A DNA stretch of 64,000 nucleotides from Natrinema sp. SYSU A 869 (GTDB lineage: Archaea > Halobacteriota > Halobacteria > Halobacteriales > Natrialbaceae), in assembly GCF_019879105.1 (NCBI RefSeq), contig NZ_CP082247.1, positions 1-64,000 on the forward strand, written 5' to 3'. A program made the position numbers and the translations under genes. The notes beneath the pieces were generated by a model that was given only the letters and a program-made list of their open reading frames with translations, did not search any database and was not told where the DNA came from. The first letter of the stretch is position 1, and each line of letters begins with the position of its first letter. This document shows positions 1 to 64,000 of the stretch, one piece after another.

Positions 1-167
1 TGCGGTGCGTTGCAGCACCGATCTGTGATACCGACGAGAACCCAATCGGGGCGATCAGCGTCTCGGGACCGACGAACCGATTCGACGATGAGACGTTCGC
101 GACCGAGATTCCGAAGACCGTCCTGAGTACCGCAAATGTTATAGAGGTGAACATAACGTATTCCTAG
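1..167 (+). CDS. IclR-family transcriptional regulator, C-terminal fragment (cut by window edge)
   Basis: Codons from base 3 to the TAG at 165-167 encode the last 54 residues of an IclR-type effector-binding domain. The family pattern RCVAAPI, then GAISVSGP, then ANVIEVN is visible. The same blocks (RCVAAP, GAISITGP, ANVIELN) end the IclR protein at 22161-22933, so the two are paralogues. IclR proteins are winged-helix regulators whose C-terminal domain binds a small metabolite; in haloarchaea they control sugar pathways (XacR of Haloferax is an example). The helix-turn-helix part lies outside the window, so the target cannot be judged. The family call is firm. Confidence 0.85.
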   Translation, partial: RCVAAPICDTDENPIGAISVSGPTNRFDDETFATEIPKTVLSTANVIEVNITYS

Positions 168-367
168 CCCTTCCGGTGATAACGGATTCAGTCAGTGATC
201 GTGCAGGCAGGCAAACGAGCCATGAGAGACTGCAGGTACCGTCGGGTCACGACCGAAATCGGACCAGATATGCCCCACAAGAGCAACCACATCTCCATAA
301 TTCGAATGTGACGAAGCGAGTTGCTTCTATATACGCGTCCGCATAACTGGGTGGTAGCTCGGTTAGA

Positions 368-387
368 TTACATCCATATATTTGTAA
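368..387. promoter_or_regulatory. Putative operator, TTACA-N4-TA-N4-TGTAA dyad
   Basis: The arms extend to GATTACA and TGTAATC, giving seven matched pairs around a central TA, the best copy of the six in the window. It lies 200 bases after an IclR gene and far from any recognised downstream gene. The operator role is inferred from recurrence and symmetry. Confidence 0.55.
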
Positions 388-889
388 TCACAGGCGGCGA
401 ACGTTCGCGACAGCGGTTTCCGGCAATACCGAATACGGCCATGCGAGACAGTACCGTGGAATCGAAATTACCCGAGAACGCTCGCATCGGTATGTCGACC
501 GGAGCGGTGATCTGGAGCCGCTACGACGGGTTTCCCAGACCAGCGGCCTGCTCGAGTGCATCTCGTGAGACGACCACGCGGTGAGACCACATCGGACGAC
601 GAACGATCACTCCACAGGGGATGTCGAAGCGATATGAACGGCCCCACTATCGCACGTCGCCGACGCAATGTTCGACTCTTGTCATACTGTTGAATAGAAT
701 TAGTTGACTATCGATCGCTGAATTCGCCCGTCTCCACAGTCGACGGACGATCTTTCGCGGTTGAATCTGCAGTGACTTTTGTCCGACAGTATCAGGGCTG
801 GTTTGCAAGGAATACAATTGGTTATCGTAATCGTTCAGCAGTATTACACGACAACAAGGCGTAATTGAACTTCCGGATATCGTTTGTTA

Positions 890-909
890 TTACAGAATTA
901 TGGTTGTAA
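890..909. promoter_or_regulatory. Putative operator, TTACA-N4-TA-N4-TGTAA dyad
   Basis: ATTACA and TGTAAT arms (six pairs) flank the same central TA as the other copies. It sits in the gene-free region, 640 bases past the stop codon side of the leftward isomerase gene. The role is inferred. Confidence 0.5.
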
Positions 910-1552
910 TACTGTACGTAGTACCAAACCGGATACCAGTGGTACGAGTACGTGGTCGTTTCTATATCGGAAGGCTCTCTCGAGCAATGCCGTTCACACA
1001 TCGCGAGTAGTAGATCAGGGTCATCGAAACAGTAGTCGAAGACGGCTTTCACAGCGAGACCGGACAAGCCGACTTACGGTGAGTAGGGCTGTGCGTACGT
1101 GTAAGTTGCCGCTGTCGATTTCGAACGGACGCATAGCGAGGGGGCACGATAGCGATGTCCGACGCTACGGCTCCACCGAGCGCTGGCTTGAGGATGGAAC
1201 GCCAGTCCATTACGCAGCAGCGACCGAACTGAACACATTCTGTGCTCCGATACGGGTTCAGCAATTGTTGTATCGATAGTGTAGTGACCAGCGATACTCG
1301 TCGAACGCACGCAGTACGACTGTGCGCGCTGCTCGAAGCTGATACAGCGCCGACGGTACTCCTCGAACTGTCCACACTGTCGGTGTCCGCCGAAACAGGG
1401 GGGGGCCGACTTCCTGCGAATTAGAGCGCCTTGCGTTCTCGAGGGGTCACCGGAGCGGCGTCCGGCTGGGGCCTGCTAGTCGGCGACGGTTCGATCGGTA
1501 TCAACGACCGACGGACTGGCTCCCTGTCGCCCGACACAGTCCGTGGATCGCG

Positions 1553-2521
1553 CTACTCCGCCCAGTACGCGCTGTCCGGCGTCGATTCGAAGACTGCACG
1601 AGAGAGCACGTCGATCCCCTTTTCCAGTCCCTCCCTGGCCGAGGTGAGCGAGTCCTCGTGTTCGATCGAGAGAGCGCCGTCATAGTCGACCAGCCGGAGC
1701 GTGGAGACAACATCTTTCCAGAACTCCTCACCGTGGCCGTAGCCGATCGATCGGAAGAGCCACGAGCGCTCGGACTCGTCGGTGTATGGGACCGTATCGA
1801 GGACGCCCTTCTCACGTGCGTTGTGCTCGTCAATTTTCGTGTCCTTCGCGTGGACGTGGTGGATCGCGTCGCGGTCCCCGAGGAGTCGGATCGCGTCGGT
1901 GATCGTGATCCCCTGCCAGAGCAGATGCGACGGGTCGAAATTCGCTCCGATCCGGTCGTTGGTCAGCTCGCGCAGGCGAAGCAGGCCATGCGGTTCGTAC
2001 ACGAGCATGTTCGGATGCATCTCGATCGCGACGTTCACGTCGTGGTCGTCGGCGAAGACGGCCACTTCGGTCCAGTACTCCTCGGCGACGGTCCACTGGT
2101 ACTCGTGTGCCTCCCGGTGTTCGTCCGGCCACGGGGCCGTGATCCAGTTGGGCACCTTGTCGTTCGGCCCGCCGGCCGGGAGCCCCGAGAACGTCGTCAC
2201 GGTGTCGACGCCGAGTTGCGACGCGAGACGGATTGCGCCGCGAAGCTCCCGGTCGGCCTCCTGCGAGCGATCGTCGACCGGGTGGAGCGGATTGTTATGG
2301 GTGGCGAGCGCCGAGACAGACAGCTCGTGTTCCTCGAGGAGGCCCTGCAGTTCCGCTTGCGCGTCGGGGTCGTCGAGATACTTGGCCTGCGGAAGGTGAT
2401 CATCACCGACAAAGCCACCGCAGGCCAGTTCGACCGTGTCGACACCCTGTGCCGAGAGGTATGCGAACGCGTCTTCGATCGGTTCGTCCGAAATCGCCGT
2501 TGTGAGGACTCCGACGTCCAT
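1553..2521 (-). CDS. Sugar phosphate isomerase/epimerase-type TIM-barrel protein
   Basis: This 322-residue protein is of the xylose-isomerase-like TIM-barrel superfamily (AP endonuclease 2 / IolE type). Metal-ligand-type segments are visible: AIEMHPN near residue 164, NFDPSHL near 194, HVHAKDTK near 220 and LSIEHED near 287. Such enzymes isomerise or epimerise sugars with a divalent metal, and some members cleave 3-keto-glycosides. It follows the ABC importer on the same strand after 66 bases, with its own TATA-like box (2545-2552) 27 bases before the ATG, so it is probably co-expressed with the importer. The substrate is unknown. No signal peptide, so cytoplasmic. Confidence 0.85.
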   Translation of the reverse strand: MDVGVLTTAISDEPIEDAFAYLSAQGVDTVELACGGFVGDDHLPQAKYLDDPDAQAELQGLLEEHELSVSALATHNNPLHPVDDRSQEADRELRGAIRLASQLGVDTVTTFSGLPAGGPNDKVPNWITAPWPDEHREAHEYQWTVAEEYWTEVAVFADDHDVNVAIEMHPNMLVYEPHGLLRLRELTNDRIGANFDPSHLLWQGITITDAIRLLGDRDAIHHVHAKDTKIDEHNAREKGVLDTVPYTDESERSWLFRSIGYGHGEEFWKDVVSTLRLVDYDGALSIEHEDSLTSAREGLEKGIDVLSRAVFESTPDSAYWAE

Positions 2522-2544
2522 ACGGGACGCTCACCGGAAACATG

Positions 2545-2552
2545 TAAAATAC
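2545..2552 (-). promoter_or_regulatory. TATA-like box for the isomerase gene
   Basis: GTATTTTA on the minus strand is centred 27 bases upstream of the ATG at 2521, the spacing expected of a near-leaderless haloarchaeal transcript. Confidence 0.5.
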
Positions 2553-2587
2553 TTTGGGTGGGCAGCAGTAGCGGTGAACGCGTGGGG

Positions 2588-3505
2588 TCACTCCTTGAGC
2601 GCTCCCTGGGTGAGACCGCTGACGATCCGTTCCTGGGCTATCATGACGATTATCGCCATCGGAATCACGCCGATGATGCTCGCAGCGGCCATCAGGTTGT
2701 ACGCGACCTGCTGTGACCCCTGGAAGGCGAAGATCCCGTGGAGTACCGGCGACCAGCCCTCGACCGTCCCGTTCACCATGAGATACGAGAAGAAGAACTC
2801 GTTGTAGACGATGATGAACGTGAGGATTCCCGCCGTTGCCACGCCGGGTGCGGACAGCGGGACGATGATGCGACGGAGGGCTCCGATTCGCGTCGAGCCC
2901 TCGATACGAGCGGCGTCCTCGAGGCCGTCGGGGATCTGCCGGTAGAACGTCGTCAACAGGAAGATTATCAGCGGCATGGTGATCGCGCTCAACGGCATGA
3001 CGATGCTCCACGGCGTATTGTAGAGGTCCGGCGACTCGAGCCCGATGAGCGTTACCTGGCCCGTGAACAGGCGGAAGAGAGGGATCAGGAAGGCGACTGG
3101 CGGGAAGTAGGAGATGACGAGTATCCCGAGCAGGAGCGGTGTCCGACCGGGGAAGTCGTAGCGGCCGAAGACGTAGCCGGCGATGCTCCCCACCGTCAGG
3201 ACGATAATCGTCGAGAGCGAGGCGATGATCACGCTGTTCAACATGTAGAGATGGAACGGTACTACCTCGAAGACTTCGATGAACGCGCCGGGATTGAACC
3301 CCTTCGGGACCACGCCCATATCGGCGATCGCCCGGTTCGGCGTGAGCGCGAGGACGACCAGCCAGTAGAACGGGAAGAGGGAGACAGTGAGAAAGAACCC
3401 GATTCCGGCGTACGTCAACCACTGGTAGACGGTATCGGGGTTGCGGATCACTCGTCGGGCCGTTCGGTCGATCACGGTCTCGGTATCGGTGGTGGCGTCG
3501 CTCAT
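2588..3505 (-). CDS. Carbohydrate ABC transporter permease, MalG type
   Basis: This 305-residue inner-membrane permease is of the CUT1 (MalG/UgpE) family. Six hydrophobic segments can be seen, the first near residues 28-50 and the last ending near 290. The EAA loop that contacts the ATPase is EDAARIEGSTRIGALRRI near residue 195. It pairs with the MalF-type permease, whose stop codon is one base upstream of this start, so the two are translated from one message. The transported sugar cannot be read from the sequence; neighbouring GH3, GH2 and GH31 genes suggest an oligosaccharide. Confidence 0.9.
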   Translation of the reverse strand: MSDATTDTETVIDRTARRVIRNPDTVYQWLTYAGIGFFLTVSLFPFYWLVVLALTPNRAIADMGVVPKGFNPGAFIEVFEVVPFHLYMLNSVIIASLSTIIVLTVGSIAGYVFGRYDFPGRTPLLLGILVISYFPPVAFLIPLFRLFTGQVTLIGLESPDLYNTPWSIVMPLSAITMPLIIFLLTTFYRQIPDGLEDAARIEGSTRIGALRRIIVPLSAPGVATAGILTFIIVYNEFFFSYLMVNGTVEGWSPVLHGIFAFQGSQQVAYNLMAAASIIGVIPMAIIVMIAQERIVSGLTQGALKE

Positions 3506-3506
3506 G

Positions 3507-4493
3507 TTACATTCCTCCGCGTTCTTGCTGTCGAAGTTGGATCAGATATCCGATCAGCAGGACGGCGATGACGGCGGCGATGATGAACGCGACTGCCGCC
3601 GCAGAACCGTACCTGTTGCCGTTCCAGAGCCCGATGACGAGACAGCTGAGCGTCGGTACCGTGTTACATCCCGACGTCGCTTCGACGAGTCCGTACACCT
3701 TGAGCGCCCCGATCGTCCGGAACAGGAGAGCCACGAGGAGCGCCGGGAGCACGAGCGGGAACGTGATCGTCCGGAACTGCTGGAGTTTCGACGCGCCCGC
3801 GACGTCGGCGACGTTGTAGAGGCTCCGATCGATACTCTGCAGGCCCGCGAGGATGAGCAGCGCCATGAACGCCGACTGCTTCCAGACGTCGGCCAGAACG
3901 GCGATCAACAGCCCGTCTCGGCTGTTGGCAAGCGGCGTCGTCGAAATCAGCCCGAGTTCGTGAAGCGGACCGACGGCGAACCCGATCGACGGCTGGAACA
4001 TGAGATAGAAGATCATCCCCTGAATGACGATCGGAACAGCCCACGGGAGGATCATTGCGACGCGTGCCCACCGTCGGCCGCGGAACTCCTTATTCAGGAT
4101 GAGTGCCATCGCGAGCCCGAGCACCGTTTCGAGGGCGACTGCACCGACCGTAAACAGCAACGTCACCGGAACAGCGCTCGTAAATGGGTTCTCAAGGCTG
4201 AAAAACGGCCGCTGGAGGTTCGCCTGGCCGGTGAGGATGGAAACGTAGTTCTGCAGGCCAACGAACTCTCCGACTGGGTTCGTGGCCACGATGTTGTCCG
4301 CGTGTAGCGAGATGTTGGCCGTGTAGAGCAACGGCCAGATGGCCATCGTTCCGAGCAGCGCGAAGACCGGGAGCAACATCACGTAGACGAACTGCGTGTC
4401 GCTCAGTCGCTCGATCCAGTCGAGCACCGCGAGATCGAGACGATACCGGGATCGACTCCCAGTAATCGTCGCCGAGCGATCGTCCGTGCTCAT
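3507..4493 (-). CDS. Carbohydrate ABC transporter permease, MalF type
   Basis: This is a 328-residue CUT1 permease of the MalF/UgpA family. A cytoplasmic N-terminal arm of about 37 residues precedes hydrophobic segments beginning at FVYVMLLPVFALLG. The EAA-like loop reads YNVADVAGASKLQQFRTI near residue 230. Its ATG overlaps the stop codon of the binding-protein gene in an ATGA arrangement (4490-4493), which indicates translational coupling. With the MalG-type partner and the ATPase at 6174-7313 it makes a complete importer. Confidence 0.9.
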   Translation of the reverse strand: MSTDDRSATITGSRSRYRLDLAVLDWIERLSDTQFVYVMLLPVFALLGTMAIWPLLYTANISLHADNIVATNPVGEFVGLQNYVSILTGQANLQRPFFSLENPFTSAVPVTLLFTVGAVALETVLGLAMALILNKEFRGRRWARVAMILPWAVPIVIQGMIFYLMFQPSIGFAVGPLHELGLISTTPLANSRDGLLIAVLADVWKQSAFMALLILAGLQSIDRSLYNVADVAGASKLQQFRTITFPLVLPALLVALLFRTIGALKVYGLVEATSGCNTVPTLSCLVIGLWNGNRYGSAAAVAFIIAAVIAVLLIGYLIQLRQQERGGM

Positions 4494-5932
4494 GATCCGG
4501 AGAACGATCCTTCGAGGTCGGTCAGTCTCGAGGCGAGTTCAGACATCGCGTCGCTCACGCCGACGTCACCCATCAGCGCGGCGTTGGCTTCCTGGGCGAC
4601 GGGATCCGACTGCTGACTCCACACCGCCGTCGCCGGGCGGGCCATCGTGTGCTCGCCGGCGAACGAGAGGGTATCGAGGTATCGACCCATGATCGGCACG
4701 TCGGTCGCGTCCTCGAGGACGTCCGGATTCGGCGGGATGTGACCAACGAGTTCGAAGTTCGCCCGCTGGAACTCCGGCGACGTTAGCGTTTCCAGGAACT
4801 CGAGGGAGTCCTCGAGCCGTTCCGTGTTCGGATTCACACAGTAGTTCCAGCCGCCGAGAGCGCCGATCGACCCGCCGGTGCCGGGATACTCGCCCTCGCC
4901 CTGGGGGACACCATACGGCATCGGCATCACGCCCATGTCCTCGCCGAGCGCATCGTCGGCACCGTTGATGTTGATCGAATACGGCCAGTTGCGGAGCGCG
5001 ACGGCGTCGCCGTCGGTAAATGGTCGCATCGAGGGCGACAGTCCCCATTGGAACGCCTCCTCTGAGGTGATCCCGCCGGCAAATCGATCGAGCGTGTCCG
5101 GCGCGTCCGTGCCGTGAATGAAGGTCCGTGCCATCCGCAGGGAGTCGAGTACCGGCTCTTCGTCGACCGTCACCGGTCGATCACCGATCGGGCCGTTGAG
5201 ATTCTCCTCTGGATCCCCGAAGTACGCACCGCCCCACGAACTGAGGAACTCGTTGAATACACAACAGGAGAGTTGGATCTCGGGTGCTGCCTGCCAGTTG
5301 TACCCGTGTGTGACGCCCGATTGCTCGTAGACGTCCTGCAGTTCGTGGGAGAACTGCTCCCACGACATCGGATCGGTCCGGTACTGTTCCCAGTCGTAAC
5401 CCGCATCAGCGACCAGGTCCGTTCGGTACTGGATCGTCGGAAAATCGGGGTACAGTGGGACACCGTAGAGCTCCGATTCCGAGTCGGTCGCGGTGTTGAC
5501 ACTCTGCTCGAAGTAGTCCTCGTGAACGGTGTCGAGAACATCCGACGAGAGCTCCGGCTCGAGATTCTGGAGTTGCTCTCGCACGATGAACGGCAGTGTC
5601 CAACCGCTGTCGAACGCCAGTAGGTCTGGCTTCGCTTGTCTGGACGAGAGCCACTGGGAGTACTGATTCTGCATCTCATCGGTCGTCTGCCCGCCGCTGA
5701 TTAGTTCCAGCTCGATGTCGTCGGACAGGCCCGCGTCGTACAGCGCCTGCGTTATCTCGTCGCTGTTGTTTCGCCACTCGTTCGTGGCAGTGAGCTGAAG
5801 CGCATCGTCGCTACCCCCGCCGTAACAGCCGGCGAGGCCAGCGGTAGCGGTCGCGCTCGCTACTTTTACGAACCGTCGTCGACGGAGCACGTTGCCAGCG
5901 CTAGTAGTGTCCGCACTGGGGCTGTCATGCAT
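4490..5932 (-). CDS. Sugar-binding lipoprotein of ABC importer (extracellular solute-binding family 1)
   Basis: This 480-residue binding protein captures sugar outside the cell for the permeases encoded next. The N-terminus has RRRRFVKVAS at residues 17-26 (twin-arginine signal) and LAGC with Cys36, a lipobox, so it is a Tat-exported lipoprotein. The mature part has the size and pattern of family 1 solute-binding proteins (GGSIGALGGWNYCVNP near 310). The ATG at 5932 is preferred over one seven codons upstream because a TATA-like box (5954-5964) lies 27 bases before it. It heads the operon binding protein - MalF - MalG. Confidence 0.9.
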   Translation of the reverse strand: MHDSPSADTTSAGNVLRRRRFVKVASATATAGLAGCYGGGSDDALQLTATNEWRNNSDEITQALYDAGLSDDIELELISGGQTTDEMQNQYSQWLSSRQAKPDLLAFDSGWTLPFIVREQLQNLEPELSSDVLDTVHEDYFEQSVNTATDSESELYGVPLYPDFPTIQYRTDLVADAGYDWEQYRTDPMSWEQFSHELQDVYEQSGVTHGYNWQAAPEIQLSCCVFNEFLSSWGGAYFGDPEENLNGPIGDRPVTVDEEPVLDSLRMARTFIHGTDAPDTLDRFAGGITSEEAFQWGLSPSMRPFTDGDAVALRNWPYSININGADDALGEDMGVMPMPYGVPQGEGEYPGTGGSIGALGGWNYCVNPNTERLEDSLEFLETLTSPEFQRANFELVGHIPPNPDVLEDATDVPIMGRYLDTLSFAGEHTMARPATAVWSQQSDPVAQEANAALMGDVGVSDAMSELASRLTDLEGSFSGS

Positions 5933-5953
5933 AAACACAACAACCGTAAACAA

Positions 5954-5964
5954 GCATATATACG
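5954..5964 (-). promoter_or_regulatory. TATA-like box for the importer operon
   Basis: CGTATATATGC on the minus strand is centred 27 bases upstream of the ATG at 5932. This is one of the clearest TATA boxes in the window and points to a leaderless transcript for the three importer genes. Confidence 0.6.
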
Positions 5965-6033
5965 TTTTCCCTAGACAGGATCTGCAGTCAAATCGTCACC
6001 AGTGCGGCCGCTCGCGACCGGTCAGCCGATTCG

Positions 6034-6173
6034 GTGTCCCATCGGACATCGCCGGCCTCTCTCAGGCCGTCAGGCGTTTCCGGTCCGTCTCAGCTCATCG
6101 GATGTTTCTGGCCCATCACAGCCCATCGGATATCTCCGACCCGTCTCAGCCCATCAGATGTCTCCGACCCGTC
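6034..6173. repeat. Five tandem 28-base repeats
   Basis: Units start at 6034, 6062, 6090, 6118 and 6146, each exactly 28 bases, without spacers. Units 4 and 5 are almost identical; divergence increases towards unit 1. The typical core is CCCATCGGATATCTCCGACC. The array ends at the base before the stop codon of the ATPase gene (6174) and lies 70 bases upstream of the importer TATA box, so it forms most of the spacer between two genes of one transport system. Confidence 0.85.
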
Positions 6174-7313
6174 TTAGGTGGTCGGCGTCGGTTCCTGTTC
6201 CAACCCGTGTACGAGCGCGTTTCCGGACACCGTATCGAACAGGTGAATGCTCGACTGATCGAAGGTAACCTCGATCTCCTCGTTCTCCGCGAGTTCCGTC
6301 TCCGGACTGACGCTCATGAGCAGGGAATCACGTTCGGTACGGCTCCGTGCACTGTCCGACGAGGAGACCGCTTCCGGACGGAGATAGACGAACATCTTCT
6401 CCCCGATCGGTTCGATCACGTCGACTGCAGCGCGCACGGTGCCGGCCGTCGCCGGGGCGCGGTGATCATCCACGGGATAGATGTCTTCCGGCCGGATCCC
6501 GAGCGTGACGTCGGCCGATGCGTCCACGCCGGGCGCGTCGAGAGCGACGATCTCCGACTCGAAGTGGTGATCCGCGACCGTCCCGTCGATGAAGTTCATC
6601 GACGGCGAGCCGATGAACCCGGCGACAAAGACGTTCGTGGGTTCCTCGTAGCAGGTCAGGGGAGGAGCGATCTGCTGAAGTTCGCCGTCGTTGATGATCG
6701 CCACGCGGTCGGACATCGTCATCGCCTCCTCCTGATCGTGGGTGACGTAAATCGCCGTCACCTCGAGTTTGCGTTGAATGCGCTGGAGCTCCGTGCGCAT
6801 GTGTACCCGCAGCTTTGCGTCGAGGTTCGCGAGGGGCTCGTCCATGAGGAACACCTCGGGATCGCGGACGATCGCGCGACCGATGGCGACGCGCTGTCGC
6901 TGTCCCCCGGACAGTTCGCTCGGCATCCGGTCTAACATGCCCTCGAGCTTGAGGGTCTCGACGGCATCGTCGACCCGCCGTTCGATGGCCTCGTCATCCG
7001 CGCCCCGTATCCGGAGCCCGTAGCTCATGTTGTCGAAGACGTCCATGTGGGGAAAAAGCGCGATGTTCTGGAAGACCATCGCGAGATTCCGATCCTTCGG
7101 CGGGAGGTCAGTAACGTCGTTCCCGTCGATGGAGACGCTTCCCTCCGACTGCTTCGTCAGCCCTCCGATCATCTCCAGCGTCGTGGACTTCCCACAGCCG
7201 GAGGGGCCGACAAGCGACACGAACTCGCCGTCCTCGATCGTGATGTTCATATCGTCGACTGCTGTGATGTCGCTATACCGCTTGGTCACGTTTTCCAGGC
7301 GAACCGAACCCAT
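6174..7313 (-). CDS. Sugar ABC transporter ATPase, MsmX/UgpC type
   Basis: This 380-residue ATP-binding subunit powers a CUT1 sugar importer. The Walker A motif GPSGCGKST is near residue 37, the signature LSGGQRQRVAIGRAI near 134, Walker B VFLMDEPLANLD near 155 and the switch His in YVTHDQ near 190; a C-terminal TOBE/OB-fold part follows. The start MGSVRLENVTKRY fits family starts; an ATG ten codons upstream (7343) is also possible. It is upstream of and in the same orientation as the importer operon, separated by the tandem repeats. ATPases of this class often serve several importers. Confidence 0.92.
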   Translation of the reverse strand: MGSVRLENVTKRYSDITAVDDMNITIEDGEFVSLVGPSGCGKSTTLEMIGGLTKQSEGSVSIDGNDVTDLPPKDRNLAMVFQNIALFPHMDVFDNMSYGLRIRGADDEAIERRVDDAVETLKLEGMLDRMPSELSGGQRQRVAIGRAIVRDPEVFLMDEPLANLDAKLRVHMRTELQRIQRKLEVTAIYVTHDQEEAMTMSDRVAIINDGELQQIAPPLTCYEEPTNVFVAGFIGSPSMNFIDGTVADHHFESEIVALDAPGVDASADVTLGIRPEDIYPVDDHRAPATAGTVRAAVDVIEPIGEKMFVYLRPEAVSSSDSARSRTERDSLLMSVSPETELAENEEIEVTFDQSSIHLFDTVSGNALVHGLEQEPTPTT

Positions 7314-7548
7314 ATCACGAGTCCGTTCATCGGGTGTCCCCATAAAGATTCGTGAGCACGGGACACGGCCCCCGGTGAGGCTTGCCGGAGCAGTCCAACA
7401 GAGCAGTCCGGCGGAGCGAACCGCTGCGTTCGACGTGCCGGTCGTCGGCCCATCGTTCGATCCGCGTTTATTCCGTAATATTTTGCTAAAGATAATCAAG
7501 TATCTTTTTCAATATCATCACGGTAGACTTCGGGTGGAGTTGTCCGAA

Positions 7549-10496
7549 ATGGTTAGTCAGCAGCGCCGAGACGTACTCGCGGGTATCGGAGCGGGAACGG
7601 GTCTGTCCCTCGTCGGGGGCATCGCAACTGCGGAGACCGACGGAACTAGCGACCGGAACGACGAAACGGCCGAGGGATCGTTCGACGACCGCATTACCGA
7701 CCTCCTCGAGCGACTCACGATCGACGAGAAGGTGTCGTTGCTTCACCAGTATCAGCCGCCGATTCCGAGCGCCGGACTGGACGCGTTCCGGACCGGGACG
7801 GAAGCGCTCCACGGCGTCGCGTGGCTGGGCGAAGCGACCGTCTTTCCGCAAGCGATCGGCCTCGGGAGCACGTGGGATCCGGCCCTGATCGAACGCGTCG
7901 GTGACGCCGTCGGCGACGAAGTGCGCGGGAAACACAATGCGAGTTCCGGGGGCGTCGGCCTCAACGTCTGGTCGCCGACGGTCGACCCTCTCCGCGATCC
8001 GCGCTGGGGGCGAAACGAGGAGGGGTACGCCGAAGATCCGCTGGTGAGCGGCGAAATCGCGACGGCGTACACCGCCGGGCTACGCGGAGACGATCCGACG
8101 TACCGCAAGACGGCACCGATACTCAAACACTTTATCGGGTATAACAACGAGACGGAGCGGACGACGACAAACGCCGAACTGCCGCCCAGGCTGCTCCGCG
8201 ACTACTACCTCCCGTTCTTCCGGCCGCCGATCGAATCCGGGGACGCGGTCGGAGTGATGGCGTCGTACAACCTCGTCAACGGCCGTCCGATGACGGCGTC
8301 GCCGCTGCTGGATCGCACCGTCCGCGAGTGGGCACCCGACAGGCGGGCGGTGCTGAACGTCAGCGACGCGTGGGCACCGGTGAACCTGACCGGCGCACAG
8401 GAGTACTTCGAGTCGGACGCGAGGGCTCGCGCCGCCGCGTTGCTCGCCGGGCTGGACAGTTTCACGGAGTTCGGGTCCGACAGTTCGACGACGGTCGACG
8501 CGATACACGGTGCGCTTGAGGAGGGCGACCTGCACGAAGCCGACGTCGACGAGGCGGTCGGTCACGTCCTGACGGTCCGAGCGCAACTCGGTGAGTTCCT
8601 CGAGCCGTCGGCGGACCCGTACGCGGATCTCACGGCCGAGGTCATCGGCCGTCCCGAACACCGGGAGCTCGCTCGAGAGGCAGCGCGAGCACAGACCGTC
8701 CTCCTCGAAAACGACGGTGAGGATCCCGTCTTACCGCTCTCGGTGGAGGACACCGTCGCCGTCATCGGCCCGCTCTCGGACAGGGTGTTCGAGGACTGGT
8801 ACAGCGGGACGCCGCCGTATCGCAGCAGCCTCCGGGACGGCTTGCGCGATCGGCTCGGCTACGACCGGATCAACGCTGCCGTTGGCGCTGATCGGATCGC
8901 ACTCAGGGAGCGCTCGTCGGGGGACTACGTGACCGCCGGCGTCGGGAACGGCGGCGGCGTCCTCGGACTGCAGGAGACCGATGCACCCAGCGTCCAGCTG
9001 TTCGAGGCCGTCCAGTGGACGGAGACCGCTTGGACGCTGCAGGCGACGGCGAACGGTCGGTACGTGACCGTCGACGACGAGCACCTCGTCAACTCATCGG
9101 AGCGGCCGGCCGGGTGGGAAGTGGTACAGGAGGCCTTCGAGTTCGTCGACGTCGCCGATGGCGCGGTCGCGCTTCGCCACCCGAGCAGCGATCAGTACGT
9201 AACGATCGAGGAGGGGTCGCTCCGCGTCGGTGCCGACGACCAGTCCGATGCCGCCACGTTCGACCGCGAGGTGCGCGACGACGGGCTCGAAGCCGCGGTC
9301 GAGGCCGCCACCGACGCCGATGTCGCCGTCGTGATGGTTGGCACCCATCCGCTGATGGGCGGCCGCGAAACCCGAGATCGCGACGAACTCGCCCTCCCGC
9401 GGTCACAGCGTGAACTCATCGAGCGCGTCGCCGATGCCCAGCCGCGGACCGCGATGGTCCTGCAGAGCAGTTATCCGGTACATGCCGACGGCGCGGAGGA
9501 CCGCGTGCCGTCGATCCTCTGGACCAGTCACGCCGGCCAAGAGACCGGTCGCGCGCTGGCCGACGTGCTGCTCGGTGACGTCTCCCCTGGCGGCCGGCTG
9601 ACACAGACCTGGCCGCGCTCGGCCGACCAGCTCCCCGACATCACCGAGTACAATATCACCGAAACGGGGATGACGTACCGCTACGGACAAGAGGACCCCC
9701 TGTACGCGTTCGGACACGGGCTCTCCTACAGCAGCTTCGAGTACGGCGACCTCCGCATCTCGCCGAAGGGCCACTCGAGGAAGGCGAGACGGCGACCGTC
9801 AGCGTCCGCGTCACCAATACGGGCTCGACGGCCGCCGACGAGGTCGTGCAGGCCTACACCGCACAGCGCCAGTCGCGGACCCACCAACCGGACCGGGTCC
9901 TCCGCGGCTTCGAACGGGTGCACCTCAAGCCCGGCGAGAGCACGACCGTCGAACTCGCGATCGAGTACGATGAGTTCTCGTTCTGGGACGTCACGCGCCA
10001 GCAGCGGGTCGTCGAACGGGCGACACACGGGGTGTTCGTTGGGTCCGCATCCGACGATATCCGAGCGCGCGGGTCGATCCGGGTAGACGGCGAGAAGATC
10101 CCGCCGCGGGACCTCTCCGCGGAGACGCGAGCCGTCGACGCCGATGACTGGTCATGGTCGGAAATCGAGTTGCTCGACCGGTCGCGGTCCGAGGGGACGG
10201 TCGTCGGCATGACTGACGGATCGTGGCTCTCCTTTGCCGACGTCGACCTGCGGAGCAAGCCGACCGAAGCGACCGTCTCGGTTGCGAGAGCGGACGACGG
10301 CGCAGCCGCGCTGGAACTGCGTCGGGGCTCGCCGTCCGGTCCATTGCTCGGTCGAACGGCGGTCCCCTCGACAGGTGACATCTACGAGTACGCGGAGCAA
10401 ACGCTGTCGGTGACGGGGGCGATCGGGAACAACCGAGAACTATATGTCGTAGTCCACGGCGGCGACGTTCGCTTGCACACGATCCGCCTCGAGTGA
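7549..10496 (+). CDS. Exported glycoside hydrolase family 3 enzyme (beta-glucosidase/beta-xylosidase type), frame broken once
   Basis: Once one base is restored this is about 982 residues. A Tat-like signal (QQRRDVLAGIG) leads. The GH3 N-domain follows with the nucleophile Asp in LNVSDAW near residue 268, then the GH3 C-domain into which a beta-trefoil-like block is inserted (about residues 445-575, with repeated YVT elements). After these come an FnIII-like domain and a C-terminal CBM6-like domain (about 860-980). The frame changes at 9768-9774: the first frame gives YGDLRISPKG, the next LEEGETATVSVRVTNTG. One missing base in GGGCC restores it. Linkage specificity is unknown. It faces the importer operon divergently. 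Confidence 0.85.
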
Positions 10497-10557
10497 ACCA
10501 TCGCGGCCCACCCCCTCGCCGGTACATTCAAGGACAGCGTCATCGGACGTAATCGAT

Positions 10558-11664
10558 GTGACCTGTCAACTGATACAGATCGGAACGGGAAATCAGGGCG
10601 AAGCCTGGTGTCGGGAGTTCCTCCCGCCGAACGTCGAAGACGAAACCGTCGAGGTCGTCGCGGCCGTCGACGTGAATGAAGCCGCGCTGACGAACGCCGT
10701 CGACGCGCTCTCGCTCGCTCCGGACCGGTGTTACATCGACGCCGAAACAGCGATGGCGGAACACGACGCAGACGCCGTGGCGCTCGTCGTCCCGCCTCAC
10801 GCTCGCAAAGAACTCGTCTCGCTCGCGATCGACTACGACCTCGATATACTCACGGAGAAACCGATCGCAGCGTCGATGGACGACGCCGTCGAGATCGTCG
10901 AGCTGGTCGAAGAAAGCGACACGAAGATGGGCGTCACAATGAGCCACCGATTCCGGCGGGATATTTCCTCTCTCCGCCAGCAGATTCGGTCGGGCAAGTA
11001 CGGGCCCGTCGATTACTTGTACTGTCGGTACGCAGTCAACGCCCGGTCTCGAGGGAGCTGGGCCGGCGAACGGCTGTACGACTTCGACGAGCATCCGCTG
11101 CTGATCGACGGCGCGATCCACCACCTCGATCTGTTGGCGGATATGGCCGGCGGGCGCGCCGAGACGGTGTTCTGTCGCTCGTGGAACCCGGAGTACTCCG
11201 ACTTCGCGGGCGATCCGAACGCAATCGTTCAACTGGGCATGGAGGACGGGACGACGATCGTCTACGAGGGGCTGAACACGGCCGCGACCAGTTTCAACGG
11301 TTGGTGGGCTGAACGCGTCCGTGCGAACTGCGAGGCGGCCTCGCTCGTCCTCGACGACGGCGAACTCCGACGGTTCCCCTACGAGCGGTCCGCGGAGAAC
11401 TGTCTCGGCCATACCTCGCTCGAGGAGGGCGATCCGATTGACCTCGAGACCGGGGAAAAGTGGGAGAACGCCCTGCTCATCGAGCGATTCGCCGAGTGGT
11501 GTGCCGGCGGCGAGCCGATGGAGACCAACGCCCGCGCGAACCTCCGGTCGATGGCAATCGTCTTCGCCGCCATCGAGAGCGCCGAGACCGGCGAGGCGGT
11601 CAACGTACAGGAGTTCCTGACGGACCGGATCGATTCGGACTCGCCGCTCGCGGAGCTGGGGTAG
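10558..11664 (+). CDS. Gfo/Idh/MocA-family oxidoreductase
   Basis: This 368-residue NAD(P)-dependent sugar dehydrogenase has a Rossmann N-domain beginning IGTGNQG and the family Lys in LTEKPIA near residue 100. The C-terminal alpha/beta domain includes HHLDLLADMAGG, with a catalytic-type His. The start is GTG at 10558, 62 bases after the GH3 stop; an ATG two bases earlier runs into a stop at once. Such enzymes oxidise or reduce hydroxyls of sugars or cyclitols; the substrate cannot be assigned. It is one of four members in this window and is probably co-transcribed with the GH3 gene. Confidence 0.85.
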   Translation: MTCQLIQIGTGNQGEAWCREFLPPNVEDETVEVVAAVDVNEAALTNAVDALSLAPDRCYIDAETAMAEHDADAVALVVPPHARKELVSLAIDYDLDILTEKPIAASMDDAVEIVELVEESDTKMGVTMSHRFRRDISSLRQQIRSGKYGPVDYLYCRYAVNARSRGSWAGERLYDFDEHPLLIDGAIHHLDLLADMAGGRAETVFCRSWNPEYSDFAGDPNAIVQLGMEDGTTIVYEGLNTAATSFNGWWAERVRANCEAASLVLDDGELRRFPYERSAENCLGHTSLEEGDPIDLETGEKWENALLIERFAEWCAGGEPMETNARANLRSMAIVFAAIESAETGEAVNVQEFLTDRIDSDSPLAELG

Positions 11665-11722
11665 CCGCGGCGGTCCGGGTTCGGGATCCGACCGCGGGCG
11701 CAAAAAACGAACGAGAGACGTC

Positions 11723-13363
11723 TCAGTCGCCGGTCGGCACCACTGTGATCGGACCGAGCGGTCCGTTGTGCAGTCCGCCGCCGCCACCGCCGTCGTACAC
11801 CCGAATTGCGACCACGTTCTCGCCGCCGAACGCGACAGTCGACGGCGGAACAGTGTAGCGTCGAGGTTCGCTCCACGCGGTCTCGTACCCGTCCTCGGGG
11901 AACGTTCCGGTCTGCCCGATCTTCTCGCCGTTGAGGAACGTCTCGTCGACGTCGTCGATCGCTCCGAGCGGGATCTCCAGGGTGTAGCCGGCCCAGCTTT
12001 TGGGAACGTCAACCGTCGTTCGGTACCAGCCGAACACGTCGTTTTCGGTGTAGTCCGAGTGGTCTTCCCAGTTCGCCGGCGCGTCGACGGTCTCCCAGTC
12101 GCTTTCGTCGTACGCCGGATCCGCCCACGTCGGGTCGTCCCCCTTACGGAACCGCCACTCGCCCTCGAGCGAGAGACGGGGTGCGGTAAACAGGAGCGGC
12201 TGTTCGTCGCCGACGGCGACCTCGAACACGCCTGTTTCGGGCGCGTCGTACTCGAACGAGATGCTCGTCTTTGCGCCGGGGTCGAGGTCGACCGTTCGGT
12301 TCGAGACGACCTCGTCGGTGACGGTCAGCGGGACATCGATCCGCTCCGGTTCCGCACCTACGTTCCTGACGACCGCGGACGCGGTGATCGTCCCATCATC
12401 CGCGTCGTGCTCAGCCTCGAACCCGCCGATGGGCTTCGTCGAGGCGAACGCGTACGGGAGGCGACGCCGGGAGAGCGCCATCGGCGACGGCTCGTCTCTC
12501 GTTCGCGGACGGAAGCCGACGACGAACTCGAAGGGACCGTCAGGGACGACGTGGTGCTCCGGGGACGGCTGAACGGGAGTCCCGCCGACGCCGGTTACGG
12601 CGTGATCGACGTTGAACAGGACCCCGTCGCGCGGCTCGAGTTGGTAGTCAAAGCGCGCCCGATCGAGGTTCGCCACGTCGTGTGCGCTGACGGTGACCTG
12701 CGGCTGGCCGAACGCAACGAGACCAGTGCCGTCGTCGGCCGAGAGCGATGCCCACCTAACATCCGTCTTGTTGCCGTAGTCCTGCGGGCGAACGTAGGGG
12801 ACGTACTGGTCCGCAACGGCACCGGCGTAGGTACCGATCTTCGTTCCGTTGTTGCGATCGGGATACGTCTCCTGTGGCCCGTTCCCGTACCACGATAGCT
12901 CCGCGAAGTCGTCCGGGACCTCGAGTTGCACGCCGATCTTCGGGAGCCAGTTGGTGATCCCCTCTCGAAGCGCATCGTTGGGCACGGCGCGAACGCCGAG
13001 CAACAGGTCACCAGTCCCGGAGATGTGATAGCAGTAGGTCGTCTCGAGGGCGGCGTCGGCGTCGGATGCGGAAACCAGCGTATCGATTTCGACGCGGGTC
13101 ACGCCGTCGGCGACGTCGGCCGTCTCAACGGACTCGACCTCATGTTCGAGGCGATCGAGTCCGAGCGCGTACCACTCATCGGCCTCCGCTGCCCCCCAGT
13201 CGACCGACTCGTTCGAGATGGGCGTCCGCCAGACGTTCACCAGCGGACCGCGCTCGATGAACTCCCGCCCGCCAGCCTCGAGGGAACAGAGCGTCCCGAG
13301 ACTGGGGTCGAACGTGTATTCGAAATCCGGTCCATCGATCGTAATCTCGTCGTCAGTCGTCAT
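11723..13363 (-). CDS. Beta-galactosidase small-subunit-like protein (GH2 C-terminal part plus jelly-roll domain)
   Basis: Residues 1-270 match the beta-sandwich that ends LacZ-type enzymes (Bgal small chain): WRTPISNE near 45, YGNGPQETYPDR near 160 and a WASLSADDGTG block. Then comes a beta-rich linker, and residues 400-546 form a galactose-binding-like jelly roll resembling the GH2 sugar-binding domain. It has no catalytic barrel and no signal peptide. It lies 76 bases after the catalytic half (13440-16478), in another frame, so the pair resembles LacL/LacM heterodimers. Alternatively this was once one gene split by mutation. Confidence 0.8.
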   Translation of the reverse strand: MTTDDEITIDGPDFEYTFDPSLGTLCSLEAGGREFIERGPLVNVWRTPISNESVDWGAAEADEWYALGLDRLEHEVESVETADVADGVTRVEIDTLVSASDADAALETTYCYHISGTGDLLLGVRAVPNDALREGITNWLPKIGVQLEVPDDFAELSWYGNGPQETYPDRNNGTKIGTYAGAVADQYVPYVRPQDYGNKTDVRWASLSADDGTGLVAFGQPQVTVSAHDVANLDRARFDYQLEPRDGVLFNVDHAVTGVGGTPVQPSPEHHVVPDGPFEFVVGFRPRTRDEPSPMALSRRRLPYAFASTKPIGGFEAEHDADDGTITASAVVRNVGAEPERIDVPLTVTDEVVSNRTVDLDPGAKTSISFEYDAPETGVFEVAVGDEQPLLFTAPRLSLEGEWRFRKGDDPTWADPAYDESDWETVDAPANWEDHSDYTENDVFGWYRTTVDVPKSWAGYTLEIPLGAIDDVDETFLNGEKIGQTGTFPEDGYETAWSEPRRYTVPPSTVAFGGENVVAIRVYDGGGGGGLHNGPLGPITVVPTGD

Positions 13364-13439
13364 TGCGTGCTCACTCTCCGTCGTGCGTGCGTTCGAAGCT
13401 CTCGGGGGTCATTCCCCGGTACGTCGGTCCCGGTCACGG

Positions 13440-16400
13440 TCATCGCTCCACCGTGATGCTCGGCATCGATTCGACCGCCTCGAGGGGCGGGTGCGGGACG
13501 TCGAAGGGGACCGCGAACTGTTCGAAGGCAATCTCGTGTCCGGCGTCGGCCCACCGGGCGTCCTCGGCGAGGGCGACGCTGATCGTCAGCCAGTACTCCG
13601 CTCCCGGCTTGAGATCGGGTTCGTCGAACGGGACGGTCACCTCTTCGGTCTCTCCCGGATCTGCCTCGAGCGATAACGTCCCGTCCTGTAGCACCGTCTC
13701 GCCGTCGGTCAGCCGCCAGGTTGTCTCGAGGGCCGAGAGGCTTGTGAAGTGAAACCGGTTGTCGATCGAGACGATACCTGCAGCCGGATCGACCGGATCG
13801 ATCCCGACAGGCTGGTGGGCCTTCTTCAGGTCCCACAGCTCCGGCTGTGGGGTGCGGTCGGCGAAGATCGTCCCGTTGATACAGAAGGGACTCGCCCCAT
13901 AGGTCCTATAGGTCCCCTCGTCGCGGAATTCCTCGAACGAAAGGTCAAGGACCGCGTCATCGCTCGCGCCGGCGTGGGCCGACTCGAGTTCCGCGGGCGA
14001 GAGCGCTCGATCGGAGATTCGGACCGACTTGAAGACGGCGTTAGACAGCCAGCCCTCGTAGCCATCGGTATGCAACTCCGCGTTTCGCCCGATGCTGACG
14101 GGCTGGTGAGCGTGGTTGATGCTGCCCGTGTGTTCGGTCGCGTCGAGCAGTTCGCCGTCGACGTACAGCCGCAACTCCGAACCGGTGTGGACGCCCGCGA
14201 CGTGATGCCAGGAGCCAATCCAGTCGTCAGGCACCGCCGCGCTGGCGGTGACCCACTCTTCGTCGGAATCGTAGACAAACCACTCGATGGTCTCCTCGTC
14301 GGCCATCTGGAGCGCGTACTGCGTGTCGCCTTTCGTGACGAACGGGTCCGCGCCAGTCCAGGGCTCTCGCGGCTTGACGACGGCCTCAACGGTGAGTCCC
14401 GGCTTGGTGATGTCAAGGCTCGGATCGCGGTAGAGTTCTACCCAATCGTCGAGTCCGGACAGGGCAAGCGCGCTCCCGCGGTCGGTCTCGACGACGGAAG
14501 GATTGCCGTGGAGCGTGCCATCGTTCCCGTGTCCGGACTCGTCGGGCGTGACGATCAGGTCCTCGAATAGCGTCTGGTCGACCCAATCCCAGACGAACCC
14601 GCCCTGGAGCTGATCGTACTCATTGACCAGCTCCCAGAACGACTCCATCAGTCCGAGGCTATTCCCCATGGCGTGACTGTACTCGCCCATGATCACCGGG
14701 CGCTCTTCGTCCTCGGATTGGGCGATCTCCTCGAGTTCATCGGGGCTCACGTATCGCGGACCGACGATCGGCGCGAACGGCGCGTCGCCGCCGTTGTTCG
14801 CCTGATGGTAGAGGAAGCGCGTGTCATCGACCTCGGTCGCGTAGTCGGCCATCTCGAAGTGAACGGGGCCGAGTCCGGCCTCGTTGCCAGTGCTCCACGT
14901 GAAGATCGACGGGTGGTTCTTGTCGCGCTGGATCATGCGGCGGAACCGGTCCATGAACGATGGGTCGAACTCACGGTGCTCGGTGACGAGTTCCTCGTTC
15001 TGGTGGGTCTCGGCGTTGACCTCGTCCTGCACGTAGAGCCCGTACTCGTCGGCCAGGGCGGCGAACTCGGGATCGTTCGGGTAATGAGAGGTCCGGACCG
15101 CGTTGACGTTGAACCGTTTCATCAACTCGAGGTCCTCGCGGATCCGCTCCGTCGTCATCGTCCGACCGTGAACGGGATCGTGTTCGTGGCGGTTCACGCC
15201 CCTGAATGCGACAGATTCGCCGTTGACGTGGATCTGGCCGTCGATAATCTCGTACTCGCGAAACCCCACGCGCTCGAGTTGTGCCTCGGTCGTGTTGTTC
15301 GAGCCGGCCGGAGCGAGTTCGAACCCGAGCCGGTACAAGTGGGGGTGCTCGGCGGACCACTTGCGCGGGTCCGAGACGTCCGTCGAGAGCGCCACATCGA
15401 CTCGCTCGCCGACGGGGACGTCGACGGTCTCCTCGAGCGTCGCGACGTGGTCGTCGTCGGGATCGAACAGCCGCGCGCGGAGGGTGTAGGAACTCGTTCT
15501 CCCCTCACGTTCGCCCGCCCCCTTTCCTTCTCCCTCCGCTCCTTCCGTCGAGCGGTCGGCGACCTCGGCGTCGATCGTCAGCGTCGCGTCCTCGTAGTCG
15601 TCGTCAAGGTCGGTGCGGACATCGTAGTCGCGAAGGTGGACTTCGGGCGTCGAGTACAGGTACGCGTCCCGGTAGATGCCCGCGAAGTGCCACATGTCCT
15701 GATTCTCGAGGTACGTGCCGTCAGACCACCGGTACACCTGGACGGCGACCGTATTCTTGCCGGACTCGAGGGCCTCCGTGACGTCGAATTCGGCTGGAGT
15801 CATCGCTCCCTGGTCGTAGCCCACGTACCGGCCGTTGACCCAGACGAAGGCGGCCGATTTGATCCCCTCGAAGCGGAGGAACGTCCGCCGCTCTTTCGTC
15901 CAGTTTCCGGGCACTGTGACCGTCCGGCGATAGGTCCCGACCGGGTTGATCGCATCGGGGACCGCCGGCGGATCATAGGGATACATAGGCACTGGAACGT
16001 TCCGATACAGCGCGTGGCCGTACCCCTCGCGCTGCCAGACCGACGGGACATCGATCGTCTCCCACTCGTCGACAGCATCGAAGTCGTCCGGCGCTTCGTC
16101 GGGAGTAATCGACCACAGGAAGTCCCACTCCCCGTCGAGCGACCGAACGAACGGCGAGCGCTCCCGTTGGTCGCGACGGGATGCGCCGCGTCGCTCCCCG
16201 CCGAGCGCTGATTCGACCGTCGGAAACGGTATCGTCGGGACGTGTGATTCGGTTTGATTCTCCGCCACCATCGCCGGAGTCTCGATGTACTCCTCGAGGG
16301 TGAACTGGCCCGACGCTTCCCCTCGAGCCGCGCTGCGATCGGTGGCGCTCGTTCGATTCCCCGACGCGAGCCCCGGGAGGAGGGTGGCTCCGCCGGACGC

Positions 16401-16478
16401 AATTAGGAAGTGACGCCGGGAAACCGACGGTGGATGATCTGCTGACTCGACTTGTTGCTCGGTCGTTTCGCGTTTCAT
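13440..16478 (-). CDS. Exported GH2 beta-galactosidase, catalytic part, with a LamG domain inside the barrel
   Basis: This 1012-residue protein has a Tat signal (SRRHFLIASGG near residue 20). GH2 sugar-binding and Ig-like domains follow, then the TIM barrel with acid/base Glu in STGNEAG (about residue 532) and nucleophile Glu in MGEYSHAMGN (about 599). After WDWVDQTL a LamG-like domain of about 200 residues interrupts the barrel, which resumes at FCINGTIFADRTPQPELW. A low-complexity Gly/Glu/Arg stretch lies near residues 310-330. The protein ends at TVER before the small domain that is encoded next. The ATG at 16478 is chosen because the Tat signal follows it. It probably removes beta-galactosyl groups from pectic side chains. 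Confidence 0.88.
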   Translation of the reverse strand: MKRETTEQQVESADHPPSVSRRHFLIASGGATLLPGLASGNRTSATDRSAARGEASGQFTLEEYIETPAMVAENQTESHVPTIPFPTVESALGGERRGASRRDQRERSPFVRSLDGEWDFLWSITPDEAPDDFDAVDEWETIDVPSVWQREGYGHALYRNVPVPMYPYDPPAVPDAINPVGTYRRTVTVPGNWTKERRTFLRFEGIKSAAFVWVNGRYVGYDQGAMTPAEFDVTEALESGKNTVAVQVYRWSDGTYLENQDMWHFAGIYRDAYLYSTPEVHLRDYDVRTDLDDDYEDATLTIDAEVADRSTEGAEGEGKGAGEREGRTSSYTLRARLFDPDDDHVATLEETVDVPVGERVDVALSTDVSDPRKWSAEHPHLYRLGFELAPAGSNNTTEAQLERVGFREYEIIDGQIHVNGESVAFRGVNRHEHDPVHGRTMTTERIREDLELMKRFNVNAVRTSHYPNDPEFAALADEYGLYVQDEVNAETHQNEELVTEHREFDPSFMDRFRRMIQRDKNHPSIFTWSTGNEAGLGPVHFEMADYATEVDDTRFLYHQANNGGDAPFAPIVGPRYVSPDELEEIAQSEDEERPVIMGEYSHAMGNSLGLMESFWELVNEYDQLQGGFVWDWVDQTLFEDLIVTPDESGHGNDGTLHGNPSVVETDRGSALALSGLDDWVELYRDPSLDITKPGLTVEAVVKPREPWTGADPFVTKGDTQYALQMADEETIEWFVYDSDEEWVTASAAVPDDWIGSWHHVAGVHTGSELRLYVDGELLDATEHTGSINHAHQPVSIGRNAELHTDGYEGWLSNAVFKSVRISDRALSPAELESAHAGASDDAVLDLSFEEFRDEGTYRTYGASPFCINGTIFADRTPQPELWDLKKAHQPVGIDPVDPAAGIVSIDNRFHFTSLSALETTWRLTDGETVLQDGTLSLEADPGETEEVTVPFDEPDLKPGAEYWLTISVALAEDARWADAGHEIAFEQFAVPFDVPHPPLEAVESMPSITVER

Positions 16479-16598
16479 GTCGCGGCTATTATTGATACAA
16501 ATAACCATAATAAACGTTCGCATATGTAGGATAGTGGACACCGTACTGACCGTTCGCGGCGCGCGATCTCTCAGGAGGGGAACAGTAAAGGGACCGCG

Positions 16599-17070
16599 CA
16601 GTGGTACTCAGTCCCGCTGTTCGTCCGCGCCGGGAGCATCGTCTCGATGGGGCCGGTCGTCCAGCACACCGGTGCGAAACCCGATGCGCCGTGGAACCTG
16701 CGCGTCTACCCCGGCGTGACGGCTCGTTCGAACTCTACGAGGACGCCGGTGACGGCTACGCGTACGAGGACGGGGAGTATGCGATCACGCCGATCACGTG
16801 GGACGAGCACGCCGGCGAACTCACGATCGGCGACCGCGACGGGTCGTTCCCCGACCTGACCGAAATGCGGGAGTTTCGGATCGTCCCCGTCGAGAAGGGT
16901 GCCGGTATCGGCGTTGATGAGCACAACCCGCAGACGACGATCACCTACGAGGGGACGAAACGACCGTCTTCGTCGACCGCTATCACTGCCAGCCGGTCAC
17001 CGTCCGTCGTCTTACGAGACGGGGCACAAACCGGTGGCCGGTCCGATTAGTGTCAGTAGGTTATTCATAA
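16599..17070 (+). pseudogene. Remnant of a GH31 alpha-glycosidase (C-terminal beta-domains only)
   Basis: Three frames in succession give a GH31 tail. Bases from 16599 read WYSVPLFVRAGSIVSMGPVV and LRVYPG. From about 16720 the next frame reads DGSFELYEDAGDGYAYEDG and LTIGDRDGSFPDL (the DUF5110-like end of alpha-xylosidases and alpha-glucosidases). From about 16955 a third frame reads TTVFVDRYHCQPVTVRR to the TAA at 17068. The shifts are single missing bases near CCGGC and GGGG. The catalytic barrel is absent, so even with the shifts repaired this is a truncated gene. Its left end abuts the promoter of the GH2 gene. Confidence 0.8.
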
Positions 17071-17240
17071 CCGGATCCAGACGACGATTACAGACGGATC
17101 ACGCGCTCTCGCCACCCTCGAGATTTCGAGATCCAAGCTGCTGATCGGCTTCTGCACCCGCTATTGGTCTCGGACCCGGATATCCGCTCCGTTCACGGAC
17201 TTTCACCCCACCCCCATCCGATACGCTTGACTGCACCTCA

Positions 17241-17318
17241 TACGGTCTACTGTAATCATTGCCGGCGCAACCCCGTCCGCTCTGGGGTTGCGCCGGTAAA
17301 TCGTTACAGTAATCCGTA
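17241..17318. repeat. 78-base imperfect palindrome between convergent genes
   Basis: The arms from TACGG (17241) and to CCGTA (17318) pair over most of their length. The inner 13 bases, CCGGCGCAACCCC (17262-17274) against GGGGTTGCGCCGG (17284-17296), match perfectly around a nine-base loop. The right end touches the stop codon of the leftward toroid gene, and the GH31 remnant ends 170 bases to the left. A bidirectional terminator or a small palindromic mobile element would both fit. Confidence 0.75.
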
Positions 17319-19213
17319 TCAGTCGTCCTCCCAGGGGAGTTCGTAGCTCGGGTCGTTCACGAAGCGGTCGAGGGCCGCCGACAGCGACAGTCGCGATCCG
17401 CTCGGGAGCGATACCCGGATCGCGTTCGACTCGGACTGCTCGCGCTCGCCGTCGTACTCGAGCGACGTGAATTCGTGTTCGCCGTAGGCACCGGCCTGCA
17501 CGATCAGTTCTCGGTCTTTGCCACCGCTGTTGACCAGCGTGACGGTGACGCCCTCGCGGGTGACGTCCTCGACTAGCGCCGCGACGCCCGGTGGAAGCCC
17601 GGGACGCTCGCGTTCGGGGTCGAAGTGGCGGACCTGTGCCATCACGAGGCCGCCGTAGTAGACGGGTTGTGGCGCGCCCATCGTGAGTTGGAGCAGTCCG
17701 CGGTGAAAGACCGGATTCCGGTCGCGGAGGTAATCCTCGTCGACGTCGTCGGAGACGCCGCCTTCCTCGCGCATGAGCGCGAGCTGGTCCTGCACGTGAG
17801 CGTGATTTGCTTCCATGATCCGCTCGGGATAGACGGAAAAGTCGCCGTCGAGGTACGCCAGCCAGGCGTACTCGTGGCCGGCACCGTGTTTGTTCGACGG
17901 GCGGTAGTCGACTTGTGTCCAGTCTCGCGTTCCCCAGTCGCGAAGCCGGTCGACGCGCGAGCGATCCTCCTCGGCGAGGGACATGTACCAGAGGTGGAAG
18001 GCGTAGGGGTCGTCCCGGTGGGGCTTGAACTCGTACCAGCCGTCGCGCCAGAGTACCTCGCCGTCGTCCTCCGTGAGCACTCCCGACGCATCATAGTGGT
18101 AGTCACCGGGATCACCGTACTTGTGCGGGACATACAGCGTGTCGTGGACGGCGTCCTCGCTGACCTTGATCCCGTTCTCAATTAGCACGTCGAGTTGCGA
18201 GCGTGGGAACTCGAGGTACTCCCGGTCGCCCTCCAGCAGAACGGCGTTCTCCGCGGCGACCGTCGGTCCGATGCCGACGTAGTGCCAGCCGCCCCACGAC
18301 CAGCCGTAGTAGCCACCAAACCACTTGCCGCCGGTGTACTCCCCGATCTCGCCCGAACGGCCGACGTTGTCGGGGATGATTCCGCCGTTTTCGGCGGTGC
18401 GCTCGCGCCACGCCTCGAGATAGTCGGTGACCCACTCCCGGTACCGGTCGTTGCCGGTGTGGAGGTAGGCGTTGGTCATCAGGCTCGTGACGTTGAGATT
18501 CAGCGGGATGTCCCCCTTTGCACACCGTTCGTTGAGGACCTCGAACAGTCGCTCCTCGTTTCCGGGGTCGAGCAGATCCGTCGCCTCGTCGAACTCGAGG
18601 TCCCGCCATGGGAGCCCGTGGCTCGCCCAGCGGTAGTCCGCGCCGTAGGGGTGGTGTTCGTACGCCGAAAAGTCACAGAAGTCCGGCCCATACTTCCGCT
18701 CATCGGCCCGCGGACGAGTCGGTTCTCGCCGTCGTAGTTGTTCACGTTTGCGTCATCGAAGTAGAGGTGTGCGAACCGCTCGGCTCGATCGACGACGAGG
18801 TCGTTGCCCGGTGCCGCCAGCCCCATGTTGTAGGTAAAGAGGTTGCCCTCGCCCATATGAAACCAGTCGCGACACTGCTCGAACTCGTCGACGACCATCG
18901 GATGGCCGAACGGCGTGTCGGTATCGGTACCGCGCTGCAGCGCCCCCTCGTAGGCGTCTTGGGCACGCTCGAGGAATCGGTCGTCACCACCCATCGCGTA
19001 CACCAGTGGCCAGTTATAGAACCCCTCGATCACGTCGTCGAAGCCGTCGACGCCGACGTGGTCGTCGGGCGGCCAGTAGGGCTCGCCGTCCTCGTCGAAA
19101 TAGTCGTCGACGAACCGATCGACGGCGTCCGCCATCGTCTCGAACAGATCACGCTGTAGCATGGCCCAGTCCGGTGGTCGTCTCTCGGTGTTGCTCGCCT
19201 GAATGTCGTACAT
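17319..19213 (-). CDS. Unrecognised alpha/alpha-toroid-like enzyme of a polysaccharide locus, frame broken once
   Basis: With one base restored at 18687-18689 (CCC) the two open parts join as SMGPDFCDFSAYEHHPYG, giving about 631 residues. The first 430 look helical and Trp/Tyr/Asp-rich like toroid glycosidases or lyases (YWPPDDHVGVDGFDD, DWFHMGEGNLFTYNMGLAAP, GGKWFGGYYGWSWGGW). The end is beta-rich (VALVEDVTREGVTVTLVNSGG). No signal peptide is present, so it is probably cytoplasmic. A TATA-like ACTATTAA (19240-19247) lies 30 bases before the ATG. I do not recognise the family; position among pectin genes suggests an oligosaccharide substrate. Confidence 0.6.
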
Positions 19214-19280
19214 ACTCGATGGCGTATCGCTCGGACAGGTTAATAGTTGGGTGCCAACGGTCCCGCTCTGATGGCGTCGA

Positions 19281-19646
19281 CTACGCGTCGAGGTTCCCTT
19301 TCGAGTCCCAGATCTCGGTCAGGAGGTCGACGAACAGCGTCGTCCGCTTTGGATAGCCGTCATCGGTCGTCTCCTCGAGCGGACAGTTCTCGAGGTTCGT
19401 CACGAGATCCGGAGTGTGGGGCAGGTCCCCGACGGCCTCGCGGACGTCAAACGTGATCGCGTTCTCGTCGTCCGTCTCGAGCCACGCGGCCGCGCTCTGT
19501 CGATCGGTGTACTCGATGGTGTACGTCTCTCCACCGGCTAACTCGACGATATGCTCCATGGAGCCGACCTCAAGGCTGTTGCCCTCGCGTTCCAGATAGA
19601 GCGTCTCGTCGGCGATCCGGGGTTCGTATCGGGGCTGGTCCGTCAT
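19281..19646 (-). CDS. Small conserved-looking acidic protein of unknown function
   Basis: This 121-residue protein starts MTDQPRYEPRIADETLYLER; an in-frame start 22 codons upstream is less likely because the added residues look non-coding. It has the acidic composition of a real haloarchaeal gene, is probably beta-rich in its first half (TYTIEYTDRQSAAAW), and has no signal or membrane segment. It precedes the toroid-like gene on the same strand by 67 bases, so they may act together, perhaps as an accessory protein. I recognise no domain. Confidence 0.6.
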   Translation of the reverse strand: MTDQPRYEPRIADETLYLEREGNSLEVGSMEHIVELAGGETYTIEYTDRQSAAAWLETDDENAITFDVREAVGDLPHTPDLVTNLENCPLEETTDDGYPKRTTLFVDLLTEIWDSKGNLDA

Positions 19647-19843
19647 TGTGTGGTAACTGAAATCATAGGGCACGAAGGCATAAATGATGTGTTCTTTCCT
19701 GCTTCTCGTCACGGACCACTACCGGTGTACCTATGAGACAGCGAAAAAGATCGATCGCTACCGAATGGGTCGGCTGCGAACTGACAGTTCCGTTTATCCG
19801 CTCAGTTTGTGCTTATTCCGGTCGTAGCGCGACCAGTGACTGA

Positions 19844-21949
19844 CTATTCGACCGTACGAGCGTTCGAACGCAGCCAGGCGTGCGTTCCGTTCTGGGGGAC
19901 GTTCAGACGCTGCCTGTTAACCGCGAGGTCGGGGTAGCCACCGACCGCCGATTGACTATCGATGTACGATCCGCCGCCGGTGGTGAGTTGCTCGAGCACG
20001 CGCTCATCGTGGTCTGTCCGGTCGGCTGGTCGCGCGCCGGCGTTCTCAAGGTTGTGTTCGACGACGTCCTCCGAATCCAGAACCTCGAGGTCCGCCGGCC
20101 AGAGCGGCCGCGAGTCGAGTCGCGTGATCCCGTCGCCGACCATCGGATTGTCTCCGCCCTCAAGGACGTTGTCGGCGGTGTACGCGTGGCCGTCGCCGAA
20201 GACGTTGGGCTGGTCGCTGACCGGTCGCCGGAAGACGTTGCCTTCGATGCTCGCCGCCGTATCGGGGTCCATCCAAATGCCGTCCCGGTAGTGGTAGACG
20301 AGATTGTTCGCGACGACGGTTCGGGTACCCTCCTTGAGCCGCGGGTTCCGATCGTAGTTGTGTGCCCAGACGTTGCCCGCGAGCGTGACGGTCTCCGAAT
20401 CGTTCCCGATCAGCGAGCCGTAGCCGTGATCACCCTTGTGATGAGTCGCGTCTTGCAGCGGCTCAGCGATCAGGCAGTTCGACACCGTCGTGTTCTCGGT
20501 ATCGTAGCCGACCGAGAGGTTCTCGTCGACTCCCCACGTCGCCGTACAGTGGTCGATAACGTTGTTTTCGGTGCCGTCCCCCGTTCTGATCCCGTCGGGT
20601 TCCCAGTCGCTGTCCGCCGTCAGGTTGGCGTCACCCGGCCGGACTCGGAGATGCTGGACCACACAGTCGTTCGCATTGATCCAGAGATCACCTTGAACGA
20701 GCGTGATCCCCGGCGATGGGGCCGTCTGGCCGGCGAGATAGAGTTCGTCGTTCGTCACCGTTAGGCGCTGCTCCTCGAGGTCGATCACGCCGCTCGTTTC
20801 GAAGACGACCAGACGAGGCCCGTCGACACTGACCGCGGCCGATAGCTGTCGCCGCGTCGGCTCGGTCACTTTGATCACGGGCGTGTCGTCGTCCAGCCAC
20901 GGTGCTGGATCCGCGAATCCGTCGGCGAGATCGACGTGCGATGCGCTCCGCGGACCGTTTCGAATCGTCCGGCCGTTCGAGCGACCGGGCGTCCCGACGG
21001 TTTCGGACGAGCCGACCGCAACGTCGCCGTCGCTCGTCTCGATGACCGTACGGTACTCGTAATACCGTCTGCTCGTGAGATCGTCGAGGCGGACGCGGAA
21101 CTCCCCTGGTTCCTCGAGAGTCCGTGCGGCAGTCGCCGTCCACGACTCGGTCGGCACCGCCCGATATTCGACGTACCACTCGGCCGAATCGGCCCCGCCC
21201 AGATCGGTTGCTTCGCCGTGGATCGTCGCCGACGTGGCCGTCACGTCGGTCGCGTCGCCCGTCGAGACGAACGGAACCCCTTCCTCGACGTCAACGCTCC
21301 CGGACACCTCGACGTCGCCGATGTCGCGGTTCGCACTCGGGTCGATTCCCGTCAGGTCGCGCAGTTCGGCGGTACAGAGCGTGCCGACGTTGTGGCTCGT
21401 AACCGGCAGCCCGACGAACGCCCCATCGCTCAGTTCGATGCGTTCTGCGTCGATATCGGCGATCAGCGTCCAGTCCTCCCCATCACTCGAGCCGTACGCC
21501 TCGAAGACATCGCCGCGCCGACGCAGGCGCAGCCACTCCGCCTCGAGACTTCCGTCAGCGACCTCGCTCTCGTCTTCGCCGCCCGACGTCGTGCTGACCG
21601 TCTCGGCTCCCTGCTCGGGCCGCCACTGAAGGGATGCCTCGCCGTTCGGCGTCCGTCGAAGCATTACGTTCTTGGCCGCGGGATCGAGTGACTCTCGGAC
21701 CATGATACCAGTCTTCGCGTTGGCATCAGTGTTCTCTAGGGAAGTGTTCCGCACCTGGATGTCAAAATCCCCGGTGACATCGTCATAGTAGAAGTGGAAC
21801 GCGTCTTCCGTATTCCAGATGTCCGCGCCGCCGCCGCGGATCGTAACGATGGTCGCTGCTGCGGCCGTCCCACTGGACAGCACTGCCGTTGTTACTCCAA
21901 GGCTCCCGACTCCGACCGCTCGAAGGAATGACCGCCTCTTATGTTTCAT
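19844..21949 (-). CDS. Exported pectate lyase, PL1 type, with N-terminal beta-sandwich and FN3 domains
   Basis: This 701-residue protein starts with a Tat signal (KRRSFLRAVG, likely cleavage after AAA near residue 33). Residues 35-200 form a concanavalin-like (DUF1349 type) domain beginning GGGADIWNTEDAFHFYY; 225-320 form a fibronectin III-like domain. The PL1 right-handed beta-helix follows, with PSPGITLVQG near 412, CTATWGVDENLSVGYDT near 470 and the Arg-bearing RNPRLKEG near 530. PL1 enzymes cleave polygalacturonate by beta-elimination with calcium. The N-terminal layout is shared with 54424-56835. The start is followed directly by the Tat signal. Confidence 0.88.
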   Translation of the reverse strand: MKHKRRSFLRAVGVGSLGVTTAVLSSGTAAAATIVTIRGGGADIWNTEDAFHFYYDDVTGDFDIQVRNTSLENTDANAKTGIMVRESLDPAAKNVMLRRTPNGEASLQWRPEQGAETVSTTSGGEDESEVADGSLEAEWLRLRRRGDVFEAYGSSDGEDWTLIADIDAERIELSDGAFVGLPVTSHNVGTLCTAELRDLTGIDPSANRDIGDVEVSGSVDVEEGVPFVSTGDATDVTATSATIHGEATDLGGADSAEWYVEYRAVPTESWTATAARTLEEPGEFRVRLDDLTSRRYYEYRTVIETSDGDVAVGSSETVGTPGRSNGRTIRNGPRSASHVDLADGFADPAPWLDDDTPVIKVTEPTRRQLSAAVSVDGPRLVVFETSGVIDLEEQRLTVTNDELYLAGQTAPSPGITLVQGDLWINANDCVVQHLRVRPGDANLTADSDWEPDGIRTGDGTENNVIDHCTATWGVDENLSVGYDTENTTVSNCLIAEPLQDATHHKGDHGYGSLIGNDSETVTLAGNVWAHNYDRNPRLKEGTRTVVANNLVYHYRDGIWMDPDTAASIEGNVFRRPVSDQPNVFGDGHAYTADNVLEGGDNPMVGDGITRLDSRPLWPADLEVLDSEDVVEHNLENAGARPADRTDHDERVLEQLTTGGGSYIDSQSAVGGYPDLAVNRQRLNVPQNGTHAWLRSNARTVE

Positions 21950-22160
21950 GGTAGTACACCATCAAACGCGACATCATGGATGCTGATAAATCTTTTTTCG
22001 GAGAGTTACCATTTTCTGTATATAGACGGCTGAAGCCCCGTTTCAGTAGTCGGTATGTGGTCTCCCGACGATACCGTCCCCTGAATCGCCTCGGACTCAA
22101 AACTGGTTTCACCCGGTATAACGGGAACTGATACAATTCGAATGCTATCGGCCGTGCCCC

Positions 22161-22933
22161 TTACGAGAACTTGGTATTGAGTTCGATGACGTTTGCGGCT
22201 CGTTGGACGCTCTCGGCCAGTTCACCGTGGAGGTAGTCGTCCGTGATCCGACTGGCCGGACCGGTGATACTAATGGCACCGAGCACCGTTTCCCCGTTCC
22301 TGACGGGTGCGGCGACACAGCGGAGTCCCTCGATGTTCTCTTCGTCGTCGATCGCATACCCCCGCTCGGAGATCGTGTCGAGGTTCTCGTAGAGGGTGCG
22401 CTGATCGGTGATCGTTTTCGGCGTTTTCGGCGCAAGCGCCGCCTCATTGATGATCGTCTCTCGTCCCTCGGGTGGAAGAAATGCGAGGATTGCCTTTCCG
22501 AGCGAGGTCGAGTACATTGGTTGCTTCCCACCGGCGCGTGATGCCGTCTCAACGGCCTGATTCCCCTCGCTTTGTAAAGGTAGGATACCTTCCCGTGTTC
22601 CTCGAGACCAAACTGAGCGATTTCCCCCGTATCAGCGGCCAGTTCGTCGACCTCATCGACGATCACATCGTAGTTGGCGACCTGATCACGGACGTCGTTC
22701 GCCATGTCCAGCACCTGAAGGCTCAGTCGGTAGCCGTCTCCGTGGCGAACGATGATCTCCTGGCTCTCGAGCGTCTGAAGATGGCTGTGAATCGTGCTCT
22801 TCGAATGGTCGAGTTCATCAGCCAGTTCAGTCACGCTGACCTGATCGTTTGTTCGGACGGCATTGAGGATATTGAACGCGATCTCGACTGATTGGATCCG
22901 ACGACCGGTTCGTTCCTTGGGGGGGTTTGCCAT
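22161..22933 (-). CDS. IclR-family transcriptional regulator, frame broken once
   Basis: About 257 residues after one G is restored at 22563-22566, which joins YLYKARG to NQAVETASRAGGKQPMYSTS. Residues 12-75 form the winged helix (VSVTELADELDHSKSTIHSHLQTL) and the rest the effector-binding domain ending RCVAAP, GAISITGP and ANVIELN. It lies between two pectate lyase genes and is a natural candidate to regulate them. A palindrome covers its own TATA region (22956-22969), which suggests autoregulation. If the shift is real in the organism, the regulator is lost. Confidence 0.85.
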
Positions 22934-22955
22934 GTGAGAACAGAGTGCGTTTCAG

Positions 22956-22984
22956 ACACATAAGTGTGTTCCCCAGGAGGGAAC
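22956..22984. promoter_or_regulatory. Overlapping palindromes at the IclR promoter
   Basis: ACACA-TAAG-TGTGT (22956-22969) covers the place where a TATA box for the ATG at 22933 should be, and GTTCCCCAGGAGGGAAC (22968-22984) follows immediately. The second is one of five 17-base GTTC-N9-GAAC sites in the window. A protein bound here would block the promoter, as expected of an autoregulatory operator (inference). Confidence 0.55.
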
Positions 22985-23274
22985 CATCAGCGACGGAATC
23001 GACCGTCAGATGAAGTACCGTGACCGGAACCGGAACGAGGAGCGGCGTCCGGCTACTCGCTTGCTGTGTGAGACTGTCAAACACTCGCGCCCTTGATCGC
23101 GTTTCCGAATTACCATCGGTGCTATCGCTTCGACCGCCGGTTACGCCGTCAGTGGTAGTGCGAGTATTTTCCTCTCGCGAACACCGCTCAAGTCCCGAAT
23201 ATCGGTTCATAGTATCCTAACGGCACCTCGCTCGGAATCGACCGGTCCAATTCCCGGAGATCAGTCTCTATATA

Positions 23275-23349
23275 TTACATTCCTATGCTCGTAACCCAGG
23301 AGCAAACTACTTACAATCGTACTGATGTAAAGGTTCGGCGAGTGGGAAC
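23275..23349. promoter_or_regulatory. Composite operator: two TTACA dyads plus a GTTC dyad
   Basis: Site 1 (23275-23294) is TTACA-N10-CGTAA, with one arm mismatch. Site 2 (23311-23330) is a perfect TTACA-N4-TA-N4-TGTAA. Site 3 (23333-23349) is GTTCGGCGAGTGGGAAC. Both N10 spacers have TA at the exact centre. Sites 2 and 3 are two bases apart, the same order as at 49088-49125. The cluster is about 340 bases upstream of the IclR start. Confidence 0.6.
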
Positions 23350-23588
23350 CGTTGAATGACAGCATCACTGCCGACTTCGGCAACACCGGCGGAAACAAAG
23401 TGGTTTCGACGGTCGAGCGATCGGGTATCACGACGTCGTCAGTGATCATCGGATCGAGCGCGCGAACGGAGCGGCGGACGGCGACGGGAGAACAAATACA
23501 CCGAAAAAGGGACCATCAGCCGTCGCGCTCTCGTCGCTCGTCGTTGCGTTCGCACAGCGACGGCCGGCCGGTCACTGCGATCGCGCAG

Positions 23589-24967
23589 TCAAGGCGGGCT
23601 CGCACCGGGATCTTCGACTGCTCGAGTCCACTGTGCGAGCCACGGTCCCAGATCGTCGTCCGGCACGTCCAGCGAGTGCGTCGTTTCCGCGTGGTCGGGG
23701 TAGCCGCCGACTGCCGCCTGACTGTCGATGATCGCGCCCGTCCCGTTCCGGACGTGCTCGAGGATCCGTTCGTCGTGCTCGGTGCGGTCGACGGGGCGAG
23801 CGCCGACGCCCGAAAGCACGGCCTCGTAGGCGTGCTCTCCCCGGACCGTTTCTAGCCCGTCGGGCCAAAGCGGTCGTCGGCTGGCCATCGTGATTCCGCT
23901 CCCGGTTCCCGTCACCGGCATCGACTCGGGGTCGGTCTGGTTGTATGCGATGTAGGCCGTTATCGGCCCCTTCGCGTCGGTATAGGTCGCCCCGATGATG
24001 GACTCGTCCGTGGACGTTCGCGGTCCCGCACGGTAGTAGTTCCCGACGATGACGGCGGTCGTCTCATCGTCGACACCGCCGCCGAGATTGAGCGCGCGCT
24101 CGAAGTTGTAGCCGACGTTGTTCGCGACGATCGCGCTCGAGCCGCCTTTGAGCCGCGGGTGACGGGCGACCATGTTCGCCCAGAGGTTCCCCGCGATGGT
24201 CACCCGCTTGCTGCGATCCATCACCAGCGTGCCGTAGGAGTGAGCCCCTTCGGGTGAATCGAGTCGTTCAGACACTCTGCGATGAGGTTGTTACTGAACG
24301 TCACGTCGGGCTTCTCGGGGCCGCTGTTGGTCGAGACGCTCTCGTCGGTTCCCCAGCTCACCGAGCAGTGGTCGAAGATGACGTTCGAGCCGCCGGCGTT
24401 GCTCAGGCAGTCGATCTCCGCCGGGATATCGTCGCCGGGCCGAACGCGAACGTGCTGGACGATCACGTTATCAGCGTCGACGCTGAGTCCGCCCCGGATG
24501 AGCGTGATACCCGGAGACGGCGCGGTCTGGCCCGCGACGTAGAGTCCAGGCCGATCGACCGCGAGCGACTCGCCCTCGAGGTCGACGACGCCCCCGACTT
24601 CGAAGACGACGACCCGGGGGCCGCGCTGATCGATCGCCCAGCGGAGCGACCCCTCACCGGAGCCCTCGAGTGTCGTTACCGTGAGCACGTCGGGCGCGGT
24701 TCCGGCGAGCCACGAGGCGTCGGCGAACCCGTCCGTCGCTCTGATATGAGAGTTCGCCGAGTCGGCAAGGAAGTCCGCGTCGAACCCCGACGAATCGTCG
24801 GAGTCGGTCTCCCCGCTCTCGGGAGTCGAATCGTCGGCGCTCGACTTGAGTGTACTGCAGCCGGCTACCGTCCCGGTGAGGGCGGTTCCGGTGAGAGCCA
24901 GCAGGTTCCGTCGGCCGAACCGATACCGCCTGCCGAGACGGGCAGTACCGCTGCTTGGTCGATCCAT
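23589..24967 (-). CDS. Pectate lyase, PL1 type, exported lipoprotein, frame broken once
   Basis: Restoring one G at 24245-24248 joins SIHPKG to AHSYGTLVMDR and gives about 459 residues. The N-terminus has a Tat motif (FGRRNLLALTG) and lipobox TVAGC, so unlike the other three PL1 proteins it is membrane anchored. The beta-helix has PSPGITLIRG, HCSVSWGTDESVS and the Arg-bearing HPRLKGG. A GWS-like accessory domain is absent; an acidic linker of about 40 residues follows the lipobox. The ATG at 24967 is chosen for the Tat signal; upstream in-frame ATGs exist. It probably acts at the cell surface on pectate. Confidence 0.82.
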
Positions 24968-25106
24968 GTCACCGCCCATGAACCACCTTCGCTTAAATCT
25001 TGGCGGAGCGGCCGCGTGACCGGTCACTACGGGATTTGATTCTCGATGTATCTGACAGAACGGTAGCAGAATTCACAAGTACCAGTCGCCGTACGGGGAA
25101 CCTAGG

Positions 25107-26678
25107 ATGTCTGCGACACTGGCCGAGGAGTTCGTCGATGCCGTCCGCCGACACACGGACGCGATTCTGGCGGACGGCCGCGACCGATACGGCGAGACCG
25201 AGACCCCGCTGTTCGCCGACGCGATCGATCCCGTCGCCGGCGACGCGGTAGCCTATGACGCCCGCGACGTCGACGCGGACCGGCGGCTGTCGAACGTCGC
25301 GACACAACAGGAGTTCCTCCGGACGCTCGTCGCCCTGAGCCGGCTCGACGGCGACGAACGGTACCGATCGGTAGCCACCGACACCGTCGAGTGGTTTCTC
25401 GAGAGCCTCACGGACGCCCGAGGGCTCCCCTACTGGGGCGGCCACGTCGCCTACGATCTCGACGCGGACGAGCTGGCGACTAACAAGGACGGTCCCCACG
25501 AGCTGAAGTTCGAGTACCCGTTCTATGACCTGTTCTGGGAGGTCGATGAGGCCGCGACCCGCCGGCTCGTCGAGGCGTTCTGGACAGCGCACGTGTTCGA
25601 CTGGTCGAGACTCGACTTCAACCGCCACGGCGACCTCAACGACTGGCGTAACGACGAGTACGACTACGCCGACGAGACCGACGCGTCGATCGACGACCCC
25701 TGGGACCACGAATACGATGGGGGCGACGTCTTCTTCTGGGGGAGCGGACTCACCTTTGTCAACACGGGGAGCGACCTCTACTACGCCGCGGGTCGGCTCG
25801 CCGAACTCGATGACGACGACGACCCGCTGCGGTGGGGGCGGCGTCTGGCTCGTCGCTACGTCGAGACCCGACAGGAGCCGGGGATCAGCGGATACCAGTT
25901 CAGTCAACACCCGAGTTACTGCAACGGTCCCGAGATTCGGGGCGACCGAGCGCAGTACCAGTTCGCGCCGTATATCCCCGGCGACCACCGCGTGTACGAA
26001 GGGACGCTGTTCCGGCCGCGACCGATCGTTCAACGCCGGCAACTGGAACTCGGCGAGCGCCTCGGTGACCGGGGGGACGCGTTCGAGCGGTGGGTGCTCG
26101 AGGAACTGCGGGCGTGGCGCGAGGCGGCCTACCGCCCGGAGCGCAACGAGTTCGAGCCGATGTTGACCGACGGGTTCAGTCTGGAGGGATTCGTCATCCG
26201 CCGCGAGGGCTATTTCGGTCCCAAGGGTCGCGTGATCGACCCGATCGAGGCCGACGCGGACTTCCTCTGGACGTACGCGACGGCCTACCGGACGGCGGGC
26301 GACGACGACTGCTGGCGGATGGCCCGCGACATTGCGCGGGGACTAGCGTTGGGCGACATCGGTGCGCCCGGCGGTGACGGGGTCGACCTCGAGAGCGATC
26401 CAGCCCTTGCGGATTACAGGGCAGTGTACGGGTTACTGGCACTCTACGAGGCGACGGATCGCGACACCTACCGCGACGCTGCAGCGCGTATCGGCGAGAC
26501 CGTCCTCAAGGCGCGCACGAACGACGACGACCTGTTCGTCGACGACGAGGGACGAATCCTCCTTGAGGATCCGGTTCCGCTGTCGCTGTTGCATCTGGCG
26601 GCGGCGCTGCGCGGTGATGACCGTTCCCGCCTCCCAACACCGATTGGGGATCGGCGATCGCCCGAGGGCGGCATATAG
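25107..26678 (+). CDS. Cytoplasmic pectate lyase family 2 exolyase (PelW-like)
   Basis: This 523-residue protein resembles PL2 exopolygalacturonate lyases. The family features LFADAIDPVAGDAV (near 37), SNVATQQEFLRTLVALS (near 65), LPYWGGHVAYDL (near 107), GPHELKFEYPFYDLFWEV (near 130) and DWSRLDFNRHGD (near 170) are present; the fold is an alpha/alpha barrel using a metal. No signal peptide is seen, as in Erwinia PelW, so it should release disaccharide units from imported oligogalacturonides. It begins a rightward run with the GH4 and GH28 genes. Family assignment is from memory of the motifs. Confidence 0.78.
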   Translation: MSATLAEEFVDAVRRHTDAILADGRDRYGETETPLFADAIDPVAGDAVAYDARDVDADRRLSNVATQQEFLRTLVALSRLDGDERYRSVATDTVEWFLESLTDARGLPYWGGHVAYDLDADELATNKDGPHELKFEYPFYDLFWEVDEAATRRLVEAFWTAHVFDWSRLDFNRHGDLNDWRNDEYDYADETDASIDDPWDHEYDGGDVFFWGSGLTFVNTGSDLYYAAGRLAELDDDDDPLRWGRRLARRYVETRQEPGISGYQFSQHPSYCNGPEIRGDRAQYQFAPYIPGDHRVYEGTLFRPRPIVQRRQLELGERLGDRGDAFERWVLEELRAWREAAYRPERNEFEPMLTDGFSLEGFVIRREGYFGPKGRVIDPIEADADFLWTYATAYRTAGDDDCWRMARDIARGLALGDIGAPGGDGVDLESDPALADYRAVYGLLALYEATDRDTYRDAAARIGETVLKARTNDDDLFVDDEGRILLEDPVPLSLLHLAAALRGDDRSRLPTPIGDRRSPEGGI

Positions 26679-26749
26679 GGTCAGCAGATGCGGCAGGATT
26701 GTTACCAAATGCCAATTCTTTTGACGGATTCCGCCCGCGTAGTATACGC

Positions 26750-28170
26750 ATGCATCAACTCGGTAGTCGGTCGAGAAACGCGACACCCCGTGTGAAGATC
26801 GGATACGTCGGAGGCGGAAGCCAAGGCTGGGCACATACCCTCATCAACGACCTCGCGCAGTGCGGTGACATTGCCGGGACGGTGGCGCTGTACGACGTCG
26901 ACCACGAGGCCGCTACGAAAAACGCCGAACTGGGGAACGAGATCGTCGAGCGCGAGAGCGCCGACGGAGAGTGGACGTTCGAGGCCTATCGCGAGATGGA
27001 CGACGCCCTCGCTGGCGCCGACTTCGTCGTCTGCTCGATTCAGGACCCGCCAGCGGAGACGTTCGTTCACGACATCGACGTTCCCAAGCAGTACGGCATC
27101 CATCAGCCGGTCGCCGACACCGTCGGCCCCGGCGGGATCCTGCGCTCGATGCGGGCGATCCCCCAGTACCGCGAGATCGCGGCGACGGTCCGCGAGCAGT
27201 GCCCCGACGCCTGGGTGATCAACTACACGAACCCGATGACCGTCTGCACCCGGACGCTCTACGAGGAGTACCCCGATATCAAGGCCATCGGGCTCTGCCA
27301 CGAGGTGTTCAAGTTTCAGGAACAGTTCGCCGACATCGCCGAGCGATACGTCGACGAGGCCGAGAACGTCGACCGCGAGGAGGTCCGCGTGAACGTCAAG
27401 GGGATCAACCACTTCACGTGGATCGACGAGGCGCGGTGGCGCGGCTACGATCTCGTCCGCTATCTCGAGGACGAACTCGAGGAGCGGAAGCCCCTGAAGG
27501 GGTTCGATTCCGGCGAGATGGCCGACGCGTCCTACTGGGTCAACAACTACCGCGTTGCGTTCGACCTCTACGAGCGGTTCGACCTGCTGGGCGCGGCCGG
27601 CGACCGCCACCTCGTCGAGTTCGTCCCCTGGTACCTCGACGTCGACGACCCCGAAGAGCTTCACCAGTGGGGGATCCGATTCACGCCGAGTTCGGCACGG
27701 CTACCGGACGAGGGACCGACCCAGACCGAACGATACCTCTCGGGCGACGACGAGTTCGAGTTCTCCGAGTCCGGCGAGGAGGCCGTCGACATATTCCGGG
27801 CGCTGTTAGGGCTCGAGCCCGTCGAAACGCACCTGAACTACCCCAACGAGGGACAAGTCGTCGACCTCCCTGAGGGAGCCGTGGTCGAAACGAACGCGCT
27901 GCTCACCGGTGACAACGTCTCACCGATCACCGCAGGCTCGCTTCCCCCGAGGTTCGCTCGATGGTGATGACTCACGTGACCAATCAGGAGACGCTCGTCG
28001 AGGCCGGGGTCGAGGGCGACCTCGATCGGGCGTTCCGAGCGTTCCTGAACGATCCGCTCGTCACGATCGAGCGAACTGCTGCCGAGGACCTGTTCGTCGA
28101 GCTCGTCGACCGCGAACGCGAGTACCTCGAGACGTGGAATCTCGAGGAAGCCGATATCCTCGCGGCATAA
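26750..28170 (+). CDS. GH4 alpha-galacturonidase/alpha-glucuronidase-type enzyme, frame broken once
   Basis: About 473 residues once a C is restored in CCCCC at 27944-27948, joining AGSLP to EVRSMVMTHVTNQETLVEAG. GH4 enzymes use NAD and a metal in a redox-elimination mechanism. The NAD motif GYVGGGSQGW is near residue 17, NYTNPMTVC near 160, the metal-binding CHEV near 183 and GINHFTW near 220. CHEV is the motif of the uronic-acid-specific GH4 branch. In this context it should split galacturonate from small oligomers. It is cytoplasmic and 71 bases after the PL2 gene. Confidence 0.85.
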
Positions 28171-28228
28171 GGGAGACATCGTTTCCGGCGAGGTCGACGG
28201 TCGGTCGTCGGGTCACCACTGGCGCAAC

Positions 28229-28236
28229 GTTTATTC
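28229..28236 (+). promoter_or_regulatory. TATA-like box for the GH28 gene
   Basis: GTTTATTC centred 27 bases before the ATG at 28260. The same octamer precedes the PPC gene at 37109-37116. Confidence 0.5.
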
Positions 28237-28259
28237 CTGTACTCCGAAATATTCAGACG

Positions 28260-29810
28260 ATGGCAGTACCTAACACGGATTTGTTCGATATTCGCGAGTA
28301 CGGCGCGCTCGACGATTCGGACGATCCTGATACCGACGCGATCCAGACTGCGCTCGACGAGTGTGCCGAGTCGGGCGGGACAGTGTACGTTCCGCCCGGT
28401 ACGTACGTGACCGCCCCGCTTCGGGTCGGCGATCACACGACACTGCACGTGGACGCGGGGGCGACGCTGCAGTTCATCGGCGACTACGATGCCTTCCCGA
28501 CCGTCAAGAGCCGCTGGGAGGGGTGGAACCAGTACGGCTTCCACCCGTGTTTGCTCGTCGACGACGCCGAGAACGTCTCGATCACCGGTCGCGGGACGAT
28601 CGACGGCGGCGGCGAGTACTGGTGGCAGTTCTACGACGCACCCGATTCCGAGATCCCAGACGGCCTCCAGAAGCGGCTGGCCGAGTTCGAGGCGAAAAAC
28701 GAGAAACAGGACGACGTCAGCAGCTTCACGCACCGACCGCCGCTGTTCCAGATCTTCGACTCGGAGAACGTCTCCGTCTCCGGCGTGACCCTGCGAAACT
28801 CGCCGTTCTGGAACACCCACGTCGTCTACTCCGAGAACGTCACGATCCACGACGTCAACATCGAGAACCCGGCGGACGCACCGAACGGCGACGGGATCGA
28901 CATCGACTCCTCGCGGTACGTCCGGATCAGCGACACGTACATCAACGCGGGCGACGACGCGATCTGCATCAAGTCCGGAAAGAACGCCGAGGCTCGAGAA
29001 GTCGGCGAGCCGGCGTCCCAGATCACCGTCACCAACTGTACCGTCGAGGCGGGCCACGGCGGCGTCGTCATCGGGAGCGAGATGTCCGGCGACGTTCGGG
29101 ACGTCACCGTCACTAACTGCACGTTCACCGATACGGACCGCGGCGTGCGGATCAAGACCCAGCGCGACCGCGGGGGCGTCGTCGAAGACCTCCGGTTCGA
29201 TAACATCGTCATGCGGCGAATCGCCTGTCCGTTTGTCATCAACGGCTACTACTTCACCCCCCTCGACAGCGATCCCGAACCGGTCGACGAGGGAACGCCG
29301 ATGGTACGGAACATCTCCTTTACCAACATTACCGCCCGCGAGGTCGAGACCGCCGGCTTCTTCGCCGGCCTCCCCGAGCAGTACTTCGAAGGGATCTCGT
29401 TTAGCGACGTCCAGATCGACGCGACCCGATCGCTCGACGCGACGGACCTCGATCCCGCGATGGCCTACGACTACGAGCAGACCCACGGCCTGTTCTGCAA
29501 ATCGATCGCCGACATCTCGTTTCACAACGTTCGAATCCGGACGCCCGGCAGCCCGGCGATGCGCTTCGAGGAGACCGAGGACGTGACGATCGACGGCCTG
29601 CGCGTCCCGGACGATCAGGCCGCGCCCGTCGTCACCCTGCAAAACGTCGACCGGACGCGCGTCCGCGACTGCGCGCCCCAATCGGAGGGACCGTTCCTCG
29701 AGGCGAGCGGGCCGGAAACGCGCGAAATTTCCCTCGCCGGAAACCACGGCTCGCTGGCCGACGACGTCGAGATCGCCGACGACAGCGACGCGACGGTCGA
29801 CGACTCCTGA
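28260..29810 (+). CDS. Cytoplasmic GH28 polygalacturonase
   Basis: This 516-residue beta-helix enzyme hydrolyses polygalacturonate. The GH28 catalytic signatures are all visible: NGDGIDID (near 205), AGDDAICIKSG (near 230), GHGGVVIGSE (near 263) and the Arg-Ile-Lys of VRIKT (near 295). No signal peptide precedes the catalytic domain, so with the PL2 and GH4 proteins it should act on imported oligomers, probably from the chain end. The start is set by a TATA-like box 27 bases upstream; longer frames would run through the GH4 gene. Confidence 0.9.
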   Translation: MAVPNTDLFDIREYGALDDSDDPDTDAIQTALDECAESGGTVYVPPGTYVTAPLRVGDHTTLHVDAGATLQFIGDYDAFPTVKSRWEGWNQYGFHPCLLVDDAENVSITGRGTIDGGGEYWWQFYDAPDSEIPDGLQKRLAEFEAKNEKQDDVSSFTHRPPLFQIFDSENVSVSGVTLRNSPFWNTHVVYSENVTIHDVNIENPADAPNGDGIDIDSSRYVRISDTYINAGDDAICIKSGKNAEAREVGEPASQITVTNCTVEAGHGGVVIGSEMSGDVRDVTVTNCTFTDTDRGVRIKTQRDRGGVVEDLRFDNIVMRRIACPFVINGYYFTPLDSDPEPVDEGTPMVRNISFTNITAREVETAGFFAGLPEQYFEGISFSDVQIDATRSLDATDLDPAMAYDYEQTHGLFCKSIADISFHNVRIRTPGSPAMRFEETEDVTIDGLRVPDDQAAPVVTLQNVDRTRVRDCAPQSEGPFLEASGPETREISLAGNHGSLADDVEIADDSDATVDDS

Positions 29811-29965
29811 GCGGCGAGGCGCGGCCGGGACCGACGACCGTTCGAGCACGGAGCGCGGGACGTCGGTGACGATTGCGGTCCCTTTCTGCCGTCGTGACCG
29901 CGAGGACGGATGTGCGCGGTCGGTCCGACCATAGCTTTACTGTGGTGGTCCGTCTCGAGGAGAAC

Positions 29966-30976
29966 ATGGCAATCGATCGCGTGTCACTGGGCAGCACCGG
30001 GCTCGAAGTGAGCGAACTCGCGCTGGGGACGTGGCGCTTCGGGCGGCGGCTCGTGGACGGCGAGGAGCGCTACGACGCGGAAGGGGTGGTCGAGACGGAC
30101 GAGGAACGCGCGTCCGAACTCCTCGACGCCTACGCCGACGCGGGCGGGAACTTCATCGACACCGCCGACAAGTACGGCGACGGACGGGCCGAGCGGTGGA
30201 TCGGCAACTGGCTCGAGGACCGCGACCGCCTCAACTACGTCGTCGCCACGAAGATCCACCGCCCGCGACGGGAGAACGACCCCAACGCACAGGGGCTCAA
30301 CCGTCGCCACTTGCGCCAGCAGGTCGACACCTGTCTCGAGCGACTGGGAACGGACTACATCGATCTGCTCTACTGCCACCGGTGGGACGACGACACCCCG
30401 GCCGAGGAGTTCATGCGCACCCTGAACGGACTCGTCGAGTCCGGGAAAGTCAACTATCTCGGCATCTCCTCGGGCCGTCCCGACGCGTGGAAGATCGTCA
30501 AGGCCAACGAGATTGCCCGGCGAGAGGGGTACGAACCGTTCACGGTCACACAGCCGCGGTACAACCTCGTGGACCGGGCGATCGACGCGAACTATCTCCC
30601 GATGTGTCGCGATTACGGGCTCGGCGCCGTGACGTGGAGTCCGCTCGCGTGGGGGTTCCTGACCGGCAAGTACCGGCGCGGCGACACGGGTTACGAGGAG
30701 TCGACCGCTGCGATAGATAGTCGGTTCGCAGAGCGGTACCTGACGGAGCGGAACTTCGACGCGCTCGACGTCCTCCTTGAGGTCGCGGATGAGGTCGGCG
30801 CGACCCCGGCGCAGGTCGCCCTCGCGTGGCAGCTCTGTCATCCCGACATCACGGCCCCCATCGTCGGCGCCAGCACGGTCGACCAGTTGGAGGAGAACCT
30901 CGGCGCCGCGGACGTGTCGCTCTCTGACGACCAGTTCGAGCGACTCTCCGCGGCGAAGACGGTCGGTCCCGAGTAG
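29966..30976 (+). CDS. Aldo/keto reductase
   Basis: This 336-residue TIM-barrel NAD(P)H oxidoreductase carries the catalytic tetrad: Asp and Tyr in FIDTADKYGDGRAE (near 57), Lys in VVATKIHRPR (near 86) and His in LLYCHRWDDD (near 136). The C-terminal cofactor region is PDITAPIVGASTVDQLEENL. The ATG at 29966 fits the family start MAIDRVSLGSTGLEVSELALG. Uronates such as galacturonate can be reduced by this family, but a sugar dehydrogenase role is equally possible. It follows GH28 by 155 bases on the same strand. Confidence 0.88.
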   Translation: MAIDRVSLGSTGLEVSELALGTWRFGRRLVDGEERYDAEGVVETDEERASELLDAYADAGGNFIDTADKYGDGRAERWIGNWLEDRDRLNYVVATKIHRPRRENDPNAQGLNRRHLRQQVDTCLERLGTDYIDLLYCHRWDDDTPAEEFMRTLNGLVESGKVNYLGISSGRPDAWKIVKANEIARREGYEPFTVTQPRYNLVDRAIDANYLPMCRDYGLGAVTWSPLAWGFLTGKYRRGDTGYEESTAAIDSRFAERYLTERNFDALDVLLEVADEVGATPAQVALAWQLCHPDITAPIVGASTVDQLEENLGAADVSLSDDQFERLSAAKTVGPE

Positions 30977-31107
30977 CACAGAACACCGTTCGGTTCGCTA
31001 CCGGGTATCGCAGCGCCGTCGTCTCGAGGGTACGGCTCTCGGTCGGCCCGCCGACGGACTCCCGCGGAAGCGCCGTCGAACAAAACAATTATAGGGAGTT
31101 TGGCTGT

Positions 31108-32175
31108 ATGCGTGACTACGACATGGTCGATTCATCTGCAGCCGATCTCCGCGTTGGACTCGTCGGGCTCGGGAGCCTCGGCGTCCGACTCGGACAACAG
31201 TTCAATTCCATACCCGACGCCGAACTGGTCGCGCTCGCCGACGTCAGCGAAGAGAATCTAGTCGAAGCGGGCCGTGAACTCGAGGTGGCGGCGTCGACCC
31301 AGTACACCGACTACGAGACGATGCTCGACGAGGAGGCCCTCGACGCGGCAGCGATCGCCACGCCGAACGGGCTCCACTACGACCAGACGGTCGCCGCGCT
31401 CGAGCGCGACCTCCACGTGCTCTGTGAGAAACCGCTGGCGACCAGCGTCGAGGACGCCCGCGATCTCTACCAGCGCGATCAGGAGACCGACCGGGTGATG
31501 ATGCTGGGCTACCAGCGACACCTGAATCCGGCGTTTATCAACGCCCGCCAGCGGTGGGCGGCGGGCGACAACGATCCGACGTTCATCACCGGTGAGATCA
31601 CCCACGACTGGCGGTCGTACTACGAGAACATGGACGACTGGCGGATGGACCCCGACCTGAGCGGCGGCGGCCACCTCCTGAACGTCGGTTCGCACGTCAT
31701 CGACGCGATCCTCTGGGTAACCGGCCTCACGCCGACCCACGTCAACGCCAACGTCGAGTTCCACGACGACGAGCAAATCTTCGACAAGCAGTCCTCGATC
31801 ACCATCGAGTTCGACAACGGCGCGATCGCCAATTTCTCGGATACTGGGATCGTCGCCAGTACCCGCGAGCACATTCACATCTGGGACGACGACGGTGCCG
31901 TCTACCTCGAGGGCCGGGAGTGGGACGAGCGCACCGGCTACACGATCGACGCCGAGGGCACCGAGCACGATCAGCACCTCAACTACCACGGTCGCCAGAC
32001 GAAGGCCGAGGCGTTCACTGAGTCGGTCCTCGAGGGAACCGAACCGCCGATCACGGTCCGAGACGCGTTCCGGACGATGATCGTCACGATGGCCGCTTAC
32101 GAGTCCGGCCGCGCTGACGAGCGCATTGACCTCGCAGACCGGTACTCGTTCGTAGGCGACGGACTGCTCGACTGA
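31108..32175 (+). CDS. Gfo/Idh/MocA-family oxidoreductase
   Basis: This 355-residue sugar dehydrogenase has the Rossmann motif GLVGLGSLG near residue 19, catalytic-type Lys in LCEKPLA near 110 and the substrate-domain segment GGHLLNVGSHVIDAILW near 190. A second ATG at 31123 is possible; an AT-rich CAATTATAGG element lies just upstream of both. It comes after the aldo/keto reductase, so the two may form a redox pair on the same sugar. The substrate is unknown. Confidence 0.85.
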   Translation: MRDYDMVDSSAADLRVGLVGLGSLGVRLGQQFNSIPDAELVALADVSEENLVEAGRELEVAASTQYTDYETMLDEEALDAAAIATPNGLHYDQTVAALERDLHVLCEKPLATSVEDARDLYQRDQETDRVMMLGYQRHLNPAFINARQRWAAGDNDPTFITGEITHDWRSYYENMDDWRMDPDLSGGGHLLNVGSHVIDAILWVTGLTPTHVNANVEFHDDEQIFDKQSSITIEFDNGAIANFSDTGIVASTREHIHIWDDDGAVYLEGREWDERTGYTIDAEGTEHDQHLNYHGRQTKAEAFTESVLEGTEPPITVRDAFRTMIVTMAAYESGRADERIDLADRYSFVGDGLLD

Positions 32176-32393
32176 ATCGATTACTCTTGTCGACGGGACG
32201 TCGCGTCGAGACGCAACCGATTCTCGAGGCCGATACTGCGAGCACGGCCACGGGTTTGACCGACTCCACAGCATGTCACAACGCTATCTGACCATTACTG
32301 TCCACCATCATGTATCCTAGCAAGATTTATTTATTATGGAGAATATTTCGAGTTGGGATATGAACGAAGACTGGTCAGTGGAGGCGGTCAGGG

Positions 32394-34829
32394 GTGAGTA
32401 GTGAGAGCTCGATTGGGGGACGACTCGTTCGGACGATCACTCCGTCCGTCGTTCGGCAGCGGTTCGCGTACAAACTAGGTGTATTGCTTCTCATCATCGT
32501 CGTTGTATTGGCGCTCGTGGGAAGCGTCGGCTACGTCCGTGCCAATCAATCCGTTACGGACAACGCCGACCAACAGATGCAGTCGGCAGCGTCGCTCCAG
32601 AGCGACGCGGTCGGGGACTGGATGTCGGAGATGAAACGCCAGACGAGCGCGATAGCCGCCGACGACGAACTCACACATGATGACGCCACGGCCATCGAGG
32701 GACAGTTGTTTGCCAGATCGAACAGTATGTCGCAGACGGTCAGGGCAATCCACGTGATCGACCGCGAGGAGGGGACGCTCGTCGCCTCCGATTCCAAGAG
32801 CGCGAGCGGCAAAACGCTCGAGGAAATTGACGAACCGTGGGCAGACGTCTCGCAGTATCAGGACATCAGCGACACGGTATATCAGGTGGACACGAGCGAA
32901 ACGTCCTTCGAAGCCGCCGACGGCCGTGCCGTCTACTTTGCCACGCCGGTGTTGGACAATGAGGACAGGGTCGTCGTCCTCATCGGCGGTGTCAAAGAGC
33001 AAATGCTGGGACTCCACCAGCCGTTCGAGGAGCAACAGACGGCGCTCGTCACCGACGACGACGCCTCGATGGTGGCCGGGTCCGAGGACGAGCCGCTCCC
33101 AACTGAGGTAACCGACGGCGATGTGCAACCGGGCATCGAGTCGATCGAAACAATCGAGAGCGACTCACACGTCCACGCGGTCATGGCGATCGTCGGTACC
33201 GACTGGCTGCTGGTCACGACGGTCCCGAAATCGGTGGCGTTCCAGACCGCGAACATCGTCGGTCAGTCCATGCTCGGCGTCGTAGGCGTCGGACTGATCG
33301 CAGTGCTCGGAATCACCGTCGTCATCGGGCGACAGACCGCAGTGCCGCTCACGCGGCTACGGGACAAGGCCCAGACGATGGAGGAGGGGAAGCTCGATGT
33401 AGACCTACAGACGTCCCGAATCGATGAAATCGGACAGCTCTACGGCAGATTCGGATCGATGCGCGACGCATTACGCGACCATATCCGTGAGACCGAAACG
33501 GCCCGGCAGACGGCCGAAGCGGCGAAACAGGAGACCCAACGCACCAACGTGCATCTGGAACGCAAGGCCGACGAGTACAGTCAGATCATGCGTGAGTGCG
33601 CACAAGGTGATCTCACACAGCGGATGGACCCCGACAGCGACAACGACGCGATGGAGTCGATCGCCCGGGAATTCAACGAGATGATCGGTGCCATTGAGGA
33701 GACGACCGCGCACGTCAAGCAGTTCGCAGCCGAGGTTGCGGCCGCCAGCGAGGAAGTGACCGCCAGTTCCGAAGAGGTCAGAAACGCAAGCGAGCAGGTC
33801 TCTGAGTCCGTCCAACGGATCTCCGACGGCGCGGAGCGCCAGCACGAACACGTCGAGGAGGCGACGAGCGAACTGAACACGCTCTCGTCGACGACCGAAG
33901 AGATCGCGTCGTCCTCCGACGCGGTGGCGGATATCGCCGAACAGACCGCCACGGCCGGCAACCGTGGACGAAAAGCGGCCAATCAGGCCGCCGAGGAGAT
34001 GACCGTCGTCGCCGACGATACCGACGACGTCGTCGAGCAGTTCGAGCGCCTCCAGCGGGAGATTGAACAGATCGACGAGCTGATCGAGTTTATCGACGAA
34101 ATCGCCGAGCAGACCAACATGCTCGCGCTCAACGCCAATATCGAGGCCTCCAGAACCCACGACGAGGACGGCGATGGGTTCGGTGCCGTTGCCAAAGAGG
34201 TAAAGCAACTGTCACAGGAGACCAGAGAAGCGACCAACGAGATCGAACAGCAGTTGACGACCTTGCAGGCGGCGGCCGACGATGCCGCCACGGTCGTCGG
34301 GCGGACGAGCGAGCAGGTCACCAAGAGTGTCGGCACCGTCGAGGACGCCGTCGACGCGCTCGAGGAGATCGCCACCTACGCAGAGCGGACCAACGAAGGA
34401 ATCCAGGAGATCAGCACGGCCACCGACGATCAAGCCGTCGCCGTCAGCGAGACGGCCGGCGTGGTCGACGACGTCGCGACGATCAGCAGGCAGACGTCCC
34501 AGGAGACGGAATCTGTCGCCGCGTCCGCTGAGGAACAGACGTCGGCGCTGACCCAGGTTTCGCACAACGCCAGCCAACTGGCCCAACAGGCCGTGCAGTT
34601 GAGCAACACCCTCGACCGATTCGACACAGCGGTCGACATCGAGGACGACGGGATCGTCGCTGACGAACTGCAGGACGCCGACGTCGATGTCGACGAGGCG
34701 ACCGACGACCTCGGAGAGGGATCCGAGGATGAAGTGTTCGAATACGTCTCTAACGACGCGTCCGACGATGCGTCCGGGGACGCTGACGCCGGCGCGGACG
34801 GGCAGTCACACCCCGCCCCCGACGAGTAA
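32394..34829 (+). CDS. Methyl-accepting chemotaxis transducer (Htr type)
   Basis: This 811-residue membrane receptor has TM1 at about residues 27-49, an extracytoplasmic sensor of about 235 residues, TM2 at about 287-310, HAMP-type linkers to about 440, and the signalling domain. Its hairpin tip reads EIAEQTNMLALNANIEASR near 570, the CheA/CheW-binding site. The tail is very acidic (DDASDDASGDADAG). The GTG at 32394 is the only start giving the N-terminal membrane segment; a nearby ATG at 32360 encodes only 13 codons. Its place among pectin genes suggests taxis towards sugars or uronates (inference). Confidence 0.9.
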   Translation: MSSESSIGGRLVRTITPSVVRQRFAYKLGVLLLIIVVVLALVGSVGYVRANQSVTDNADQQMQSAASLQSDAVGDWMSEMKRQTSAIAADDELTHDDATAIEGQLFARSNSMSQTVRAIHVIDREEGTLVASDSKSASGKTLEEIDEPWADVSQYQDISDTVYQVDTSETSFEAADGRAVYFATPVLDNEDRVVVLIGGVKEQMLGLHQPFEEQQTALVTDDDASMVAGSEDEPLPTEVTDGDVQPGIESIETIESDSHVHAVMAIVGTDWLLVTTVPKSVAFQTANIVGQSMLGVVGVGLIAVLGITVVIGRQTAVPLTRLRDKAQTMEEGKLDVDLQTSRIDEIGQLYGRFGSMRDALRDHIRETETARQTAEAAKQETQRTNVHLERKADEYSQIMRECAQGDLTQRMDPDSDNDAMESIAREFNEMIGAIEETTAHVKQFAAEVAAASEEVTASSEEVRNASEQVSESVQRISDGAERQHEHVEEATSELNTLSSTTEEIASSSDAVADIAEQTATAGNRGRKAANQAAEEMTVVADDTDDVVEQFERLQREIEQIDELIEFIDEIAEQTNMLALNANIEASRTHDEDGDGFGAVAKEVKQLSQETREATNEIEQQLTTLQAAADDAATVVGRTSEQVTKSVGTVEDAVDALEEIATYAERTNEGIQEISTATDDQAVAVSETAGVVDDVATISRQTSQETESVAASAEEQTSALTQVSHNASQLAQQAVQLSNTLDRFDTAVDIEDDGIVADELQDADVDVDEATDDLGEGSEDEVFEYVSNDASDDASGDADAGADGQSHPAPDE

Positions 34830-34837
34830 GCGACCCG

Positions 34838-35944
34838 GTGGGCGAGTCGGTTCCGGTGCAACCAAGGGATATCCGCTCGTTCCGTTTAACCGTGGCTCAA
34901 CGGCGTTCGCAGCTGACGTTTGTCTGTTCGGCCGGGAGCAACGGCGACGGCATTGTCACCGTGGAGGTAACACCCGACGGAACGCTGACCGAACGTGCAC
35001 GCACACCCGCGGCGAATCCGATGTTTCTGGCGGTTCGTCCCGACAGCGAGACCCTCTACGCGGTCGAGCGCGTCGACGGCGGGCGCGTGTCGGCCTACCG
35101 AATCGATGCCGAGAGCGGCCGACTCACACGGCTCAACGGTCGCTCGAGCGAGGGTGGCGGTCCCTGTTACGTCAGCGTCGACGCGACTGGCCGCTACGCG
35201 TTTGTCGCGAACTATCAGGGCGCGACCGTGGCGGCGTATCCAATTGCGGACGATGGCCGACTCGGCGAGGCCGCCGACGTCGTCCGCCATGAGGGCTCTG
35301 GCTCCGACCCGGAGCGGCAAGCGGCCGCGCATCCACATGCAATCGCACCCGGCCCGGAGAATCGGTTCTGTTACGTCCCGGATCTCGGCACTGATCGCAT
35401 CGCAATCTATCGTCCTGACGAGTCCGGCGCGCTCCGGCCGGCCGAGGCCGGGCCGGTGACCGCTAGCGCAGGCGCGGGACCGCGTCATATCGCCTTCCAT
35501 CCGACTGATCCCTACTGTTACGTCGTCGACGAACTCGACTCAATGGTGAGCGCGTACGAGCGCGACCCCCAAACTGGCGGGCTCGCGGCGATCGATCGGT
35601 CGAGCACCCTGCCGGCCGCGTTCAACGGAGACAACGAGCCCGCCGATGTCCACGTCCATCCGTCCGGCCGGTGGGTGTACGTCTCCAACCGGGGCCACGA
35701 CAGCGTCGCCGTCTTCGCGGTCGACCCGACGACGGGTCGCCTCGAGGCCGTCGCTCACGAACCGACGCGTGGAGCGACGCCCCGTGATATCGCGCTCGCT
35801 CCTGACGGTGAGGTGCTGCTCGCAAGCAATCAGCACGGCAACGCGGTCGTGGGCTTCGCGATCGACGAGACCGGACGCCTCGAGCCGATCGCGGAACTCC
35901 CGGTGCCGAAACCGGTCTGTGCGAAGTTCCTCGAGTCGGCGTGA
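34838..35944 (+). CDS. Lactonase-family beta-propeller protein (6-phosphogluconolactonase/YbhE-like)
   Basis: This protein of up to 368 residues shows the repeated blades of the seven-bladed lactonase family (VSVDATGRYAFVANYQGATV, HAIAPGPENRFCYVPDLGTD, HVHPSGRWVYVSNRGHDSV, IALAPDGEVLLASNQHGNAV). GTG at 34838 gives the longest protein, but GTG at 34892 would place the start nearer to where family members begin. Such enzymes open sugar lactones. In this locus it could hydrolyse the aldarolactone made by uronate dehydrogenase or an aldonolactone. It starts just after the transducer gene. Confidence 0.82.
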   Translation: MGESVPVQPRDIRSFRLTVAQRRSQLTFVCSAGSNGDGIVTVEVTPDGTLTERARTPAANPMFLAVRPDSETLYAVERVDGGRVSAYRIDAESGRLTRLNGRSSEGGGPCYVSVDATGRYAFVANYQGATVAAYPIADDGRLGEAADVVRHEGSGSDPERQAAAHPHAIAPGPENRFCYVPDLGTDRIAIYRPDESGALRPAEAGPVTASAGAGPRHIAFHPTDPYCYVVDELDSMVSAYERDPQTGGLAAIDRSSTLPAAFNGDNEPADVHVHPSGRWVYVSNRGHDSVAVFAVDPTTGRLEAVAHEPTRGATPRDIALAPDGEVLLASNQHGNAVVGFAIDETGRLEPIAELPVPKPVCAKFLESA

Positions 35945-36018
35945 CGCCGGATTCCGGTCCCCTGTGACCGACTGTTCGGACGATGTCCGTCGAGCTTCGC
36001 CGGACGGAGTCCCGCTCG

Positions 36019-37014
36019 TCAGGTGTGGTCCTGCAGATCGCGCACCTCGTCGACGTGTACGGGGCGATCGAGAGTAGCCGATGCATAGGCGGCGAGGACG
36101 ACCTCCACGGCGTCGCGGGCGTCCCGACCGCTGACGATCGGCTCGCGGTCCTCGCGGACTGCCGCGACGAAGTCCCGAATCTGTCCCTCGAGTCCTGTCC
36201 CACAGGGCGGTTCCGCGAGTTCGGGGTCGACTTCCTCGTCCTCGAGGACGAACGTTCCCGAGTTGTACGAGCCGTCGGTGCCGTTCAGTTCGACGCGTTC
36301 GTGCCCGCCGCGGACGCCGGTCGTGGCCTCGACTGTGCCGCGTGCGCCGTTCTCGAATCGAAGGCTGACGACCGCAACGTCCTCGCACTCCATCTCGTGG
36401 GCCAGCGTCGCTGTCTCGGCGGTCACGCGCTCGATTCCGCCGGTCAACCACTGGAGCAGGTCGACGAAGTGGATCGCCTGCTGCATGAGGACGCCGCCGT
36501 CGAGGTCGCGGCGACCGTGCCAGTGGTCCTCGTAGTAACGCTGCGGGCGGTGCCACTTGACCGCCGTGTCGGCCAACAGCAGGTCGCCAAACCGTCCCTC
36601 CTCGACCCACTGTCGGGCGGTCCACCGCTCAGACGTGAAGCGCCGCTGGAAGATCCCGCCGAGACGGACGTCGTTGCGATCGGCGGCGTCGATCATCCGG
36701 TCGACGCGCTCGAGAGAGACGTCAAGGGGTTTCTCCGAGAGGACGTGAATCCCGGCGTCAGCGGCAGCGACCGTGATTTCGGCGTGGGTCCCCGAGGGCG
36801 TACAGATACTGACCGCATCAAGGGACTCCGCCGCGAACAGTTCCTCGTAGTCCGTGTATCCCGTCGCGTCGTAGGCCGTCTCGAACGGCGCAATCGACTC
36901 CTCGCTCCGTGCCGTGCCCGCGACAACCTCGGCGCCGTCGATGGCCGCAACCGCATCCGCGTGGTTGCTGCCGTACCCCGTCGCTCCAACGATCCCGTAT
37001 CTAACAGTCTCCAT
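36019..37014 (-). CDS. Gfo/Idh/MocA-family oxidoreductase
   Basis: This 331-residue member has Rossmann motif GIVGATGYGSNH near residue 7, Lys in LSEKPLD near 93 and the substrate-domain run DGGVLMQQAIHFVDLLQWLTGG near 172, with the active-site-type His. It lies convergent with the lactonase gene and divergent from the PPC-domain gene, with a TATA-like CAAATTT about 33 bases before its start. Substrate unknown. Confidence 0.86.
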   Translation of the reverse strand: METVRYGIVGATGYGSNHADAVAAIDGAEVVAGTARSEESIAPFETAYDATGYTDYEELFAAESLDAVSICTPSGTHAEITVAAADAGIHVLSEKPLDVSLERVDRMIDAADRNDVRLGGIFQRRFTSERWTARQWVEEGRFGDLLLADTAVKWHRPQRYYEDHWHGRRDLDGGVLMQQAIHFVDLLQWLTGGIERVTAETATLAHEMECEDVAVVSLRFENGARGTVEATTGVRGGHERVELNGTDGSYNSGTFVLEDEEVDPELAEPPCGTGLEGQIRDFVAAVREDREPIVSGRDARDAVEVVLAAYASATLDRPVHVDEVRDLQDHT

Positions 37015-37108
37015 GAGATATCGTATCGACCGCTCGGCCGTACTTCAAATTTGGTACCAGTACGTCGATCGTCGCGTTGGTATCGCCACCGCCTGCCGCG
37101 GCGTCAAG

Positions 37109-37116
37109 GTTTATTC
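37109..37116 (+). promoter_or_regulatory. TATA-like box for the PPC-domain gene
   Basis: GTTTATTC centred 28 bases before the ATG at 37141, supporting that start and a near-leaderless message. Confidence 0.5.
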
Positions 37117-37140
37117 CGACGGCTGTCCCACGATGTGCAC

Positions 37141-37575
37141 ATGGAATCGTTCGAATCCGACGACGGACACGTAATCGTCCGTCTCGATCGCGGCGACATG
37201 GCACTCGAGTCGATCGAACAGGCCTGCGAAGAGCACGATGTCGACACCGGTGCCGTCGTCACCGGTATCGGCACGTTCAGCACGCTGAATATCCACTATG
37301 TCGATCGAACGGACCTCCCCGACGACCAGGCCGACCGCAACGTCGACCTCGAACTCGAGGGAGCCTGGGAGGTCACCGACATCAACGGTGTCATCGCGGA
37401 CGGCGAACCGCATCTCCACGTGACCGCGTTCGACGGCGACCGAACCGTCGGTGGTCATCTGGAATCGGGCTGTGAGATCAACGTCCTCGGCGAGATAACG
37501 ATCCAGAAGATCGACGGGCTCTCGCTGGAGCGACGGCCCGGCGAGCGAAACGTGTCACAGCTCACCTGTCGCTGA
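37141..37575 (+). CDS. PPC/DUF296-domain protein
   Basis: This 144-residue single-domain protein is of the plant-and-prokaryote-conserved family. Typical features are the start VIVRLDRGDMALESIEQACEEH, the motif GIGTFSTLNIHYVDR and the metal-binding-like PHLHVTAFDGDRTVGGHLESG. The family forms trimers; in archaea and bacteria the function is unsettled and both DNA binding and metal or nucleotide binding have been proposed. The gene is transcribed away from a Gfo/Idh/MocA gene. Nothing ties it directly to pectin. Confidence 0.8.
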   Translation: MESFESDDGHVIVRLDRGDMALESIEQACEEHDVDTGAVVTGIGTFSTLNIHYVDRTDLPDDQADRNVDLELEGAWEVTDINGVIADGEPHLHVTAFDGDRTVGGHLESGCEINVLGEITIQKIDGLSLERRPGERNVSQLTCR

Positions 37576-37878
37576 GGTGGCGTTCTGAAGTGCCGTTTCC
37601 GAGCGTATCGTAGTCGATGGGGAGCGGAGCGGCTCCACCACGGAAGTCACCGAGGTGATCCCGATCGGGTCATCTGAGGGCGTGAATCGCTCGTCGGATT
37701 CAGCGCCACGTTCGGTCCCGCTTTCGGTTGGTACCTACCCGTTCTCGGTGGACACCTCTGACGGTCGTTGGAAGAGGTCACCGTCCACGTCTTCTAGAGA
37801 GGTCGAGTGTCTCTTGGAAAACCGAGGCCCTGTCCGTTGGGGATGGTCCGTGCTCAGGGTTTCATCAACAGTCGCCCA
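37576..37878. other. Intergenic region without recognised content
   Basis: These 303 bases between convergent genes hold no coding frame of normal composition, no clear hairpin and no dyad of the two families described elsewhere. Confidence 0.5.
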
Positions 37879-38145
37879 TCAGCGCCGTCGCCACCAGATA
37901 AAGCTGTAGAGGCCCAGTCCGACGAGGATTAGCCCGGATCCCCAGACGGCGAAGATCGCCGACCAGATGCCCATCAGTTCGCCCTCTCCTCCGATGCTTG
38001 CCCCGTTCAAAATCGTGCCCAGCGCGACGATGACGGCGCCCGCCGCCGCGATTTTCAACAGGAGGGAGTCGATGATCGGATCGAGAACCGTTTCTCGAAA
38101 TTGGGACGTCGTTTCCGGATCGCTTGCTCGCTGCGTGGAACCCAT
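37879..38145 (-). CDS. Small membrane protein of unknown function
   Basis: This 88-residue protein has two hydrophobic segments (about residues 30-46 and 62-80) and ends with a basic IWWRRR tail. The AATTTATA box at 38170-38177 lies 28 bases upstream of the ATG at 38145, so this start is preferred over GTG 38166 and ATG 38151, which are too close to the box. Composition is that of a genuine haloarchaeal gene. I recognise no family and the neighbours give no clue. Confidence 0.6.
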   Translation of the reverse strand: MGSTQRASDPETTSQFRETVLDPIIDSLLLKIAAAGAVIVALGTILNGASIGGEGELMGIWSAIFAVWGSGLILVGLGLYSFIWWRRR

Positions 38146-38169
38146 TACCATGATGGTTTGCTTCACCCG

Positions 38170-38177
38170 TATAAATT
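38170..38177 (-). promoter_or_regulatory. TATA box deciding the start of the small membrane protein
   Basis: AATTTATA on the minus strand, 28 bases before ATG 38145 and only a few bases before the longer GTG start at 38166. Confidence 0.55.
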
Positions 38178-38288
38178 AGTTAGGGTTCGTCACACCGAGC
38201 CGACGCCGTCAAGCCCGTCGTCACTGGCGCTGGTAATATTGCCGGAAGACCAATCTTCGTATGGAGAAGAATGGAATAGCTAGTTTGA

Positions 38289-39742
38289 ATGTCGACAGCG
38301 CACCGTAACTACGTTGATGGAGAGTGGGTCGAATCGCGTTCCGGCGATACGTTCGAGGTACTGAATCCTGCAAACACGAACGAGGTCGTTGGGGAGTTCC
38401 AGTCCTCCTCGGCCGCGGACGCCGAGGAGGCGATCGAGGCCGCAGTCGCCGCCGAGGACGAGTGGGCGTCAACACCTGGCCCGGAACGGGGAGCGATCCT
38501 TCAGGAAACGGCACAGATCCTCGAAGAGCAAAAAGACGACCTGACCGAGACGCTGACCCGCGAAGAGGGCAAGACGCTCGGCGAAGCCGGCGGTGAGGTC
38601 CAACGGGCGATCGACATCTTCTACTACTACGCACAGAAGGCCAGCGATCTCGGCGGCACCGTCAAGTCGCCCAGCGGCACGGACAAAGACCTCTTTACCA
38701 AGCGCGAACCCCTGGGAACAGTCGCGCTGATCACGCCGTGGAACTACCCCATTGCGATCCCGGCCTGGAAGCTCGCACCCGCGCTGGCGGCCGGCAACAC
38801 GGCCGTCCTCAAGCCCGCCTCGGCGGCACCGACCGTCGCTGTGAAACTGCTCGAGGCACTCGACGAAGCGGGACTTCCCGACGGCGTTGCGAACCACGTC
38901 ACTGGCTCCGGGAGCGAAATCGGCAGCGTGCTGACCGATCACGAAGGTGTCGACGCTGTCTCCTTTACCGGCTCAACGGCGGTTGGGACCGCCGTCGCAC
39001 AGGCCGCTGCAGACGATCTCAAACGCGTCCAGTGTGAGATGGGCGGAAAGAACCCGACGGTCGTGATGCCGAGTGCCGACGTCGACGAGGCGGTCGACAT
39101 CGTCAGTGCCGGCGCGTTCGGCGTCACCGGCCAGGCCTGTACCGCCTGCTCCCGGGCGATCGTTCACGAGGATGTCTACGACGAGTTCGTCGCAGGCGTC
39201 ACCGACGACGCCGAATCGATCGAGATCGGCTCCGGCCTCGAGGACGTCGACATGGGCCCCCACGTCACGAACAGCGAACTGGAGGGCACCCTCGAGTACG
39301 TCGAGATCGCCGCGGAGGAAGACGGCGCGACTCTCGAGACCGGCGGCGAACGGCTCACTGGCGGCGAGTACGACGACGGCTACTACGTCGAGCCGGCCGT
39401 CTTCTCGGACGTGACCAACGACATGCGCATCGCCCAGGAGGAGGTCTTCGGTCCGGTACTGGCAGTGCTGAAGGTCAGCAGCTTCGAGGAGGGCCTCGAG
39501 GTCGCCAACGACATCGACTACGGACTCTCGGCGAGTATCATCACGCAGGACCTCACCGAGGCCAACCGGTTCGCCGAGAACGTCGAGTCGGGCGTCGCGA
39601 AGGTCAACGAGAAAACGACCGGACTCGAACTGCACGTCCCTTCGGCGGCTACAAACAGTCCTCGACGGACACCTACCGCGAACAGGGCGACGCCGGCCTC
39701 GACTTCTTCACGTCGACGAAGACGGTCTACATGAACTACTAG
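38289..39742 (+). CDS. Aldehyde dehydrogenase, probable 2-oxoglutarate semialdehyde type, frame broken once
   Basis: About 484 residues with one C restored at 39638-39640, joining LELHVP to FGGYKQSSTDTYREQ and ending KTVYMNY at 39742. NAD-binding and catalytic features: PWNYPIAIPAWK near 150, FTGSTAVG near 228, general-base Glu in EMGGKNP near 249 and Cys in GQACTACSR near 282. The last step of oxidative uronate, pentose and aldarate routes is 2-oxoglutarate semialdehyde oxidation by this family (XacF in Haloferax). The uronate dehydrogenase gene 1.4 kb away supports that role; the exact substrate is inferred. Confidence 0.85.
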
Positions 39743-40124
39743 TCGACCACCGTCGACCCGTCTCAGAGCGATCCGTTTTTGTTTCGATTCCGTTCGGCGG
39801 ACGGATCTGCCGTTCGGACCGACAGGCGTTCAGTTCAACAGCGTTCAGCTCGACGCCGGTCCCGTTCATAGCCGATCGCTTACCGACTTGATTTGAGCGT
39901 CCCGATTCGGTACGTCGGTTCCGTCGTCTCTTCCGGAACAATTCACACACTGACTGTACAGCCCCCGTTCGATCGGCCGCGTCCCCCGACCAGTAGCGAC
40001 GATATGCCGCTCCAGAACGGGTTTCGATGTGTGAAGAACGGAGTTCGTCTTCGCTAGAACGGGTCTCGGGTCGATATCGACCTTCACGAGCGGACGCGGG
40101 CCCGGCATCTCGAACGACGGCCGC
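39743..40124. other. Intergenic region without recognised content
   Basis: These 382 bases between convergent genes have short overlapping frames with no coding character. I see no repeats, dyads or RNA-like structure. Confidence 0.5.
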
Positions 40125-40976
40125 TCACTCGCTGCCAAGGTGGGTCGGCGGGACGATCCCGGGCCGGCCGAGTCGAAGGCGGTCGCCGACCTCGACGGTC
40201 TCGATCAGGTGGGGGTGCTCGAACGTTGTTGCGGCCGTCGAGAGCGCGTCTGGGTCTGCCTGGATCGATCGCCAGCGCCGCGAGTGTTCCGGAACCAGCC
40301 GATCGATCTCGAGGGCGTTGGCGGCCTCGATCACGTCCTGGGCATCGTTGTACAGTTTCCGACGCTCGACCTCGCCGTCCATCCTGATGCGGCCGCTGGT
40401 GCCGTAGGAGAGCATGCCCATGTCGATGTCGAACTCCGCACCGATCTCGTGGAACGCCTCGCAGGGACGGTTGTCGCCGCCGTGGAAGATTGTCCCCTCC
40501 TCGTGCTCGAGCACGTAGGTGACGCTGCCGTCGGCGTCGGGGTCGCGGCCGTCCCGAACGTGGATCGTCAGGTCGCCGACCTCGTAGCTGTCGCCGGGTT
40601 CGACGACCGCCTGCTGATAGTCCGCAATCTCGCTCACGTCGTGGTTCTCGTAACACTCGGCCGGCGCGTGGACCGAGCCGCCGTGGTCCAGCAGGGGGCC
40701 GAACGAGGGCGGCCAGAAGTGGTCGCGGTGGTCGTGCGTACAGAACACGGCGTCACAAGAGTCGGCCCACTGGGGTTCCATCGGCACCGGCGGTATCCGG
40801 GCGATGTACTCGCGGTCCCGCTCGGTGCTGAAGTAGGGGTCGATGTAGACGGCGGTCTCGGGCGTCCTGATCGCCCACCCGGCCACGCCGAGGAACCACA
40901 GCGAGACGCCGTCGACGTCGGCGCCGTTGATCTCCTCGCGGATCCACCACTCGCCCCAGTCGCTGTTGATCGTCAT
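40125..40976 (-). CDS. UlaG-like metallo-beta-lactamase-fold hydrolase
   Basis: This 283-residue cytoplasmic protein has the metal-binding motif CTHDHRDHFWP near residue 79 and later ligands in IFHGGDNRP near 165 and VPEHSRRWR near 238. The fold and length resemble UlaG, the lactonase of L-ascorbate 6-phosphate use. Placed next to a uronate dehydrogenase it is a reasonable candidate for opening a uronate-derived lactone, though no motif proves this. It follows that gene on the same strand after 198 bases. Confidence 0.8.
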   Translation of the reverse strand: MTINSDWGEWWIREEINGADVDGVSLWFLGVAGWAIRTPETAVYIDPYFSTERDREYIARIPPVPMEPQWADSCDAVFCTHDHRDHFWPPSFGPLLDHGGSVHAPAECYENHDVSEIADYQQAVVEPGDSYEVGDLTIHVRDGRDPDADGSVTYVLEHEEGTIFHGGDNRPCEAFHEIGAEFDIDMGMLSYGTSGRIRMDGEVERRKLYNDAQDVIEAANALEIDRLVPEHSRRWRSIQADPDALSTAATTFEHPHLIETVEVGDRLRLGRPGIVPPTHLGSE

Positions 40977-41174
40977 CGAGTCACCCGATACTTCGCGCTG
41001 TCGGTCTCGCTAGCACGGTCCATGCAGAACGGATCCGCTCGAGAGTGCGTAAACCTTTCGACGCAGACGATGAGAAAGCGGATTCTAGACCTGAACCGCC
41101 GTCTCGCTTCAGAGAGCAATTCCCTTTCTGCAGGGATGTCCTGAAGGATGGCGCTAGACTTAGTGAGAGCGTCG

Positions 41175-42014
41175 TTACGTCGGCGACGCGTCCCACTCCT
41201 CGCCGTCATCTTGGGGATCGTAGCCGATTTTCGCGCGAGCGTGCTCGAGGTCGTACCAGCGCCGACGGTTGTCGCTGACGCCGCTGAAGACATCGAATTC
41301 GACGCTGTCGTCCTCCAGGCAGCAGTCGATCTGGTGGGCGAAGTCCCGACGGGACTGCCAGGTTGCTTTCATCCGCGCGACCTGCTCCGCGTACGCGTCG
41401 CTGCCGCGTTCCCAGTCGCCCTCCTCGACGCCGATCTCGGCGTCGCCGTAGGGGTGATCGTACTCCTCGCTCCGGACGCTGCAGATCCGAAGCGCGTAGA
41501 ACTGTTTCGGGTACTCACAGCCCTCGATGTAGTATCGACCGAGATCCTCGCCGAAGCTCTTGGAGGCACCATAGTAGGAGTCGGGGCGCACGGGATCGGT
41601 GTGATCGATGACGAGGTCGTGGTCACGCCCATAGATTTCGGGGGCGTTCTCGAGTTCGTACATCCCCATCACGTGGTTGGTCGAGCCGAAGACGACGGAC
41701 TCGACCTCGGCCTCGCGGGCCGCCTCGAGGACGTTGTACATGCCGAGGATGTTGGGCTCGAAGATGTCGGTCCAGTCGCCGTCGGTGTATGGGTAGGCGG
41801 CGAGGTGGACGATGGCGTCCTGTCCCTCGCAGGCCTCGCGGAGCGTCTCGTAGTCCGCGATGTCGCCGACGACGGTCTCGTATCCGCTGTAGGGGTCGTC
41901 GTCCGTCCGGTCCGATCGGTTGTAGTACGTGAACTCATATCGATCGTCATCGTGGAGGTGATCGATGATCGCAGTTCCACACCGGCCGTACGCACCGGTC
42001 ACTAGTACATCCAT
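41175..42014 (-). CDS. Probable uronate dehydrogenase (extended SDR)
   Basis: This 279-residue NAD-dependent extended SDR has the nucleotide loop TGAYGRCG at residues 6-13 and the catalytic Tyr148/Lys152 in SYYGASK. The segment VFGSTNHVMGMYE resembles bacterial uronate dehydrogenases, which turn galacturonate or glucuronate into the aldaro-1,5-lactone. The haloarchaeal glucose-6-phosphate dehydrogenase (Azf) belongs to the same branch, so that activity is the main alternative. Neighbouring lactonase-like, enolase-superfamily, DapA-type and aldehyde dehydrogenase genes favour the uronate role. Confidence 0.78.
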   Translation of the reverse strand: MDVLVTGAYGRCGTAIIDHLHDDDRYEFTYYNRSDRTDDDPYSGYETVVGDIADYETLREACEGQDAIVHLAAYPYTDGDWTDIFEPNILGMYNVLEAAREAEVESVVFGSTNHVMGMYELENAPEIYGRDHDLVIDHTDPVRPDSYYGASKSFGEDLGRYYIEGCEYPKQFYALRICSVRSEEYDHPYGDAEIGVEEGDWERGSDAYAEQVARMKATWQSRRDFAHQIDCCLEDDSVEFDVFSGVSDNRRRWYDLEHARAKIGYDPQDDGEEWDASPT

Positions 42015-42095
42015 ACGTCTAGCCCTTTCGGGGACACCATCAAAATATCGGTCCAGTAGCGCGAGTTCGAGGTGTCGATCGAGCCGTCAGCGCGG

Positions 42096-42569
42096 TCACT
42101 CCATCAGGACGGTCACCGGCCCGTCGAAGTTCAGCAGGACGCGCTGGGCGATGTCACCGAAAATTGCCTTCCCGGTCGGCGAGCGCTTCTGGCCGATGAG
42201 GAACGTGTGATCGCAGGCCAGCCGTTCTGCTGCAGACAAGATCTCGTCGTCGAGGTCATCCTTCTCAGTGATGACCGGCTCGATCCGGACGTCGATGTCG
42301 CCATCGATGTCGTTGAGGACGTCCTTAGTGAACTCCTCAGCGAACTTCCGCGTCATCGCCGTCGCGTCGGTCTCCTCAAACTTGGTTCCCTCCATTCGCT
42401 CGACCCACTCGATCGCGTCGTTGCCGTCCTCGGCTGCTTCGGGGGTCGTCCACGCTAGGACGACTAGTTCCGCGTTCCCGTTCTGGGCGAACTCGCCGGC
42501 TTCGGCGAGGAGTCGTCTGTGAGCCTCGGTATCGTCGATGACGACGAGTGCACGTTGCATACCACTCAT
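42096..42569 (-). CDS. Universal stress protein, UspA family
   Basis: A 157-residue single-domain protein. It begins MQRALVVIDDTEAHRRLLAEAGEFA (a second ATG at 42560 may be the true start) and ends with a nucleotide-loop-like segment, IGQKRSPTGKAIFGDIAQRVLLNFDGPVTVL, close to the GxxG-S/T pattern of ATP-binding members. It is a common haloarchaeal family with no specific tie to pectin. It lies 81 bases upstream of the uronate dehydrogenase gene on the same strand. Confidence 0.88.
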   Translation of the reverse strand: MSGMQRALVVIDDTEAHRRLLAEAGEFAQNGNAELVVLAWTTPEAAEDGNDAIEWVERMEGTKFEETDATAMTRKFAEEFTKDVLNDIDGDIDVRIEPVITEKDDLDDEILSAAERLACDHTFLIGQKRSPTGKAIFGDIAQRVLLNFDGPVTVLME

Positions 42570-42748
42570 CTTGGCTGGCAGTCTGATAAAGCTACCTCTG
42601 ACTGAGACCTCGGATACCCGCGATACGCCGTCTACGGTCGTTCACCTAAGATGTTCACACCGGAGACGGTACCACATCCGAACAGCACCACCCAGTAGCC
42701 GAGGCGAACCGAGGGGAGTGAATGCGATCGACGACACCGTCCTCGCTC

Positions 42749-44683
42749 TCAGTCGTCCGCCTCGGCCGCCTCCGCTTCCTCGCCGTCATCGGTCTGGGAT
42801 GCCCAGAGATCGGCGTACACGCCGCCGTCCTCGACCAGTTCCTGATGGGTGCCGGTCTCGATCACGTCGCCGTCTTCCATGACGACGATGCGATCCGCGT
42901 TCCGGATCGTCGACAGACGATGCGCGATGACGAACGCGGTCCGATCCGCGGTGAGCTCGTCGAGGTTCCGCTGGATGAGGGTCTCGGTCTCCGTATCGAC
43001 GTCGCTGGTCGCCTCGTCGAGGACGATGACGTCCGGATCGTTGCAGATTGTCCGCGCGATCGAGACGCGCTGGCGCTGGCCGCCGGAGAGTTTGACCCCG
43101 CGTTCGCCGACCATCGTGTCGTACCCCTCCGGGAGCTCCGTGATGAATCGGTGGGCACCAGCGGCCATCGCCGCGTTCCGGATTCGCGTCTCGACGTCGT
43201 CTGGAACCTCGCCGGCGTCGGCCTCGAGAACAGTCCTGAACGCTTCGCCGTCGCCGTACGCGATATTCTCGCGGATCGTGCCGGAGAACATGTACGGGTC
43301 CTGTTCGACAACGCCGATCCGATCGCGGAGCGTCTGGAGAGAGTACGTCCGGACGTCGTTGTCGTCGATCATCACCGATCCCGAATCAACGTCGTAGAAC
43401 CGCATGGGGAGTTTCAGGAGCGTCGACTTGCCGGAGCCGCTAGTCCCCGCGAAGCCGACCGTCTCGCCGGCTTTGATCTCGAGGTCGATCCCCTCGAGGA
43501 TCCGTTCGCCGCCGTCCGAGTAGCTGAACGTGACGTCCTCGAAGGCGATGTCGCCGTCAAGTGAGACGGGGTCGGTCCCATCGGTCGGTGACTGGATGTC
43601 GGCCTCGTAGCCGAGCACGCCGAAGACGCGCTCGGCGCTCGATTTGGCCTTCTGGTAGTTGTTCGCGGTCTTGCCGATCCGCGTCATCGGGCCGTCGAGT
43701 TGCTGGAGATAGACGAAGAAGGCGACGAACGCGCCGGTCGACAGCCCGCCGGCGGTAATCGCGTCCCGGCCGCCGACGACGAGGATCGTGACGAACATCG
43801 CGCCGACGATCAGACGCAGCGACGCGAAAAACGCCTTCCGGATCGTGATCGCGCCGATCTTCTCGTCGCGGTAGCCGCGGCTCTGCTCGGCGACCCGTTG
43901 GTTTTCGACCTCGTAGCGGTCGAACGACTTCACGATCGCCGCGCCGCCGAGGTTGTTCGCCAGCCGCGTGTTCAGTCGCGCGACGAGTTCGCGAATGCGC
44001 TTGTACTTGGGTTCGATCCAGATGATGAACTTGGCCGTCACGACCGCGATGATCGGAACGGGGAGCAACACTAGGGCCGCGAGCCGCGGCGCCGTGTACA
44101 ACATGTAGCCGCCGACGAGCGCGAAGATCATTATCGCCTCCGTGATCTGGCGAATCTCGACGTTGAAGAAGTCTTCCAGCCGATTGATATCGCTATTCAG
44201 GATCGACAGCATTCCGCCGGTCTGGTGGTTGTTGAAGAAATCCAGCGAGAGCCGCTGCATGTGGTCGTAGGTGTCCAGTCGGAGGTCATGTTGCAGGCGC
44301 TGGGCGGTCGTCTGGAAGAAGTACCGGGAACAGTAGTGACTGACCGCCTGCACGAGATAGGCGATCACCGTGAGCCCGCCCAGGTAGTACAGAAGGTTCA
44401 GCCGTTGGTCGACCTGTTCCGACGGAATCGGTTCGGACGGAACGAGCCCGATGACGGCGAGGATCCCGTCTCCCGTTCCCGACTGCGTGACGACCAGATC
44501 GATCGCGGCCGCGATCATCAGCGCTGGGAACAGCCGCGCTGCTCGGTTGATCATCGTCGAGATGACGCCGATGGTCAGCGGCACCCAGTATGGAACAGCG
44601 TACCGGAAGGCGTTCAGCATCGGGTTCCCGTCGACCTCGTCCCGAATGTCCTCGAAGCTACCGTGTGTGTTTGACGAATCCAT
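42749..44683 (-). CDS. ABC exporter, fused membrane and ATPase half-transporter
   Basis: This 644-residue protein carries a type IV exporter membrane domain (about residues 30-345, six segments) followed by the ATPase: Walker A GTSGSGKSTLLKL near 410, Q-loop VVEQDPYMFSG, signature LSGGQRQRVSIARTI near 535, Walker B VIVLDEATSD near 555 and His in VIAHRLS. It should homodimerise in the membrane like MsbA or Sav1866 and export lipids or drugs. Nothing connects the substrate with the pectin genes around it. Confidence 0.9.
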   Translation of the reverse strand: MDSSNTHGSFEDIRDEVDGNPMLNAFRYAVPYWVPLTIGVISTMINRAARLFPALMIAAAIDLVVTQSGTGDGILAVIGLVPSEPIPSEQVDQRLNLLYYLGGLTVIAYLVQAVSHYCSRYFFQTTAQRLQHDLRLDTYDHMQRLSLDFFNNHQTGGMLSILNSDINRLEDFFNVEIRQITEAIMIFALVGGYMLYTAPRLAALVLLPVPIIAVVTAKFIIWIEPKYKRIRELVARLNTRLANNLGGAAIVKSFDRYEVENQRVAEQSRGYRDEKIGAITIRKAFFASLRLIVGAMFVTILVVGGRDAITAGGLSTGAFVAFFVYLQQLDGPMTRIGKTANNYQKAKSSAERVFGVLGYEADIQSPTDGTDPVSLDGDIAFEDVTFSYSDGGERILEGIDLEIKAGETVGFAGTSGSGKSTLLKLPMRFYDVDSGSVMIDDNDVRTYSLQTLRDRIGVVEQDPYMFSGTIRENIAYGDGEAFRTVLEADAGEVPDDVETRIRNAAMAAGAHRFITELPEGYDTMVGERGVKLSGGQRQRVSIARTICNDPDVIVLDEATSDVDTETETLIQRNLDELTADRTAFVIAHRLSTIRNADRIVVMEDGDVIETGTHQELVEDGGVYADLWASQTDDGEEAEAAEADD

Positions 44684-44842
44684 GCGTTCGTGGCCTCACG
44701 ATCTAGTTCCCGGACCGATAAGGGACCGTGAAACGGAAACGTTCGCCCCCTTCATCCGCATTGTCGTATCGGAGAGAATACGACTCCGAGAGTCGACAGC
44801 GGACGCTGTGGCCTGCGGCAGCGATGGTCCGCCGCTACTAGC

Positions 44843-45976
44843 TCAGTCGGCGCGATAGCGTTCCAGCGCGTCCTGATTGATCTCGATGCCCAGTCCCGGC
44901 TCCTGCGGGACGTCGATACTGCCGCCGGACGGATCGAAGTGCGTCTCGAGCAGTTCGCTGCGCATCGGGTTCTCGCTGCGGTCGAACTCGATCAGCATCG
45001 GCTCCGGGACGTTGCGCGTGTGGGGGTAGTTCGAGATACTGGCGGCGAACTGCACCGCGGCGGCCATGCCGACGGCGCTGTTCCAGATGTGGGGCCTGAC
45101 GGCGACGTTCTCAGTCGAGGCCATGCCGGCGATCAGCCGCGCCTCCGAGAGGCCGCCACAGCGGCCGAGGTTCGGCTGGACAATGTCGACCGTCCGATCG
45201 TCGATCAGGTCTTTGAACTCGAACCGCCCGTAGTGGGCCTCACCGGCGGCGATCGGGACGTCGATTTTCTGCCGCAGTTCGCGGTAGCCCGACGCGTTCT
45301 CCGGCGGGACTGGCTCTTCGATCCAGGTCACGTCGTACTCCGCGATGGCCCGGGCCGACTTGACGGCCTGATGTGGCCGGTAGTTGCCGTTCATATCGAC
45401 CATCAGGTCGGCGTCATCGCCCAGAATCTCCCGCGCCGTGCGCACGCGCTCGGCATCCGACTCGGGGTCGGCACCAATCTTGATTTTCGCGGCGGTAAAG
45501 CCCTCTTCGACGGCCTCGCGGATCGGCTCCGCGATTGGTTGATCCGCCTCGGTGAAGTACATCGTCGAGGCGTAGGGAGTCAGTTCCTCGCAGTGCGTGC
45601 CGCCGAGCAGCCGGTGGACCGGTCGGCCGACGCTCTTCCCGATGATGTCCCAGCAGGCGACGTCGATCGCGCTGACAGCGCTCTGGACGACCACGTCACC
45701 GCCGAAGTGGTACGGATCGGTGTAGGACTTTTCGGCGAGTGACTCGACCTCAAAGGGGTCCATGCCGACGATGTCGTCAACGAACATTGTTTCGATCGTC
45801 GCCGTCGCCATCGGTCCCGGGGCGAACGCCTCGCCCCAGCCGACGGTCCCGTCGTCGGTCTCGAGACGCACCAACGTCGTCCCGCGGTCGGTTCCGAACC
45901 CTCGCGCGTCGCCGAGCCCCTGTCCGTCGGGAAGCGAGTGTGCGAGCGGAATCGCCTGAATGTCCGTGATCTCCAT
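44843..45976 (-). CDS. Enolase-superfamily (mandelate racemase/muconate lactonising) enzyme
   Basis: This 377-residue enzyme shows KIK bases Lys164/Lys166, metal ligands Asp194 in DMNGNY, Glu220 in WIEEPV and Glu in AAGEAHYG near 246, and the His of VRPHIWNSAVG near 297. These fit enzymes that abstract a proton next to a carboxylate. Given uronate dehydrogenase nearby, galactarolactone cycloisomerase (Gli type) or galactarate dehydratase are the leading candidates; I cannot choose from the sequence. It is divergent from the DapA-type gene at 46106. Confidence 0.82.
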   Translation of the reverse strand: MEITDIQAIPLAHSLPDGQGLGDARGFGTDRGTTLVRLETDDGTVGWGEAFAPGPMATATIETMFVDDIVGMDPFEVESLAEKSYTDPYHFGGDVVVQSAVSAIDVACWDIIGKSVGRPVHRLLGGTHCEELTPYASTMYFTEADQPIAEPIREAVEEGFTAAKIKIGADPESDAERVRTAREILGDDADLMVDMNGNYRPHQAVKSARAIAEYDVTWIEEPVPPENASGYRELRQKIDVPIAAGEAHYGRFEFKDLIDDRTVDIVQPNLGRCGGLSEARLIAGMASTENVAVRPHIWNSAVGMAAAVQFAASISNYPHTRNVPEPMLIEFDRSENPMRSELLETHFDPSGGSIDVPQEPGLGIEINQDALERYRAD

Positions 45977-46068
45977 AGCGAACCCGACAGACTCGCGTCC
46001 AATATAGCTTGCGTTGGTCCAAGTGATCGGTGGTAGGCACGCCGGACAAACCCGAGAGTCGGGGATAC

Positions 46069-46075
46069 ATTTATC
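46069..46075 (+). promoter_or_regulatory. TATA-like box for the DapA-type gene
   Basis: ATTTATC centred about 34 bases before the ATG at 46106 in the 129-base divergent spacer. Confidence 0.45.
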
Positions 46076-46105
46076 ACGTCAGTTCCACGTAGTAGCGACC
46101 ACGAC

Positions 46106-47041
46106 ATGGCTAGAGCTGCCCTTAGCGAGCGTTTTCAGGACGTCGCCTTTACCACCGCTGTGCCGTTCAGCAACGACGGATCGGACGTGCTGTTCGACGA
46201 CCTCGCCAATAACCTCGAGACACAGTACAACGCCGGCGCACGCCTGTTTATCCCCTGTGGCAACACCGGCGAGTACTACTCGCTAACCGACGAAGAGCGG
46301 ATCGAGATCGTGGAAACCCACGTCGAGGCAACCGGCGACGAGGCGACGATCGCCGGCGGTGTCGCCGGCAGCATCCCGGAGGTCGAACGGCTCGCCGACG
46401 CCTACGAGGACGCTGGAGCGGACGCGATCATGATGATGCACCCCGACCACACCTACATGCACCAGCGCGGGCTGGCGAACTACTACCACCGGATCTGCGA
46501 TGCGACCGACCTCGGCGTCGTCATCTACAAGCGCGGTCCCGAAGTGCCGCGAGACGTGATCGTCGATCTGAGCGAGCGCGAGAACGTCGTCGCGGTGAAG
46601 TTTGCGGTCAACGATATCAAGGAGTTCTCCCAGACCGTTGCGGACGCCTCAGGCGAGGTGACCTGGGTCAACGGGATCGCCGAGCGGTACGCGCTCTCCT
46701 TTGCCATCGAGGGTGCAACGGGGTACACCACCGGTCTCGGCAACTTCGCGCCGGAGGCAACGCTGGCGCTGTTCGACGCCGTCAAAGACGAGAACTGGGA
46801 CCGGGCCAGGTCGATCCAGCGGCTGCTCCGTCCGATCGAGGACCTCCGCGAGGAACCCGGTGAGGGCAACGCGCTCTCGGCCGCGAACAACGTTCCCGTC
46901 ATCAAGCACGGAATGGAACTCGCGGGATATGCGGGTGGCCCGGTCCGCGACCCGCTGGTCGATCTCTCTGCGGACGACGCGGCGCGTCTCGAGGGGTACT
47001 ACGAAACCCTGCAGTCGATGCCGCTGCTGGAAGCGGCCTGA
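46106..47041 (+). CDS. DapA-superfamily lyase, probable 5-dehydro-4-deoxyglucarate dehydratase or keto-deoxy-sugar-acid aldolase
   Basis: A 311-residue TIM-barrel enzyme with Schiff-base Lys165 in VVAVKFAVND, catalytic Tyr141 in VVIYKRGP and the substrate-binding GNTGEYYSLT at 52-61. That last block is close to the GGTGEFFSLT pattern of KdgD, which converts 5-dehydro-4-deoxyglucarate to 2-oxoglutarate semialdehyde. It is divergently paired with an enolase-superfamily gene and lies on the same locus as a semialdehyde-type dehydrogenase, which supports KdgD over a DapA role. Confidence 0.8.
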   Translation: MARAALSERFQDVAFTTAVPFSNDGSDVLFDDLANNLETQYNAGARLFIPCGNTGEYYSLTDEERIEIVETHVEATGDEATIAGGVAGSIPEVERLADAYEDAGADAIMMMHPDHTYMHQRGLANYYHRICDATDLGVVIYKRGPEVPRDVIVDLSERENVVAVKFAVNDIKEFSQTVADASGEVTWVNGIAERYALSFAIEGATGYTTGLGNFAPEATLALFDAVKDENWDRARSIQRLLRPIEDLREEPGEGNALSAANNVPVIKHGMELAGYAGGPVRDPLVDLSADDAARLEGYYETLQSMPLLEAA

Positions 47042-47132
47042 GTTCGGGGTACAGCGATAGCCGCCACGAGATGTCAGCGATAGCTGACGGACGACGGCAG
47101 AAAACCGCTCGAGAAAACCGATTTTCCGCGGC

Positions 47133-48377
47133 CTACTCTCCGTCGTAGTGGAACTCCGTCCACGGCCCGTCGACGAACGGGTACTCCTCGAGGACGTCGA
47201 GATCGACGTCGATGCCGAGTCCGGGCCCGTCCGGGACGGTCAGGTGGCCGTCCTCGATGGCCGGCTGGCCCTCAATGATATCGTAGGCGAGGTCAAACGG
47301 ATACATCCCGGGATCGACCGCCGCGTCGGGGAGTGCCGGATCGTCCTCGAAAACGGGGTACTCGAGCAGTTGCACGTCGGGCGCTGCGGCGACGAGATGG
47401 GCGTTGGCCTGGAGGCCCAGCCAGGTGCCGAAGTTGTGTGGGACGAACTCGACGTCGCGGCCATCGCAGTACTCGATCGCGTCCCGGCAGCCGGTAAAGC
47501 CCTCGTGGTGGCGGACGTCGCCCTGCAGGAAGTCGACCGCACCGGTCTCACCGAGTTCGACCAGTCCGGCCGGGGACTCCTCGCTCTCTCCGCCGGCCAG
47601 CGGCGCGCCGGTCTCGGCCAGTTCGACGTAGCCCACGTGATCGTCAGGTTCGACCGGTTCCTCGATCCAGTAAGCGCCCCGCTCGGCAGCGTGTTCGACC
47701 AGCTCCCGGACAGTATCGCGACCGTAGGAATCGTGGAGTTTCCACCACGTATGGACGTCGAGCATGATTTCGATGTCGTCGGCCGCGTCGGTGAGCAGAT
47801 CGACCGTCCTGCGGTCGCCGTTGGGGCCAATCCCGGGTCGGTACTTGTACCCGAAAAAGCCCTGCTCCTCGAGCGCCTCGGCCTGCTCGACGTACCCCTC
47901 CGGCTCCATGTACATCCCGGCGCTAGCGTACAGCGGCAGCTCGGTCGTCGGCTCAGTGCCGTACTCGTCGGCGAGCAGTTCGTAGATCGGTGCGCCCAGT
48001 TCCTTCCCGCGGATGTCATACAGCGCGACGTCGATGGCCGAGATCGCTTCTGTTCGGAGGTGAGCGGGCAGGTTCGTTTCGGCGAGCAGCTCATGGCCGT
48101 CGGTGATCTCATCGATCGATTCGCCCTCGAGCGCGTCGGCGACGGACTCCTCAACGACATCGGCGAACGTCCCCTGCGAATCGCCCTCGAAGTACTCGCG
48201 CATCGCGGAGCTGCTGGCTCCCGCCGTCGCGAATCCCTGGTGGCCGTCGCGAGTTTCCACGACGACGAGCACGACGTCCCGCTTGCGGAGTCGTCGCACT
48301 CCGCCGAAGAACGGACGGTCCTGGACTGGATCGATCGGCGAGGATAGAGCATACCCTCTCACATCGGCGATATCCAT
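47133..48377 (-). CDS. Second enolase-superfamily sugar-acid dehydratase-like enzyme
   Basis: This 414-residue member has the base motif KYR at 178-180, metal ligands Asp207 in LDVHTWW, Glu239 in WIEEPV and Glu in GGESEES near 262, and His in PHNFGTWLG near 318. It differs clearly from the 44843 protein (KIK motif), so they probably catalyse different steps, for instance cycloisomerisation and dehydration of galactarate. A TATA-like GATTTATAC (48402-48410) lies 29 bases before the ATG. It is convergent with the DapA-type gene. Confidence 0.82.
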   Translation of the reverse strand: MDIADVRGYALSSPIDPVQDRPFFGGVRRLRKRDVVLVVVETRDGHQGFATAGASSSAMREYFEGDSQGTFADVVEESVADALEGESIDEITDGHELLAETNLPAHLRTEAISAIDVALYDIRGKELGAPIYELLADEYGTEPTTELPLYASAGMYMEPEGYVEQAEALEEQGFFGYKYRPGIGPNGDRRTVDLLTDAADDIEIMLDVHTWWKLHDSYGRDTVRELVEHAAERGAYWIEEPVEPDDHVGYVELAETGAPLAGGESEESPAGLVELGETGAVDFLQGDVRHHEGFTGCRDAIEYCDGRDVEFVPHNFGTWLGLQANAHLVAAAPDVQLLEYPVFEDDPALPDAAVDPGMYPFDLAYDIIEGQPAIEDGHLTVPDGPGLGIDVDLDVLEEYPFVDGPWTEFHYDGE

Positions 48378-48646
48378 ACCCGGCTCATTTTCGCCCGGCC
48401 GTATAAATCATCCGAGTAATTGAGCCAGAAGTCCCTGCGCTGCAGACGGTGATGTGGTATCACTCCACGTTCCAGTACGCGAGCGAATCAGGTCCAGCGT
48501 GGTGTAATCGAACAGTGACGGACAGGCTACTACGGGTGCTCGAGCACTGTCGCCCAATAGCCGAACGGGACTGTAAACAGCAGATCGAGACAATGCGATG
48601 TCACCGTCAGAACACCTGTTGTCGATAAGACAGAACATGGGATATC

Positions 48647-48663
48647 GTTCCCCCGACGGGAAC
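48647..48663. promoter_or_regulatory. Putative operator, GTTC-N9-GAAC
   Basis: GTTCCCCCGACGGGAAC is a six-pair inverted repeat with a five-base centre, the same architecture as 22968-22984. Confidence 0.5.
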
Positions 48664-48780
48664 TCGCGAACCGATTTCGAGGATACCGTCCGGCGAGAGG
48701 GACACCACTCGAGTTGGCCGCGGCCGGTTCGGTTGAGCCGGTGAGATCGCCCGACTCGAGAGCGGTGCCGACACTGAATC

Positions 48781-48797
48781 GTTCCCGAAGGGAGAAC
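48781..48797. promoter_or_regulatory. Putative operator, GTTC-N9-GAAC
   Basis: GTTCCCGAAGGGAGAAC; the outer arms extend to ATCGTTC and GAACGAT (seven pairs), the longest outer arms of the five sites. Confidence 0.5.
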
Positions 48798-49060
48798 GAT
48801 ATGCGGACGACCGCTCTTCTCCAGTCGCCGTCTCCACGAGTATCGGTCGAGTTACCCGCGGCACAGGCTCGCTCCATCTTTGTCGGCGACGCTACGCCCG
48901 GAATCATCCCACGGCTCGCGAGAAACGGGCGTAATCGATATTTCCCTATTGCGAATCCATCGATACTGGGCGTTTCAGCGCTTTTCAGAGCGCTTTTCGT
49001 CGTCAACACTGTCTTCGTGCCAGTACGTTTCACCGAGGTATCCATTCATATGTAGACTGT

Positions 49061-49125
49061 TTACATTCGTACTCCTGTAATATCTATTTACATGTATATA
49101 GTTGTAAGGTTCGGGAAGCGGGAAC
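49061..49125. promoter_or_regulatory. Composite operator: two TTACA dyads plus a GTTC dyad
   Basis: Perfect TTACA-N4-TA-N4-TGTAA dyads occupy 49061-49080 and 49088-49107, with starts 27 bases apart. GTTCGGGAAGCGGGAAC follows at 49109-49125, one base after the second dyad. Order and spacing repeat those at 23311-23349. The cluster ends about 70 bases before the TATA box of the DapA-type gene at 49228, a position more typical of activator than of repressor sites. Confidence 0.62.
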
Positions 49126-49193
49126 AGCGGGACGCTGATCTGCGGGCGACGATGTCCGCACTGCACTGTAGCGTCACCGTGACGAACCGAACG

Positions 49194-49201
49194 CTTTTAT
49201 T
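49194..49201 (+). promoter_or_regulatory. TATA box deciding the start at 49228
   Basis: CTTTTATT lies 30 bases before ATG 49228 and only a few bases before an in-frame ATG at 49204, so the downstream ATG must be the real start. Confidence 0.6.
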
Positions 49202-49227
49202 GGATGATTGTGTCTTTTCGATGGAAC

Positions 49228-50163
49228 ATGCTGAAAGACGAGTTTCGAGACCTGAAAGAACAGATTTCGGATGGGATCATTCCTGCGACGGCGAACCCGT
49301 GGACGCCTGAGTACGACCTGGTCAAAGACGATCTCCGACGACACGTCGACGACCTGGTTTCCGTCGACGGCATCAAGGCGGTCGTCGCCAACGCCCATAC
49401 CGGCGAGACGAAGATGCAGGACGACGAAACCTACCGTGAGGTCATCGAGACCCACGTCGAAGCGGCGGGCGACACCCCCGTGTTCGCAGGCGTTTATGGT
49501 GAGAGCTCCATCGAGGCAGCCAAGCTGGCCGAGACTGCAAAAGCGGCCGGGGCGGACGGCGTCATGCTGCTGCCGCTCGATGTCTACTCCCACCAGATCC
49601 CGCAGGAAGCGATCAACCACTTCAAATACGTCGGCGAGACCGTCGATATTCCGCTGATCAACTTCCAGTTCCCAACGTGGGGGAGTTCCGGGCTGCCGAT
49701 CAGCGCACACGTCGAGATCTGCAAATTGCCACACGTCATCGGATTCAAAGAGGCCTCCTTCGATCCCATCCGCTACGATCGGACGATCCGCGCGGTTGAT
49801 CACCTCCGGGACGATTGTACGATGATGACCGGCAACGATACGTTCCTCATGCACGCCTACCAGCTCGGTGCCGAGACCGGGCTCATCGGGTACGCGAACC
49901 TCGTCCCTGATCTCCACGTCGAGAAGATCCGCGCCGTTCACAACGACGACATGGAGCGTGCCCGGGAGATCCGGAAAAAACTACTGCCGCTGACGAACCA
50001 CGTTTTCGGCGAACCCGAAGGACGCTACCGTGCTCGAACGAAGGCCGCTCTCCAGATGCAGGGGGTCTTCGAGCACGACACCGTCCTCCCGCCACAGGAG
50101 CAGATCGACCACGAGGAGCGCGAGGACCTCCGGCGGATTCTCGACGACCTCGACCGGCTGTAA
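49228..50163 (+). CDS. Second DapA-superfamily protein, catalytic Tyr apparently replaced
   Basis: A 311-residue TIM-barrel protein with the Schiff-base Lys174 in VIGFKEASFD and NAHTGETKMQDD at 55-66 in place of the usual substrate loop. The strand that normally carries the catalytic Tyr reads PLINFQFPTWG (142-152), with Phe instead. A reaction other than standard DapA chemistry is therefore possible. The gene is next to pectin methylesterase and downstream of the operator cluster. Candidate substrates are keto-deoxy sugar acids, without proof. Confidence 0.75.
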   Translation: MLKDEFRDLKEQISDGIIPATANPWTPEYDLVKDDLRRHVDDLVSVDGIKAVVANAHTGETKMQDDETYREVIETHVEAAGDTPVFAGVYGESSIEAAKLAETAKAAGADGVMLLPLDVYSHQIPQEAINHFKYVGETVDIPLINFQFPTWGSSGLPISAHVEICKLPHVIGFKEASFDPIRYDRTIRAVDHLRDDCTMMTGNDTFLMHAYQLGAETGLIGYANLVPDLHVEKIRAVHNDDMERAREIRKKLLPLTNHVFGEPEGRYRARTKAALQMQGVFEHDTVLPPQEQIDHEEREDLRRILDDLDRL

Positions 50164-50353
50164 CCGCCGCTTCGCCGTTTCGTATCAGTCACGTCGACGG
50201 CCCGACGAATTCAGACGGCTCCACGAAAGACGGTCGGTCGGTTTCTGAGCCGGCGACGTGACGCCTCGATACGCTGCGCTCTCCGTACTCACTGATAGGC
50301 GAGCGTCAGTATCCGTTCCGTCAGCGGACGGGGAGACCGGTCTCGACGTTGCT

Positions 50354-50374
50354 TTTTACCATGGTAAAATTTAA
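50354..50374 (+). promoter_or_regulatory. Perfect 16-base palindrome joined to the TATA region of the pectin methylesterase gene
   Basis: TTTTACCATGGTAAAA (50354-50369) is fully self-complementary and overlaps a TATA-like AAATTTAA (50367-50374) centred 30 bases before the ATG. A protein bound here would compete with TBP/TFB. It differs from the two dyad families elsewhere. Confidence 0.6.
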
Positions 50375-50399
50375 CAACCATCGGGTGGTGTGAAATTTC

Positions 50400-51518
50400 A
50401 TGGTCGACAACAATGCTCGAGAGAGTGAACGGTCGATATTGCGCAGACGAATGGTCGCCCTTGCAGGGACAGGACTGCTCGGCGCGATAGCCGGCTACAG
50501 TGGCGATGTCGAGGCGAGGCCAACGACGAATGGGTCACCGAACACGTCGGAATCGGCCACCGGGGACGGAGATGACGAGGAAGACAGTGCGGAGTCCGAC
50601 TGTCTCGAGGATGGCGACTCCGACATCGTCGTCGCACAGGACGGCAGCGGCGACTATGAGACGGTTCAGGCCGCTATTGACGCGGTTCAGCCGGAGACAT
50701 CCGACGAGACACGGGTGTACATCAAGGAGGGTCGCTACAAGGAGAAACTGGAACTTCCCGCAGACCGAACCGACGTGACGTTCATCGGTGAAAGCGCCGA
50801 GAACACGGTGCTTACGTACGACGATCACGCCGACAAACTCGACGAAAACGGCGACGAAATCGGGACGAGCGGGTCGTCGAGTTTCTTCGTCTGGGGGGAC
50901 GACTTCACTGCGAAGAACGTCACCTTCGAGAACGCCGCCGACCCCGTCGCACAGGCCGTCGCGATTCGCATCGACGCCGACCGAGTCGCCTTCGATAACT
51001 GCCGCTTCATCGGTAATCAGGACACCCTCTATAATTTCGGCCGCAGGACGCGTCAGTACTTCAGAGACTGCTACATCGAAGGCGACGTGGACTTTATCTT
51101 CGGTCGCGCGACGGTGTTCTTCGAGGACTGCAAGATCGTCTGTAAGGACGAAGGGTTCATCGCAGCGCCCGCGCAGCCGGAAGAGGTGGAGAACGGATTC
51201 GTGTTCAAGGACTGTGATGTGGTTGGCAACGCACCGAGCGAGTCCGTCTACCTCGGCCGACCGTGGGAGCCGTACGGCCGAACCGTCTACATCGACTGCG
51301 ATCTCGGCGACCATATCCGACCACAGGGCTGGGAGCCGTGGGACGAACCGGAGCACGGTGACAAGACGAAGACGGCCTTCTTCGCCGAGTACGACAATAG
51401 CGGACCGGGGTACACGCCCGATCAGCGCGCGGAGTGGAGCCACCAGCTCAGCGAGACGGAGGCCACAGAGTACACGAGAGAGAACGTCCTCAACGGCTGG
51501 AACCCGCGCGTCGTATAG
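50400..51518 (+). CDS. Exported pectin methylesterase (carbohydrate esterase family 8)
   Basis: This 372-residue protein has a twin-arginine-like leader ([18 protein letters not shown]) and a Ser/Thr/acidic linker to about residue 75. The CE8 beta-helix has [15 protein letters not shown], the oxyanion Gln in GNQDTLYN near 208, catalytic Asp in [17 protein letters not shown] near 232 and the Arg of [10 protein letters not shown] near 284. It removes methyl esters from pectin, which makes the chain a substrate for the PL1 lyases encoded just downstream. The ATG is set by the TATA region 30 bases upstream. Confidence 0.9.
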
Positions 51519-51551
51519 AGGGACAGCAACTGCCACTCTCGAGGACAGAGG

Positions 51552-51559
51552 ACTTATCC
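51552..51559 (+). promoter_or_regulatory. TATA-like box for the ThuA gene
   Basis: ACTTATCC centred 28 bases before ATG 51584; it argues against longer in-frame starts. Confidence 0.45.
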
Positions 51560-51583
51560 CGGATCGCCGGAAACGAATCAGGC

Positions 51584-52306
51584 ATGGCGTTACAGGTCAC
51601 GGTCTGGAACGAGAACGTCCACGAGCGAGAAGAGCCGGCAGTCGCCAAACGGTACCCCGACGGGATTCACGGGGCGATCGCGGACGCGGTCGACGGCGAC
51701 GGACGAACGGTCCGAACGGCGACGCTGCAGGAACCGGAACACGGCCTGACCGAGGACGTCCTCGAGGACACCGACGTCCTGATCTGGTGGTCCCACTGCG
51801 CGAACGACGAGGTAACCGACGAGGTTGCCGACCGAGTCGTCGATCGCGTCCACGAGGGAATGGGCTTCGTCCCGGTTCACTCCGGAAAGAATTCGAAGCC
51901 GTTCAAACGCCTGATGGGCACCACCTGTAACATCAAGTACCGACACGGCGGCGAGACCGAGCGGATCTGGGCTGCCGACCCCGGACATCCGATCGCCGAC
52001 GGGCTCGAGGAGTCGTTCGAAGTCCCCTCGACGGAGATGTACGGCGAGCCCTACGATATTCCGGAGCCCGACCGGACCGTGTTCATTTCGTGGTTCGAGG
52101 GCGGCGAGGTGTTCCGGTCGGGCGTCTGTTACCGCCGCGGTCGCGGACGCATCTTCGCGTTCCGCCCCGGCCACGAGGAGTACCCGATCTTCTTCCAGGA
52201 TGAGATCCGGACGGTTCTCGATAATGCCGTCTCCTGGGCGGCCCCGACGGACGGGGCAGACGCTGTCTGGGGTGAAGTAGAACCGAGCGAACCGCTGGAC
52301 GACTAA
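51584..52306 (+). CDS. ThuA-family protein
   Basis: This 240-residue glutamine-amidotransferase-like-fold protein has [18 protein letters not shown] near 60, [21 protein letters not shown] near 95 and [15 protein letters not shown] near 190. ThuA of rhizobia works with the Gfo/Idh/MocA enzyme ThuB in trehalose use, where 3-keto sugar intermediates are involved. Four Gfo/Idh/MocA genes in this window make a similar partnership plausible. The actual substrate is unknown. No signal peptide, so cytoplasmic. Confidence 0.82.
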
Positions 52307-52427
52307 CCGCGACTCGAGAGCGTGACGACCGAGTTTTCGCGACGTACCGAGGACTGATACCGCTCGGTGTAGCGACATCCGCTCGAGCCCATCGGGGTTG
52401 AATCTATCAGATATAGTCAGGAAAAAT

Positions 52428-52435
52428 TATTTATA
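52428..52435 (+). promoter_or_regulatory. TATA-like box for the PL1-ricin gene
   Basis: TATTTATA centred 34 bases before ATG 52466. An ATCTA-TC-AGATA dyad lies a few bases upstream (about 52402-52413). Confidence 0.5.
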
Positions 52436-52465
52436 CCTATTCGTGGTTGGACGAGTCGCGGTACC

Positions 52466-54184
52466 ATGAAGCAAACCAGACGAACCTACCTGAAAGGAAC
52501 GGCAGTATCGGCACTGATCGGTGCGGGAGCGCTCGGTGGCCTCGGCGGGTCGGCGGCGGCCCAGTCCGCGGGCAGTTCGCAGTTCGGCGTCAACGCCGGC
52601 TTCGCGGACACATCCTGGCTCAATGACGACGTCGACATCTATACCATCACTGAACCTACCCGTGCGGCCGTCGAAGAGGCGTTCCACGCGAGCGGTCCGC
52701 GTGTGGTCGTCTTCGAGACTAGTGGGACGATCGATCTCGGTAACGAGTCGCTTGCGATCACGGAAGACAACTGTTGGGTGGCGGGCCAGACCGCGCCCTC
52801 GCCCGGCATAACCTTCGTTAGGGGGATGTTGAAAGTCGACGCGAACAACTGCGTCGTCCAGCACATCCGCTCGCGAATCGGTCCCGGCGACGGCTCGATC
52901 CAGGGCAACGACGCGATCAACACGCAAGACGACACGCAAAACAACGTCCTCGACCACGTGACGGCGTCGTGGGGCGTCGACGAGTGTCTCTCCGTCGGCT
53001 ACGACACGCAGGATACGACGGTCACCAACTGCCTCATCTACGAGGGGCTGTACGACCCCTATGGCGACGAGGCGGATCACAACTACGCGACACTGATCGG
53101 CAACGGTGCCTCGAACGTCACGTTCGCGGGCAACGTCTGGGCAAAGACGCGCGGGCGCGTTCCGCGACTCAAGAGTGACACCGAGACGGTCATCGTCAAC
53201 AACCTCGCATACTTCTTCGATGAGTCTGCCAACATCGACAGTTCGGCAGTGACATCCTTCGTCGGCAACGGGTACACGGGACTCACTGACAATCAGGACC
53301 AGATCATCGAGGGCGACGGGACGGCCTACTACACGGACAACTACACCGTCGATCCGCCGCTGGACGATACCGACTTCGCCAGCATGGACAGCGAGAGTTC
53401 GCCGCCGCTGTGGCCCAGCGGCCTCAGCGAGATGCCGTCCAGCGACGTCGAGAGCCACAACCTCGCCAACGCCGGGGCGCGGCCGGCCGATCGAACGGGC
53501 AACGACGAGCGGATCGTCCAGGAGATCGCCAACCGGGCCGGTAACGATCGACTCGACTCGCCGTACGACTACTGGGTCGGCCATCAGGACGAGGTCGGCG
53601 GCTATCCGGAGCTGCCGGTCAATACCCGCTCGCTCGACGTCCCCGACAGCGGCGTTCGCGACTGGCTCGAGGGCTGGGCGCAGGCTGTCGAGGCGGGCAG
53701 TTCGCCTCCTGATTCGGGAAACGGTAACGGCAGTAACGAGGGGCAAAGCGGTCCGATCTCGACGGGAACCTACGAAATCGCCAACGTCAACAGCGGGCAG
53801 TTGCTCGAGGTGGCAAACGCCGACACGAGCGACGGTGTCAACGTCCAGCAGTGGTCCGCGACCGATCACGCTACCCAGCAGTGGCACGTCGAGGATACCG
53901 GGAACGGCGAGTATCTCATCCAGAACGAGAACAGCGGCCTCCTGCTCGAGGTCGCCGATTCGTCTACTGAAGACGGCGCGAACGTCCAGCAGTACTCGGA
54001 TTCCGGGTGCGACTGCCAGCGGTGGCACATCAATGACGAGGGCAACGGTGAATACACGCTCGAGGCGGTCCACAGCGGCAAGGTTGCCGACGTCGAAGGG
54101 GCGTCGACCAGCGACGGTGCGAACGTTCTCCAGTGGTCCGACAACGGCGGTGCCAACCAGCGCTGGACGTTCGACTCGGTCTAA
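52466..54184 (+). CDS. Exported pectate lyase, PL1 type, with C-terminal ricin-type lectin domain
   Basis: This 572-residue protein has a Tat signal (TRRTYLKG) with likely cleavage after AAA near 31. The PL1 helix occupies about 40-410: PSPGITFVRG near 110, HVTASWGVDECLSVGYDT near 163 and PRLKSDTETV near 230. After a Gly/Asn/Ser linker comes a beta-trefoil (CBM13) at about 430-572, with three repeats ending in QQWHV, QRWHI and QRWTF. The lectin should hold the enzyme on polysaccharide. No DUF1349 or FN3 part, unlike its neighbour. Confidence 0.9.
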   Translation: MKQTRRTYLKGTAVSALIGAGALGGLGGSAAAQSAGSSQFGVNAGFADTSWLNDDVDIYTITEPTRAAVEEAFHASGPRVVVFETSGTIDLGNESLAITEDNCWVAGQTAPSPGITFVRGMLKVDANNCVVQHIRSRIGPGDGSIQGNDAINTQDDTQNNVLDHVTASWGVDECLSVGYDTQDTTVTNCLIYEGLYDPYGDEADHNYATLIGNGASNVTFAGNVWAKTRGRVPRLKSDTETVIVNNLAYFFDESANIDSSAVTSFVGNGYTGLTDNQDQIIEGDGTAYYTDNYTVDPPLDDTDFASMDSESSPPLWPSGLSEMPSSDVESHNLANAGARPADRTGNDERIVQEIANRAGNDRLDSPYDYWVGHQDEVGGYPELPVNTRSLDVPDSGVRDWLEGWAQAVEAGSSPPDSGNGNGSNEGQSGPISTGTYEIANVNSGQLLEVANADTSDGVNVQQWSATDHATQQWHVEDTGNGEYLIQNENSGLLLEVADSSTEDGANVQQYSDSGCDCQRWHINDEGNGEYTLEAVHSGKVADVEGASTSDGANVLQWSDNGGANQRWTFDSV

Positions 54185-54340
54185 GGGCGACGAGACGACG
54201 GCGTCGGAACGCGCCGACGAACGGCGGCCCGGGTGATCATCGAAAGGGTCGCCTGGAACGCCAAGCGATATGCTGTCGATAATAGCGGTATCACGACGAG
54301 TACCGCTAAGACACGAGGAGACGTACCGATATTTATTTGT

Positions 54341-54376
54341 TCTAATTATATCTAAATTAATCTAGTATATATCTAG
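54341..54376 (+). promoter_or_regulatory. Four phased TCTA repeats upstream of a pectate lyase gene
   Basis: TCTA begins at 54341, 54351, 54361 and 54372, so the copies are 10, 10 and 11 bases apart, one helical turn, on one DNA face. The array lies just upstream of the TATA-like TTATATTA at 54389-54396, which is 31 bases before ATG 54424. An activator array is a natural reading (inference). Confidence 0.5.
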
Positions 54377-54423
54377 GAAAAACTTTTGTTATATTAGCTG
54401 TATTGTGATAGCGGTGTCAATAG

Positions 54424-56835
54424 ATGACCCACAATAGACGGACGTTCATACGCGCACTCGGAGCAGGGAGTATCGGTACCGCCGTCGTGAGCAGCACCGC
54501 CGTCGGCCAAACGAGCGAAATTACAGTCGAGGGCGGCGGTTCGGATATCTGGAACGACGCGGACGAGTTCCACTACTACTTCACGGACGTCGGGGCGAAC
54601 TTCGACGCGACCGTCAGGGTCGATACCGTCGAGGACACCGACGAGTATGCCAAAGCGGGGTTGATGCTCAGGGAGTCGCTCGACGCGGACGCAAAGAACG
54701 TGATGACCCGGACGACGCCGGATCACACGACCCTCCAGTGGCGACCGACGGCTGGTGGCGACTCGACGAGTCTCACGTCTGACGCTGGCGAGGACGAGAG
54801 CGAGATCGACGGCGGGACGATTGACGCCGCCTGGCAGCGACTCGTCCGGAACGGCGACACGATCCGGGCGTACGCCTCGGCGGATGGGACGAACTGGACG
54901 CTCATGGCTGAGCTCTCGCTGTCGTTCGGCGAGAGCGCCTTCTTGGGACTCGCGGTCACCAGCCACAACGCCGGGACGCTCTGTGAAGCGATGTTCTCGA
55001 ATCTCGGCGGCGTCGCGCCCGTAGAGAGCCGGGACGTCGGCGATGTCGACGTCGCCGGGAGCGCATCCGGAAGCAGTTCCGGCGATACCGAACCGCTGAT
55101 CGTGACGGGCTCGGCCACGAACATCACCTCGTCGTCAGCGACGGTCTCGAGTACGGTCTACTCGCTTGGCGGGGCCTCGTCGGCCGACATCGCCATCGAG
55201 TACCGTGAAGAGGGCAGGTCGTGGGCGATATCGGCGACGGAGACCGTCACCGAACCGGGTGCGGTCGATGTCGGCCTGACCGGACTCTCGCCCGAGACCG
55301 ACTACGAGTACCGCGCCGTCGCCGCGGCGAGCGACGGCGAGTCCGACGACGGGACGGTCAGCTCGTTCGCGACTCCCCAGACGGATACGGATCCGACCGT
55401 TACCACCGGCACGGTGGTCGACACCGACTCATCATCGGCGACGCTATCGAGCACGCTCGAGGCCGTCGGCGGACAAGCAGAGACGGCGCTGGTCTCGTTC
55501 GAGTACCGCGAAACCGGCCAGGAGACGTGGCAGGAGTCGGGCGGTCAGACGCTCTCCGAGCCCGGCGAGTTCGAAACCACGATCTACGGACTGTCGCCAG
55601 AGACGGACTACGAGTTCCGGGCGGTCGTCGACGCCGATGACGGCGACACCGCCACGGGCTCGACGGCGACGTTCTCGACGACGACGGGCACCGAAGATGG
55701 CGGCTCGCACTTCGGTCTCGAGGACGGCTTCGCGAACGTAGACTGGTTTGATGACGACGTCCAGGTCATCAAAATCGAGGAAGCGGCCCTCGAGCCGATC
55801 CAGGAGGCGTTCACGACCGAGGGGCCGCGCCTGATCGTCTTCGAGGAGAGCGGCGTGGTCGATCTGGAGGGTGCCGACCTTTCGATCACGTACGGCGACT
55901 GCTGGGTGGCGGGTCAGACCGCACCCTCGCCGGGAATTACGTTCATCAACGGCATGGTCCAGGTCGAGCAGGATAACACCGTCGTCGAACACATCCGCGT
56001 CCTCCGCGGCGACAGGTCCGGCGGAGAGGGAACGGATCCGATGAACAGCCGCGACGGGGCCAACAACGTCATCTTCAACCACTGTTCGGTGTTTTGGGGA
56101 CGCGACGAGAACATGTCGGTTGGCTACGACTCGACCGATACGACGATTGCCAACTGCATGATCGCGGAGGGACTCGAGGATCCCGAGGAGAACTCCAATG
56201 GGACGCTGGTCGGCAACGGCGCGGACAACGTCGCTATCCTGGGGACAGTCTACGCGAAGAACAACGATCGCAACCCGCGATTGAAAGAAGGCTCGCGGAC
56301 CGTCGTCGTCAACGGACTCAACTACTACCATGACAAGGCCATCTGGATCGACGACGGCGCTGAGGCGTCGGTCGTGGGCAACGCGTACATCCACCGGTTC
56401 AGTTTCAGAGATCCGCTCGTCTTCGGTGACGGGAGCGTCCACATGGACGACAATTACGTCGCGGACCCGCCACTCGACGGGCGGCCGTTCGCCGACGTCG
56501 GAACCGAACTCGACTCGCCGCCACTGTGGCCGAGCGGCCTCGAGGCGCTGCCCGCCGGAGACGTCGAGAGTCACAACAAGACCTTCGCCGGGGCGCGACC
56601 GGCCGACCGGATCGATCAGGAGGAGAAGATCGTCGACCAGATCACCGAACGGTGGGGCTCGCTGGACGTCGATCCGAACGAAGACAACGCCGGGTTCTCC
56701 GACATCCCCGACAGCGCGGAGGAGGCCGGCGGCTACCCCGATCACGGCGGCACCACGCACACGCTCGACGTTCCTGACTCGGGGCTGCGCGCGTGGCTCG
56801 AGGAGTGGGCGCGAGTCGTCGAAGCGGGCAATTAG
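54424..56835 (+). CDS. Exported pectate lyase, PL1 type, with beta-sandwich and two FN3 domains
   Basis: This 803-residue protein opens with a Tat signal (NRRTFIRALG). A DUF1349-like domain (about 35-200, GGGSDIWNDADEFHYYF) precedes two FN3-like domains (about 225-320 and 325-415), both with SPETDYEYRAV-type ends. The PL1 helix follows with PSPGITFING near 505, HCSVFWGRDENMSVGYDS near 560 and RNPRLKEGSRTVV near 620. It is the largest of four PL1 paralogues and shares its layout with 19844-21949, with one extra FN3. It should work outside the cell on demethylated pectin. Confidence 0.9.
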   Translation: MTHNRRTFIRALGAGSIGTAVVSSTAVGQTSEITVEGGGSDIWNDADEFHYYFTDVGANFDATVRVDTVEDTDEYAKAGLMLRESLDADAKNVMTRTTPDHTTLQWRPTAGGDSTSLTSDAGEDESEIDGGTIDAAWQRLVRNGDTIRAYASADGTNWTLMAELSLSFGESAFLGLAVTSHNAGTLCEAMFSNLGGVAPVESRDVGDVDVAGSASGSSSGDTEPLIVTGSATNITSSSATVSSTVYSLGGASSADIAIEYREEGRSWAISATETVTEPGAVDVGLTGLSPETDYEYRAVAAASDGESDDGTVSSFATPQTDTDPTVTTGTVVDTDSSSATLSSTLEAVGGQAETALVSFEYRETGQETWQESGGQTLSEPGEFETTIYGLSPETDYEFRAVVDADDGDTATGSTATFSTTTGTEDGGSHFGLEDGFANVDWFDDDVQVIKIEEAALEPIQEAFTTEGPRLIVFEESGVVDLEGADLSITYGDCWVAGQTAPSPGITFINGMVQVEQDNTVVEHIRVLRGDRSGGEGTDPMNSRDGANNVIFNHCSVFWGRDENMSVGYDSTDTTIANCMIAEGLEDPEENSNGTLVGNGADNVAILGTVYAKNNDRNPRLKEGSRTVVVNGLNYYHDKAIWIDDGAEASVVGNAYIHRFSFRDPLVFGDGSVHMDDNYVADPPLDGRPFADVGTELDSPPLWPSGLEALPAGDVESHNKTFAGARPADRIDQEEKIVDQITERWGSLDVDPNEDNAGFSDIPDSAEEAGGYPDHGGTTHTLDVPDSGLRAWLEEWARVVEAGN

Positions 56836-56898
56836 TCAGCGATCGAATCGCCGTCGTCGAGGACACCTTCGGCAACGGCACCCGGATCGCCGCGCCGG

Positions 56899-57689
56899 TC
56901 AGCGCTCGCCGACGCTTCCGTCGGCGCGGTGGCCCGGCGAGCGATCGAATCCGAGGTCCGTTCCCGCGAGTTCGCGGACGCGGTCCTCGTCGATATCGAT
57001 CCCGAGGCCCGGTCCGTCGGGCAGTTCGAGGAAGCCGTCGGTCGGCTCGAAGATCCCGTCGTTCTCGACGTACCGCATCGCTTCCTCGTCGTCGACGATC
57101 ACCTGCTCCTGAATCAGCGCGTTCGGCGCGACCGCATCGATCTGCAGCGAGGCGGCCAGTGCCAGCGGGCCAATCGGGCAGTGAGGCGCGATCGAGGCAT
57201 CATACGTCTCGGCCATATCGGCGATCTTCTTTGTCTCGGTGATTCCGCCGGCGCTCGAGACGTCCGGCTGGACGACGTCGACCGCATCTGCCTCGAGGAT
57301 TGGCCGGAACTCGCTCCGAGAGTAGAGTCGCTCGCCGGTTGCAATCGGAATCGTCGTCCCCTCGGCGATCCGGGGCAGTGCGTGGTCGTGTTCGGGGGTG
57401 ACCGGTTCCTCGATGAACATCGGCTCGAACGCCTCGAGTGCCGTCGCGAGTCGGCGGGCCATTGCCTTCGAGGTGCGACCGTGGAAGTCCAGTGCGACAT
57501 CGACCTCGGGTCCGACGGCGTCGCGGACCGCGCCGACGACCTCGCGTGCGCGCTCGACGGCTCGCTGTCGCCCGCGAAGTGCCACTTGGTGTACACCTCA
57601 CCCCAGCCGACGCGTCCGTCGCTCGTCTCGAGTTTGAGGAACTGCCAGCGCGGCGGCACCGCGTAGAGCTCGTAGTCTGTAACGTGCAT
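56899..57689 (-). pseudogene. Broken D-galactonate dehydratase-type gene (enolase superfamily) with internal deletion
   Basis: The start MHVTDYELYAVPPRWQFLKL and GWGEVYTKWHFAGD match the N-terminus of DgoD-like dehydratases. At about 57583 the sequence jumps, in another frame, to RAVERAREVVGAVRDAVGPEVDVALDFHGR, which belongs about 105-110 residues further on. The rest is intact: FIEEPVTPEHD, ATGERLYSR and APHCPIGPLALA with the catalytic His. About 0.3 kb, including much of the capping domain, is gone, so the protein cannot be functional. A one-base repair does not restore it, in contrast to other broken genes here. Confidence 0.8.
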
Positions 57690-57790
57690 CAGTGCGGAAT
57701 GTGACTGGTTCGCTCTTGAACGTTCCGACGATCTGAGGGCAAGAGACGCCACCCCGTCTCGATTTTCGGCCGATACTCGGCTGCAGGCCG

Positions 57791-58450
57791 CTATTCGGCG
57801 GCCGAGCCATCGGCCGCCCAGCGCACGCCGTTTCGCAGGAGCGCCCGCGTTCCGCCGGCGGTGATCGCAGGCCGATCGTGCCCGAGCGAACAGTAAAACA
57901 CGCGTCCGTCACCGTACTCTTTCACCCACGAGACCGGCATGTCCCCGGTCTCGGGGTGGTCCATCCTCGCGAGCACCGTCAGGTCGTCGTCGCACTCGAG
58001 GACGTACGGCTCGTCCCACACGCGGAAGTCCTCGAGGTCGGCCGAGACGGGGTGGTGGCTGTAGACGATGTTCACGTCGAACGTCCCCTGCGACGGATGG
58101 GTAACGAAGTGGCCGCCGATAAGCTCCCGGAGTTCGGGCGCGGGCCCGTCCCGATTCTCCCCGTCGACGGTCGTCAGGTCCGACGCGCAGTGAACGCCCG
58201 CGTAGCCGTTGCCCGCCTCCAGGAACGACAGGAGGCCCTCGCGCTGCTCGTCAGTGAGCGTACTGTCGGTCGTGTAATCGACGAGCACGTCGTAGCCGTC
58301 GAGGTCGACCAACAAATCCCGGTCGGTCGTCAGATCGGCCTCGACGCCGGCTGGTGCGAGCGCGTCCTTGATCAGCGGTCCCATTCGCTCGAACCGGTGG
58401 AAGGGGAACCTGTTACCGCCCATGATCAGCGCCTGTTTCTCGGTTGGCAT
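57791..58450 (-). CDS. ThuA-like protein
   Basis: A 219-residue single-domain protein of the ThuA-like class I glutamine amidotransferase fold. LDGYDVLVDYTTDSTLTDEQREGLLSFLEAGNGYAGVHCASD (near 50-92) carries the position of the elbow residue, and VSWVKEYGDGRVFYCSLGHD closes the domain. Members are often found beside sugar dehydrogenases; here a Gfo/Idh/MocA gene starts on the other strand 98 bases away. It is distinct in sequence from the ThuA protein at 51584. Function unknown beyond the family. Confidence 0.82.
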   Translation of the reverse strand: MPTEKQALIMGGNRFPFHRFERMGPLIKDALAPAGVEADLTTDRDLLVDLDGYDVLVDYTTDSTLTDEQREGLLSFLEAGNGYAGVHCASDLTTVDGENRDGPAPELRELIGGHFVTHPSQGTFDVNIVYSHHPVSADLEDFRVWDEPYVLECDDDLTVLARMDHPETGDMPVSWVKEYGDGRVFYCSLGHDRPAITAGGTRALLRNGVRWAADGSAAE

Positions 58451-58548
58451 ATCCGCAGGGATCAGTCGTGAACACTTATTTCTATGTCATTCAGCGGCCG
58501 TCCGATCTTGACCGAAGCTTTTTCGCCCGTCTCGTCGGGACGAGACGT

Positions 58549-59649
58549 ATGGATTCAGTTCGGACTGGCGTTCTCGGCTGTGGAACGATCAGTGACGCGT
58601 ACCTCGATGCGGACGATCGCTTCGACGGGTACGACATCGTCGCCTGCGCAGACATCGATGCGGAGCGGGCGGAGGAAACAGCCGACGAGTACGACATACG
58701 AGCGACCGATCCCGACGGACTGCTCGCCGCCGACGAGATCGAACTGGTCGTCAATCTGACGACGCCGTCGGTCCACCGCGAGACGTGCCGCGACATCCTG
58801 ACGGCGGGCAAGCACGTCTACGTCGAGAAGCCACTGGCCGCTAGCTTCGGAGACGCCGAGGCGATCCTCGACACCGCAGCGGCGGAGGGATTACTGGTCG
58901 GGTCGGCCCCCGATACCGTCTTGGGTGCGGGATTACAGACCGCTCGCTCGGTCATCGACGACGGACGGATCGGCGAACCGGTAGGCGCGACAGCTGTCTG
59001 GACGTCGGGCGGACACGAGAGCTGGCACCCGTCACCCGACCTCTACTACCAGCGCGGCGGCGGACCGCTCTTCGACATGGGACCGTACTACGTGACCGCG
59101 CTCGTCTCACTGCTCGGCCCCGCCAGTCGGGTTACCGGGTCGACCGCCCGCACCGTCGAACAACGGACGATCACGAGCGACCCTCGCCGCGGAGAGACCA
59201 TCGACGTCGAGGTTCCCACCCACGAGTCCGGGGTCATCGACTTCGCCGACGGGGCGGTCGCGAATATCCTGACGAGCTTCGATGCGCCCGGGCGATCGAC
59301 GTTCGTGTCCCCCGCGTTCGAGATCTACGGGACCGATGGAACGCTCCGGCTCTCGGACCCGAACCGTTTCGAGGGTCCCGTTCGGCTCCGTTCGGCGGAC
59401 GGCACGACGGAGGCGGTCGAGCCGACCCACGAGTACACCGACGGGCGGGGAGCCGGCGTCGCGGATCTCACGGCCGCTGTCCGCGGCGACTGGACCCACC
59501 GGACGAGCGGCGCTCTCGCCGGGCACGTCCTCGAGGTCCTCGACGGGATACGCGATGCATCGGACGAGGGGACGCACGTTTCCATCGGAACGGACATCGA
59601 CCGCCCTAAACCGCTGCCGCCGACGTTCCCAGAACCGATCACGGACTAA
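58549..59649 (+). CDS. Gfo/Idh/MocA-family oxidoreductase
   Basis: This 366-residue sugar dehydrogenase-like protein has the Rossmann motif GVLGCGTISDAYL near residue 7, Lys in YVEKPLA near 92 and the segment GGGPLFDMGPYYVTALVSLLG near 168. The expected active-site His in that segment is replaced by Tyr-Tyr, as seen in some family members. The ATG at 58549 fits the family start; an in-frame ATG 35 codons upstream overlaps the divergent ThuA gene. Pairing with a ThuA-like gene suggests a shared sugar substrate. Confidence 0.84.
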   Translation: MDSVRTGVLGCGTISDAYLDADDRFDGYDIVACADIDAERAEETADEYDIRATDPDGLLAADEIELVVNLTTPSVHRETCRDILTAGKHVYVEKPLAASFGDAEAILDTAAAEGLLVGSAPDTVLGAGLQTARSVIDDGRIGEPVGATAVWTSGGHESWHPSPDLYYQRGGGPLFDMGPYYVTALVSLLGPASRVTGSTARTVEQRTITSDPRRGETIDVEVPTHESGVIDFADGAVANILTSFDAPGRSTFVSPAFEIYGTDGTLRLSDPNRFEGPVRLRSADGTTEAVEPTHEYTDGRGAGVADLTAAVRGDWTHRTSGALAGHVLEVLDGIRDASDEGTHVSIGTDIDRPKPLPPTFPEPITD

Positions 59650-59737
59650 CCATTCCCCTCACTCGAGACGGGAAACAGTCGTCCGAACGGCGTCTGGAAA
59701 ATTGGGCGATCGACACGGATAGTGAGCAACAGAAAAT

Positions 59738-59744
59738 GTATATA
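59738..59744 (+). promoter_or_regulatory. TATA-like box for the luciferase-like gene
   Basis: TGTATAT centred about 34 bases before ATG 59775. Confidence 0.45.
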
Positions 59745-59774
59745 GTAGCTGACCGCACTGTGTTATCGTAACGT

Positions 59775-60761
59775 ATGAAATTCGGTATTTTCCCCATTGA
59801 GGGCGGCAGTCGATGGACGGGTGTCGTCGAGCAGTGCCAAGTAGCCGAGGAGGTCGGGTTCGAGACCTGCTGGGTCAACGATCACCAGGCGACGGAGGGC
59901 GACAACTACTGGCCCGCGCCGCTGACGCGCCTGACCAGCATCGCGCAGGGAACCGAGGACCTCGAGCTCGTGACGAGCGTGCTGATCCTTCCGTTGTACA
60001 AGCCCGTCGAGGTCGCCCAGCGTGCGGCGATGCTCGATAACATCTCTGACGGTCGGCTGACGCTGGGCGTCGGTCTCGGCTACGTCGAGAAGGAGTTCGA
60101 TGCCTTCGACGTTCCGATGGACGAACGCGCGGGTCGGATGATCGAGGGCATCCAGTTCATCAAGGAGTTCTTCGAGTCCGACGGTCCCATCTCCTACGAC
60201 TGCCCGTTCTTCTCAGTCGAGGACTGGCAGCCGCTCCCCGACACGGTCCAGCAGCCCCGACCTGAGGTCTGGATCGGTGGTTGGGGCGACAAGCAGATCG
60301 GTCGCTCCGTGAAGTTCTCCGACGCGTGGGTGCCCGGCGTCGTCGCCGACCTCGCTACCGTTGAGGACCGCAAGGAACTCCAGCAAGAACGCGTCGCAGA
60401 GACCGACCAGAACTGGGAGGAGATGTCCCACCCACTGATGCGCGAGGCCGTCATCGCCGAGACCGAAGAGGAGGTCATGGAGCGCAAGAAATACCTCCAC
60501 ACGACCTACCTTGACGAGTATGGCGGCGAGTTCTCCCACCCGCTGATGAACGCCGACAGCGTCGAGGACTTCGAGGAACTCGCGGACGACCGCTTCATCT
60601 ACGGGACCCCCGAGCAGATCGTCGAGCAGATCGAAGCCATCCAAGAGCGGTTCCCCCTGAACGAACTCACCCTGCGCTTCCACCACTCCGGCATGCCCAA
60701 CGACCTCGTCGAGGAACAGATCCGCCTGTTCGGCGAGGAAGTCATTCCCGCGTTCAACTAG
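59775..60761 (+). CDS. Luciferase-like monooxygenase-family (LLM) oxidoreductase
   Basis: This 328-residue TIM-barrel protein is of the flavin/F420 LLM class. Family features are the start MKFGIFPIEGG, LELVTSVLILPLYKPVEVAQRAAMLD near 65, the GRLTLGVGLGYVEKEF segment near 93, PEVWIGGWGD near 165 and the C-terminal YGTPEQIVEQI near 276. Haloarchaea make F420, so an F420-dependent dehydrogenase or reductase is plausible; the substrate is unknown. It follows a Gfo/Idh/MocA gene on the same strand after 125 bases. Confidence 0.85.
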   Translation: MKFGIFPIEGGSRWTGVVEQCQVAEEVGFETCWVNDHQATEGDNYWPAPLTRLTSIAQGTEDLELVTSVLILPLYKPVEVAQRAAMLDNISDGRLTLGVGLGYVEKEFDAFDVPMDERAGRMIEGIQFIKEFFESDGPISYDCPFFSVEDWQPLPDTVQQPRPEVWIGGWGDKQIGRSVKFSDAWVPGVVADLATVEDRKELQQERVAETDQNWEEMSHPLMREAVIAETEEEVMERKKYLHTTYLDEYGGEFSHPLMNADSVEDFEELADDRFIYGTPEQIVEQIEAIQERFPLNELTLRFHHSGMPNDLVEEQIRLFGEEVIPAFN

Positions 60762-60948
60762 TCGACCGCGTTCGATCCGGACGTCTCGAGCCATCCCTGC
60801 CCGCCGCCCGCTGCCCGTCCGACGCGGGCGTCGTAGGCACCGAATTCCCGGTACCGGGAGTGTCGTGAACGGTTGCTGACCGCCACCGTCACGGAGTGAT
60901 TCCGACGCCCGCCGTGGATTTAGCGAGACAGACCGGCCAGTGCCAACG

Positions 60949-60956
60949 CTTATGTA
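60949..60956 (+). promoter_or_regulatory. TATA-like box for the CE12 gene
   Basis: CTTATGTA centred 29 bases before ATG 60982. Confidence 0.45.
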
Positions 60957-60981
60957 TTTCAGTCCGACTACCGCTACCTGA

Positions 60982-61674
60982 ATGTCGTCCGAGCTGATCA
61001 CTGTCCACCTGATCGGGGATTCCACCATGGCCGACAAGGCGGCGAGCGATCGCCCCGAAACGGGCTGGGGAACACCGTTCACCGACCGCTTCGATGACTC
61101 GGTGACGGTGAAAAACCACGCCCGCAACGGGCGCAGCACCCGCACCTTCTTAGAGGAAGGGCGCTGGCAGCCCGTCGTACGTGACTTGGCCGAGACCCAC
61201 TACGTGTTCGTCCAATTCGGTCACAACGACGAGGTGCCCTCGAAAGAACAGTACACGCCCGAGGAGGAGTTCGAAGTCAACCTCGAGAAGTTCGTCGCCG
61301 AGACGCGCGAACACGGGGCAGAGCCGGTGCTACTCACGCCCATCGCGCGCCGTCACTTCGACGAGAATGGCACCCCGAAAGACACCCATCGGGTCTATTC
61401 GGAGTTGACACGAACCGTAGCACGGGCCCGTGACGTGCCGCTCATCAACGCGGACGAGCGGAGTCGGTCGCTCCTGCGCGAACTGGGGCCGGAAGAATCG
61501 AAATCCCTCTACCTCCATCTGTCGCCGGGCGAACACCCCAACTATCCCGACGGCAAATCCGACGACACGCACTTCAGCGAGTACGGGGCTCGCCGGATGG
61601 CCGAACTGGTACTTGACGGGATCGAAGAACTGAATCTCGGGCTGGCTACCCACATCGTACCGGACAATCGGTGA
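60982..61674 (+). CDS. Rhamnogalacturonan acetylesterase-like SGNH hydrolase (CE12)
   Basis: This 230-residue SGNH esterase shows block I HLIGDSTMADK with nucleophile Ser14, the oxyanion Gly/Asn in ARNGRSTRTF near 48, block III FVQFGHNDEV near 76 and the Asp/His of KSDDTHFSEYGARRM near 193. These match carbohydrate esterase family 12, which deacetylates rhamnogalacturonan, the branched part of pectin. No signal peptide is visible, so it probably acts on imported fragments. A TATA-like CTTATGTA 29 bases upstream supports the start. Confidence 0.86.
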   Translation: MSSELITVHLIGDSTMADKAASDRPETGWGTPFTDRFDDSVTVKNHARNGRSTRTFLEEGRWQPVVRDLAETHYVFVQFGHNDEVPSKEQYTPEEEFEVNLEKFVAETREHGAEPVLLTPIARRHFDENGTPKDTHRVYSELTRTVARARDVPLINADERSRSLLRELGPEESKSLYLHLSPGEHPNYPDGKSDDTHFSEYGARRMAELVLDGIEELNLGLATHIVPDNR

Positions 61675-61809
61675 CCGGCCTGCTCCGGCCGGTCGAGTCT
61701 CGATCACTCCGATCGTCTCGCCGTGTGAGCCTCTCCGCCGCGATCCATCGAACGGACCCGTCTCTCAGCAACGGAGTCGATCGAGTTAGCCGATAATTTC
61801 AATACGCAG

Positions 61810-62577
61810 TCAGTTACTCGTCGGGCCCCAGGCGTTGGCCATCCAGCCGCCGTCGGCGCGGAGGACCTCCCCGGTGATGTAGTGGTCGCCGCCGGCGAGG
61901 AAGCGGACGCAGTTCGCGACCTCTTCCATCGTTCCGAACCGACCGAGCGGCGCCCGCCGGTGTACGTCCTCGTCGGTGTAGCCGGCCGCGTCCTGGGTCT
62001 GTTCGGTGATGTCCGTGCGGATGAACCCCGGCGCCAGCGCGTTCACGTGCACGTCGTGTTCCGCCAGTTCGGTCGCGAACACCCTGGTCAGATTGTCCAC
62101 GCCGGCCTTCGAGGCGCAGTAGGGAGCCCGCTGTGCGAACCCCTGCTGGCCGATCATGCTGCTGATGTTGACGATCTGCCCGCCGGTCCCCTGCTCGACC
62201 ATCTGCCGGCCCGCCGCCTGCATCCCGAAGAAGACGCCGGTCAGGTTCACCTCGATCACGTTCCGCCAGTCGTCGGGATCCATCTCGAGAGCGGGGCCGA
62301 TGACGGTGTTCCCGGCGTTGTTCACCATGACGTCGAGCGAGCCGAACTCGTTGACGGCGGCGTCGACGAGCGCCTGAACCTCGTCGCGATCACTGACGTC
62401 CGCTCCGATCCCGACGGCCATCCCGCCGTCGGCGACGATCTCCTCGGCGACGGCCTCGGCGCGAGCGCCGTCCCGGGAGTTCGTGACGACGTTCGCGCCC
62501 TCCGCGGCGAAGTGTTCCGCGAGTTCCTTGCCGATTCCCTTGCTCGAGCCGGTGACGATGACAGTGCTGTCGTCCAT
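61810..62577 (-). CDS. Short-chain dehydrogenase/reductase (FabG/KduD-like)
   Basis: This 255-residue classical SDR has the cofactor loop TGSSKGIGKELAEHF near residue 9, NNAGNTVIG near 86, catalytic Ser in NISSMIGQQ near 138, Tyr and Lys in PYCASKAGVDNL near 152, and the C-terminal ITGEVLRADGGW. In pectin loci this subfamily often supplies KduD (2-dehydro-3-deoxy-D-gluconate 5-dehydrogenase), which handles the unsaturated uronate made by lyases; glucose dehydrogenase and acyl reductase roles are alternatives. Cytoplasmic. Confidence 0.85.
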   Translation of the reverse strand: MDDSTVIVTGSSKGIGKELAEHFAAEGANVVTNSRDGARAEAVAEEIVADGGMAVGIGADVSDRDEVQALVDAAVNEFGSLDVMVNNAGNTVIGPALEMDPDDWRNVIEVNLTGVFFGMQAAGRQMVEQGTGGQIVNISSMIGQQGFAQRAPYCASKAGVDNLTRVFATELAEHDVHVNALAPGFIRTDITEQTQDAAGYTDEDVHRRAPLGRFGTMEEVANCVRFLAGGDHYITGEVLRADGGWMANAWGPTSN

Positions 62578-62928
62578 GCGCTATCGTACTCGTCTCGGAA
62601 CGCCGGTAAAACGTTTGCCACACTGTCCGTAATCCGGCGCCTATCGGTCGTCGCTCCGATTCGGCCGATTCGCCGTCGATATCACGACGGCGTCGACCCT
62701 CGCGAATCGCCGTCCGAACTGCTAGCGACGCGTTCAGTCCACTCACTAACCTATAAATACCACTTCGTGTAACTGTTTCTCGTGATGCGAGATACCGACT
62801 CTCGAGGAAGTCGGCCGAACCGACGAGACATCCTCGAATGGGGCGGTGAGTGCGATAGCAGTGGGTGGAAGACGCCGAACAGTGACTGCTTCGAGACCGG
62901 TTTGTCCGTCACTGACACCCATCCGTAA

Positions 62929-62938
62929 CTATATATAC
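62929..62938 (+). promoter_or_regulatory. TATA box for the second ABC binding-protein gene
   Basis: CTATATATAC centred 26 bases before ATG 62960, one of the strongest TATA boxes in the window. Confidence 0.6.
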
Positions 62939-62959
62939 CCCCTTCTATGACTAGAGAGC

Positions 62960-64000
62960 ATGCCAGATGGTAACAACCATCGGAGTGGCGATCATAGCCG
63001 ACGAGACGTCCTCAAATACGGCGCTGCGGGTGGCACGGCCCTCGTTGCCGGATGCCTCGGCGGGAGCAGTAGCACGGACCGATTCCGCGTCTTCGACCCG
63101 GAAACGAGTGGGACGCTTCCGTCCCAGCGCCACTGTAACCCATTCAACCCGACCCAGCGCGGAACGTGGCATCCGGGAGCACTCATCTGCGACCGCCCCG
63201 TGATGTACAGTCCAGCGGAGGTCGAGGCCTATCCCCTGATCGCGACCGACTGGGAGATGACCGACGACACCACGCTGGAGATGACGTTCAGCGATGAGTG
63301 GACCTGGCACAACGGCGATCAGCTCGTCGCCGACGACTGGGTCATGCAACTGCAGATGACGCTCGCGATTCTGGAGTTCCAGGCCGAGGACGGCGAGCGA
63401 CCCCACCAGTTCATCGAGTCCGCCGAGGCACCCGACGAGCAGACGGCGCGGATCAGCCTCTACGATCCGATCCCGGAGACGGTCGCGGTCCAGAACGCCA
63501 CCGCCGACATCCTCGGCGACGAGGGTCGCGGCATCTTCACCAAACACGACGACGACCAGTGGAGCGACTGGCACCAGCAACTCCAGGAGGCTGACGACTC
63601 CGAGATGGAGGCTCTCGTCGGTGAGCTCACGTCGGAGTCGTATCCGCTAGTCGAGGACGCGGTCGGCAACGGTCCGTTCCAAGTCGCCGACATCGGAGAT
63701 AACGTCATGGTCTTCGAGAAGTACGAGGATCATCCGAACGCCGACAACCTCAACTTCAGCGAGTTCTCGATCCACCTCTACCAGACCGACATCCCAACTC
63801 AGCCGTACGTCAACGGCGAGGTCGACGGTGCACATAACGAGTTCCCCGTGAAGGACGACGTTACGAGCCAACTCCCCGACGGGCACACGCTCGTCAGGGA
63901 AAACCTGTCGACCAACAAGCTGCTCACGTTCAATTGCGGCCACAGCGTCTCCTACGACACGCCGTTCGAGAGCGCGAACGTCCGCAAGGCGGTCTGTCAC
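62960..64000 (+). CDS. Extracellular solute-binding protein family 5 (peptide/oligosaccharide ABC type), N-terminal part, open at window edge
   Basis: From ATG 62960 the frame stays open through the last base (347 codons). A Tat signal (HSRRDVLKYGAAGG) and lipobox LVAGC at about residue 36 mark a lipoprotein. Then come the family 5 features ATDWEMTDDTTLEMTFSDEWTWHNGDQLVADDW near 95-127, VGNGPFQVADI near 238 and NVRKAVCH at the edge. Family 5 proteins bind peptides or, in polysaccharide loci, oligosaccharides; permease and ATPase genes would be expected just beyond the window. The strand has the acidic codon pattern of its neighbours. Confidence 0.88.
   Translation, partial: MPDGNNHRSGDHSRRDVLKYGAAGGTALVAGCLGGSSSTDRFRVFDPETSGTLPSQRHCNPFNPTQRGTWHPGALICDRPVMYSPAEVEAYPLIATDWEMTDDTTLEMTFSDEWTWHNGDQLVADDWVMQLQMTLAILEFQAEDGERPHQFIESAEAPDEQTARISLYDPIPETVAVQNATADILGDEGRGIFTKHDDDQWSDWHQQLQEADDSEMEALVGELTSESYPLVEDAVGNGPFQVADIGDNVMVFEKYEDHPNADNLNFSEFSIHLYQTDIPTQPYVNGEVDGAHNEFPVKDDVTSQLPDGHTLVRENLSTNKLLTFNCGHSVSYDTPFESANVRKAVCH

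Follow-up and report, generated by a model that had tools for sequence, protein, structure and literature searches.

A LacZ-type glycoside hydrolase encoded by two adjacent genes, divided at the domain 4/5 boundary, in haloarchaea

The window analysed here comprises the first 64,000 nucleotides of contig NZ_CP082247.1 of Natrinema sp. SYSU A 869, and its minus strand carries two adjacent genes across which Pfam finds the LacZ-type GH2 domains 1-5 in order. The first encodes the large catalytic chain (13440-16478, minus strand), an ORF of 1012 aa with its ATG at 16478, its TGA at 13442-13440 and the C-terminus ...ESMPSITVER, which holds GH2 domains 1-4 and a LamG insertion (PF02837 Glyco_hydro_2_N, PF00703 Glyco_hydro_2, PF02836 Glyco_hydro_2_C, PF13385 Laminin_G_3 and PF16353 LacZ_4, the last at aa 903-991). 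Both glutamate motifs, acid/base and nucleophile, are intact, as NEAGLG and EYSHAMGN align to Thermotoga maritima LacZ. The LamG (concanavalin A-like) domain (13986-14450, minus strand; PF13385, aa 677-831) lies between the TIM-barrel motifs VWDWVDQ and FCINGTIFADRTP, and is also present in one-chain relatives, both actinobacterial and haloarchaeal. Inspection of the N-terminal region (16353-16478, minus strand), SRRHFLIASGGATLLPGLAS, revealed a twin-arginine Tat motif, SRRHFLIASGG. This motif occurs in the large half only, as had been predicted, and was seen in the large halves of all eight species that carry the split pair and in nearly all haloarchaeal one-chain relatives.

The loop bearing the aglycone-site tryptophan (W999 of E. 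coli) is a trait of the LacZ/LacLM type and not of GH2 overall. This loop is absent from the split enzymes and their one-chain relatives alike, with GVGGTP where LacZ has GGDDSW, and the Trp-less form is common to the whole LamG-bearing subfamily, so lactose should not be assumed to be the substrate. Loss of the loop as a result of the split was ruled out, because the one-chain relatives lack it too.

The second gene encodes the small chain (11723-13363, minus strand; 546 aa), which starts at the ATG at 13363, ends at 11723 and is read at a frame offset of +1 relative to the large ORF. By Pfam it contains LacZ domain 5 (aa 11-280; PF02929, Bgal_small_N, E 4e-55), followed by a C-terminal module of about aa 300-546 (11723-12463, minus strand), a Glyco_hydro_2_N/BetaGal_ABD2-like sandwich matched by PF02837 and PF13364. 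This tail of ~240 extra residues is missing in nearly all one-chain relatives, and modules resembling it are found on GH97 enzymes. The small chain is kept in all eight species, in each of which it starts with M-T or M-S and has no signal peptide motif. An AlphaFold model of the small half, built from an 8-sequence input, was poor (pLDDT 48.8). Both halves match the NCBIfam model beta_gal_Bga2A, each under the full-length cut-off, and the only names that RefSeq gives the small half are glycoside hydrolase and jelly-roll protein, so the pair has gone unrecognized as a single enzyme.

The original prediction was that the large protein ends at TVER, where LacZ-type enzymes pass into the C-terminal sandwich, and that the sandwich begins 76 bases later in a new frame with its own ATG. 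Both points were borne out. The distance from the large stop to the small ATG is 76 nt. One-chain relatives match both halves inside one ORF, with only a few residues between the end of one match and the beginning of the other; as the two matches nearly abut, the boundary between domains 4 and 5 is exactly where the cut falls. No single insertion or deletion can bypass both the stop of the large frame and a stop in the frame of the small half, given the order in which they stand, in agreement with the expectation that rejoining the halves needs at least two changes. Three features go beyond what had been predicted: the double-ATGA mini-ORF described below, the inserted LamG domain and the additional module at the C-terminus of the small chain.

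Whole-genome searches revealed the same large/small pair in seven other haloarchaeal species, giving eight in total. Four belong to the same family as the window (Haloterrigena salina, Haloterrigena salifodinae, Halosolutus gelatinilyticus and Natrialba asiatica) and three to other families of the order (Haladaptatus salinisoli, Haladaptatus pallidirubidus and Halocatena marina). The assignment of genome G025 to Haloterrigena salifodinae was inferred from its 118-nt gap and its neighbouring genes, and genome G428, a near copy of the Halocatena marina genome, was left out of the species count. Searches of additional families and of a class-wide sample found no further split pairs. The large and small genes are adjacent in every case, and the identity of the small half to that of the window ranges from 59 to 83% across the split species. 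In the Natrialba asiatica assembly, Nextera adapter sequence and an N lie at the end of the large half (L037, 6657-6720), so that this end is unreliable, although the mini-ORF lies past the artefact; the Tat motif of the Natrialba large half is in a neighbouring frame, beside an assembly N. The locus order of GH2 large, GH2 small, Gfo/Idh, GH3 and sugar ABC transporter genes is kept in Haloterrigena and Halosolutus, and the Haladaptatus locus is the same as in Haloterrigena but without GH3. These neighbours mark a carbohydrate-use locus.

A survey of ORFs at the fetched loci, which covered archaeal and bacterial relatives, found both parts in one frame in 84 ORFs, and separate halves in the eight species as well as in a few broken or truncated genes (such as L043, L079, L088 and L155). 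Two of these, L079 and L088 from a single genome (G259), are LacZ-type genes lying in several overlapping frames each, which are probably errors or pseudogenes. In a maximum-likelihood tree of 33 proteins (8 split, 16 one-chain haloarchaeal and nine bacterial), the eight split genes formed one clade (SH-aLRT 98), with the one-chain haloarchaeal and bacterial relatives outside it, and a single change of state suffices to explain the split. Purifying selection acts on both halves, with a pairwise dN/dS of 0.11-0.23 (large) and 0.15-0.29 (small). Taken together, the clade, the dN/dS values and the conservation in eight species indicate that an ancestral one-chain gene was split once, long ago, and that the split has been maintained since. 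The original prediction had offered the splitting of a single gene as one of its two readings; distant relatives do have one gene, but the split is an old one that has been kept in seven other species under selection.

The division had also been likened to that of LacL/LacM. LacLM enzymes are heterodimers encoded by two overlapping genes (PMC6783300). On a Lactiplantibacillus plasmid, whose record was located with a LacM sequence used as bait only, LacL (626 aa) and LacM (319 aa) are encoded by genes that overlap by 17 nt, rather than being separated by a bridged gap such as the 76 nt in the window. The likeness holds as an analogy, as the two systems share adjacent genes in the same order, a large catalytic chain and a small domain-5 chain, and LacM starts at the position homologous to the start of the haloarchaeal small half, the start of domain 5. 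As kinship it probably does not hold. LacL has no LacZ_4, its C-terminus ...FADRTPKPAMQEVKYYYGLHK being the end of the TIM barrel, whereas the haloarchaeal large half keeps domain 4; LacL/LacM also lack the LamG domain, the Tat signal and the C-terminal module, all three of which the haloarchaeal pair has, and retain the Trp of the GGxDSW motif, which the haloarchaeal pair does not. LacM and the small half share 22% identity. The retention of domain 4 points to separate origins, as does the tree, which covered the split genes and their one-chain relatives and placed the former beside LamG-bearing haloarchaeal genes with the bacterial ones outside; the haloarchaeal split seems to have arisen independently. 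Lactic acid bacteria and haloarchaea thus appear to represent at least two occasions on which LacZ was split where domain 5 starts, and this repetition suggests a site at which LacZ tolerates being two chains.

Among one-chain enzymes, the LamG-bearing GH2 proteins of haloarchaea and actinobacteria (such as L038, L080 and L095) share the domain order and the LamG insertion with the split pair, have GVGGTP or GVGDTP instead of the Trp loop as it does and, in haloarchaea, bear a Tat signal as the split large half does. They differ in being encoded by a continuous gene and, in most cases, in lacking the extra tail beyond domain 5. Six haloarchaeal one-chain enzymes (L039-L042, L044 and L087) have two LamG domains, one in the TIM-barrel region and another inserted in domain 5. 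E. coli LacZ and Thermotoga maritima LacZ (6sd0) share domains 1-5 and the catalytic motifs with the split pair but, unlike it, are single chains with no LamG and with the Trp999 loop present.

We consider it likely that the two genes encode a LacZ-type GH2 exo-glycosidase whose two subunits stem from one old fission at the domain 4/5 boundary and are co-exported through Tat, with coupled translation of the two as a less certain part of the proposal. Within this proposal, the large chain, with its Tat signal, TIM barrel, catalytic residues and LamG domain, would fold in the cytoplasm, where domain 5 of the small chain would dock on it non-covalently, as it does inside one-chain LacZ. As the small chain has no export signal, it is probably assembled onto the large chain and carried out with it, and the folded complex would leave through Tat, the small chain hitchhiking on the large one. 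A non-covalent two-chain enzyme exported in this way is what the packing of LacZ domains and the one-sided signal suggest. Hitchhiker export through Tat is established for HybOC and PaoABC, in which, as in the split pair, one subunit alone bears the Tat signal (PMC4273604). Those are cofactor-bearing redox enzymes, whereas the haloarchaeal pair is a putatively exported glycosidase; with one chain lacking an export signal, it would make a clean archaeal example of a glycosidase that leaves through Tat by hitchhiking.

Furthermore, the gap between the two genes of the window is spanned by a mini-ORF of 27 codons (13360-13443, minus strand), MTVTGTDVPGNDPRELRTHARRRVSTQ, whose ATG overlaps the stop of the large gene and whose stop overlaps the ATG of the small gene, each time as ATGA. 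A mini-ORF with ATGA at both ends spans the gap in seven of the eight split species, with gaps of 76, 118, 118, 115, 139, 46 and 46 nt giving mini-ORFs of 27, 41, 41, 40, 48, 17 and 17 codons, respectively; Halocatena has none, with a bare 12-nt gap after a TAA stop. In Haloferax volcanii, 4-nt ATGA overlaps of stop and start couple gene pairs by termination-reinitiation (PMC6728339, PMC10666635), and gene pairs with short overlaps often encode subunits of one complex (PMC10666635). Reinitiation in Haloferax is almost lost once the gap reaches about 20 nt (Huber et al., PMC10666635). The pairs of Haloferax volcanii have one direct overlap, whereas the split pair has two successive overlaps linked by the mini-ORF. 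Given the limit of about 20 nt, the mini-ORF may be a relay. With less confidence than the steps above, we propose that the ribosome, on ending the large chain, would restart at the overlapping ATG of the mini-ORF and, on ending the mini-ORF, at that of the small chain, which would keep the supply of the two chains balanced.

The reading of the mini-ORF as a translational relay across gaps of 46-139 nt, balancing both chains of a Tat-exported enzyme, is a tentative one, to which we give somewhat less than an even chance. Close to an even chance attaches to the alternative that there are two subunits but that a separate Shine-Dalgarno sequence or promoter drives independent translation of the small half, and that the mini-ORF is accidental. 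A GGAGG shortly upstream of the small ATG in Haladaptatus agrees with independent translation, although Shine-Dalgarno sequences are weak or absent in the other species. Short GC-rich frames of this kind would be open by chance with a probability of 0.53-1.0 per gap, given their composition, and the codon usage of the mini-ORF is not coding-like. The spacer is mildly coding-like in the small half's frame, which may be a remnant of coding sequence and not a mark of a relay. No selection on the mini-ORF peptide was visible; its sequences differ between lineages and close pairs differ by few substitutions. Against an accident, all seven bridged gaps are 1 mod 3 in length, for which the chance, counting five distinct lengths, is (1/3)^4 = 0.012, and ATGA stands at both ends in 7/7 of the species other than Halocatena, whereas just 60 of 598 gene ends in the background are ATGA. 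This background was drawn from sequence of two related genomes with a home-made gene caller. Among its 155 gene pairs, a bridge under strict rules was found in two, one of them the pair of the window (1/154 for the others), and under loose rules in nine; relay mini-ORFs were not enriched genome-wide and were about as frequent as chance. With bridges near chance frequency within one genome, it is conservation between species that makes the case for a relay. If the relay reading is correct, the mini-ORF would get round the limit that distance otherwise sets on haloarchaeal reinitiation, and the conserved double overlap offers a testable proposal for how genes may be coupled across over-long gaps.

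It is unlikely that the small half has taken on a role apart from the large half, as a free protein that binds carbohydrate or regulates, leaving the large half to work alone. The C-terminal sandwich module that the small half has acquired, known otherwise from GH97 enzymes, would suit such a role, but the small half always neighbours the large half, is conserved at a similar rate and has no signal peptide of its own. In addition, solved structures show domain 5 within the core of LacZ.

Less probable still is that frameshifting or stop readthrough joins the halves during translation into some one-chain enzyme. In seven species the large gene stops at UGA with C or U as the next base, four of the seven have the frame of the small half open over the gap, and the halves of Halocatena are in frame, separated by just TAA and four codons. 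However, in the window, Haloterrigena salifodinae and Natrialba the frame of the small half is shut by in-frame stops, a route through the mini-ORF would require two successive -1 shifts, and no slippery motif was recognized on inspection by eye. Fusion of the chains by programmed frameshifting or by readthrough was set aside as unsupported, with the small half's frame closed by stops in three species.

The split is real and no sequencing error; for an error or a decaying pseudogene, which we regard as highly improbable, speak the further frame breaks of this genome (in a GH3 gene near 9770, a GH31 remnant at 16611-16960 and a LacZ paralogue at 844.2 kb), but the identical cut occurs in seven other species, in separate assemblies, and both halves have been under purifying selection since the split. 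The original prediction had raised the case of relatives with a continuous gene and of bases missing at this point; the near relatives depart from it. It had also set the split apart from one-base errors elsewhere, and this distinction stood, since the GH3 gene near 9770 and the LacZ paralogue each have a single frame break and relatives in which the gene is whole.

The paralogue (L043; same genome, contig 1, about 841.5-844.7 kb) is LamG-free and has its frame break, at contig position 844.2 kb, in domain 5; its closest relatives are one-chain. Two neighbouring ORFs in the window (17322-19213, minus strand), neither matched by Pfam, may be one interrupted glycoside hydrolase. The GH3 gene (7549-10493, plus strand), with Fn3-like and CBM6 parts, is intact in Haloterrigena salifodinae and Halosolutus. 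Adjoining the start of the large half is a C-terminal remnant of a GH31 gene (16611-16960, plus strand; DUF5110) in two frames, of which Halosolutus has a shorter remnant and Haloterrigena salifodinae the whole gene.
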